Source: Nitrospirota bacterium
Lineage (GTDB): Bacteria > Nitrospirota > Thermodesulfovibrionia > UBA6902
Assembly (NCBI GenBank): GCA_016208905.1
Contig: JACQXG010000002.1
Location: 1 to 40,744, forward strand
DNA length: 40,744 nt
Reading direction: 5' to 3'
The position numbers and the translations under genes are program-made. Under the pieces are notes generated by a model, which worked only from the letters and a program-made list of their open reading frames with translations, searched no databases and was not told the DNA's origin. This document shows positions 1-40,744 of the stretch, piece after piece (positions within the stretch are counted from its first letter, which is position 1; every line of letters begins with the position of its first letter).

Positions 1-1108
1 CTGCCTGTTTTTTTATGATCTCATGCGACCGCACAACTTCTTCCGTCAAATGCTGGAAACGCTCTTCAAGGACGTGGAGATGGTCTCCTCTCTGTATTTC
101 CTGCTGCCGTGCGCCTAATGTGTGCTGTGAAAAATCTTCTACACGTCGTGTTAATCGCTGTATGCGCTGCGAAATATAGAATGTAACTGCTGCAAAAGCA
201 GTAATCAATACAAAAGCAAGTAATGCGCGTTCTCCCCTTTCTCTCATAATTAACGTTTTGGTCAGTGAGTTTATTTTTGTCATAGAAATAAACGAGGCGA
301 ATCTCACAACCAGTTCTGAAGAGCCGTAATCAAAAAACTCCTTGCCGGTAATAAGATATTTGTCCTGCAGCGCCTTGAGCGGCGTGCCTGCGGGAATTTC
401 CAGCAGGTTGCTGCTCGTCAGCACACCTGGATTCTCTCCCGGGGTCAACAACGCTGCTACCCCCCGGTTAGTTGAGCCGCCCATTGAAGCATTCAGAAAC
501 TGTTCATCTATAGGAGTGGCAAGCATCAGTGTAGCCGGCAGCTTCCCCTGAGGACCATCGTACCGGGCGGATGTTACCAGAAAAGGAACAGTGTCAAAAG
601 TGATGAGATAGCTTTGCTCATGGCTTTTCTCAATCAGCAGGGCCGGCGGATGAAGCAATGCCCTGGGGAGGGGGTCCTTCCAGCCCTCATATACTTCCCT
701 CACATTCCCCTTATCATCTATTAATAACGCATAACGCGGAAAGGCAAGGGTATAAAGCATTGAACGGCCGGGAAACCACGATGGCGAATGCCCGTAGTAT
801 TTGATCTCTGCAGCATCCCCTTCCCTCCATTCACTGCGCTCAATATAATCGCTGAAATTTTTCTGTATTATAAAAAGTCTTGCCAGATGCTGATAGACTT
901 TTACATACCTGTCAAAGCGCAGTCTGTCTTCCATTGCCTGCTGCCCGAGCCTTTCTGTTAATTGATCTAAGAAAATATCCTTTATCCGGCGGCTTTGAAT
1001 ATAATCCAGTATGACCCATAGAGCAATCCCCGTCAGGATACTGATTGCCGTCAGTTTAAAGGTCAATGGCAGTCTGTGATACCAGTTGCGTATGGGGCGG
1101 CTATTCAT
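1..1108 (-). CDS. Membrane-bound sensor protein, N-terminal part (runs off left edge)
   Basis: The minus-strand frame from the ATG at 1108 is open to the window edge (about 369 codons, no stop), so the C-terminal output domain is not visible. It starts MNSRPIRNWYHRLPLTFKL, followed by a first membrane segment (about residues 20-36). An extracytoplasmic domain of about 245 residues follows, with CHASE4-like or dCache-like character but no motif I can name firmly. A second membrane segment lies near residues 288-307, followed by a charged, HAMP/coiled-coil-like stretch rich in Arg, Gln and Glu. This layout fits a sensor histidine kinase or a GGDEF/EAL-type sensor; which one cannot be decided here. 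It starts 6 nt after the stop of the PstS-like binding protein, so the two are probably co-transcribed and may sense together. No clear ribosome-binding site precedes the ATG, which suggests translational coupling. Confidence 0.8.
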   Translation of the reverse strand, partial: MNSRPIRNWYHRLPLTFKLTAISILTGIALWVILDYIQSRRIKDIFLDQLTERLGQQAMEDRLRFDRYVKVYQHLARLFIIQKNFSDYIERSEWREGDAAEIKYYGHSPSWFPGRSMLYTLAFPRYALLIDDKGNVREVYEGWKDPLPRALLHPPALLIEKSHEQSYLITFDTVPFLVTSARYDGPQGKLPATLMLATPIDEQFLNASMGGSTNRGVAALLTPGENPGVLTSSNLLEIPAGTPLKALQDKYLITGKEFFDYGSSELVVRFASFISMTKINSLTKTLIMRERGERALLAFVLITAFAAVTFYISQRIQRLTRRVEDFSQHTLGARQQEIQRGDHLHVLEERFQHLTEEVVRSHEIIKKQA

Positions 1109-1114
1109 AAATCA

Positions 1115-2137
1115 TTAACGAACGTCCGGCTCTCCGATCAGTTCATTGCCTCTGAATTTCCAACCGGCCTTTCTTAGTCGTGAAGCAGGGATGATATTAT
1201 GTTCTTTGCCAAGTTTCTCGGCGTGCTGCAATAAATGCGTTGCCAATTGCCGGGCGTGGTTTTTCTCAAGCCCTTTTCCTTCCCATGTTGTGAGGTTATA
1301 AACCCGGTACAATGGATACTTGAGTGAGATGAGATGTTCCGCTTCATACGGACTGTAACCGTTAATCCTGAGGGCTTTAACTTTCCCTTTGTCCTTATAG
1401 CGGATAGTATTCCATAAGACTTCATATCCTATTGCTCCGGGATTTGAGGCCACCTGAGAAATCATATCCGGAATGGCCCCCACATCCTGAATGCCGGGGG
1501 CAAACAGGTCTTCGCTGTCGAGAAGCAGACGCCAGTGCCCGGGTCTCAATTTGCAATGCAGTCTTGTGACCGGTTGAATCAGCAGGCTTGTCCCTTTTTT
1601 CCCGTCGGAACTGGAAAGTTCGGACCACCTATGAATTTCTCCCATGAAAATCTGCCGTGCCTGTTCGATTGAGACATTATCAATAGGGTTGTCAGGATGG
1701 ACCAGAAGGGCTTTTGCGTCAATGCCAAGCGTGTGAAACTTCAATCCCGGCAGCCTGTCTGTTTTATCCGGCGGACAGCAAAACCCGCCGATATCTGCCG
1801 TTTTATTAACGAGGGCCCCGAAAGTAATTCCGCATGTGCCTTCATTAACTGCAATCTTCAGCCTGTGTTTTTTTGCGTATTCCTGAATAACAGGCAGCAG
1901 CGCGTCATAAAGATGCTGGTCAAGGGAAAGCACAAGGTCTGCGTCGCCAGCGGATTTCTCGTATTTTACAGGCTGCTTTATCCAGTCTTCGGGCATATTC
2001 TGGATTTGAGACGGGTCGGAAAATGGCGGCCCGGACAGGCCTTTTAGGGAGTCAGATTCAGCAGATGATATTGTTACAAATAAGAGTGATGCCGCAAGAC
2101 ATAATATCGGCAACCATCGGGCCATTGCATGATTCAT
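1115..2137 (-). CDS. PstS-like periplasmic substrate-binding protein
   Basis: This 340-aa protein has a clear Sec signal peptide (hydrophobic residues 8-24, then SSAES). The mature part has the phosphate/tungstate-type PBP fold. A segment around residues 66-110 (LSLDQHLYDALLPVIQEYAK) is followed by a conserved stretch about an anion site (NEGTCGITFGALVNKTADIG), then LLVHPDNPIDNVSIEQARQIFMGEI, which is typical of PstS relatives. The late SNPGAIGYEVLWNT segment matches the family's hinge region. The start at 2137 is preceded by GAGGGA at good spacing. No permease or ATPase gene is next to it. Its partner is the sensor gene 6 nt downstream, so a role in ligand presentation to a sensor is as likely as transport. 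The ligand is unknown (phosphate-like oxyanion by family only). Confidence 0.82.
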   Translation of the reverse strand: MNHAMARWLPILCLAASLLFVTISSAESDSLKGLSGPPFSDPSQIQNMPEDWIKQPVKYEKSAGDADLVLSLDQHLYDALLPVIQEYAKKHRLKIAVNEGTCGITFGALVNKTADIGGFCCPPDKTDRLPGLKFHTLGIDAKALLVHPDNPIDNVSIEQARQIFMGEIHRWSELSSSDGKKGTSLLIQPVTRLHCKLRPGHWRLLLDSEDLFAPGIQDVGAIPDMISQVASNPGAIGYEVLWNTIRYKDKGKVKALRINGYSPYEAEHLISLKYPLYRVYNLTTWEGKGLEKNHARQLATHLLQHAEKLGKEHNIIPASRLRKAGWKFRGNELIGEPDVR

Positions 2138-2250
2138 ATCATTCCCTCTTTCACTTTCTCATTTATATCCCTGTGGAAAAATAATAACACAACAGGATGT
2201 TATCATCATAGTATTATAAAAAATCTATTGGGGAATGAAATGACTTTTTC

Positions 2251-2278
2251 CCGACAGAGAGAGAATTAATGTTATAAT
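2251..2278 (+). promoter_or_regulatory. Sigma-70-type promoter directly abutting mltA
   Basis: A CCGACA -35-like hexamer (2251-2256), a 16-nt spacer and a perfect TATAAT (2273-2278) end 6 nt before the mltA ATG. A start site about 7 nt after the -10 box would fall on or next to the ATG, giving a leaderless message. No Shine-Dalgarno sequence is present. Confidence 0.6.
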
Positions 2279-2284
2279 TCCCGC

Positions 2285-3478
2285 ATGAAAAAAATAAGAC
2301 CAGTCTTGTCATTAAGTTTTTTGCTCTGCCTGTTCCTTGTTATGACAAACTGTGCCTTGGTTGTTAAACCATCTGTTGAACCACAACTGAAAGAACTGAC
2401 CGTCAGGGAAGCCCGTTCACATGATTTGCAGGATGATCTTGATCTTGGAGGCCTGGAACAGGCTGTTGCACAGTCAGCCAAATATTATAGAAGACTCCCT
2501 CAAAACAGAAGTTTTCATTATGCTGATTTAATCTATTCTCCCGAAGAATTGGCTGAGTCACTTGATCTCTTTATGATGGTAATGAAAAATTATCATGGGA
2601 AGGAACGGATGCAGCAATTAAGAGAAAAATTTCTGTTCTTTGAAAGCATTAATTCGGAACATAATGCCTTTTTTACAGGTTACTATGAACCCACACTTGA
2701 AGGCAATCTTATTCCTACGGAAGAATTCACGCAACCTCTTTATAACATACCGGATGATTTGATAGAGGTGGATTTGGGACAATTTTCTGAAAAATGGAAG
2801 AATGAAAAAATTATCGGGCGTCTGAAAGGGACGCGGTTGGTGCCCTATGACAGCAGAGACAAAATAGTTTATGACAATTCTCTTGAAGGCCGTGCGGAGA
2901 CGATTGCATATGTAAAAGAAATCGAATTGTTCTTTCTCCAGATCCAGGGCTCCGGCCTGATTAAACTCCCGGGCGGGGAAGTGATGCGCGTTAATTATGC
3001 AGGGAGTAACGGACATCCTTACAGGGCTGTTGGAACAATTCTCAAAGACAAAATTCCGCCTGACAGGATGTCATTGCAGGCAATAAAGGAATACCTTTAT
3101 TCTCATCCTGATGAGGTCAAAACAATCCTCAGTTATAATCAAAGCTATATTTTTTTTCGTGAAATGGAAGAAGGCCCGCTTGGTAATATTGGGGTGCCCC
3201 TTACCCAGGACCGTTCAATTGCAATGGACTGGAGAGTTATTCCTGGTGGCAGTCTGGCTTATATTGAAACAGAGTTGCCGGTATTTGATGATGGCCGGAT
3301 AATAGATTGGAAGCCGGTCAAACGCTTTGTATTAGTGCAGGACACAGGGGGCGTAATCCGTGATCACGGGCGTGTTGACATATTCTTTGGAAACGGGGAA
3401 AAGGCCGAGTTGACCGCAGGACATCTGAAGCAGAAAGGCCGGGTCTTTATTATTGTAGCGCGTAAAGAGTTTCTGTAA
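2285..3478 (+). CDS. mltA: MltA-type membrane-bound lytic murein transglycosylase
   Basis: This 397-aa lipoprotein cleaves peptidoglycan glycan strands to 1,6-anhydro-muropeptides, acting from the outer membrane. Residues 1-23 form a lipoprotein signal ending LVMTNC, with Cys23 as the lipidation site. The MltA domain shows FFTGYYEPTLEGN, then GRLKGTRLVPYDSR and LFFLQIQGSGLIKLPGG. The C-terminal 3D domain is intact: VQDTGGVIRDHGRVDIFFG carries the conserved aspartates, including the position known as the catalytic Asp in E. coli MltA. Length is typical. It is transcribed alone, divergent from the binding-protein/sensor pair. The start is the ATG that gives the signal peptide; it lies only 6 nt after a TATAAT box and lacks a ribosome-binding site. 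Confidence 0.93.
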   Translation: MKKIRPVLSLSFLLCLFLVMTNCALVVKPSVEPQLKELTVREARSHDLQDDLDLGGLEQAVAQSAKYYRRLPQNRSFHYADLIYSPEELAESLDLFMMVMKNYHGKERMQQLREKFLFFESINSEHNAFFTGYYEPTLEGNLIPTEEFTQPLYNIPDDLIEVDLGQFSEKWKNEKIIGRLKGTRLVPYDSRDKIVYDNSLEGRAETIAYVKEIELFFLQIQGSGLIKLPGGEVMRVNYAGSNGHPYRAVGTILKDKIPPDRMSLQAIKEYLYSHPDEVKTILSYNQSYIFFREMEEGPLGNIGVPLTQDRSIAMDWRVIPGGSLAYIETELPVFDDGRIIDWKPVKRFVLVQDTGGVIRDHGRVDIFFGNGEKAELTAGHLKQKGRVFIIVARKEFL

Positions 3479-3535
3479 GAGTAAAGTAGAGACGGGCATG
3501 ACGACCTTTTATTGGGCGGTAAGGACGAACTTTTG

Positions 3536-3712
3536 TTATGTTTCCTGTATTACTCTTAAAATTTTTGATTTCATATCTTCCGACATTCCTCTCATGTTAT
3601 GTTTGATTGCCCCATGTTTAGCAATTTTTTCCATAAGCTCCTCTAATGTTTCAGCGCGCCCTTTCCAGTTACATGAACCGCCGAAGTCCTTGCATTTAAA
3701 TATCTTAGCCAT
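3536..3712 (-). CDS. Small DUF1059-family protein
   Basis: The protein is 58 aa: it begins MAKIFKCKDFGGSCNWKGRA, continues with a helix (TLEELMEKIAKHG), and ends MSEDMKSKILRVIQET. The Cys-x6-Cys-x-W pattern and the AxTxEELxxxxxxH helix are typical of DUF1059, a small family of unknown function common in bacteria and archaea. A longer reading frame exists, but the start at 3712 is preferred because it has AAGGAG about 6 nt upstream and a good promoter further up, which would lie inside the longer version. The gene is convergent with mltA; I see no convincing terminator between them (3479-3535). Confidence 0.8.
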   Translation of the reverse strand: MAKIFKCKDFGGSCNWKGRAETLEELMEKIAKHGAIKHNMRGMSEDMKSKILRVIQET

Positions 3713-3731
3713 TTTTCTCTCCTTCATAAGA

Positions 3732-3759
3732 AGTATATCAAAGCATTGTTGGATGTCAA
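3732..3759 (-). promoter_or_regulatory. Sigma-70-type promoter for the DUF1059 gene
   Basis: On the minus strand, TTGACA (3759-3754), a 16-nt spacer and TATACT (3737-3732) give a near-consensus promoter 19 nt upstream of the start codon, with AAGGAG in the leader. Confidence 0.75.
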
Positions 3760-3935
3760 GCAAATCAAAGAGTGTTATATACAAACGCTTATTTAATGAC
3801 ATGTGACTTCAAAATTTATTAAGTTATTTAATGAAGGAATTAAACCTTTTTAGTAGACAGATAGTTTTATTCGTGATAAATAAAAAATATAGGAAATAAT
3901 AATTGAATATCATATTTACTATCGTGAGGACTAAT

Positions 3936-4322
3936 ATGGGAAAAAAGGAAAGTAAAGCTTCAGCGAGAGCAAGTTCACCAAGACAAAACATAAACAAGAC
4001 ATCAATAATATCTGAAGGGAAAAGCATGAATAAACAGAACGTCAGTCCTAAATCTGTTTGCAAGGTGATCTTCAGGTTACCTAAAGAGGCAGCTCCCGGA
4101 GCTAAATCTGTCTCAATTGTTGGTGATTTCAATAAGTGGAATATTACTGAAACAAAAATGAAAAGGCTCAAAAACGGAGACTTCACATTGACCTTGGAAT
4201 TGCCATGTGACAGAGAATATAGCTTCAGATATTTGATTGATACGAATCAATGGGAGAAAAACTGGTTTGCTGACAAACATATACCGCTGGAGACCGAAGA
4301 AAACAATTCAGCAATAATATAA
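3936..4322 (+). CDS. Stand-alone CBM48/early-set carbohydrate-binding domain protein
   Basis: The protein has 128 aa from the ATG at 3936, which has GAGG 8 nt upstream. After a basic, low-complexity N-terminus of about 35 residues comes VIFRLPKEAAPGAKSVSIVG, followed by DFNKWN and FTLTLELPCDREYSFRYLID. This is the beta-sandwich seen at the N-terminus of glycogen-branching enzymes and in AMPK-beta glycogen-binding domains. No catalytic domain follows. A start at 4026 (GAAGGG upstream) would give the bare domain and cannot be excluded. It may bind glycogen or a related glucan, but no glycogen gene is nearby. There is no signal peptide, so it is probably cytoplasmic. Confidence 0.75.
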   Translation: MGKKESKASARASSPRQNINKTSIISEGKSMNKQNVSPKSVCKVIFRLPKEAAPGAKSVSIVGDFNKWNITETKMKRLKNGDFTLTLELPCDREYSFRYLIDTNQWEKNWFADKHIPLETEENNSAII

Positions 4323-4351
4323 TTCAGGTCTTATTAATTCAAGAAGCAATA

Positions 4352-4579
4352 CTATAACAAGTTTTTGTGTCCGTTATAATAAACCAGTTCAATATTGGGT
4401 ATTCTCTCTTTAAAAGCCACTCCTACACAGTCGGTATCGCAATGGCGGCAATGCCCTATACAGCGGATAATTACCTTGTTGCCTCTGATTTCAATTAGTT
4501 CGGCAAAACTATCATGGGCTTCAAGGAGCCAGTTGAGATTATGAAGGACTTCTATAACCTGTTGTTTAATTTCGTCCAT
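4352..4579 (-). CDS. Small NifU C-terminal-like, cysteine-rich protein
   Basis: This 75-aa protein has the outline of a NifU C-terminal (Nfu) domain: an N-terminal helix with LNWLLEAHDSFAELIEIRG, a beta strand NKVIIRCIGHC, then RHCDTDCVGVAFKERIPNIELV. Classical Nfu domains carry a single CxxC that holds a cluster between two subunits. Here four cysteines form CxxxCxxCxxxC (CIGHCRHCDTDC), so the cluster or metal binding may differ. GAGG lies 6 nt before the ATG. It is monocistronic, 20-30 nt convergent with the CBM48 gene. The function is inferred from the domain only: iron-sulfur scaffold or carrier. Confidence 0.65.
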   Translation of the reverse strand: MDEIKQQVIEVLHNLNWLLEAHDSFAELIEIRGNKVIIRCIGHCRHCDTDCVGVAFKERIPNIELVYYNGHKNLL

Positions 4580-4777
4580 ATACCTCTTCGAGATTGAAAT
4601 TAATGTACTTTTTTAGTCCTCGCAGATATCAGCCAAAAATGTCAATTCCTCCAGAGTTATAATTATTCTACTAAGCCCTTTATTGCAAAAATTATTTTCT
4701 GCTATATTAACAATTTAGACCTGTAGAAAGAAAGCCCTGTAACTTTAGAAACAGCAATAATTTTTTCTTAACAAATA

Positions 4778-5995
4778 TTAATTGAAATTGTGGTGATACT
4801 CTTTAACTTTTTTAGCAAACGACCGGGCAAATTCATAACAATTTGATTCGTCATCCGATGAAGGCTTATAAAGCACCTGCATCCCGGGTTCAACGACTTC
4901 TAACTTCATTCTTTTAAATTCTTCATAAGCATCCTTTACTGCGCCGCCGCCCCAGCCGTAGCTGCCAAAGGCCCCCATTATGCGGTTTTTAGGACGCAAC
5001 CCCCTTAAGTGGGTCAAAAATTCAGCAATAGATGGAAACAAAATATTATTGAGGGTGGGGCTCCCTATAAGACAGCCCCGTGATTTCCAGAATTCCTTTA
5101 TTGCAATGCTCATTGGTGTTGCCCGCAATTTAATTACTTTACACTCAATTCCCTCATCTTTAATCCCCTGCATAATAGGAATTGTCATTCGTTCAGTGCT
5201 GTGCCACATTGTATCGTAGATTATGGACACACTCAGATTGGCCTTCCCGCTTGCCAGGTCAACATATCTTTGTATAATACTCCCAGCTTCTTTTCTCCAT
5301 ATTATTCCATGGTCCGGCGCAATCATATCTATCTCAAGGCCGAGTGCCTGAACTTCAGCAATCTTCGACTTAATAAGCTGTCCAAAGGGCATGAGGATAT
5401 TTGCATAATAATCAACTACAGAATCATCCAGCTCTGACCTGGATGAGCACTCTATAAATTCATCATCAAACCTTGCCGATGTTGCTATATGCTGTCCAAA
5501 GGCATCCTGAGAAATAAGGAGCCTGGCTTCTTTAACATAAGTCATCATTGAATCGGGCCAGTGGAGCATCGGTGTTTCAAGGAACAGCAGATTATATTTG
5601 CCTGTATTGAGAGTATCGCCTGTTTTAACAATTTTAAAATTCCACTGCGATGTATCAAAATGCCTGTCAAGGCCTTTTTTGCCCTTACTGGTAATATAAA
5701 TAGTAGCATTAGGCACAAGCGACATAATGCTGTCTATGCTGCTTGCATGGTCAGGCTCAATATGATTAATAACTAAATTCACGATCTTTGAGGGATCTGT
5801 TATATTTCTAATATTTTTTAAAGTATGCCCGGAAAAATCTGATTTGACCGTATCAACAAGAGTAACTTGTTTATCCAATATAAGATAGTTATTATAAGTT
5901 GTTCCATCAGGGGTCACATAACCATGAAAATCCCGCACAGCCCAATCAATAGCGCCTACCCAGAAGATGTCCGGTTTTATTTCTACAGTGTTCAC
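4778..5995 (-). CDS. Flavodiiron protein (O2/NO reductase)
   Basis: This soluble enzyme of 405 aa reduces O2 to water and/or NO to N2O, protecting anaerobic enzymes. The N-terminal beta-lactamase-like domain carries a full diiron site: H78-x-E80-x-D82-H83 (NHIEPDH), H145 (MLHW), D164 (SQDAFG) and H229 (APDHG). The C-terminal flavodoxin domain starts around residue 255 (SIIYDTMWHSTERM) and includes FGSYGWGGGAV. There is no rubredoxin extension, so an external rubredoxin or similar donor is needed. AGGAGG (6006-6001) sits so that the GTG at 5995 is spaced 5 nt away. The GTG at 6001 overlaps the Shine-Dalgarno site and is an unlikely start. Confidence 0.93.
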   Translation of the reverse strand: MNTVEIKPDIFWVGAIDWAVRDFHGYVTPDGTTYNNYLILDKQVTLVDTVKSDFSGHTLKNIRNITDPSKIVNLVINHIEPDHASSIDSIMSLVPNATIYITSKGKKGLDRHFDTSQWNFKIVKTGDTLNTGKYNLLFLETPMLHWPDSMMTYVKEARLLISQDAFGQHIATSARFDDEFIECSSRSELDDSVVDYYANILMPFGQLIKSKIAEVQALGLEIDMIAPDHGIIWRKEAGSIIQRYVDLASGKANLSVSIIYDTMWHSTERMTIPIMQGIKDEGIECKVIKLRATPMSIAIKEFWKSRGCLIGSPTLNNILFPSIAEFLTHLRGLRPKNRIMGAFGSYGWGGGAVKDAYEEFKRMKLEVVEPGMQVLYKPSSDDESNCYEFARSFAKKVKEYHHNFN

Positions 5996-6026
5996 ATTCA
6001 CCTCCTATATATGAATTAATATAAGC

Positions 6027-6055
6027 ATTCTATCAATAAAAAAAGAAGCTTGCAA
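6027..6055 (-). promoter_or_regulatory. Promoter of the flavodiiron gene
   Basis: On the minus strand, TTGCAA (6055-6050), a 17-nt spacer and TAGAAT (6032-6027) lie about 30 nt before the GTG start, with AGGAGG in the leader. Confidence 0.6.
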
Positions 6056-6105
6056 GAAAAGTTAATAATTTAATAAAAATATCTCAAATGTTGCTATGTT
6101 CGTAT

Positions 6106-6111
6106 TATAAT
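6106..6111 (+). promoter_or_regulatory. -10 box directly before the acylphosphatase gene
   Basis: A perfect TATAAT ends 6 nt before the ATG at 6118, the same geometry as at mltA. No Shine-Dalgarno site lies between, and no clear -35 is seen. A leaderless message is likely. Confidence 0.5.
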
Positions 6112-6117
6112 TAATTT

Positions 6118-6399
6118 ATGGAAAAGGGTAGAGTACATTTAATAATATCAGGTTTTGTTCAGGGAGTCTTTTATCGTGCCAGTACAAGAAATACTGCCGA
6201 GAGACTTGGATTACAAGGATGGGTCAGAAATTTGCCTGACGGAAACGTCGAGGTGGTTTTCGAGGGCCCGATAGATAAACTTCAAGAAGGTGTTGAATGG
6301 TGTCATGAAGGTCCGCCCGGCGCAAGAGTTGCTGGAATTAACGAAGAATGGGATAATTTTTCTGGTGAGTTCAAAGGCTTTAATATAATATATAGCTGA
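6118..6399 (+). CDS. acyP: Acylphosphatase
   Basis: The 93-aa enzyme hydrolyses acyl phosphates such as carbamoyl phosphate and acetyl phosphate. The first signature, GFVQGVFYRAS, contains the phosphate-binding loop and catalytic Arg (residue 21). The second, GLQGWVRNLPDGNVEV, contains the catalytic Asn, and the GPPGARV segment also fits the family. Length is normal. The gene is divergent from the flavodiiron gene across a 122-nt AT-rich spacer. The downstream spacer (6400-6519) holds a perfect AT-rich hairpin, AATAGTT-6-AACTATT (6451-6470), without a T-run; its role is unclear. Confidence 0.92.
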   Translation: MEKGRVHLIISGFVQGVFYRASTRNTAERLGLQGWVRNLPDGNVEVVFEGPIDKLQEGVEWCHEGPPGARVAGINEEWDNFSGEFKGFNIIYS

Positions 6400-6519
6400 T
6401 AAATAACATCAAGTTAACCATCCTAACTACAAGCATTAATAGCAATATTTAATAGTTGCATATAACTATTTAATTCCAGTCAAGTGTCTTTCTGCCAAGT
6501 ACTTTTACCGAACTTATTA

Positions 6520-6549
6520 TTGACAACAGACCGTGTACGTATGGATAAT
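6520..6549 (+). promoter_or_regulatory. Promoter of bioB-bioW, abutting the start codon
   Basis: TTGACA (6520-6525), an 18-nt spacer and GATAAT (6544-6549) end 5 nt before the bioB ATG. There is no Shine-Dalgarno site, so the transcript is probably leaderless. Confidence 0.65.
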
Positions 6550-6554
6550 AACAC

Positions 6555-7514
6555 ATGCTTCAAACCGAGCCGGGAGTAAAAAAATCAGATCATGGTATTG
6601 ATAAACATACTGCCCTGACTTTCTCCAAACGAAAAGGTTCTGAAATATATTATCTCTTTGCAGCAGCTAATGAGGTAAGGGAAAAGTTCAGGGGGAGGAA
6701 AATAGATTTATGTTCTATTATTAATGCCAAATCAGGTGCGTGCCCTGAGGATTGTTCATTTTGCGCACAGTCAGCATATAGTAAAACAAATGCAAATGTA
6801 TATCCTCTCTTAAATAAGGAAAATATTCTGGAGGCTGCCATTTCTGCAAAAAAGAATGGAGTAAAGAGATTTTGCATTGTTACGAGCGGCAAAAAGCCTT
6901 CAGAGAAAGAACTCAGTGAAATATGTACTTTCATCTATGAATTAAGAAATATGGATCTATTACCCTGCGCCACTCTTGGTATGCTTGATATTGAACAATT
7001 AAAACAGCTGAAGGATGCCGGTCTTAACAGGTATCATCATAATCTTGAAACCTCAGAGGCGTATTTCAGTGAAATCTGCACGACTCATACATATAAAGAC
7101 AAAATTAAAACTATTGAGGCAGCCATGTCTCTTGATTTGTCTATATGCAGCGGCGGTATATTTGGTCTGGGGGAATCCTGGGAAGACCGTATTGCAATGG
7201 CGTTTGCCTTAAAAAAAATTGGAGTTGATTCTGTTCCTATTAATTTTTTCACGCCGATAAAAGGCACACCGTTAGGAAACGGAGAAGTACTAAGTCCTCT
7301 TGAGGCTTTAAAAATTATAGCCATTTACAGACTTATTCTTCCGGAATGCGAGATCAGGGTCTGCGGCGGAAGATCTTCAACTCTGCGTGATCTCAACTCG
7401 CATATTTTCGCTGCCGGGGCTGACGGACTATTGATTGGCGACTATCTTACAACACAGGGGAGAAATCCTGAAGATGATTTACAGATGATTAAAGATATGG
7501 AGTTAGCAATATAA
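6555..7514 (+). CDS. bioB: Biotin synthase (radical SAM)
   Basis: This 319-aa radical-SAM enzyme inserts sulfur into dethiobiotin to make biotin. The radical-SAM cluster motif is SGACPEDCSFC (CxxxCxxC, about residues 57-65). Ligands of the auxiliary 2Fe-2S cluster are visible in order: RFCIVTSG, LPCATLG, SICSGGIFGLGES, and the Arg in RVCGGRSS. YHHNLETS is also typical. An in-frame TAA lies just upstream of the ATG and no other start precedes the conserved core, so the start at 6555 is fixed. Its stop overlaps the bioW start by 1 nt (TAATG), so the two are translationally coupled. BirA control is possible, but I found no clear BirA operator. Confidence 0.96.
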   Translation: MLQTEPGVKKSDHGIDKHTALTFSKRKGSEIYYLFAAANEVREKFRGRKIDLCSIINAKSGACPEDCSFCAQSAYSKTNANVYPLLNKENILEAAISAKKNGVKRFCIVTSGKKPSEKELSEICTFIYELRNMDLLPCATLGMLDIEQLKQLKDAGLNRYHHNLETSEAYFSEICTTHTYKDKIKTIEAAMSLDLSICSGGIFGLGESWEDRIAMAFALKKIGVDSVPINFFTPIKGTPLGNGEVLSPLEALKIIAIYRLILPECEIRVCGGRSSTLRDLNSHIFAAGADGLLIGDYLTTQGRNPEDDLQMIKDMELAI

Positions 7515-8314
7515 TGTCACGCAAGACCTGGTTCAGCATAAGAATGAGATCAGCAGTGAGCGGTGTACATATATCCGGGGCTGAAGGTATTTATGATAAA
7601 AATGTTATCAGCAATATAGTCAAAGAATACACACAAAGGGCATTGATTCATGACAGGGGCACAGCGGACGAAATACGTCTTACCATAGAGGAATTAAAGG
7701 AGAAACCCAAACATATATCTTCGCTGCCGCTTTACACATTGAACACAAGAAATCCTGAAACTGCAAAGAAGGCTGCTCTTGAAATACTAACATCTGTAGG
7801 AATAACAGAGCGGGCAATTGAAGAAGCATTTAAAGCCCTCGATATCGGCTTTACTATGAGAGGCGCCATGTTAATGAACATTGAGGGAGTAAGGCTTGAA
7901 CCGGACCTTTTGCGCGGGATAAGAGTAACTCGGATGGGTATAACCGACGAAGCTGCAAAAGATCTTGCCAGTAAATTAGGACGTCTTGGACTTAATAATA
8001 ATACGGTCAAAGAGGCGCTGATCCTTGCGAGCAAGGTTCATAAATTCCGCATGGTGCTCGGGGAAATATGTATTTCTGATGACCCCAAATACACGACAGG
8101 CTATGTGGCTACGCGTGCTCATGGTTACATACGGCTTCCACGCATTAAAAAGAGGGGCGTGCCATATGGGGGTAGAGCCTTTTTTATTACCGGCGGAGAG
8201 GTTAAAGACCTTATCAAATATCTTCAAAGGACTCCTGTTCTAATACGTACTGTTAAACCTTGCATAGGTACATTAAAGTTGAAGGACATTCTTGAACACA
8301 AGGCAAGTCGTTAA
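7514..8314 (+). CDS. bioW: 6-carboxyhexanoate-CoA ligase (pimeloyl-CoA synthetase)
   Basis: This 266-aa enzyme activates pimelate to pimeloyl-CoA, the entry step of the BioW route to biotin. Family signatures are SIRMRSAVSGVHISGAEGIY at the N-terminus, GIRVTRMGITDEA in the middle, and SDDPKYTTGYVAT with HGYIRLPRIKKRGVPYGGR near the C-terminus. It overlaps bioB by 1 nt. With bioB it gives the first and last steps of biotin synthesis; bioF, bioA/bioK and bioD are not in this window. The expected substrate is free pimelate rather than the BioC/BioH acyl-ACP route. Confidence 0.9.
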   Translation: MSRKTWFSIRMRSAVSGVHISGAEGIYDKNVISNIVKEYTQRALIHDRGTADEIRLTIEELKEKPKHISSLPLYTLNTRNPETAKKAALEILTSVGITERAIEEAFKALDIGFTMRGAMLMNIEGVRLEPDLLRGIRVTRMGITDEAAKDLASKLGRLGLNNNTVKEALILASKVHKFRMVLGEICISDDPKYTTGYVATRAHGYIRLPRIKKRGVPYGGRAFFITGGEVKDLIKYLQRTPVLIRTVKPCIGTLKLKDILEHKASR

Positions 8315-8606
8315 TCCCAATACAGTATAAACTGATATGAGAAATCGAACTATCGCTGCATTGCGTAAAAAAACCCATAACTTGGGGTTTCTAACACATC
8401 ATATTTGAAGAAAAATTACATTAACTAGCTGTATTTATAGCATTCATGCTATTTCTATCAATGGCATTCTTCTTGCTTCGTAATTATTGAGATAAAATTC
8501 ATTACAATTTATTCATTATAAATAATATTAATTTTTAGCATTAGAATATTCTCAATATGCTATATGATTTGGATAGGTGATATAATTTTTTTACGAGGCG
8601 CATTAT
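8315..8606 (+). other. Intergenic spacer, AT-rich, with a -10 box for the next gene
   Basis: A weak hairpin AAACCC-8-GGGTTT (8371-8390) follows bioW and may act as a weak terminator. A TATAAT (8581-8586) lies 20 nt before the ATG of the secreted protein and GAGG (8594-8597) is its ribosome-binding site. I see no gene here. Confidence 0.45.
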
Positions 8607-11600
8607 ATGAAATTAATAGCTGAACCATGCAGATATTTCAGGATAAATTTTATAGGCTTCTTGTTCATTTTCCTGTTTAATTTCATAAACTATGCCCCAT
8701 CGTTTGCTCAGCAGACAGTGGGTATGCCTCTCTATGACCGGCTGAATCCCATATCAGTTACCGTGAATGCGCCTACAGATGTTGCTCTGGATTCTGATGA
8801 AAACGTTTATATCGTGGAGTCCATCAATCATCGGCTTCTTGTTTTCAGCCAGAGCGGTCAATACAAGAACACCAAGATAGGACTGAGCAAACCGCTCTGT
8901 GTAGCAGTTGATAATGCAGGAAAAATATATATCGGCAATGACAACAGCAATAATGTTGAGGTTTATGACAGCGGATTAAACCCGTTTCCTATGCCGGGGT
9001 CGGTATCAGGAACAAATGTGCTTGGCGCGGGAAACGGAGAATTTTCCCAGCCCAATTCAATTGATATAGACAATAATGGAAATATTTATGTTGTAGATTA
9101 TGCAGAGAACAGCGTGAAAGTGTATTCTTCTGATGGTAGTTATGATCATTGCTATGGCTGTCCGGCAAATGGAAACGGCCAGTTTGCATATCCGTCATCA
9201 ATAGTAATAGATAAATCAACTCAGGAAGTTATTATTCTTGATCATCCATTAACTCAAATGCCGTCCGGTCTGGTAAAAGCCGGAAGAATACAAACATTTC
9301 AGGTTAACGGTTCGGTCTGGACATTTCAGAGGAGTTTCAGTAATTATGGTGATGTTGAGGGACAGATGAATAAACCTCAGGGCGTAGAGGTAGATGATGC
9401 AGGAAGGGTGTATGTAACTGACGCACAATATCATATAATTTATGTATACGACAATAATCCAGGCCAGTATTTCGGGAGCTATCTCGGAAAGATTACTGAT
9501 ACTGTCAATCCAATGAGGACACCCTTGGGTATAGTCAGAGGCAACAGCAATAGACTATACACCGCGTCTCTTAATACAAGGAAAATAGAAATTTACGGGC
9601 TGGTTCCTTACACAAATATGGAAATAGTGCCCTTGTCCCTTTCATTTCAGGGTCTGCAATACAGTAATAACCCGGCTGCACAGAGCGTTGAAATAAGAAA
9701 TAACGGAACACAAGTACTTAACTGGACGGCGTCGACTAATGATAACTGGATAACACTTTCGGAAACTTCAGGGTCAATAGCCATATCTTCCACGTTAACA
9801 TTGAGTATAGGAGTCGACATTACCGGCCTTACACCGGGGATACACACAGGAAGCATAAGCATAAGCTCAGCATCAGGTGCAGCAGAAACAGTGAATGTTA
9901 ATCTGACCTTAATTTCAAACCCCCCTATTGCTCATACAGGCGGCCCATATTCGGGTATTGAGGGGCAGGCCATATTACTTGATGCCTCAAATTCCAGAGG
10001 GGGCATTGTCCTTTATCAATGGGACATAAATTATGACGGTGTAACGGACTCGTACGAGTACAGTTCATCGTCACCCACTCAATCACATACTTATAATCAG
10101 TCTGGTACCTATGTTATAAAATTGAAGGTTACAAATCAGCTTGATTTAACAGACGAATCATTGACTACAGCATATATAGAAGCTGCTTTGCCGGCAGCGA
10201 ATTTTTCAGCGAATACAACAAGCGGAGCTGCGCCTCTTACGGTGACGTTCACCAACAGTTCCACCGGCTACAACCAGCCTTTAACCTATGCCTGGGACTT
10301 TGACAACAACGGAACAGTTGATTCAGCAGGTCAGAACCCGTCCTATAGTTTTACAACTCCGGGTATATACACAGTAAAACTTACAGTCACGGATTCGGAT
10401 GGGAACCAGGACACGATGTTAAGGATGGGATACATAACTGTATATGCAGATGCTGACGGTGATGGTTATCCTTCAAATATTGACTGCAATGACAATGACC
10501 CTGCTGTCAATCCCGGCGCTGCGGAAATTCACGGCAACTGTATTGATGATGACTGCAATGCCGCTACAGCTGACAGCAGCAGTAATGGCGACTGGGCCAT
10601 AGAATGCGTTGACGGCAGCGGAGATGTTGGCTCCTATACCTCTGTTGCCGGTGTTTCAGCTCACTCCAGTTACTATGACGCCACAAATGGATTTCTTAAA
10701 TACTCCTATAAAAACGGTACGTCATGGAATAATGAAACCGTAGACAGCTCAGCCGATGCAGGCATGTATTCTTCAATGGCAGTGGAATCTAACGGCAACG
10801 TTAACATAAGTTATTATGATGCAGCAAATGGCGATCTTAAATATGCCATAGGAACATCCGGGGCTTTTTCCACAGAAACCGTAGACAGTTCAGCTAATGT
10901 GGGAATGTATTCTTCAATAGCTGTCGAAGCTGACGGTACTGTGCACATCAGTTATTACGATGCAGTAAATGGCGATCTTAAATATGCCAGGGGAACAACC
11001 GGGGCTTTTTCTACTGAAACCGTAGACAGTTCAGCTAATGTGGGAATGTATTCTTCAATAGCAGTGGAATCTAACGGTACAGTACACATCAGTTATTATG
11101 ATGCAGCAAATGGCGATCTTAAATATGCCAGGGGAACAACCGGGGTTTTTTCTACTGAAACCATAGACAGTTCAGCCAATGCGGGAATGTATTCTTCAAT
11201 GGCAGTGGAATCTAACGGTACTGTGCACATCAGTTATTACGATGCAGTAAATGGCGATCTTAAATATGCCAAAGGAACGTCCGGGGCTTTCTCTACTTTA
11301 ACAGTTGACAGCGCAGGTAATGTTGGAGAGCATTCTGCTATTGCAATGACAACAGATGGCATTGTACACATCACTTATTATGACGCAGCAAATAGCGTCC
11401 TCAAGTATGCAGTTGGGACATCCAGTGCCTTTAGCAAAGAGATTGTTGACAGTTCAAATAATGTGGGGAAATATTCTTCAATAGAGGTAACATCCGGCCG
11501 TCTGGTACACATCAACTATTACGATTCATCTAACAGCAATCTCAAACATGCCTCTATGACCTATACTGATTCAGATGCTGACAGGATGCCTGACAGGAGG

Positions 11601-11858
11601 GATAACTGTGCTCAGACATTCAATCCCGGCCAGCAGGACACCGACGGCGACGGATATGGCAACATCTGCGATGCAGACCTTGATAATGACGGCGTGGTAG
11701 GATTTATGGACTTTAACGTATTTAAGGCAGCGTGGTTGTCTCTTCCATCATCCGGGAACTGGAATCCTGACGCTGATCTTGATTCTGATAATGCGGTAGG
11801 ATTCAAAGATTTTAATGTCTTTAAAGGGCGCTGGCTGACTATCGCGCCATGGTATTAA
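8607..11858 (+). CDS. Large secreted NHL/BACON/PKD/MopE/dockerin-type protein
   Basis: This 1083-aa exported protein has a long signal peptide ending SFAQQ. The order of parts is: five or six NHL beta-propeller repeats (about 45-330; for example APTDVALDSDENVYIVES and SQPNSIDIDNNGNIYVVDY), a BACON-like Ig domain (about 340-440), two PKD domains (about 445-610, with YQWDINYDG and YAWDFDNNG), a MopE-type metal-binding motif (about 615-650: DADGDGYPSNIDCNDNDP, then CIDDDCN), about seven 47-aa repeats (SYYDAANGDLKYA type, about 675-985), and a Ca-binding DTDGDG segment with a paired dockerin-like motif (DLDNDGVVGFMDF and DLDSDNAVGFKDF) at the end. It is probably a surface or extracellular scaffold or adhesion protein. 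No cohesin or cellulase is nearby, so a cellulosome role is not supported. Confidence 0.85.
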   Translation: MKLIAEPCRYFRINFIGFLFIFLFNFINYAPSFAQQTVGMPLYDRLNPISVTVNAPTDVALDSDENVYIVESINHRLLVFSQSGQYKNTKIGLSKPLCVAVDNAGKIYIGNDNSNNVEVYDSGLNPFPMPGSVSGTNVLGAGNGEFSQPNSIDIDNNGNIYVVDYAENSVKVYSSDGSYDHCYGCPANGNGQFAYPSSIVIDKSTQEVIILDHPLTQMPSGLVKAGRIQTFQVNGSVWTFQRSFSNYGDVEGQMNKPQGVEVDDAGRVYVTDAQYHIIYVYDNNPGQYFGSYLGKITDTVNPMRTPLGIVRGNSNRLYTASLNTRKIEIYGLVPYTNMEIVPLSLSFQGLQYSNNPAAQSVEIRNNGTQVLNWTASTNDNWITLSETSGSIAISSTLTLSIGVDITGLTPGIHTGSISISSASGAAETVNVNLTLISNPPIAHTGGPYSGIEGQAILLDASNSRGGIVLYQWDINYDGVTDSYEYSSSSPTQSHTYNQSGTYVIKLKVTNQLDLTDESLTTAYIEAALPAANFSANTTSGAAPLTVTFTNSSTGYNQPLTYAWDFDNNGTVDSAGQNPSYSFTTPGIYTVKLTVTDSDGNQDTMLRMGYITVYADADGDGYPSNIDCNDNDPAVNPGAAEIHGNCIDDDCNAATADSSSNGDWAIECVDGSGDVGSYTSVAGVSAHSSYYDATNGFLKYSYKNGTSWNNETVDSSADAGMYSSMAVESNGNVNISYYDAANGDLKYAIGTSGAFSTETVDSSANVGMYSSIAVEADGTVHISYYDAVNGDLKYARGTTGAFSTETVDSSANVGMYSSIAVESNGTVHISYYDAANGDLKYARGTTGVFSTETIDSSANAGMYSSMAVESNGTVHISYYDAVNGDLKYAKGTSGAFSTLTVDSAGNVGEHSAIAMTTDGIVHITYYDAANSVLKYAVGTSSAFSKEIVDSSNNVGKYSSIEVTSGRLVHINYYDSSNSNLKHASMTYTDSDADRMPDRRDNCAQTFNPGQQDTDGDGYGNICDADLDNDGVVGFMDFNVFKAAWLSLPSSGNWNPDADLDSDNAVGFKDFNVFKGRWLTIAPWY
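10767..11330 (+). repeat. 141-bp near-identical tandem repeats inside the secreted protein
   Basis: Four copies begin at 10767, 10908, 11049 and 11190, each exactly 141 bp (47 codons), starting tattcttcaat. They are almost identical at the DNA level; copies outside this block (before 10767 and after 11330) are more diverged. This indicates recent duplication or gene conversion. Confidence 0.9.
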
Positions 11859-11913
11859 AATTAAGGCACCGGCATCTCAGTTAAATCTTCTTCGTAAGTG
11901 CCAGTCTTCGGCT

Positions 11914-12416
11914 TTGGTTACGATCTGCACCTTATCGTCAGCAATACTGGTTCTGCTTTCCGCCTGCTCAGGAAATGATCCGGTCAAGGAATATTTCCAG
12001 TCTCATGAAATGACTTATCCTGCAGATGTCACTGGTGTTGAATTGTTGGGTATTAAATATATCGGAATCAAAAGGGATGAACTTGCATCTGCAGAGGCGA
12101 GAGAGTTTGTTGAAGAGGGAATAATGTTTGTTAAGGAATATTTCCAGGAAGAAAATGTGGAATCCCTGATGCCGGGGATTGCTGCAATAATTGTCAGCAA
12201 ACCAGTGCTGTTCAAGGATGAATCAGGAGAAGCAGGATTAATGGTATCAGTATCCGGATTCGGGACAGGGGCTCTTGACAGCAGGATTAAGCTTAAAGTT
12301 GAGAGGATGGGGAAGGACAAGAGTCTCTGGAAAGTGGGGAACTTTGCATATTTTAACCGCAATGAATTTTACAAGTGGCAATTCGGCGGCTGGGTTTATA
12401 AACAGACACTGAGTAA

Positions 12417-12429
<13 letters not shown>
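11914..12429 (+). CDS. Predicted lipoprotein of unknown function
   Basis: The protein has 171 aa from a TTG at 11914. The N-terminus, ICTLSSAILVLLSACSGNDP, is a lipoprotein signal with the Cys in LSAC. The rest is a mixed alpha/beta domain with no motif I recognise; the C-terminal half (SGFGTGALDSRIKLKVER, then SLWKVGNFAYF) looks like a small beta-sandwich of the kind found in periplasmic lipoproteins. The start is uncertain: there is no Shine-Dalgarno site, and the frame is open upstream into the previous gene. The stop codon (12427-12429) lies inside the 3' end of the convergent tRNA-Ala gene, so the last residues are tRNA-encoded. It follows the large secreted protein by 55 nt and may be co-transcribed with it. 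Confidence 0.65.
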
Positions 12430-12492
<63 letters not shown>

Positions 12493-12502
12493 GTAAAAAA
12501 GC

Positions 12503-12624
12503 CTTCAGCATACAGTTCACAGCAATCAGTCATAAAATCAGGCCCGCTTCTAACGTTACAGATGATATTATAATTGAAGATAAATTGTAAATAATAAAGA
12601 CTTGCGGCTGAATGCTGACAGCTT
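12503..12624. repeat. Inverted pair of heptamer-period repeats beside tRNA-Ala
   Basis: At 12503-12530 four seven-base units (CTTCAGC, ATACAGT, TCACAGC, AATCAGT) keep CA(G) in register. At 12605-12624 the reverse type appears (CGGCTGA, ATGCTGA, CAGCTT). The two arms can pair imperfectly. The same family and layout occur at 27426-27492. Confidence 0.65.
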
Positions 12625-12633
12625 CCGGTCAAA

Positions 12634-12663
12634 TTGACGCCTATCTTTTTGTTTAGGTATTAT
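12634..12663 (+). promoter_or_regulatory. Promoter for tamB and following genes
   Basis: TTGACG (12634-12639), an 18-nt spacer and TATTAT (12658-12663) lie 27 nt upstream of the tamB ATG. The leader contains a weak AAGAG ribosome-binding site. Confidence 0.55.
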
Positions 12664-12690
12664 ACCATTTGGTGTTTTAAGAGTTAAAAT

Positions 12691-15600
12691 ATGATAAGTA
12701 AAAAAAGCAAAAAAGTTAGAGTGGCAACTATTATTGGATCGATTATACTGTCTGTTGGCATTCTGTTTTTTCTTCTCAGAGGCCCCTATTTATCAAATTC
12801 AATAAAAAGAATTCTTATCCCTGTGCTTGAAAATGCCACGCAGGAAAGAATAATTATCGATAAGGCGGTCATCAATCTTTTTCCCTTCTACGTGCAGGTC
12901 AAGGGGTTTAAACTCTTTGACAAAGACGGAAACAGGCTTCTCTGGATCACCAAGACGCGGGCTTATATTGATTTGCTGGGTTTGGTGTCAAGGGAGATAA
13001 GAATAAGGAAATTGACATTAAAGGAGCCCGACCTGATTGCGGGCGGAAACGATCTTCAGCGGATAATGGAAAACCTGAAAAAATCGGACCTTGTTGGAGA
13101 AGAGGGGAAATACAGGGTAAGCCTGAAAAATATTCAACTGACGGACGGTAATGTGGTATACATCAGCGCAGATAAACTGTCTGGCATTACAGGGAGCGGC
13201 CTGTATCTGGACATGGTCCCGAAAGGCATATCCTCAACGATAACCGTATTACTGAAAAATGGGACATTGAAATTGGCGGACCAATCGGAACTGGAAGGAA
13301 GTTTTGACGGAAAGATAAAGATCAAAAATAACAGGATTGAAGTGGCAGGAATAAATATCTACTCATCAGATTCTTCTTTTTCAGCTGATGGTGAAATATT
13401 TTTTTCCGATGAAGGGAAAATTGAAGACGGCAGTCTTTCAGTTAAAGCAAAGATCTATGCGTCCACTATAAATAAAATATATTCCCTGAAACAGAAAAAA
13501 GACGGGGAGCTGTCTCTTGAAGGTTCTGTCAGACTGGTACGGCGCGATGATTCAAAGTGGCCCGGATTTGATCTTGATTTAAAAACCGACAGCCGGTTTT
13601 ATCTTGAAACATTAATGGAGATAATACAAGTCGATGAAAATATTACAGGCGAGCTTTCTGTAAATGGGACGATTAAGGGTATTTATCCTGATATCGTGGG
13701 TGAAGGCGATGCGAAACTTAAAAATGCCATGCTGGCCACCCTGCCACTTGATGATGTGGAAGGAGAATTAACTTATAAAGACAAGAAGTTTGCTTTAAAC
13801 GGTTTTAAGGCGCAAACATACAATGGGACGATTGAAGGAGATGGCCATATAATGATTCCCAGCGCGGATTATGTGGCTGATGTCCATATCAGTGACATCA
13901 ACAGCCCTCAGTTCTTCAGGTATATAGAATGGGAGCCGCCGTTCCCGGAAGGTAAAATTTCCGGAGACTTCAAACTTAATTATGAGAACGGACATGATAT
14001 TGAAGTGATCGCCGATGTTAATTATAGCAATACGTCACATAAGGAAGGGAATGTATGGGACAGGCTCTCCTCTGCCGGAGCTGCAGTTGAATTGAGGGAC
14101 AATATTCTATGGCTCAAGGATTCATTCCTTTCCGCTGACAGTACAAAACTGTTTCTTGATGGAATCATAGATCTCAATAAGGAAACTCTGGACCTGAATC
14201 TGAAGCTGAACAGCGGGGATGTCTCTGATTTGACAGCCCCTTATTATACAGGGGTGTCTGCTCCGGTCAGTTTCGAGGGCACTGCAAAGGGGCCTGCCTC
14301 AGACCCTGAGATAAGAGGAAAGGCTGCATCGGAATCCGGCAGTGTCCATGGTATAAAATTTACAAAGGCATCTGCCGATCTGATATACAGGATCAGCTCT
14401 CTATCAGTTGACCGGCTGGTAATAAATCAGGATGGCGCAGAATGCAATGCATCAGGGGCAATCGACTTTAGAAAAGCAGATGGACTTTTTTTGTTCAGGG
14501 CCCCTTATTACAAGGCAAAAGCCGAGTTAACGAATGTAAATATCAGGCCCTTTATTAACGTATTTTATAAAGAGATTCCGGTGTCAGGACGTGTTAGCGG
14601 CAAGGTCTCATTTGAGGGTCATCCGGATAATTTTGTCAGTCCAGGTGAATTGAGCATAGTAAGCGGAGATATATATGGCCAGCAAGTAGACAAAGTCGCC
14701 GTTAATTATGAACTGCGGCCGAAAGAAATAGAATTCAGGTCATTAAAAGCATATAGGTCTAAATCGAATCTTGAGGCAAAAGGGACTTTATTTTTTAATA
14801 AAAACTTTAATATCTCAGTCTTATCGGAGAAGATTCAATTACAGGACATCTCAGCATTCAATCATTTTCATTATCCTGTTGATATTATCTTTGGACTTGA
14901 TCTGAAAGGATCAGGGTCAATCGATAATCCGGAACTGAAATTTGCAGCGACTATCGATGAAACACTGCTTAAAGGCGTGCCCGCCGGGAAAGGCGCTGTA
15001 ACAGGAACACTTAAGAACAAAAAACTCGATGCTGAGGGAAGCTTGATTGACGGCCTGGTCAAGGCTGATGCAGGCGTGCTCTTTGCAGACAGGATATCAT
15101 GGAATGTAAATTCAAAATTTAATAAAGGCAGATACGACTTCCTGCTGGCGGGCTTTTTAAAAGAAGTCCCGGAGGATTTCCTGGTTTCCCTGGAAGGCGG
15201 CGTGAAACTGGACGGCAGGGGGGACAAAATTACAGTGAGATCAAAATTTAATTACGCGGCCCTGAGTTTGTACGGATACGATTTTATAAACAGGGAAGAT
15301 ATTGATATTGAGTTTAACGGTAAAGAACTCCGGATTAAATCCTTTTTTCTGACCGGCAAAGATGCTGATTTATTTGCAGAGGGCACCGTAAATATTTTCA
15401 ACGGGTACAACATGCATTTGAAAGGTAATATGGAAATTGCTCCTCTGAGGGTATTGAATGATAAAATTACGTCGTTAAGAGGACGTGGCGGTTTTGAAGT
15501 TGATATAACAGGGCCATGGAAGAGGCCGGAAGTTGATGGACAGGTAAATATAAGCGATGCAACTGTGTCATTGTCGGGTGTCCCTTACAAAATCGGTCCT

Positions 15601-16683
15601 GTAAACGGCACGTGTTTTTTGAAAAAAGAGCGGATTGCATTTGATTCAATCAGCGCCAAATTTGCCGGCGGCACCATAGTCATGTCCGGAGCAGGACATC
15701 TTGATGGACTGTCTTTTAAGAGATTTTTTATGTCTGCTGATTTCAATGGAATTAAAATAAAACCGGTGGAAGGTCTCAGCGCGGCTTTGGATGGAAGACT
15801 GTTCTATGAGAATTCTTCAAAGGGGTCCAGTGTGACAGGAAATATTGACATCAAAAGGGCCCGGTATACAAAAAGGGTCGAATGGAAAAGCTGGCTGTTC
15901 GGCCTCAAGGAGATTGACAAGAAGAAGGCCGAATATCCGGAATTTCTTGCAAAAACTTTATTGAATGTACACATCAAAGGCACTGACAATATTATCATTG
16001 ACAACAATATTGCCAGAACACCCGTTAAAATAGCGCTCAATCTTACGGGGAGTGTCGCGCGCAGGGGACTGATGGGCAGAATTGAGGCACATGAAGGCAC
16101 GGTATATTTTAGAAGTAATGAATTTAATATCCTTGACGGCAGCAGTGTGGATTTTGTGGAACCAAACCGCATTGCTCCTGTTTTTCATATTATCGCAGAT
16201 ACATATATTAGTAATTATTACGTTAAGCTTACCCTGGACGGTACAATGGACAAATTCACTTTGTCCCTCTTTTCAGATCCCCCTCTGTCGGAAACGGACA
16301 TACTTGCTTTACTGACGGTAGGCCAGACAGGCAAGGATGTGAAGGGAATTGAAAGCGGCATTGCCGCAGGTGAGGCTGCAGCCGTTATTACAGGCGTTAT
16401 TCAGGATACAGTGGAGGAGAAGTTTCAATTTTACACCGGTGTTGAAAGATTTGAGATTGAACCGCACACGACTACAGGGGGGGCGTCTGTTCCCAAGGTA
16501 ACTATCGGCAAGCGGTTATTTGAGAACAAATTGTTCGTGACATATTCCACACCTATAGGAACGTCGGAAGAAAGTGTGGTCAAGCTTGAGTATAAGATCG
16601 ATAAAAATATTTCCGTTGTCGGCTCCAGAAATGAGATCGGCAGCGCAGGGGTCGATCTGAAATACAAATTTGAATTCAAATAA
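12691..16683 (+). CDS. tamB: TamB-like inner-membrane/periplasmic protein (AsmA/DUF490)
   Basis: This 1330-aa protein has one N-terminal membrane anchor (about residues 9-28) and a long, repetitive beta-strand periplasmic body of the AsmA/TamB type. That family forms a lipid- or substrate-conducting bridge between inner and outer membranes. The C-terminal DUF490 signature is clear: FTLSLFSDPPLSETDILALL followed by TVGQTGKD, then VTIGKRLFENKLFVTYSTPI and YKIDKNISVVGSRNE. Length is close to E. coli TamB (about 1260). It directly precedes an Omp85-family gene, with 25 nt between the stop and the chosen start, matching the classic TamA/TamB pairing although the order is reversed. The start is the first ATG of a good anchor sequence. 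Confidence 0.88.
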   Translation: MISKKSKKVRVATIIGSIILSVGILFFLLRGPYLSNSIKRILIPVLENATQERIIIDKAVINLFPFYVQVKGFKLFDKDGNRLLWITKTRAYIDLLGLVSREIRIRKLTLKEPDLIAGGNDLQRIMENLKKSDLVGEEGKYRVSLKNIQLTDGNVVYISADKLSGITGSGLYLDMVPKGISSTITVLLKNGTLKLADQSELEGSFDGKIKIKNNRIEVAGINIYSSDSSFSADGEIFFSDEGKIEDGSLSVKAKIYASTINKIYSLKQKKDGELSLEGSVRLVRRDDSKWPGFDLDLKTDSRFYLETLMEIIQVDENITGELSVNGTIKGIYPDIVGEGDAKLKNAMLATLPLDDVEGELTYKDKKFALNGFKAQTYNGTIEGDGHIMIPSADYVADVHISDINSPQFFRYIEWEPPFPEGKISGDFKLNYENGHDIEVIADVNYSNTSHKEGNVWDRLSSAGAAVELRDNILWLKDSFLSADSTKLFLDGIIDLNKETLDLNLKLNSGDVSDLTAPYYTGVSAPVSFEGTAKGPASDPEIRGKAASESGSVHGIKFTKASADLIYRISSLSVDRLVINQDGAECNASGAIDFRKADGLFLFRAPYYKAKAELTNVNIRPFINVFYKEIPVSGRVSGKVSFEGHPDNFVSPGELSIVSGDIYGQQVDKVAVNYELRPKEIEFRSLKAYRSKSNLEAKGTLFFNKNFNISVLSEKIQLQDISAFNHFHYPVDIIFGLDLKGSGSIDNPELKFAATIDETLLKGVPAGKGAVTGTLKNKKLDAEGSLIDGLVKADAGVLFADRISWNVNSKFNKGRYDFLLAGFLKEVPEDFLVSLEGGVKLDGRGDKITVRSKFNYAALSLYGYDFINREDIDIEFNGKELRIKSFFLTGKDADLFAEGTVNIFNGYNMHLKGNMEIAPLRVLNDKITSLRGRGGFEVDITGPWKRPEVDGQVNISDATVSLSGVPYKIGPVNGTCFLKKERIAFDSISAKFAGGTIVMSGAGHLDGLSFKRFFMSADFNGIKIKPVEGLSAALDGRLFYENSSKGSSVTGNIDIKRARYTKRVEWKSWLFGLKEIDKKKAEYPEFLAKTLLNVHIKGTDNIIIDNNIARTPVKIALNLTGSVARRGLMGRIEAHEGTVYFRSNEFNILDGSSVDFVEPNRIAPVFHIIADTYISNYYVKLTLDGTMDKFTLSLFSDPPLSETDILALLTVGQTGKDVKGIESGIAAGEAAAVITGVIQDTVEEKFQFYTGVERFEIEPHTTTGGASVPKVTIGKRLFENKLFVTYSTPIGTSEESVVKLEYKIDKNISVVGSRNEIGSAGVDLKYKFEFK

Positions 16684-16708
16684 AAGAATGAGAAACAGAA
16701 AGTGGTCA

Positions 16709-19426
16709 ATGAAAAATCAAACATGTCAGCTTATCAGAAAGCTGCTATGCGCCTTGCCTCTGTTTCTTGTTTTTTATTTATTATTCCCTGCCCTTGCGGA
16801 CGCATCCGATCCTGCAAACATAATCAGGGCAATTGAAGTCAGCGGCCTTACACGCATGGATAAAGAAGAATTTTTTGATCTGGTTTGTTGTCGTGTCGGT
16901 GATATGCTTGATAAACAGGAATTAAGCAAGGGAATAAGGAGGGCCTTTAAAAAGGGAATTTTTCAGGACATACAGGCCGTATCAGGGCAATATGACGGCG
17001 GCCTCAAATTAACATATATTATAAGGGAAATACCGGTTGTTAAAAAGATCAATATAGACGGGGATGAGAATGTGTCAGAAAGAATTATCAGGAAAAGATT
17101 TCATTTCAAGGAGGATGAAGACTACCATGAGGAGTTGCTGGACGCCGCCAGGCTTGACCTTATTGAGTTTTATAAAAGAAAGGGATACCCTGATGCAGAG
17201 ATCAAAATTGAAGTTGAAGGCAAAGATAACAAAGCGGCGGTCGATATAAATATAAATATTGAAGAAGGACGGCCATTAATTATAAACAAAATAGACACGG
17301 CCTCTGAAGTCAGAAATATGATAACGGTCACAGAGGGCGGCATATTTGATATGGAGGAGCTGGACAAAGATATTAAAAGGATAAAAGAGCACTATAAAAA
17401 AGAAAAATATATCAATCCGCTGGCCGGGCCTTATCAGTTCAGCAACGGCGAACTTATAATACCGTTTTATCCAGGGCCCAAACTTGAAGTTGAATTCAAA
17501 AATAATAATGCTTTCAGTACCGGGAAACTCGAAAAAGAACTCCCCTTTATTGAAAATGAAGAAGTGACCGATGAGTCTATCGCTGAATCAGCGGACCGTA
17601 TGAAGCGCCTTTATATAAACGAGGGATACTATTATGCGCAGATTGCAGCCGGGGTTGAAAGGGAAGAAGATACAATTAAGATTACGTATATTATCTTTGA
17701 GGGGGAAAGAGTGGTCCTGAAGAAAATGAAATTCTCCGGGACCAGCATCAGCCAGGATGCTGTTAAAAGAGTTGTTCCTCTGGTTGAAGGAAAGCCGTTC
17801 AATGATGATCTTATAGAGGACAGCAGGGAATCATTGCTCAGATTTTACAATGCGCTCGGCTATCTGCAGCCTGATGTTGTGGAGATAAAAAAAGAATTTC
17901 AGAATAACGGCACGGAAATAAACCTTGAGTTTGTTATTGCCGAGGGGCCGAGGACGATAATCAAATCCATCGGGATTACAGGGAACAGGCGGATAAATAC
18001 TTCTCAGATCGTTGATGCTTTAAATCTTAAAGAAGAGTCGCCTTATAATGTGATTGATATAGGCGATGCGCGGCGCAGGGTGCTTTCCCTTTATGGCCGG
18101 TATGGTTATCTGAATGCAGTCGTTGAAGTTCTAAGTGTCATTGATAAAGAAAATGCCTCTCTGAAATTCATAATAACAGAGAACAATCCTTCGGTCATCG
18201 GCAGGATCATTCTGCGCGGCAACTGGAAAACCAGGGCCAAAATTATTAAACGGGAATTTACTCTTAATGAAGGCGACCCATATAATGCTGATGAAATTAT
18301 GAAGATAAAGCAGCGCCTTTACAAGCTTGGTATTTTCAATGAGGTATCAATTGATGCACTTGAACCGGGCGACGAAAGGGACGGGAAAATTGTAAAGGAC
18401 ATGCTTGTTTCCATCAAGGAAGGGAAGGCCGGTTCAGTGGAAATCAGCCTGGGCTATGGCGATTACGAACAGGCGAGGGGATCAATTGATATAAGCTATC
18501 GTAATCTCGGCGGATATAACAGGAAGATAGGATTTCGGGTCGAGATGAGCTCGGTAGAAAAGAGGTATATATTAAATCTCAGAGAGCCGTGGCTTCTTAA
18601 CAAACCCAATGTGCCTTTAAAGATTTTCCTGATCAGGGAAGACAAGAGGGCGCTCAATATCGATACAAGGGAAGTGCTGTATAAGATCGATAAACAGAGT
18701 TTTATTGCCGGCATTGAGAAAGAGATAAAAGAAGGTCTGAAGGCCGGCTTTGATTATGAATATACATATGTCGATACAAAGGATGTACAGGAGGATGTCA
18801 TATTGAGCAAGGAAGATACCGGAACTCTGGGCATCAGCAGTATATCACCTTCTTTATTTTATGATACACGGGACAATCCATTTGATCCTGCATCGGGGTC
18901 ACTGCAAGGGATTGTTGTTAAGTATGCTTCATCCGCGTTCCTGTCCGAGACTGAATTCATAAAGACGACTCTCCAGAGTTCATGGTATTTTATGTTGCTG
19001 AAGCCTCTTGTATTTGCCGTCTCGTTCAAGGGAGGAGCTGCCATCGGGTTTGAGGAGACTGAAGAAATTCCCCTTATTGAAAGGTTTTTTCTGGGGGGAA
19101 GAACGACGGTAAGAGGGTACAGCCATGATACGCTCGGCCCAAAGGGGGCAGATGATAACCCGACAGGCGGCAACATATTTGTCTTAACAAACTGGGAACT
19201 GAGATATTCCATTGGAAAGGGATTTGGCTTAGTAACATTTCTTGATGCGGGAAATGTGTGGACAACTCTGGCGGAAGTAGAGGATGAACTTAAATATACG
19301 ATAGGTACCGGGTTAAGATACGATACCCCTGTCGGCCCGATCAGAATAGACTATGGCCATAAAATGAATAAAGATCGGGGAGATAGTTCAGGGGAAGTCC
19401 ATTTCAGTTTCGGACACGCTTTTTAA
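16709..19426 (+). CDS. Omp85-family outer-membrane assembly protein with seven POTRA domains (BamA/TamA-like)
   Basis: The protein has 905 aa from the ATG at 16709, with a signal peptide (LLCALPLFLVFYLLFPALADA). Seven POTRA-like units follow, beginning near IIRAIEVSGL, VVKKINIDGD, LIINKIDTAS, LEVEFKNNNAF, VVLKKMKFSG, TIIKSIGITGN and VIGRIILRGNW. After about residue 585 comes a 16-strand-type barrel, with the Omp85 signature LGGRTTVRGYSHDTLGP and a C-terminal aromatic (SFGHAF). BamA usually has five POTRA domains and TamA three, so neither name is safe. Adjacency to tamB argues for a TamA-like role; adjacency to a SurA-like gene would also suit BamA. A start at 16688 is possible, and neither has a clear Shine-Dalgarno site. 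Confidence 0.9.
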   Translation: MKNQTCQLIRKLLCALPLFLVFYLLFPALADASDPANIIRAIEVSGLTRMDKEEFFDLVCCRVGDMLDKQELSKGIRRAFKKGIFQDIQAVSGQYDGGLKLTYIIREIPVVKKINIDGDENVSERIIRKRFHFKEDEDYHEELLDAARLDLIEFYKRKGYPDAEIKIEVEGKDNKAAVDININIEEGRPLIINKIDTASEVRNMITVTEGGIFDMEELDKDIKRIKEHYKKEKYINPLAGPYQFSNGELIIPFYPGPKLEVEFKNNNAFSTGKLEKELPFIENEEVTDESIAESADRMKRLYINEGYYYAQIAAGVEREEDTIKITYIIFEGERVVLKKMKFSGTSISQDAVKRVVPLVEGKPFNDDLIEDSRESLLRFYNALGYLQPDVVEIKKEFQNNGTEINLEFVIAEGPRTIIKSIGITGNRRINTSQIVDALNLKEESPYNVIDIGDARRRVLSLYGRYGYLNAVVEVLSVIDKENASLKFIITENNPSVIGRIILRGNWKTRAKIIKREFTLNEGDPYNADEIMKIKQRLYKLGIFNEVSIDALEPGDERDGKIVKDMLVSIKEGKAGSVEISLGYGDYEQARGSIDISYRNLGGYNRKIGFRVEMSSVEKRYILNLREPWLLNKPNVPLKIFLIREDKRALNIDTREVLYKIDKQSFIAGIEKEIKEGLKAGFDYEYTYVDTKDVQEDVILSKEDTGTLGISSISPSLFYDTRDNPFDPASGSLQGIVVKYASSAFLSETEFIKTTLQSSWYFMLLKPLVFAVSFKGGAAIGFEETEEIPLIERFFLGGRTTVRGYSHDTLGPKGADDNPTGGNIFVLTNWELRYSIGKGFGLVTFLDAGNVWTTLAEVEDELKYTIGTGLRYDTPVGPIRIDYGHKMNKDRGDSSGEVHFSFGHAF

Positions 19427-19438
19427 CGGCGGAGTCAG

Positions 19439-19465
19439 GTAGGGGCGAGGTGACCTCGCCCGTAC
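19439..19465. repeat. GC-rich palindromic repeat, copy 1 (intergenic)
   Basis: This copy is gtaGGGGCGAGGT-g-ACCTCGCCCgtac, a perfect inverted repeat with a one-base centre. It is related to copies at 22036-22060 (inside mqnD) and 40515-40541 (inside carA). It sits between the Omp85 gene and the SurA-like gene and could form a strong hairpin in the message. Confidence 0.85.
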
Positions 19466-19482
19466 AGAGTTAAGGGTCAAGA

Positions 19483-20022
19483 GTGAAAAATAAAAAACTT
19501 AAAACACTATTTCTTATATTTTTACTTATCACTTGTCACGTGTCACTTGTCACCGCAGTTCAGGCGGAAGTGCTGGAACGGATAGTTGCGGTTGTGAATG
19601 ATGAAGTAATTTTACTTAGTGAGTTTCAGAGCGCACTTCAATCTGCTAATGAAGCGGACAGCGGGGTATCCGGGGAAATAGTTTTGAATGAAATGATAAA
19701 CAGTATGCTGCTTTTAATTGAAGCGAAAAAATACAGGACCGGCGGGTCCGATATTAATCCTCAAAATACGATTGATAACAAAACCGTTATCAGGGAGGAC
19801 ATTGACAGAAGGATAAAAGCTTTTATACATATACCATATGAAAATATAGAACATTATTTTGATTTGAACAGGCAGCTTTTTGCAGGCAAGGAATTTTCCG
19901 ATGTCAGGGATGACATAGAAGAGATTTTATTGGAAAAGGAACTAAGCGCCAAGCTTGGCGAGTATACAAAAGAGCTGAGGGGGAAAGCCCGTATAAGAAT
20001 TCAGTTAATTGAGTCAGAGTAA
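19483..20022 (+). CDS. SurA N-terminal-domain protein without PPIase domains
   Basis: The protein has 179 aa from a GTG with AAGGG 6 nt upstream (19472-19476). The signal peptide ends near AVQA. The mature start, VLERIVAVVNDEVILLSEFQ, is the hallmark of SurA/PpiD-type periplasmic chaperones, followed by the helical chaperone core (EIVLNEMINSMLLLIEAKKY) and the C-terminal return helix (FSDVRDDIEEILLEKELSAKL). No parvulin domain is present (SurA has two, about 430 aa), so it should act as a chaperone only, probably for outer-membrane proteins, consistent with the preceding Omp85 gene. The signal peptide is partly encoded by a heptamer array (19526-19553). Confidence 0.8.
   Translation: MKNKKLKTLFLIFLLITCHVSLVTAVQAEVLERIVAVVNDEVILLSEFQSALQSANEADSGVSGEIVLNEMINSMLLLIEAKKYRTGGSDINPQNTIDNKTVIREDIDRRIKAFIHIPYENIEHYFDLNRQLFAGKEFSDVRDDIEEILLEKELSAKLGEYTKELRGKARIRIQLIESE
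19526..19553 (+). repeat. Heptamer array inside a signal-peptide coding region
   Basis: Four consecutive seven-base units: TTATCAC, TTGTCAC, GTGTCAC, TTGTCAC. They encode the hydrophobic core residues LITCHVSLVT of the SurA-like signal peptide. Confidence 0.85.
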
Positions 20023-20082
20023 ATTGTAAAAGTCTTGACTTCTTAATTCATAACGAACGCTGTTACAATGACTTCATATAAG

Positions 20083-20241
20083 CCAGTGGAAGTCAAATTT
20101 AAAAATTAATAATTCGATAAGACATTAAATTATATATTGCCAGTTATTGTCCTTTATATACCGCTAATCAAAAATAAGTTATGCAGGTTCAAGGCTGCTC
20201 TTAATGTATCGGGATGACTTTTTAAATTAGCCTTCCACTGG
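20083..20241. mobile_element. Possible MITE-like element with imperfect terminal inverted repeats
   Basis: CCAGTGGAAG (20083-20092) is matched by its exact reverse complement CTTCCACTGG (20232-20241), and the inner AT-rich stretches (AATTTAAAAA) also pair in part. The about 159-bp segment is AT-rich, has no reading frame, and fills most of the 241-bp spacer between two convergent genes. No target duplication is evident, so this is tentative. Confidence 0.35.
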
Positions 20242-20263
20242 TTTTTCGAATTGCAGCTTTTAA

Positions 20264-20785
20264 CTATCTTTCCGTTTTTGCTGATCGGTGTTCGCTGTCC
20301 GCTAATTGCTGTTTTAGGTTAATTATCACTGCCACTTCCTCACAGCCCGGGAACTTGGGACATTTAAGACAGTCACCCCAGATCTTATGCGGCAATTCAT
20401 TTTTATCAATGTCCTCAAATCCAAGGTGTTTAAAGTATTCAGGATGATATGTGAGGGCGAAGATTTTTTTAGCGCCAAGCGCCCCGGCTTCCTTGAGGCA
20501 GAGGTTTATCAGTTTTTTGCCTATGCCCCTTTTCTGGTATTTTTTCGATATAGCCGCTGAACGTATTTCTGCAAGGTCTTCCCACACAATATGGAGAGAA
20601 CATACGCCAACGACCTTTCCCTTATCAAGGCATATAAAGAAATCGCGTATAAGTTCGTAAATCTCATTCAAAGACCGGGGCAGCATCCTGTTTCTTTGGG
20701 CAAACGAGTTGACTAATTCATGTATGGCTTTAGCATGGCCAAGAGTTGCTTTCTGATATTTTAATTGTTGAGGATTATTTTTCAC
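20264..20785 (-). CDS. GNAT acetyltransferase, short ArgA-like (N-acetylglutamate synthase type)
   Basis: The protein has 173 aa from the GTG at 20785, 7 nt after the ppx stop. It has a GNAT fold: the acetyl-CoA loop is KKYQKRGIGKKLI (R/QxxGxG/A), preceded by LHIVWEDLAEIRSAAIS and followed by FALTYHPEYFKHLGFEDIDK. This pattern, including the late HKIWGDCLKCPKFPGCEEVAV, matches the short stand-alone ArgA-like enzymes that start arginine synthesis in many bacteria. The assignment to glutamate is by family resemblance only. The last residues (LADSEHRSAKTER) are encoded by a heptamer array and look like an added tail. A TTG at 20818 would overlap the upstream gene and is less likely. Confidence 0.75.
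   Translation of the reverse strand: MKNNPQQLKYQKATLGHAKAIHELVNSFAQRNRMLPRSLNEIYELIRDFFICLDKGKVVGVCSLHIVWEDLAEIRSAAISKKYQKRGIGKKLINLCLKEAGALGAKKIFALTYHPEYFKHLGFEDIDKNELPHKIWGDCLKCPKFPGCEEVAVIINLKQQLADSEHRSAKTER
20280..20314. repeat. Heptamer array in the 3' end of the ArgA-like gene
   Basis: Five seven-base units in register: GCTGATC, GGTGTTC, GCTGTCC, GCTAATT, GCTGTTT. On the coding strand they specify the charged C-terminal tail. Confidence 0.75.
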
Positions 20786-20792
20786 TTTTCTG

Positions 20793-21541
20793 TCACCGTT
20801 CTTTCTTGTAGAGATCAATCAATATTCCTTCGAGTAAACCATAATTGCTTACGGCAATCTCCTTGAAGCCGAAGGACTCCATAAGTTTTAAAAGTATAAG
20901 TGTTCCAGGCACTATTATGTCAAGCCTTGCAAGTTCAAAGGGGATAAAACGCGCCCTGTCATAAGATGATAATACGGACATGGCAGAAAAAATATTTTTC
21001 ACTTTATCTTTAGTCAATTTGAACTTATGAATTTTATCGTGTTCAAATTTCCTGAGGTCCTGCGCCATGGCCGCCAATGCCGTAATAGTCCCGGCGGCGT
21101 ACTCCCTCCGCCTATGTCAACCATAAGCGCGCTTTTCGGCGGGGGCATATCAATCAGCATACCTGAAGCGGTCAACTTTGCCTCCTGCCTGCCGCTGATG
21201 ACTTTTATATCCAGTCCCGCCGCATCTCTTGCCTTGTCCAGAAAATCCCTGCTGTTCTTTGCTTCCCTCAAAGCGCTCGTAGCCACAGCCGATATTTTAT
21301 CAACTCTGTGCCGGGAGATAACTCTGCTGATTTGTTTCAGTGCCTTGATGCTTCTCATTACAGACTGCTTGTTGATGGAGCCATCATGCGCGATCCCATC
21401 ACCCAGTCTCGTAATTATCCTCTTTGAGCAGAGTTCTTTAAATGAGAAATTCCCTTGAGTTGAATCAGGATGGATCTCTGCAATAAGGAGCCTGAAGGTA
21501 TTCGTTCCTATATCGATAGCAGCCAGTTTCTGGTTTTTCAC
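20793..21541 (-). pseudogene. ppx: Ppx/GppA phosphatase, broken by an internal deletion and frameshift
   Basis: The N-terminal part (GTG 21541, overlapping the mqnD stop as GTGA) is a good Ppx/GppA actin-fold half: AAIDIGTNTFRLL through ALMVDIGGGST. Directly after GGGST the frame is wrong and ends at 21014. The C-terminal part is intact in another frame: AGTITALAAMAQDL, then KIHKFKLTKDKV, and KEIAVSNYGLLEGILIDL to the stop at 20793. In the family about 65 residues lie between GGGSTEL and the GxGTIT motif, so about 195 nt have been lost at 21091-21104, with a frame change. Without the second half of domain II, hydrolysis of polyphosphate or ppGpp is not expected. Assembly error is the main alternative. 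Confidence 0.8.
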
Positions 21542-22443
21542 TGTGGAATAAATATCGGCTGGTTTGATTTTGGGATGATGCCGGCTTTTTCCGCTCTTGA
21601 AATAAGCTCTGTCACAGCTTTTTCCCCTTCTTCTCCTACATCAAGTGAGAAGTTATTTACGTAAAGATTAATATGCTGATTAATGATATCGTCGGACAAT
21701 TCCTGAGAATGCATTTTTATATAGGACATTGGTTCTATCCTGTTGCTGAACGCATATTCCACACTTTGTTTTAATAATTTCTCTATCTGTTTGATCGAAC
21801 TTTCTCCAAGAGTTCGTTTGGCGATAATTCCCCCCAGTGGAATGGGAAGCCCTGTTTCTTTTTCCCACCAGCGTCCGAGATCTATAACCTGTTTTAATCC
21901 ATATGAAGGATATGTAAATCTGCTTTCGTGTATTATTAATCCTGCGTCAACTTCTTCATTTACCACTGCGTCCATGATTTTGTGGAATGGCATCTCGATA
22001 ACGACAGGGGTCAGGGATTGGGGATTAGGGGTCGGTGTAGGGGCGGGGTAATCCCGCCCGTTGCCATATGCTCTTATAAATGCAGGATCAAGCAACTGTA
22101 AAAGCAAATATGCCGTAGTCAGTTTGCCGGGGACCGCTATCTTCTTTCCGCGAAGTTCTTCCATTGCATATTTTTTTTTTGCTACCACAAGCGGACCGCA
22201 TCCCCTGCCAAGCGCCCCTCCTGACCTTAGCAGACAATAATTCTCACGGAGACGCCCGTATGCCGCATAAGAAATTTTAGAGATATCAAGCTCCGCTTTC
22301 AGCGCCTTACGGTTTAGTGTTTCAACATCCAGCAGGACTTCATTGAATGAAAGACCGCCCGTATCGATCTTTCCGTGAATCATGGCATAGAAGATAAAAG
22401 TATCGTTAGGGCAGGGGGAGTAGCCGAGGGAAATACTCTTCAT
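21538..22443 (-). CDS. mqnD: 1,4-dihydroxy-6-naphthoate synthase (futalosine menaquinone pathway)
   Basis: The protein has 301 aa and a periplasmic-binding-protein-like fold, but no signal peptide. The start LGYSPCPNDTFIFYAMIHG is diagnostic of MqnD, with LLDVETLNRKAL, DISKISYAAYG, and SGGALGRGCGPLVVAKK also matching. MqnD converts cyclic dehypoxanthine futalosine to 1,4-dihydroxy-6-naphthoate. Residues 126-147 (from AYGNGRDY through PTPTPNPQSLTP) are encoded by a palindrome plus a heptamer array and look like an in-frame insertion between two conserved segments. The ATG directly follows the upstream NifU-like stop (TAGATG) and the gene overlaps ppx by 4 nt. Confidence 0.88.
   Translation of the reverse strand: MKSISLGYSPCPNDTFIFYAMIHGKIDTGGLSFNEVLLDVETLNRKALKAELDISKISYAAYGRLRENYCLLRSGGALGRGCGPLVVAKKKYAMEELRGKKIAVPGKLTTAYLLLQLLDPAFIRAYGNGRDYPAPTPTPNPQSLTPVVIEMPFHKIMDAVVNEEVDAGLIIHESRFTYPSYGLKQVIDLGRWWEKETGLPIPLGGIIAKRTLGESSIKQIEKLLKQSVEYAFSNRIEPMSYIKMHSQELSDDIINQHINLYVNNFSLDVGEEGEKAVTELISRAEKAGIIPKSNQPIFIPQ
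22007..22060. repeat. Heptamer array plus GC palindrome (copy 2) inside mqnD
   Basis: Seven-base units GGGGTCA, GGGATTG, GGGATTA, GGGGTCG (22007-22034) run into the palindrome GTAGGGGCGGGGT-aa-TCCCGCCCG (22037-22060). The whole block reads in frame through mqnD. Confidence 0.85.
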
Positions 22444-22743
22444 CTATTTTCCCTGTTTGTTTTTATAATCCTCTATGGCCTTGTGAAGGGCGTCAGCGCC
22501 CAGATTAGAGCAGTGCATTTTTTGCGGCGGCAGTCCATCAAGGGCCTCTGCAAGGGAAGCTTTTGTTATCTTCATAGCCTCATCAAGCGTCATGCCTTTG
22601 GCCAATTCAGTTACCATGCTTGAAACTGCTATTGCAGAGGCGCAGCCGAAGGTCTGAAATTTCAGATCAGTGATTACGTTATCTTTGACCTTAATGAATA
22701 TTTTCATTGCATCGCCGCATACGGGGTTCCCTTCCTCTCCTAT
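22444..22743 (-). pseudogene. nifU: NifU/IscU scaffold, 5'-truncated
   Basis: The body of an IscU-type scaffold is intact: FQTFGCASAIAVSSMVTELA, LPPQKMHCSNLGADALHKAI and a final EDY. Upstream of the only ATG (22707) the frame continues as IGEEGNPVCGDA, which is the conserved first ligand region (Cys and Asp of VCGD), but it meets a TGA at 22746-22744 with no start codon between. About 25 N-terminal residues are therefore missing, and the reading frame joins straight onto the end of nifS. If translation begins at 22707 (88 codons with the stop) the product lacks the first cluster-ligand Cys and the Asp. It is called a pseudogene because of this; a functional short form cannot be excluded. Confidence 0.65.
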
Positions 22744-23843
22744 TCATTGAAATAATTTATGTCTGCCTCAGTTGTTCCCTCTCCAAGAGTAAATACAACC
22801 GAGCCCTGTGCGAGATGCACCGGGACCCCTATGGAAATCAGCACCGGTGAAGACTTCAGCGCCTTTGAACTGCATGCAGAGCCGCTTGCAGAGTATATGC
22901 CTTTGAAGGCGAGCATTAAAAGCATTGCTTCACCCTCGATATATTCAACTACAAAACTTGCATGGCCCGGCAGCCTCTGATGAGGATGTCCGGTGAGAAT
23001 CACCTTGTCTATCTTAAGGGCGCTGCTGATTATTTTGTCTCTTAGCGGCGTTACATGATCTATACGCTTCTGCAAATCTCTTTTTGTAATCTCTGCGGCT
23101 TTGCCCATGCCCACAATAGCGGGAACATTTTCAGTCCCGGCCCTGCGGCCTCCTTCCTGAATCCCGCCATAAATCAGGGGGACTATCCGGGTGCCTTCCC
23201 TTACGTACAGGGCAGCGGCGCCTTTCGGACCGTAAAACTGATGGGCCGCAAATGTCATAAGGTCAACATTAAGCGCCTGGACATCTACAGGGATGTTTCC
23301 AACCGACGCAACAGCATCAGTGTGAAAAAAAATACCTTTGGCTTTAGCTATCTTGCCTATGTCCGCAATTGACTGGATTGTGCCGATTTCAGGACTTGCA
23401 TGAATTACGGATATTAGGATGGTTTCGTCTGTTACAGCCTTTTCAACAGCGGCAGGATCAACAAGGCCGTGATTATCGACGGGTAAATATGTGACGGCAA
23501 AGCCCTGTTTTTCAAGAAAGCGCGCTGAGTTCAGAATTGAGTGGTGCTCGACTTTGGAAACTATAATATGTTTCCCCTTGTTCTGAAGAGCATATCCGAT
23601 GCCTTTAAGGGCGAAGTTGTTGGACTCAGCGCCGCTTGCGGTGAAAATGATTTCTTTTGCCTTGGCATTTATAAGATCAGCAGTGCTTTCGCGCGCGTTT
23701 TCAATCGCCTCTCTTGCCTTAACGCCCGGCTCGTAAAGGCTCAACGGGTTGCCGTAGAGTTCTTTAAAATATGGCAGCATTGCATCCAGGACTTCGGGAT
23801 GAAGAGGGTTTGTTGCAACATGGTCCAGATATATTTTTTTCAT
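22740..23843 (-). CDS. NifS/IscS-like protein lacking the PLP lysine; C-terminus truncated
   Basis: The 367-aa protein has the fold and most motifs of a group I cysteine desulfurase: SGAESNNFALKGIG, VEHHSIL with His100, FHTDAVASVG with Asp176, RRAGTENV, and the active-site loop ASGSACSS with Cys324. The Schiff-base lysine position (normally AHK or SHK before xYGPKG) is Gln202 (AAHQFYGPKG; codon CAG at 23240-23238). HASPEIGTIQ replaces the usual NNEIGTIQ. It may belong to a clade that lacks PLP activity; A. fulgidus IscS is a reported example, recalled from literature. The C-terminus stops at TTEADINYFNE, about 20-25 residues short, at the nifU scar. It overlaps the TusA-like stop (ATGA), with AAGGGG upstream. 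Confidence 0.85.
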   Translation of the reverse strand: MKKIYLDHVATNPLHPEVLDAMLPYFKELYGNPLSLYEPGVKAREAIENARESTADLINAKAKEIIFTASGAESNNFALKGIGYALQNKGKHIIVSKVEHHSILNSARFLEKQGFAVTYLPVDNHGLVDPAAVEKAVTDETILISVIHASPEIGTIQSIADIGKIAKAKGIFFHTDAVASVGNIPVDVQALNVDLMTFAAHQFYGPKGAAALYVREGTRIVPLIYGGIQEGGRRAGTENVPAIVGMGKAAEITKRDLQKRIDHVTPLRDKIISSALKIDKVILTGHPHQRLPGHASFVVEYIEGEAMLLMLAFKGIYSASGSACSSKALKSSPVLISIGVPVHLAQGSVVFTLGEGTTEADINYFNE

Positions 23844-24139
23844 CGCGACCCCTTTACTTTTTTTATAAAAAATTTGTAATGGTCAATATCTTCATATATT
23901 CCTAAAAATTCATTGCCGGTTTTATTGCACCATTCAGGAATATCTTCCAGTGCCCCGTCATAGTCTGTCAGTATTGAAAGAATTTGACCTGCCCTGATTT
24001 CTTTTACTTTATCGTCAAGGGTAAGAAGATGCATCGGACACATCATATATATGACATCTGTTTCCGAGTCAGCCTTCATAGGCTCATTTAAAAATTTAAT
24101 TCCTGTGTTTTCCAACTGAGGGGCCTCCGCCAGTGACAT
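23840..24139 (-). CDS. TusA/SirA-like sulfur-carrier family protein
   Basis: The protein has 99 aa. The segment MMCPMHLLTLDDKVKEIRAG with ILSILTDYDGALEDIPEWCN resembles the TusA fold, in which a CPxP-type motif at the start of helix 1 carries sulfur; here the motif is CPMH. The C-terminal half, TGNEFLGIYEDIDHYKFFIKK, completes the small two-layer fold. It lies 6 nt after the Rrf2 gene and overlaps the nifS-like gene (ATGA), so it belongs to the same operon and probably handles sulfur for the same purpose. With a NifS lacking the PLP lysine next to it, this protein could be the real sulfur donor; that is inference. Confidence 0.7.
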   Translation of the reverse strand: MSLAEAPQLENTGIKFLNEPMKADSETDVIYMMCPMHLLTLDDKVKEIRAGQILSILTDYDGALEDIPEWCNKTGNEFLGIYEDIDHYKFFIKKVKGSR

Positions 24140-24145
24140 AATGTG

Positions 24146-24571
24146 TTACCTCAATAATTTTGCTTCTTCCTTTAAAAGATCATTCAAGTTTATGGTATCA
24201 AGAAAATCTTCTATCTTTTCCCCAAGAGATTTCCATAATAATCTCGTGACACAGCCTTCAACCCGTTTACAGCCCTTGGCTGAAGGATCAAGGCATTGAG
24301 CGATAGCAACAGGACCCTCGAGTGAATTAAGGATCAAGCCGACACTGATCTCTTCCGGCTTTTTATTTATTACATAACCGCCGCCGGGTCCTTTCTGGCT
24401 TGTGATCAAATCCGACTTCCGCAGTTTATTCAGAAGCTGCTCAAGATAGGATATTGAAACACCCTGCCTGGCGGCAATTTCCTTAATGGTGAGAGGGCCT
24501 TTTTCATAGTTTTTAGCGAGCTCAAACATGGCCCTTACCCCGTACTGGCCTTTTGTAGATAATCTCAGCAT
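24146..24571 (-). CDS. iscR: Rrf2-family transcription regulator (IscR-like)
   Basis: The 141-aa winged-helix protein starts MLRLSTKGQYGVRAMFELAK, the Rrf2 signature, followed by the recognition helix region ISYLEQLLNKLRKSDLI and the wing GPGGGYVI. Three cysteines (C93, C101, C107 in QCLDPSAKGCKRVEGC) match the positions that bind a 2Fe-2S cluster in IscR-type members. It heads the TusA-NifS-NifU operon and probably controls it according to iron-sulfur status. A perfect palindrome GACTAT-a-ATAGTC lies between its -35 box and start codon, fitting autoregulation. No Shine-Dalgarno site is seen. The symbol follows family and context, not proven orthology. Confidence 0.88.
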   Translation of the reverse strand: MLRLSTKGQYGVRAMFELAKNYEKGPLTIKEIAARQGVSISYLEQLLNKLRKSDLITSQKGPGGGYVINKKPEEISVGLILNSLEGPVAIAQCLDPSAKGCKRVEGCVTRLLWKSLGEKIEDFLDTINLNDLLKEEAKLLR

Positions 24572-24578
24572 AGTATAA

Positions 24579-24606
24579 GACTATAATAGTCCACTAATAT
24601 TGTCAA
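24579..24606 (-). promoter_or_regulatory. iscR promoter with palindromic operator
   Basis: TTGACA (24606-24601) is the -35. The -10 is probably TATAGT (24585-24580, spacer 15) and overlaps the perfect palindrome GACTAT-a-ATAGTC (24579-24591). A regulator bound there would block polymerase. The -10 ends 8 nt before the ATG, so the leader is absent or very short. Confidence 0.6.
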
Positions 24607-24637
24607 GTATTGGTAATTTTGGAAAGGGTATTACTGA

Positions 24638-25672
24638 TTACTCGTAGATTATTCTGATTGTCTCGCATGAATCCAGCGTTTTAAAATCGGACAACGGACT
24701 GGCTTCGAAAGATGACATGGTTTTGATAATATTTGCACATATTGCCGCTGCAGTTCCTTCTTTGATAAAAACCAGACCGTTTGGAAAAAAGACGGTGTTC
24801 CCTTCATGATGGACTTTCTTTACAGACACAGTGAACTTTTCAAAGAACATTTCGCCGTCACAAGTGAGCGGGCGTAAAACAATATCAGCCCTGGAGAAAG
24901 CCGTTAAAGCAGATTGAATATCATCCTGTTCTATGAAAATCAGATTGTCCTTTCTTCCCTTAGTGGCTGTTTCTAGCCGGACCTTCAAGTCCGGGAAAGA
25001 TTCACTGTATGAAGATATTATTATTCCGGTATCTTCGGTCAGGGAGGAACCGGCGATCAGCTCTATGAGAATTTCAAAAAGGAAAGATGATTGCATAATA
25101 TTTGTAAAGAAAACTACCTTCTTTTTGTCTTTCAGTTTTTCTGACAATGAGGTATCTCTTTTTATTGAACTGTCAGGAATATAAATAAATGCCGGAACTA
25201 ATTCAAAGTTAGACCTCTTCCTATACATCGCCGCCACATCAAATGTATCTTTGTCGGCGAATATGATTTTATCGGCAAGAAAGAAGGACGTAAAAAGTGT
25301 CTGCGTTCCTCCAAAAGGACTTCTCATTTGTCCTAAAATGGAAAATAATTCGGAATGGAAGGTGATGATTGATTTTGCCCGGAAAATCTTTGCGGCAAAG
25401 ATAGACAACATCATTTTCAGTAATCCGACACGCAGATAACCTTTAGTTGAGAAATGTATTACGTCTTTTTTCAGGCCATGGCGCAGCAATGCTGTAAGAT
25501 AGTCAATGTTGCTTTTCGTGTTAATAAATCTGTTGTCTGTGGATGGGTTTATAGAGATATTAATGACCGAGCATTCGTGGCCGTCTTCAACTAATTTATT
25601 GAACAATGTTATGTTTTGGAGGTTTTCCTCTTCGAAGGGAGGGGCAAAGTTTCCGATTAATAATATCTTCAT
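24638..25672 (-). CDS. Glycosyltransferase-like protein (GT-B fold, family 4-like)
   Basis: The 344-aa protein starts MKILLIGNFAPPFEEENLQN, the usual N-terminal Rossmann strand of GT4 glycosyltransferases, followed by HFSTKGYLRVGLLKMMLSIF and SIITFHSEL (cf. the xxTxHs motif). The second half has VVFFTNIMQSSFLFEILIEL and ALTAFSRADIVLRPLTCDGE, the place of the nucleotide-sugar site (usual EGFGxxxxE). The typical EX7E residues are only partly recognisable, so activity and substrate are open. It starts 4 nt after the SAM-hydrolase stop and probably ends the greA-pyrKD operon. No membrane segment is obvious. Confidence 0.6.
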   Translation of the reverse strand: MKILLIGNFAPPFEEENLQNITLFNKLVEDGHECSVINISINPSTDNRFINTKSNIDYLTALLRHGLKKDVIHFSTKGYLRVGLLKMMLSIFAAKIFRAKSIITFHSELFSILGQMRSPFGGTQTLFTSFFLADKIIFADKDTFDVAAMYRKRSNFELVPAFIYIPDSSIKRDTSLSEKLKDKKKVVFFTNIMQSSFLFEILIELIAGSSLTEDTGIIISSYSESFPDLKVRLETATKGRKDNLIFIEQDDIQSALTAFSRADIVLRPLTCDGEMFFEKFTVSVKKVHHEGNTVFFPNGLVFIKEGTAAAICANIIKTMSSFEASPLSDFKTLDSCETIRIIYE

Positions 25673-25678
25673 GTCGGG

Positions 25679-26488
25679 TCAGGCAAGACTTACGATCACC
25701 TTGTCTCCGATTTTAATATTGTATTTTTCGGAAGCGCTGCCCTGGAATACAAACAGCTCGATATATCCGAAACTGTTAATGATAGCAGCGAGGCTGTTGT
25801 TTTTATTTTCAGCATAAAAGTTAGCAATATGTAAATGTTCGTTATTGTAAAGTACCCTGAAATTTTCTTTAGATTCTATAGAGGCTAATTTTGCAAGGTC
25901 GTCTTTTGCTATATTTGAAGCGCCATTACCGAAAATATCTATGGAGATGATCTCACCTGTAATTGTGTTGTTATTTGTATGCATGGGTTTGGGTGATGGA
26001 ATTGTCATGTAATCATCAATCTGCTCTCCCATCTTATGAGAGTCCACTCCTTTTGACAGCCATGCAGCTACAGGCGCGAATATATCCCTGCCGTGAAAAG
26101 TTGAGCCGATTATCGGCAGGAAATAGTGTGAGGCCGTTACATTATAGACCTTTAAAAAGGTAGACTTAAGGTCTTCAAGGATGGGAGTAAATATCCCGTT
26201 GTCAGGCCCTATAAAATAATGGTCTTCAGTAACGATGAGCAGCGGTCTTCTCATACTGCCGACACCGGGGTCTACAACAACTACATGGATTGTTGTAGTG
26301 GGGAAATATTTATAACTCATAGCGATTACCCGAGAGGCTTCGAAAATATTGTGGCGCTGTATGTTGTGGGTTATATCAATAACTTTTGCATTAGGATTAA
26401 TACCAAGCATAACGCCTTTCATCAATCCGGCGAAAGGGTCTTTCAGACCAAAATCTGTTGTTAATGTAATTATAGGAGCCGCTAACAT
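25679..26488 (-). CDS. S-adenosyl-L-methionine hydrolase (adenosine-forming), DUF62 family
   Basis: The 269-aa protein carries all family landmarks: [20 protein letters not shown] with the substrate Asp, [45 protein letters not shown], and [11 protein letters not shown] in the C-terminal beta domain. Characterised members split SAM with water into adenosine and methionine, while relatives act as fluorinase or chlorinase; the halogenase-specific loop is not seen. Its physiological role is poorly known. It overlaps pyrD by 7 nt, so translation is coupled, but no functional link between SAM hydrolysis and pyrimidine synthesis is evident. Confidence 0.88.
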
Positions 26489-27408
26489 TGAACTGCTCCT
26501 GTCAGTGCTTTAATTGATTTGATATCTTCTTCTGCCATGTAAGATTCTATCCCATTTATGATATCCTCTGTTATCTTCGGACTGATGAAGTTAGCGGTGC
26601 CAATAGCGACTGCGCTTGCGCCGGCAAGAATGAATTCAATTGCATCTTCAGCTGAAACAATTCCCCCCATGCCTATAACAGGGATCTGTACTGCTTTGTA
26701 ACACTGCCACACCATCCGGATGGCAACGGGCCTTACCGCAGGCCCCGACAGCCCTCCTATGATATTGGCAAGCCTGGGTCTTCTGTTCTTAATATCAATA
26801 GCCATTCCTGTAAGGGTATTAATGAGCGATACTGCATCAGCTCCCGCATCCTCTGCTACTTTTGCCATGAGACCTATATCGGTTACATTCGGGGAAAGTT
26901 TAACAATAAGTGTCTTATCCGCTGCCTTCCGGACTTCACTGACAACCTTATATGTGACTTTAGGATCAGTGCCGAAGATGCTCCAGCCCGCCTGTTTGTT
27001 GGGGCAGGATATGTTCATCTCCAGCGCGTGAACGCCGTCAGCCGCACTTAATTTCTCCGCCGCCCTTACATATTCCGCAATTGAGTCGCCGAAGAAATTA
27101 ACTATCACCGGCGTGTTGAACTGTCTTAAAAAAGGAAGTTTCTTCTTTATGAAATTATTAATTCCTATATTTTGAAGCCCGATGGCATTGAGCATGCCGG
27201 CAGGCGTCTCGACAATGCGGGGAGGGGGATTGCCTTCTTTAGGTTTAAGAGAGAGGCCTTTTACGACAATGGCCCCGAGTTTGTTCAGATCTACAAACTC
27301 AGCATATTCATCTCCGTATCCGAATGTACCGGATGCAGTCATGACTGGATTCTTGAGCTTTAGTTTGCCTATGTTGACTGTGAGGTCTATTGATTTTTTA
27401 TTGGCCAT
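26482..27408 (-). CDS. pyrD: Dihydroorotate dehydrogenase B, catalytic subunit
   Basis: The 308-aa FMN enzyme oxidises dihydroorotate to orotate in pyrimidine synthesis. It is class 1[17 protein letters not shown] at the N-terminus, the catalytic-base Cys in [24 protein letters not shown], and the FMN-phosphate site [20 protein letters not shown]. Class 1B works with the PyrK electron-transfer subunit, which is encoded just upstream (95-nt gap filled by an inverted heptamer repeat). No strong Shine-Dalgarno site is seen before the ATG. It overlaps the SAM-hydrolase gene by 7 nt. Confidence 0.95.
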
Positions 27409-27425
27409 AATTTTATCGAATCAAG

Positions 27426-27492
27426 CTATCAGCCATCAGCATTTAGCAGTCAGCTTTTTATCAGTAGCTGAAAGCTGAACGCTGATAGCTGA
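27426..27492. repeat. Inverted heptamer-repeat hairpin between pyrK and pyrD
   Basis: Left arm 27426-27453 has CTATCAG, CCATCAG, CATTTAG, CAGTCAG; right arm 27465-27492 has TAGCTGA, AAGCTGA, ACGCTGA, TAGCTGA. The arms are imperfect reverse complements (about 28 bp) around an 11-nt centre and would form a long hairpin in the polycistronic RNA. Confidence 0.85.
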
Positions 27493-27502
27493 TCGCTTTT
27501 AA

Positions 27503-28276
27503 TTACCATACAATTTCTTCAATCGAAAACACCGGCCCTTCTTTACAGACTCTTTTATAGCCCTTCGATGTCTTCACAACACAACCAAGGCATGTGCCAA
27601 GCCCGCAGGCCATGTTTTGTTCCAGCGCAATATGTCCCTTCAATTTATATTTTATTGCAAACATGGACAGAGCTTTTAACATAGGCCCCGGTCCGCAGGC
27701 ATATAAAACGTGATCAGTGACGAGTGATGGATTACGTGTGACATGCCTCTTTAAGACATTCACAATATTGTCCTTTCCCCCGAGCGAACCGTCATCAGTA
27801 GAAATAACCGGATCGACGCCGATAGTATTTAACTCACGGGTACAAAGAACTTCTGTTTTTGTCCTCGCGCCATAAAACAGGGAAAGATTTTTTCCTGCAA
27901 GAGATTCAGCAAGTGCAAAAATCGGCGCAATTCCGAGTCCGCCCGCAACCAGTATGATATTTTCGGATTTTATATTTAATGGAAAGCCGCGGCCAAGCGG
28001 GCCTAATATTTCCAGAATATCTCCCGGCTTGTTCCTGCTCAGGATGGACGTTCCCTTGCCTGCAACTCTGTAAAGTAACTGGAAGTCGCCGTCGAGCCAT
28101 CGGTGGATGCTTATGGGACGCCTGAGAAGCGGGTCCAGGCCCTTATTAACCGCAACCATAAAGAAGTTACCGGGTTTCGGCTTTTTTATTTTTTCAAGGG
28201 GGTGCAGAGTTAAGAGATAATGGTCTTTAACGAGCTTCTCATTATTAATTACAGATGCCTGAAATAGCCTATTCAA
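27503..28276 (-). CDS. pyrK: Dihydroorotate dehydrogenase electron-transfer subunit
   Basis: The 257-aa FAD/2Fe-2S protein passes electrons from PyrD to NAD+. It has a ferredoxin-reductase-like FAD domain (PLLRRPISIHRW, the RxYS-type motif, and GPLGRGFPL), an NAD domain (ILVAGGLGIAPIFALAESLAG, then ACGPGPMLKAL), and the cluster motif CGLGTCLGCVVKTSKGYKRVC with four cysteines. The start appears to be a TTG overlapping the greA stop by 8 nt; no better in-frame start precedes the conserved region. Order greA-pyrK-pyrD suggests one transcript. Confidence 0.93.
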   Translation of the reverse strand: MNRLFQASVINNEKLVKDHYLLTLHPLEKIKKPKPGNFFMVAVNKGLDPLLRRPISIHRWLDGDFQLLYRVAGKGTSILSRNKPGDILEILGPLGRGFPLNIKSENIILVAGGLGIAPIFALAESLAGKNLSLFYGARTKTEVLCTRELNTIGVDPVISTDDGSLGGKDNIVNVLKRHVTRNPSLVTDHVLYACGPGPMLKALSMFAIKYKLKGHIALEQNMACGLGTCLGCVVKTSKGYKRVCKEGPVFSIEEIVW

Positions 28277-28742
28277 AGTTGATCTCTAATACTTCATATT
28301 CAATAGTTCTCGCAGGGGCTTTAACTATTACTGAGTCTCCTTCCTCTTTGCCTATAAGAGATCTTGCCATGGGAGAATGTATTGATAACTTACCGGCCTT
28401 GATATCAGCCTCGTCAGGACCGACCAGCTGATAAGTTTTTTCCTCATCAGTATCCATATCCATGACCTTTACTGTAGCGCCGAATGCAATCTTGCCCTGT
28501 GAAATCTTGGAGGGATCAATTACATTTGCACGCGCGATTTTGCTCTGGAGTTCCTGAATGCGTCCTTCTAAAAAGGACTGTCTTTCTTTGGCAGCATGAT
28601 ATTCGGCATTTTCAGATAAATCACCATGGGCGCGGGCCTCTGCAATTGCTCTAACATTTTGAGGGCGTTCTACTTTCAACAGGTTGTCGAGTTCGTTCTT
28701 GAGTTTTTGATATCCCTGAGGGGTCATTGGTTCTTTTTGCAT
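28269..28742 (-). CDS. greA: Transcription elongation factor GreA
   Basis: This 157-aa protein rescues backtracked RNA polymerase by stimulating transcript cleavage. The N-terminal coiled coil has MTPQGYQKLKNELDNLLKVE and ARAHGDLSENAEYHAAKERQ, whose tip acidic residues (D and E in GDLSENAEY) are the catalytic ones. The C-terminal FKBP-like domain ends VGPDEADIKAGKLSIHSPMA and GKEEGDSVIVKAP. The start at 28742 gives the family length and has AAGGAG with good spacing; a longer frame to 28823 is non-homologous. It heads the operon with pyrK. Confidence 0.95.
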   Translation of the reverse strand: MQKEPMTPQGYQKLKNELDNLLKVERPQNVRAIAEARAHGDLSENAEYHAAKERQSFLEGRIQELQSKIARANVIDPSKISQGKIAFGATVKVMDMDTDEEKTYQLVGPDEADIKAGKLSIHSPMARSLIGKEEGDSVIVKAPARTIEYEVLEINFE

Positions 28743-28810
28743 TATCTTTCTCCTTGAAGGGATTTTAACAATCGATATTGGTGAAAGTAAAGTCTTGATA
28801 GCGGGGATGA

Positions 28811-28839
28811 GAAATATGAACAACGGGCCAGTCCGTCAA
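28811..28839 (-). promoter_or_regulatory. Possible greA promoter
   Basis: On the minus strand TTGACG (28839-28834), a 17-nt spacer and a weak TATTTC (28816-28811) lie 69 nt upstream of the greA ATG. The -10 is a poor match. Confidence 0.35.
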
Positions 28840-28854
28840 CGTACGACAATTAAT

Positions 28855-28881
28855 TAAAGTATTCATTTTATTTGCCGATAC
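28855..28881 (+). promoter_or_regulatory. Sigma-28 (FliA)-type promoter for the chemotaxis operon
   Basis: TAAAGTAT (28855-28862), 11 nt, then GCCGATAC (28874-28881) matches the flagellar sigma-28 consensus TAAAGTTT-N11-GCCGATAA at 14 of 16 positions. It points at the CheW-PilZ gene and leaves a leader of about 100 nt. Confidence 0.85.
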
Positions 28882-28986
28882 GATAAATACCTGTACGGAA
28901 AATTTGTAAGGAAATCAGCTAAGTAAAAGAAGTAATAAACAGACAAGGTATACAGAAGTTATGTTACCAGGAAAAGGAGTGCGCAT

Positions 28987-29739
28987 ATTAAAGCTATAGT
29001 CTTTAAAATCGGGACTGAACATTTCAGCCTGGACATCGGCTATCTGAAGGAAATAAAGCCCTTTTCGGAATTGAAAAATACCTATGTCCCGAATTCCCCT
29101 GCATGGCTGACAGGGCTTGTCAATCTCAGGGGCAGTCTTGTTCCTGTAATAGATTTAGGGATTGCCTTTGATGTCAAGGACAGGATTGCAAAGGAACATA
29201 ACGTCATTATCCTTTCCATCAAAAACAGAATAATCGGGATACTTGTCGACGCCATAGGCTCAATCATGGATATAAATGACAAGGAGCTGGAAAAGCCCCC
29301 ATCAACACTTTCAAAGGAAAATACGAAATACATTGCAGGGGTAAAGCGGCTTGAAAACGGGCTGCTGATCCATCTGATCCCGGAAAATCTGACTGGCTTT
29401 GGAATAAGACCCCGGACTGATGTTGAAAAAAGAAGGTTTACAAGAAAAGAGACAGACATATCCGCGTATTATTGCACGGTTGGCGATCGTGATCCCGATG
29501 CTGAATGGCAGCCGTGCCGTTTACTGGACATCTCGCTCGGCGGAATGAAGATGATGATGAATGAGCATCTGAAAATGGGCACCGGGATGACAGTCAACAT
29601 CCAGGACGGAAAAGAACTGGATGGGATGGTTGTCTGGTCAAGGAGTCTTGATGACCAGGCAGGCTTTTACACCGGCGTCAAGTTCAATGAGTCGCCGGAC
29701 GTGATAAATGAAAAGCTTCATAAGATAATGGAGATATAG
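28987..29739 (+). CDS. CheW-PilZ fusion protein (apparent ATT start)
   Basis: The 250-aa protein has a CheW domain first (KAIVFKIGTEHFSLDIGYLK, then VPNSPAWLTGLVNLRGSLVPVIDL), which links receptors to CheA. From about residue 148 a PilZ domain follows, with both c-di-GMP-binding motifs intact: RRFTR (RxxxR, about 149-153) and DISLGG (D/NxSxxG, about 181-186). The first beta strand of CheW is encoded upstream of the first conventional start (TTG 29071). Between the upstream in-frame TAA and that TTG there is no ATG, GTG or TTG, but an ATT at 28987 has AAGGAG (28974-28979) at ideal 7-nt spacing. The gene is first in the chemotaxis operon, 4 nt before cheA. Confidence 0.82.
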   Translation: MKAIVFKIGTEHFSLDIGYLKEIKPFSELKNTYVPNSPAWLTGLVNLRGSLVPVIDLGIAFDVKDRIAKEHNVIILSIKNRIIGILVDAIGSIMDINDKELEKPPSTLSKENTKYIAGVKRLENGLLIHLIPENLTGFGIRPRTDVEKRRFTRKETDISAYYCTVGDRDPDAEWQPCRLLDISLGGMKMMMNEHLKMGTGMTVNIQDGKELDGMVVWSRSLDDQAGFYTGVKFNESPDVINEKLHKIMEI

Positions 29740-29743
29740 AAAA

Positions 29744-32700
29744 ATGGGACCGGAAAATACTTCTGACGCAAAACAGACTGATGAGTTTTCAATGGATGCG
29801 ATGCCGGATGAAATTGTTGTTGAATTTCTGGCAGAGACAAAAGAGAGTCTTGATGGCATAGAGAGTGATTTTATAGCCCTTGAAGAAGACCCCGGCAATA
29901 CGAACCTTATAAACAATATCTTCCGTATTATTCATTCCATGAAAGGGGCTGCATCGTTTATCGGATTCAAGAACCTGGAAAACGTATCTCATAAGGCGGA
30001 AGACGTACTTAACAAACTCAGAAAAACCGAGCTGGTCCTTACTCCAGCCATAATGGACACACTCCTGAATGCCGTTGACATTCTGAAGCTGATCCTGAAA
30101 GACATAGAAGAAAACAGGAAAGATACTTCTGTAGACAGCGGCGAAATTGTCGGCAGGCTCCTTGCCGTTGCCGCCGGGAATACAGGCAATGAACAAAAAC
30201 CCCCGGCCACTGACCATGTCATCACGCCTGTGAGTGCAGTGGTGGAAGAACCTGTACAAACTGTCAATCAAGGCGGGAGTGAAGCAGCTACACCCGATCA
30301 TATAGAACTGCTGACTGAAATGATATCCCCCAACATCATAGATGATTTTCTTGAAGAAGCCCGCGAAGGGCTCCAGAAACTTGAAGTCTTCTTTGTCACT
30401 CTTGAGAAAGGGCCGGACAACAAGGAACTTTTGAATGACATATTCCGGGTAATTCATTCAATAAAAGGCTCCGCCGCATTGCTGTGCTTCAAAAACCTGG
30501 AAGGGCTTGCCCACAAGGCAGAAGACCTGCTCAATAAATTAAGAAAAGGTGAAATAGTCCTCACCCCCTCAATAATGGATGCTTTATTAAGGGCTGTGGA
30601 CGTTATAAAAACACTGCTTAAAAATATAGAAAAGAACAAAAAAGACTCCGCTGTAAGCACAGAGGAGATAAAAAAAATACTTGAAAGCCTGATTTGCGGC
30701 ACTGCACAAAGAACAGATGAAGCCTGCGGAGAAAAACATACCGAAACCGTTAGCGCGAAGAAAGACACCTCTGACCTCTCTATGGAAAAAGAGACGGTCC
30801 CGACCGCGGCTGCGGACAATGCATCTGTTGCGCAGTGCTCAACTTCGCCTTCCCCATCTCCGTCTGCTGAGATAAAATCAGGAAACGTGAAATCGCAGGT
30901 CCATACCGTAAAGGAAGATATCCGCTCTGTCAGAATAAGCGTGGAAAAGCTGGACTACCTTTTCAATCTTATAGGCGAGCTAGTACTCTCCCGCAACAGA
31001 AATATTCAACTTCACAGGATTCTTTCGAAGAGATACTCCGATGACGACACGGTGACCTTTGACCTGACAGAGGCTGGGAGCCACCTGAATCAATTGACCT
31101 CGGAAATCCAGTGGGCGGTCATGAAGACGCGTATGCTCCCGGTGTCATCAGTCTTCAGCAAATTCAAAAGGGTCGTGCGGGACATATCAAGAAACCTCGG
31201 TAAGGAATTAGAGCTTGAGACAACCGGAGAAGATACGGAGATAGACAAAAATATAATTGAAGGCATAGGCGACCCGCTGACGCATCTGATAAGGAATTCG
31301 GCAGACCACGGGATTGAGAGGCCCGACGAAAGGGTCAAAGCGGGCAAGCCGAGAAACGGCACTATTAAGCTGGACGCATACTATGAAGAGAATTCTGTTG
31401 TTATCAGCATAAAAGATGACGGCAAAGGCATTGATGTCGATGCTGTAAGGAGCAAATCCATAGAAAAAGGTCTCATTAAAGCAGAGGGCGCAGACAAGTT
31501 GTCCAAACAGGCGCTGCTGAACCTGATATTTGCCCCGGGGCTGTCAACGTCCCAAAATGTGACTGCTGTCTCAGGCAGGGGCGTAGGCATGGATGTAGTC
31601 AAAACCAATATCGAGAAATTGAGGGGGCAGATAATAGTCGACTCTGAAGTAGGCATAGGCACAGAAGTGAAAATGAAGATACCATTGACCCTGGCCATAC
31701 TCGACACCCTTATTATTAAGATCAGCGACCAGCGATATGCAGTGCCCCTGTCAAACGTGGTTGAGACCCACAGGATCAAATTCAGCCAGATTGAGACAGT
31801 ACGTGGAAGCATGATATTCAGGATGAGAAATGAGCTGCTGCCTTTAGTGCTCCTTTCGGATGTATTTAATCTTCCTTACAGGCATAACAATAATTCCGAA
31901 GTGACGATTGTGGTATTGAAACACGGCCTGCTTAGGATGGGGCTGGTCGTGGATAAAACTGCGGGACAGGAGGAGGTGGTCATTAAAACGCTGGATTGTC
32001 TTGACGGAATATCAAAGCCTGACGCCATATCCGGCGCAACAATCCTGGGATACGGGTCGATAACTTTCATTTTGGATGTGGATGCCTTAATGAAGATTGC
32101 AAAGGCGACGGAGAATCGCCTGGCCTCTGACGTTTCTATGGAGAAGAATGTTGAATTATGGGGTACGGACACGATCAATGTAGTTCTTGTCGATAACCTT
32201 GGCAAAGAGCAGTATGCGATACCGGCAAGAAACATCAGGGAAATAGAAATGATTCACAAAACAGACATAGAAGAGATAGGCGGCAGGCTCATGATAAAGT
32301 ACAGGGGAGTGATAACCCCCCTGACGACAATTGCGAGTTTTACTAATGTATCTGCTCAAAGGGAATTTGACAGATATTACATGGTAATACTGACCAACCT
32401 GTCCGGTCCCGGCAATAAAGAAGCGGGCCTGCTTGTAGGCCGTATGCTTGGTATAAAGAAGATGGAAGTATCTTCTATTAATACAGGCGGCAATGAATTC
32501 AAAGGGACCACCGGATCTGTAATATTTAACGGCAGAATAACTTTACTTTTAAATATCGGTGATGTGATAGGGTCTGCATTTTCAGCAACATCCAGCGCCC
32601 TGGCAGGTGAAATCTCAACCGCTTCCATGAATTCAAAGACCACCGGGCATATCCTTGTGGTCGATGATGTAAAGACCCATCGCTCAATCCTTGAGGATGT

Positions 32701-33004
32701 GGTCAAAGCCGCGGGTTACAGCTCCGTCAGCGCTGAGGACGGGCTTGATGCCCTGAACAAGCTGAACGACAGCATAAGCCTTATACTTACCGACCTCGAA
32801 ATGCCGAATATGAACGGATATGAATTTACAAGAGAGGCAAAGAAAAGATACCCTGGAATTCCGGTGCTTATGGTTACATCAATGTCGGGTGAAGAGGACA
32901 GGGCAAAAGGCCTTGAAGCAGGGGTGGACAAGTACCTTGTGAAATGGGACAAAGATGATGTGCTCAGGGAACTAAAAAGACATTTAAGAGAACCCGTTAT
33001 CTAA
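29744..33004 (+). CDS. cheA: Hybrid CheA histidine kinase with two HPt, two CheW modules and a receiver
   Basis: The 1086-aa cytoplasmic kinase has HPt1 with phospho-His64 (RIIHSMKGAA) and HPt2 with His238 (RVIHSIKGSA). The two are strongly alike (HKAEDxLNKLRK in both), so they arose by duplication. A low-complexity linker (about 315-385) leads to the dimerisation/P3 region (VEKLDYLFNLIGELVLSRNR), the ATPase domain (LIRNSADHGIE, DDGKGID, GRGVGMDVV), a CheW-like P5 (TLIIKISDQRYAVPLSNVVE), a second CheW-like module (NVVLVDNLGKEQYAIPARNI), and a C-terminal receiver with its Asp in LILTDLEMPNMNG. This layout is like FrzE/ChpA-type kinases. No cheY, cheB or cheR is in the window, so the fused receiver may be the output or a phosphate sink. 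Confidence 0.93.
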   Translation: MGPENTSDAKQTDEFSMDAMPDEIVVEFLAETKESLDGIESDFIALEEDPGNTNLINNIFRIIHSMKGAASFIGFKNLENVSHKAEDVLNKLRKTELVLTPAIMDTLLNAVDILKLILKDIEENRKDTSVDSGEIVGRLLAVAAGNTGNEQKPPATDHVITPVSAVVEEPVQTVNQGGSEAATPDHIELLTEMISPNIIDDFLEEAREGLQKLEVFFVTLEKGPDNKELLNDIFRVIHSIKGSAALLCFKNLEGLAHKAEDLLNKLRKGEIVLTPSIMDALLRAVDVIKTLLKNIEKNKKDSAVSTEEIKKILESLICGTAQRTDEACGEKHTETVSAKKDTSDLSMEKETVPTAAADNASVAQCSTSPSPSPSAEIKSGNVKSQVHTVKEDIRSVRISVEKLDYLFNLIGELVLSRNRNIQLHRILSKRYSDDDTVTFDLTEAGSHLNQLTSEIQWAVMKTRMLPVSSVFSKFKRVVRDISRNLGKELELETTGEDTEIDKNIIEGIGDPLTHLIRNSADHGIERPDERVKAGKPRNGTIKLDAYYEENSVVISIKDDGKGIDVDAVRSKSIEKGLIKAEGADKLSKQALLNLIFAPGLSTSQNVTAVSGRGVGMDVVKTNIEKLRGQIIVDSEVGIGTEVKMKIPLTLAILDTLIIKISDQRYAVPLSNVVETHRIKFSQIETVRGSMIFRMRNELLPLVLLSDVFNLPYRHNNNSEVTIVVLKHGLLRMGLVVDKTAGQEEVVIKTLDCLDGISKPDAISGATILGYGSITFILDVDALMKIAKATENRLASDVSMEKNVELWGTDTINVVLVDNLGKEQYAIPARNIREIEMIHKTDIEEIGGRLMIKYRGVITPLTTIASFTNVSAQREFDRYYMVILTNLSGPGNKEAGLLVGRMLGIKKMEVSSINTGGNEFKGTTGSVIFNGRITLLLNIGDVIGSAFSATSSALAGEISTASMNSKTTGHILVVDDVKTHRSILEDVVKAAGYSSVSAEDGLDALNKLNDSISLILTDLEMPNMNGYEFTREAKKRYPGIPVLMVTSMSGEEDRAKGLEAGVDKYLVKWDKDDVLRELKRHLREPVI

Positions 33005-33035
33005 ATAAAGCTGAAGCTCATAAGGAGAAGGACAT

Positions 33036-34205
33036 ATGAACATCAATATCAAGTCTAAACTTTTATTAATCTATTCGACGCTGTTTGCATTAGCGGCAGT
33101 AAATCTTGCGTTGGTGCATATACCTGCCTCAGGGTATGTGAAGGCTATCTCTGTTGCTATATTTGTCATAACAGGCATTGTCGCAATGGTGGGATGGAGA
33201 TTTGTAAAAAAGGACATAGTAGACCCGCTGCTGGCTATCAAAGACAGAATGCTGACAGCAGCAGAGGGGGACTTGAGGGTCAGGATTGAAGAAAATGGCG
33301 CTAATGAGATAGGACAACTGGCGAGAGGGACAAACAAGATGATGATGGACATGAATAACGCCATAAAGCAGATAGTCAATATAGTCGCTGAACTATCAGA
33401 GTTCGGCGCATCTCTATCTCAAAAAAGCGAACGGATAGTCAAAAGCGCGGAGGAGCAGACGGGCCAGGCTACCGCCGTGGCAACTGCGGCTGAAGAGATG
33501 ACCACAACGGTGACGGAGATAGCGCACTCGTCCGCCAATGCGAGCGAACTGTCAAAAAAGGCCCACGGTATTGTCGCTGAAAGCTCCGGGGTCATAAAGA
33601 ATACATCAAACATTATTCATGCCCAGGGGGAAAAGAGCAAAAAAATAGGAGAAGTGATCAAATTCATAAATGACATTGCCAACAAAACTGATCTGCTTGC
33701 CGTAAACGCGGCAATAGAAGCGGCCAATGCAGGGGAGCATGGCAAGGGGTTTGCGGTAGTGGCTGAGGAAGTAAGAAAGCTTGCCGAAAGGACAACAAAG
33801 GCAAGCGCGGAGATTACGTCTATAATAGAAGACATTCAACGCGGGTCGGAACAGGCTGTTGAGGCCATGGACCGTGTGAACAGTTCTTTTGGCGATATCA
33901 TGTCTAATGTTGATAATGTCAATGACCTGATTATGCAAATAGCCACGGCCGTTGAAGAACAGTCCGCAGCTGCGGATGAAATCGCTTCCAATATTCAACA
34001 GGTGGCACAAATAGCGCAGGACACTTATATCTCATCAGAAGATACAATCAAGGTTGTCTCGGAAATTACCGGCGCTGCCGGAAAACTGCGGGATAATCTG
34101 TCCCAGTTCAAAGTAAACAAGTACGATGGATTCATGATGAAACCGGAAGATTCGCCGTCAGACCTGATTGATAAACTTGTAACTACTCAGGTAGATAGTC
34201 TGTAG
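33036..34205 (+). CDS. Chemoreceptor without a sizeable periplasmic domain
   Basis: The 389-aa methyl-accepting protein has two membrane segments (about residues 9-27 and 36-53) separated by only about 8 residues, so no ligand domain is exposed outside. A HAMP domain (about 54-105) and an MA signalling domain follow, with the conserved tip region [20 protein letters not shown] and [20 protein letters not shown]. Input must come from the membrane, the cytoplasm or partner receptors. AAGGAG precedes the ATG. The last codons and the stop fall in a repeat array (34179 onward). It is 31 nt after cheA, in the same operon. Confidence 0.92.
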
Positions 34206-34302
34206 GTGTTTAGGTAGATAGGGGGGAATAACCATGGGAGATCACACAAAGCTCAGAGCAGCAGTCCTAACAGACTACAGTCTAAACAACCTGAGTAGTT
34301 AC
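34179..34302. repeat. Inverted repeat with heptamer-like arms between the two chemoreceptor genes
   Basis: GTAACTACTCAGGT (34179-34192) and its exact reverse complement ACCTGAGTAGTTAC (34289-34302) bound a segment whose arms carry seven-spaced TAG (for example TAGTCTG, TAGGTGT) and CTA (for example CTACAGT, CTAAACA) units. The array supplies the last codons and stop of the first receptor. It could form a hairpin that separates expression of the two receptors. Confidence 0.75.
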
Positions 34303-34341
34303 ATATTAATGCCAAAAAAATGATAACCGGGAGGATTGCAG

Positions 34342-35964
34342 ATGATTTCAAAATTTAATGTCATAAGGAACATAAAAATATCCAGCAAAGTCCTGTTTAT
34401 TGCAATAATGGGCCTGGTCATTATTCTCGCCTATGCAGCTGGGATTGCTTATATGGGAGTCGATGGGACGGGGACACTCGAGGAGATTTATAAACATAAA
34501 GTTATGCCCCTCGATGATTTGAGGCAGATACAGTTTGTATTCCGGGAGATTGAATACCGTATGGTCGGAGTAAAGGCTGAAATAGCCGACGCCATACCCT
34601 CAGGGAAACATTTGAAAGAATCGATAGGCACAATTGACGCTTTGTGGGGGGACGTTAACAATGCAATAACGGTTGATGGTCTCATGCGTAAAGAGATCGA
34701 GGGATTTGAAAAGGGATATAACGGCTTCAAGACAGTTGCCTCCAAGCTTGAAAAGGTATATCTCGGCAATGAACCGGAAAAGGTCCCTGCCCTGATTGAT
34801 GAATGGCTTGATTACAAGCCCCTTATCTTTCGTTCAATAGACAATATGGTTGATATGCAGAAAAAATCGGTGCAGGATTTCTATGTCAGGAACCAGCAGA
34901 TGTCTTCAAGGATAAACACGGCCCTGCTGATATTGACGATTATAATAGTAGCGCTGATATCTTCGATAACTTACCTGATTGTCAGCAGTATTAAATCTGC
35001 CATGTCATATGCGATTGACAGGATTGAGAAGTTGGCCGGAGGTGACTTCAGTATAAATGTAGAGTCCGGCAGCAGGGACGAGATGGGGACGCTTCTGCAT
35101 CATATTCACAAGATGAAAGGATCGTTCAGCAATATGATACTCAACATCATGTCATCGTCAAATAATGTAGTTTCCTCTATTGAAGTATTGAAAGCAAAAT
35201 CTGAAAAAACTTCTGAAGGGGCCAAAAGCCAGTCCGACCATGCAACCCAGATAGCAGCCGCTTCAGAGGAAATGACCACTACCGTCACGGAAATTGCAAG
35301 ATCCGCAGGCACGGCAAGTGAGCTGTCAAAACAGGCCCATGACATAGTCAAAGACAGCGCGGGGATTGTCAGTGAAACTGCTTCTATCGTAAACAGGCAG
35401 GGGGAGAAGAGCAAAAAAATCGGCGAGGTAATCAATTTCATCAATGATATTGCCAACAAGACCGATCTTCTGGCAGTAAACGCGGCAATTGAAGCTGCAA
35501 ATGCCGGCGAGCATGGCAAAGGATTTGCTGTGGTAGCGGAAGAGGTAAGAAAGCTTGCTGAGAGGACAACCAAGGCCAGCGCGGAGATAAATTCAATAAT
35601 CGCGGACATTCAGCAGGGTTCGGGGCAGGCCGTGGATTCAATGAATAAATTGAATAGGTCATTTGACCTGGTAATATCAGACGTGGTCAATGTTAACGAC
35701 TTGATTACTCAGATCGCCACTGCTGTCGAGGAGCAGTCATCAGCCTCCGAGGAAATAACCGACAATATAGGCGTGACGGCAAATATAGCCAAAGATATAG
35801 ATACAATGGCAGATGACGTAATGACCGAATTCAACAGGTTAACGGAAATAGTCGATACATTAAAGAAATCCACGTCGGGGTTCAGAATTAATAAAAGCAG
35901 TTCAGCCGCGGTCCAGCTGCAGGAAACAAATATAAGATATGATGGCCGCCCTGTTGAAGGTTGA
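34342..35964 (+). CDS. Chemoreceptor with a 4HB-type periplasmic sensor domain
   Basis: The protein has 540 aa from the ATG at 34342 (GGAGG at 7-nt spacing; the TTG at 34336 is too close). TM1 is about residues 14-34. A helical periplasmic region of about 150 residues follows ([20 protein letters not shown] through [20 protein letters not shown]), typical of four-helix-bundle MCP domains that sense small organic ligands. TM2 ([20 protein letters not shown]), HAMP and MA domains come next. The signalling tip is almost identical to that of the preceding receptor ([20 protein letters not shown]), so both should join the same CheA array. The ligand is unknown. It ends 22 nt from the convergent carB gene. 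Confidence 0.93.
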
Positions 35965-35986
35965 ACTGAGAACGAATCAAACTGAA

Positions 35987-38900
35987 TCAGGCTTGACGCC
36001 TGACCTTGTGATACTCCTGGAGCGATTTAATATTTAACTGCCTTTTAAGCATTACTTCAATCGCCTTAATTGCCGCCCTTGCGCCGGAGATGGTTGTCGT
36101 ATAAGTTACGTTGTACTGAAGGGCGCTTTCCCTGATTGAAAAGGAGTCCTTCTTTGCCTTTGCGCCGGCTGAAGTGTTGATGATAAAATCGATCTCCTTG
36201 TTCTTTATCAAATCCACGCAGTGCGGCCTTCCCTCGGTGACCTTATTGACGGTGCCTGCTTTTATGCCGAGTTGATTGAGATAAAACGCTGTGCCTCTCG
36301 TTGCGAGAATTTTAAAACCAAGCGATACAAGTTTTGAGGCGAGAGGGGTAATTGCCGGTTTGTCCCAGTCCTTCACGCTAATAAAAACAGTGCCCCTGAG
36401 AGGCATGGCATTCCTGGCTGCAGCCTGTGACTTTGCATATGCCCTGCCGAAATCTTCATCAATCCCCATTACCTCTCCGGTTGACTTCATCTCAGGGCCC
36501 AGGAGGGTGTCAACGCCCATGAAACGGTCAAAGGGGAATACAGCCTCCTTTACCGTGAAATGGGTAATTTCTTTTTCTGTTGTCAGTCCCAACTCTTCCA
36601 GTGTCTTTCCTACCATTACCTTGGCGGCCATCTTTGCGAGCGGGACCCCTATGGATTTGCTTACATACGGAATCGTACGCGATGCGCGGGGATTTACTTC
36701 CAGAATATATATTTCATTGTCTTTGACGGCAAACTGTATATTCATGAGACCGATGACGTTCAACTCTATTGCAAGGGCCTTTGTCTGCACTTTAATCTGT
36801 TCCACAATTTCAGATGATAAAGAGTAGGGGGGCAATGAACACGCTGAGTCCCCTGAGTGAATGCCGGCTTCTTCAATGTGTTCCATGATTCCACCAACAA
36901 TAACACTTTTGCCGTCCGAAATGGCGTCCACGTCGATTTCGATTGCGTCTTCAAGATAATCGTCTATAAGCACCGGATGTTCAGGCGACGCGGTGACAGC
37001 CCTTTTCATATAGTCCATGAGGCTTTTTTCATCATAAACAATTTCCATGGCCCGTCCGCCAAGCACATATGACGGTCTGACCATGACGGGGTAGCCTATC
37101 TTTCTGGCAATTTCAATTGCTTCGTCTACAGACACGGCCGTATCGCTTTCCGCCTGCCGGAGATCCAGCTTGTGAAGGATTCCCTTGAACCTCTTTCTGT
37201 CTTCGGCCATGTCGATTGAATCAGGGGAGGTGCCGAGGATCCTGACGCCTTCTCTTTCAAGCGGCACTGCGAGCTTGAGCGGGGTCTGTCCGCCGAATTG
37301 AACAATCACCCCAATAGGTTTTTCCGTATTGATAATATTTAGTGTATCTTCCAGTGTCAGCGGCTCGAAATATAACCTGTCCGCCGTGTCGTAATCGGTG
37401 CTGACGGTCTCGGGATTACAGTTTACCATTATCGTTTCATATCCGAGTTCCCTAAGCGCAAAGACCGCATGCACGCAGCAGTAGTCAAATTCAATGCCCT
37501 GTCCGATCCTGTTCGGACCGCTTCCGAGGATCACGACTTTTTTCCTGTCAGTGGGATTTGCTTCGCATTCGACTGCTGAAGTAAGAAGTGGGAAGTAAGA
37601 AGTGGGAAGTGAATGATCCAAAATATTATCATCTGTTTTTTCTTCTGACTTCTGACTTCTGACTTCTGACTTATAAAAAGGTTTTTCATACGTTGAATAC
37701 AAATACGGTGTATATGCCTTAAACTCGGCAGCGCAGGTGTCCACCATTTTATATACAGCCCTCAATCCGATTCGACTTCGCATGTCCCTGATAGACTTTT
37801 CGTCTGAATCAAGTAATTGTGCCAGTCTTTTATCTGAGAAACCGTATTCCTTTGCGTATCGGAGTAAGTCATGGTCTATGGGGTCGGCAGTTCCTTGACC
37901 CTTGACCCTTGACCCTTGACCCTTTATTTCCTCTTCCATATCAATTATCTGCTTAATGTTGTACAGGAACCATGGGTCAATCTTTGTAAGGGCATGAAGT
38001 TCCTCAATGCTTTCTCCCAGCCTTAAGGCATGCGCAATATACCAGATGCGGTCCCAGGACGGGACCTTTATCTTCTCTCGTATTTCAATGATACCGGCCT
38101 CAACAGGTTCAAAGCCATAACTGTCTATCTCCAGGCTCCGGACAACTTTCTGAAGAGACTCTTTGAAGGTCCTTGCTATGGACATGGCCTCGCCGACTGA
38201 TTTCATCTGAGTGGTCAGGGTAGGGTCGGCCTCGGGGAATTTTTCAAAGGCGAACCTCGGGTATTTTACGACGACGTAATCGATAGTGGGCTCAAATGAC
38301 GCGGGAGTTTCTTTTGTGATGTCATTTGGTATTTCATCAAGGGTCAGGCCCACGGCAAGCTTGGCCGCGATCTTGGCTATCGGGAAACCGGTTGCTTTGG
38401 ATGCAAGGGCAGAGCTCCTGGAGACCCTCGGGTTCATTTCTATTACAATCATTTCGCCGTTTTTGGGGTTAACTGCAAACTGGACATTTGACCCGCCTGT
38501 GTCAACCCCTATCTCCTGCATTATGGCAATGGACGCGTCACGCATTATCTGATATTCTTTATCGGTCAGTGTCTGTGCAGGAGCTACTGTAATTGAATCA
38601 CCGGTATGGACCCCCATCGGGTCGAAGTTCTCTATCGAACAGATGATGACAACATTGTCCTTGTTGTCACGCATCACCTCAAGCTCGTATTCTTTCCAGC
38701 CGAGCACGGATTCTTCCACAAGGACCTGATTGACCGGACTCAGCTTCAGGGCCTTTTTCAGGCTTTCACTATACTCATCCACATTGTACGCAATGCCGCC
38801 GCCTGTTCCTCCCATAGTGAAGGAAGGCCTCAGGATAAGAGGAAAACTCAGTTCGTCCGCGACCTTCATGCCTTCTTCCACGGAATTAACATGATGGCTC

Positions 38901-39334
38901 CTCGGGGTTTTCAAACCAATCCTGTCCATGGCCTGTTTAAACAGTTCCCTGTCCTCAGCTTTCTTAATCGCGGGGAGTTTGGCGCCTATCAGCTCTACTT
39001 TGTATTTATCGAGGACACCTCTTTCGGAAAGCTCTACTGCGAGATTCAGGGCAGTCTGCCCGCCCATTGTCGGCAATAAGGCATCGGGGCGCTCTTTCTC
39101 AATTATCATTTCAAGGACTTCATTTGTAAGCGGTTCGATGTATGTTACATCAGCTGTTTCAGGATCGGTCATGATGGTTGCGGGATTTGAGTTGACCAGT
39201 ATCACCTTGTATCCTTCTTCACGCAGTGCCTTGCAGGCCTGTGTGCCGGAATAGTCAAACTCACACGCCTGTCCGATGATAATTGGCCCGGAGCCGATCA
39301 GTAAGATGCTTTTAATGTCTGTTCTTTTAGGCAT
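35987..39334 (-). CDS. carB: Carbamoyl-phosphate synthase large subunit with repeat-encoded insertions
   Basis: The 1115-aa enzyme makes carbamoyl phosphate for pyrimidines and arginine. Both ATP-grasp halves are complete ([20 protein letters not shown] at the start; [20 protein letters not shown] in the second half; [14 protein letters not shown] and [14 protein letters not shown]), with the C-terminal allosteric MGS-like domain. The normal length is about 1070. Two extra stretches stand out: about residues 469-483 ([14 protein letters not shown]), encoded by TTGACCC heptamers, and about 553-592 between YSTYE and ECEANP (start [14 protein letters not shown], end [12 protein letters not shown]), encoded by two more heptamer arrays. 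E. coli runs directly from YSTYE to ECEANP. Both insertions keep the frame. The start overlaps the upstream membrane-protein stop by 8 nt. Confidence 0.95.
37578..37672. repeat. Two heptamer arrays inside carB (second insertion)
   Basis: 37578-37612 holds five units of GAAGTRR type (GAAGTAA, GAAGTGG, GAAGTAA, GAAGTGG, GAAGTGA). 37643-37672 holds four exact TTCTGAC units plus TT. They flank 30 nt of non-repeat sequence, and the whole block reads as an extra loop in CarB. Confidence 0.9.
37895..37922. repeat. Heptamer array inside carB (first insertion)
   Basis: Four exact TTGACCC units in a row. On the coding strand they read GGGTCAA and give the alternating [11 protein letters not shown] peptide. 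Confidence 0.92.
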
Positions 39335-39959
39335 TTGCTGTTATCTCCAAAAATTCCCTTATTTCCCTGACCGGCATTTCCGGCTCCCCATCAATCTTTC
39401 CACCGTCTATCCTGGCTGCGTAAAGCATTCTTTCCGAGCCGTCTTTCAATTTCAGTGAAAGGGTAATAAATTCTTCTGTCTCGCTCAAACCCGGTACAGC
39501 GCTTCCGTGCTGCGCTGAAATTTTCTGGACAAAATTTATCCCGTCAACGTTTTCGGGAACAAACGTCCTGCTCCCAAGCTCAACTGACTTTATATCTGCA
39601 AAGGGTATCTTCTCATTCTTTTTTGCCAGCAGCCCTGACCGTGTCATGTATGCTGTTTTGTCTGTCTTATCAAATAAGACCTCCAGATATCTTTCTTTGA
39701 AGATGAACATGTTGGCCCCGACAAAGGAAGCAATAAATATAATGATAAGCATGGCATAACGGACAACCGGTGATCTGCCGCTTATTATATCGGTCATCAT
39801 ATATGAAGCAATGCATGCCGCGGATGCGAATAACATTGACGAAAACTCTCTCGTATAAACACCGGGATGCAATACGCTCGTCTTCTCTGCTTTAAAAGAA
39901 GATGTTTTGAAAATAAGTTTATTGCCTTCAATTTCAAGTTGATAATTTTTTGTCAGCAC
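39327..39959 (-). CDS. Membrane protein with PH-like domain embedded between carA and carB
   Basis: The protein has 210 aa from a GTG overlapping the carA stop (GTGCTGA). Two membrane segments (about residues 38-60 and 66-86: [18 protein letters not shown] and [20 protein letters not shown]) are followed by a soluble C-terminal domain with alternating strands ([52 protein letters not shown]), which resembles bacterial PH-like domains. I do not recognise a named family. It overlaps both neighbours (carA by 7 nt, carB by 8 nt), so it is translated together with the carbamoyl-phosphate synthase subunits. A link to that enzyme is only suggested by position. Confidence 0.8.
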
Positions 39960-40744
39960 TTTTCTATCATTTCCCTGAATCTCTTAAAAATATATCCCGA
40001 ATCATTCGGCCCTGGCCCTGCTTCAGGGTGATGCTGGAAGGAAATTACCGGTAAATCTTTATGTTTCATTCCTTCTTCAGTCCCGTCATACAGGTTTTTA
40101 TGGGTCAGCTCAACCTGTCCGTCAAGACTGTTAACATCAACGCAGTAGTTGTGGTTCTGTGAGGTTATCTCGACCTTACGCGATGACAGGTCCATGACCG
40201 GGTGGTTTCCCCCGTGATGTCCGAATTTCAGTTTATAAGTCCTGCCTCCAAGCGCTAATCCCAGGATCTGATGACCAAGGCAGATACCGAGTATAGGTTT
40301 TCTGCCGAGGAGTTTCTTTGCTGCTTCAATGGCGTATGTGACCGTCTGCGGGTCTCCGGGTCCGTTGCTCAATACTATTCCATCAGGATCCATATTAAGC
40401 GCTTCGTCAGCAGGTGTTTGCGCCGGTACAACAGTAACATCGAATCCTGAACTGACAAGATGACGCAGTATGTTCATCTTTACTCCGAAATCGTAGACGA
40501 CAACCTTTTTGCCAGAGGGCGGGATGACCCCGCCCCTACATGATTCTAATTTCCATAAACCTGTTGTCCATTTGTAGGGTCCTTTGGTTGTCACTTCCTT
40601 GACCAGGTCAAACGCCGATATTCCCGGATGGTTTCTTACTTTCACGAGAAGGCTTTCAGGATTCAGGTCTGTTGTTGAAATTATGCCCATCTGTACGCCG
40701 TTGTCCCTTAAATGTTTGGTTAGCGCCCTTGTATCAATACTGTC
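39953..40744 (-). CDS. carA: Carbamoyl-phosphate synthase small subunit, C-terminal part (runs off right edge)
   Basis: The frame is open to the window edge (263 codons before the stop); the first visible residues, [16 protein letters not shown], are conserved CarA sequence upstream of the internal ATG at 40690, so the true start lies outside. The glutamine amidotransferase domain is complete: [28 protein letters not shown], the nucleophile in [16 protein letters not shown], and the catalytic His-Glu in [12 protein letters not shown]. Between the N-terminal domain and this domain, about 12 residues ([12 protein letters not shown]) are encoded by a GC palindrome and look inserted. CarA supplies ammonia from glutamine to CarB. 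Confidence 0.95.
40515..40541. repeat. GC-rich palindromic repeat, copy 3 (inside carA)
   Basis: Read on the minus strand it is tGTAGGGGCGGGGT-ca-TCCCGCCCTC, the same element as at 22036-22060 apart from the centre and end. It lies in frame in the CarA interdomain linker. Confidence 0.88.

Follow-up and report, generated by a model that had tools for sequence, protein, structure and literature searches.

Cysteine desulfurase is treated as the entry point of sulfur into the ISC, NIF, and SUF systems. What, then, is the role of a desulfurase homologue that has lost its PLP lysine and yet is encoded in what looks like an Fe-S assembly operon? The question arises from a window of 40,744 nucleotides (the whole stretch of DNA that was analyzed, from a Nitrospirota bacterium) with a NifS-like ORF on its minus strand. 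In the original prediction, Gln replaced the PLP lysine, the NNEIG motif read SPEIG, and His100 and the catalytic Cys loop were retained. All of this was borne out: minus-strand positions 23240..23238 read CAG at codon 202, and SPEIG, His100, and Cys324 within GSACSS are all present. The relevant features are as follows.

22740..23843, minus strand: Lys-less NifS-like protein, 367 aa, without the last 31 aa present in close relatives
23628..23630, minus strand: Ala72, replacing Thr76
23544..23546, minus strand: His100 (E. coli His104), invariant
23391..23393, minus strand: Pro151, replacing Asn155 of NNEIG in the PLP pocket
23316..23318, minus strand: Asp176 (E. coli Asp180), invariant
23307..23309, minus strand: Ala179, replacing Gln183, which hydrogen-bonds to the PLP phenolate
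23247..23249, minus strand: Ala199, replacing Ser203
23238..23240, minus strand: Gln202 at the PLP-lysine site (E. coli IscS Lys206), motif FAAHQFYGPKG
22872..22874, minus strand: Cys324 (E. coli Cys328), the persulfide cysteine, in the Cys loop
22794..22796, minus strand: Val350, replacing Arg354, which binds the carboxylate of the substrate cysteine

Thus, the pocket has lost more than the original prediction described, as Thr76, Gln183, and Ser203 are each replaced by Ala, and Arg354 by Val. Thr76 and Ser203 are residues that we take to contact the PLP phosphate in IscS. The roles of His104, Asp180, Gln183, Lys206, Cys328, and Arg354 in E. coli IscS have been described (PMC9978102). In profile searches, the ORF was homologous to class V aminotransferases along its full length (PF00266, 3.4e-75). 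The best curated family was TIGR03402, at 461 bits against a cut-off of 531, and the score lay under all curated equivalog cut-offs. An AF2 model (pLDDT 90) had the IscS/NFS1 fold, with TM scores up to 0.95, and residues 323-327 of the Cys loop were of low pLDDT.

We determined how widely this form of the protein occurs. We examined the window's genome together with 60 relatives; of these 61, 45 encode an orthologue of 64-100% identity, and the Lys is absent from all 45 (Gln in 44, Leu in one). The suggestion of a true subfamily therefore holds: every orthologue found, at 64-90% identity to the window NifS, lacks the Lys. A degenerate DNA motif search recovered HQFYGPKG from 142 of the 231 class genomes, with a single copy in each and no instance of the reversed control pattern among the matches listed. 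Scanning named genomes yielded at least 119 stretches. Most came from Nitrospirota, both Thermodesulfovibrionia and other groups (Candidatus Magnetobacterium casense among them); Schekmanbacteria, Aminicenantes, Syntrophaceae, and further taxa contributed the remainder. Altogether, we read 163 distinct Lys-less proteins from several phyla. Gln occupies the site in 149 of them, a share that is overstated because the scan itself was based on Gln; the others have N, E, R, P, L, I, M, T, or S.

The window's own copy is damaged, which the original prediction overlooked. Approximately 149 bp that are present in relatives are missing at 22743, where nifS and nifU overlap, and GAA is common to both ends. 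As a result, NifS ends 31 aa early, and NifU lacks its start and first Cys, part of the Cys37/Asp39 motif:

22444..22707, minus strand: NifU/IscU-type scaffold, N-terminally truncated here (NifU_N, 2.4e-31), with the equivalents of Cys63 and Cys106 kept
22708..22743, minus strand: nifU coding remnant IGEEGNPVCGDA, which contains the Cys37/Asp39 motif, precedes the ATG of the ORF in the same frame, and has no start codon; the junction is at 22743

Similarly, ~207 bp present in relatives are missing from ppx/gppA at 21095-21098, splitting that gene into two frames. The window contains no N, and each gap may be a real deletion or an assembly error. These two lesions are what would favor reading the active-site substitutions as marks of a dying gene or of faulty assembly. 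We consider that explanation very improbable, since the same substitutions occur in relatives with intact, full-length genes, the HQFYGPKG motif is widespread in the class, and dN/dS for the window gene resembles that of its relatives (~0.05; pairwise 0.02-0.07 against close relatives). Lys-less nifS is under strong purifying selection. Lys-containing close relatives everywhere, the pattern that would mark simple decay, are not what we found. Thus, conservation and dN/dS led us to reject single-gene decay for the family, though it could apply to the window allele alone. As both genes are intact in the relatives that have the junction sequence, conclusions about the family do not depend on the window's lesion.

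C-terminal residues of E. coli IscS are among those probed for partner binding (PMC2854127). We rejected a conserved C-terminal Cys of the relatives (which end in ACTAKK) as a second sulfur relay, since overlapping nifU start codons dictate these letters. Elsewhere, two relatives (G003 and G004) have continuous sequence at the place where the window carries a block of ~7.2 kb (28792-35998) that includes a CheA-like kinase (29744-33004). The menaquinone-biosynthesis gene at 21538-22443 contains a short proline-rich stretch, NGRDYPAPTPTPNPQSLTP, at 22001-22079, which falls in a gap of the DNA alignment with relatives.

To compare losses across the family, we aligned 81 Lys-less proteins with 27 canonical relatives, both sets thinned at 82% identity, and scored the 62 positions at which the canonical set is fixed to 95% or more. 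Median retention in the Lys-less set was 96%. Of the eight least-kept positions, five are PLP or substrate residues (hypergeometric p = 0.0017): Lys206 and Arg354 (0% each), Gln183 (5%), Asn155 (25%), and Thr76 (27%). The Schiff-base Lys and the carboxylate-binding Arg that cysteine desulfurases share were each found in 0 of 81 proteins, and Gln183 was absent from 77. Cys324, His100, and Asp176 were present in all 81, Thr239 (E. coli T243) was still conserved, and His201 was mostly so. Cys324 is the sole conserved Cys column of the family alignment, and with the low pLDDT of its loop, the flexible-loop persulfide Cys of desulfurases is in place. The original prediction that the system may not use cysteine is strengthened, as the Arg is gone from every Lys-less protein as well; it is from these residue losses that we infer it.

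The order of the losses could be approached with a tree built without the active-site columns (a quick, unrooted tree). On it, loss of Arg354 required one change, loss of the Lys at least three, and the identity of the residue at the Lys site at least 13. Five of the 113 thinned rows keep the Lys but lack Arg354, and these rows, some of them with TusA, were placed inside the Arg-less clade, so that Arg354 loss seemingly preceded repeated losses of the Lys. Judged from this nesting, it seems that the substrate arginine went first and the Lys later and repeatedly. Because the Lys site is filled by many residues, with at least 13 changes, no catalytic role of Gln is implied, and the finding of L, I, E, N, R, M, P, T, or S in relatives rules out Gln as a new catalytic residue.

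Could the protein still be a PLP or PMP enzyme? Conservation of His100, Asp176, Thr239, and mostly His201, all PLP contacts in IscS, leaves room for non-covalent binding of either cofactor, and the invariance of His100 and Asp176 would fit an enzyme that acts on another sulfur compound or carries out residual cysteine chemistry. Very slow partial chemistry has also been argued for E. coli IscS K206A (PMC9978102). However, desulfurase activity is lost in E. coli IscS variants at Asp180, Gln183, and Lys206 (PMC9978102), and in the Lys-less family, Lys, Arg354, and Gln183 have been lost together, usually with Asn155 and often with Thr76 or Ser203. We therefore regard this explanation as improbable.

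The original prediction also placed a TusA-like protein, a NifU-like scaffold, and an Rrf2 regulator in the operon, and domain searches matched each of them. TusA and Rrf2 are encoded upstream of nifS and the scaffold downstream; the tusA stop overlaps the nifS start (ATGA).

23840..24139, minus strand: TusA-domain sulfur carrier, 99 aa, with Cys34 and Cys71 (PF01206, 2.2e-17)
24146..24571, minus strand: Rrf2/IscR-like regulator, with Cys 93, 101, and 107 conserved in relatives (7.3e-40)

Examination of other loci revealed that the TusA and Rrf2 neighbors are kept in relatives. Of 144 distinct Lys-less loci with sufficient flanking sequence, 135 have TusA encoded on the same strand and no more than 3 kb away (none was nearby in the other nine), compared to 0 of 33 canonical loci and 7 of 11 loci that keep the Lys but lack the Arg. 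As TusA linkage behaves approximately as a trait of single origin, with Arg lost once on the tree, these numbers do not represent independent events. A phylogenetically replicated correlation between Lys loss and TusA could not be demonstrated, as independent pairs are too few, and since some Lys-keeping, Arg-less proteins also have TusA, the two are not strictly coupled. The position of tusA varies: in the window's class it precedes nifS, and in other lineages it follows nifU. In three class members (L059, L060, and L061), Asn replaces the Lys, and the nifSU operon has no TusA within the flank examined. In another lineage of the phylum (L217-L222, L230, L234, and L235), NifS and TusA occur with no NifU nearby, the Lys site is Gln, Pro, Thr, or Ser, and Gln occupies the His205 position.

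The partners themselves are well conserved. The Cys34-Pro35 (CP) motif of TusA is invariant (143 of 143), with the window's TusA scoring 35 bits against the NCBIfam equivalog cut-off of 78. Cys37, Asp39, Cys63, and Cys106 are kept in 169 of 171 NifU proteins linked to Lys-less NifS, the exceptions being the window's own and one incomplete sequence. Relatives thus encode the U-type scaffold of an ISC/MIS-type operon, while in the window Cys37 and Asp39 fall outside the ORF. The three Cys of the Rrf2 regulator are in all 124 sequences checked, except one with a gap.

A Lys-less precedent named in the original prediction, A. fulgidus IscS, proved correct when its sequence was checked against PDB 4eb5. 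This protein (IscS2; PDB 4eb5, 4eb7, and 4hvk; D199K mutant, 4r5f) resembles Lys-less NifS in having no PLP Lys, Gln183 changed to Ala, a retained Cys, and an IscU partner, so that the A. fulgidus combination of a replaced Lys, a kept Cys, and an IscU/NifU-type partner recurs here. It differs from the window NifS in having Asp rather than Gln at the Lys site, in retaining Asn155 and Thr76, in carrying Asn at His205, and in coming from an archaeon. Work cited in PMC7585200 describes A. fulgidus IscS as lacking desulfurase activity and as contributing a Cys that ligates a [2Fe-2S] cluster on IscU. By analogy, Lys-less NifS might carry no sulfur at all: Cys324 would be a fourth ligand stabilizing the nascent cluster on NifU, and sulfur would come as free sulfide or pass directly from TusA to NifU. 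This ligand-provider role is the main rival to a sulfur relay. The pocket losses run in parallel (Gln183 to Ala, and Arg354 to Leu in A. fulgidus), A. fulgidus IscS is among the closest folds to the AF2 model (TM 0.93-0.95), and SMS systems show that Fe-S assembly is possible with sulfide alone (PMC12192291). However, a ligand role by itself leaves the tight TusA linkage unexplained, and A. fulgidus IscS does not group firmly with the Lys-less proteins, as it forms a long branch outside their 82-row clade with weak support. We thus consider a ligand provider unlikely, if less so than a PLP or PMP enzyme.

We also examined which other Fe-S systems these genomes encode. Of the 45 Lys-less genomes, 36 yielded no SufB/D. 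The window's genome is among those that show no SUFBD core, and so no SmsCB scaffold of an SMS system. In five genomes that are 92-100% complete and without SufB/D (G008, G009, G010, G049, and G055), the NifU of the operon is the sole NifU_N protein, making the NifS-NifU pair the only recognizable Fe-S scaffold system there.

The original prediction asked whether a second, Lys-containing desulfurase exists in the genome. One does, at a separate locus (L001/L065), in an rpoN-hpf-rapZ-nifS cluster with no NifU, and most Lys-less genomes likewise encode a canonical desulfurase. This co-occurrence could mean that Lys-less NifS is a non-catalytic partner that forms a hetero-oligomer with the Lys-containing NifS or directs it. 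Such an arrangement seems quite improbable to us, as the paralogues are only ~45% identical and unlinked. No canonical NifS or IscS was found in the draft genomes G010, G031, and G038, which also speaks against a partner role, but these absences fit incompleteness; with ~3 expected among 45 drafts, we rejected them as proof that a desulfurase is lacking. In G009, the only canonical NifS found is a complete domain that seems to be fused in-frame to a molybdopterin oxidoreductase (formate dehydrogenase/thiosulfate reductase-like). Such frames of ~1135-1147 aa occur at L265:3684-6911 (G009) and L069:850-4272 (G008) and also in G006 and G011; the fusion was read in L265 only. It could possibly provide built-in sulfuration of the Mo cofactor.

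The best reading of these data, at roughly even confidence, is a PLP-independent relay in which sulfur would pass from TusA persulfide to Cys324 and then to NifU. With Lys and Arg lost, Cys kept, and TusA almost always adjacent, a sulfur relay is probable, and for a protein that is not loaded from cysteine, retains the Cys loop, and has its gene between those for TusA and NifU, TusA to NifS to NifU is the simplest path. The protein would retain the desulfurase fold, the flexible Cys loop, and the role of docking NifU, while PLP would no longer be held as a Schiff base and the carboxylate of cysteine would no longer be gripped. TusA might be charged by sulfide or other sulfane sulfur or by the canonical desulfurase elsewhere in the genome, which could in this way supply the persulfide through TusA. 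The IscR-like Rrf2 protein probably tunes expression to Fe-S status. Both the lack of PLP chemistry and the direction of sulfur flow are inferred from sequence.

Structures of the E. coli proteins bear on this relay. In the IscS-TusA complex (PDB 3lvj), the TusA Cys faces the Cys loop of IscS, with TusA Cys19 ~4 A from IscS Cys328 (PMC2854127). Since TusA and IscU are mutually exclusive on E. coli IscS (PMC2854127, PMC11302665), any relay must be sequential. In E. coli, IscS passes sulfur on to TusA for tRNA and Moco, the reverse of what we propose for Lys-less NifS.

NifS/IscS desulfurases (TIGR03402, TIGR02006) share with Lys-less NifS the fold, the Cys loop, His100, Asp176, and a NifU/IscU partner, but have the Schiff-base Lys and substrate Arg that it lacks. 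MIS consists of a minimal desulfurase and scaffold, but is described with a cysteine desulfurase, while SMS uses sulfide, has no desulfurase, and is SufBC-type (PMC12192291); the operon described here is of the IscSU type and includes TusA and Rrf2. Methanosarcina acetivorans IscS1, an uncharacterized archaeal protein, is alike by description, being without the essential Lys and adjoining IscU, but the paper describing it (PMC7585200) makes no mention of TusA. A series of desulfurase structures altered at Thr76, Gln183, Lys206, Arg354, and other residues (PDB 9wep, 9wer, 9wew, 9wf8, 9wfb, 9wfe, and 9wfy, the last with Lys changed to Leu) are probably engineered variants. Lys-less IscS is already known in archaea, and our search of the open literature found no report of a class-wide, TusA-linked Lys-less NifS in bacteria.

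Together, our results indicate that in an IscSU-type operon of bacteria that mostly show no SUF or SMS, the desulfurase is conservedly without its cofactor and substrate residues. The "cysteine desulfurase" annotation is probably wrong for these genes, which carry the Gln motif in more than half of the class genomes searched. Lys-less NifS may be a PLP-independent branch of the NifS/IscS family that is both ancient and functional; as part of the relay reading, this shares its even standing. Nearly always beside TusA, it probably relays sulfur rather than drawing on cysteine, to judge by its sequence. More tentatively, and at somewhat under even confidence, we propose that housekeeping Fe-S assembly in most of one class, and in relatives in other phyla, no longer takes its sulfur directly from cysteine: a NifS without PLP would pass sulfur from TusA to NifU, reversing the canonical flow, and in some genomes this would be the only scaffold system. 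For a class made up mostly of uncultured Nitrospirota bacteria, the finding makes two questions testable: what the function of Lys-less IscS proteins is, and whether a cluster scaffold can receive its sulfur from TusA.
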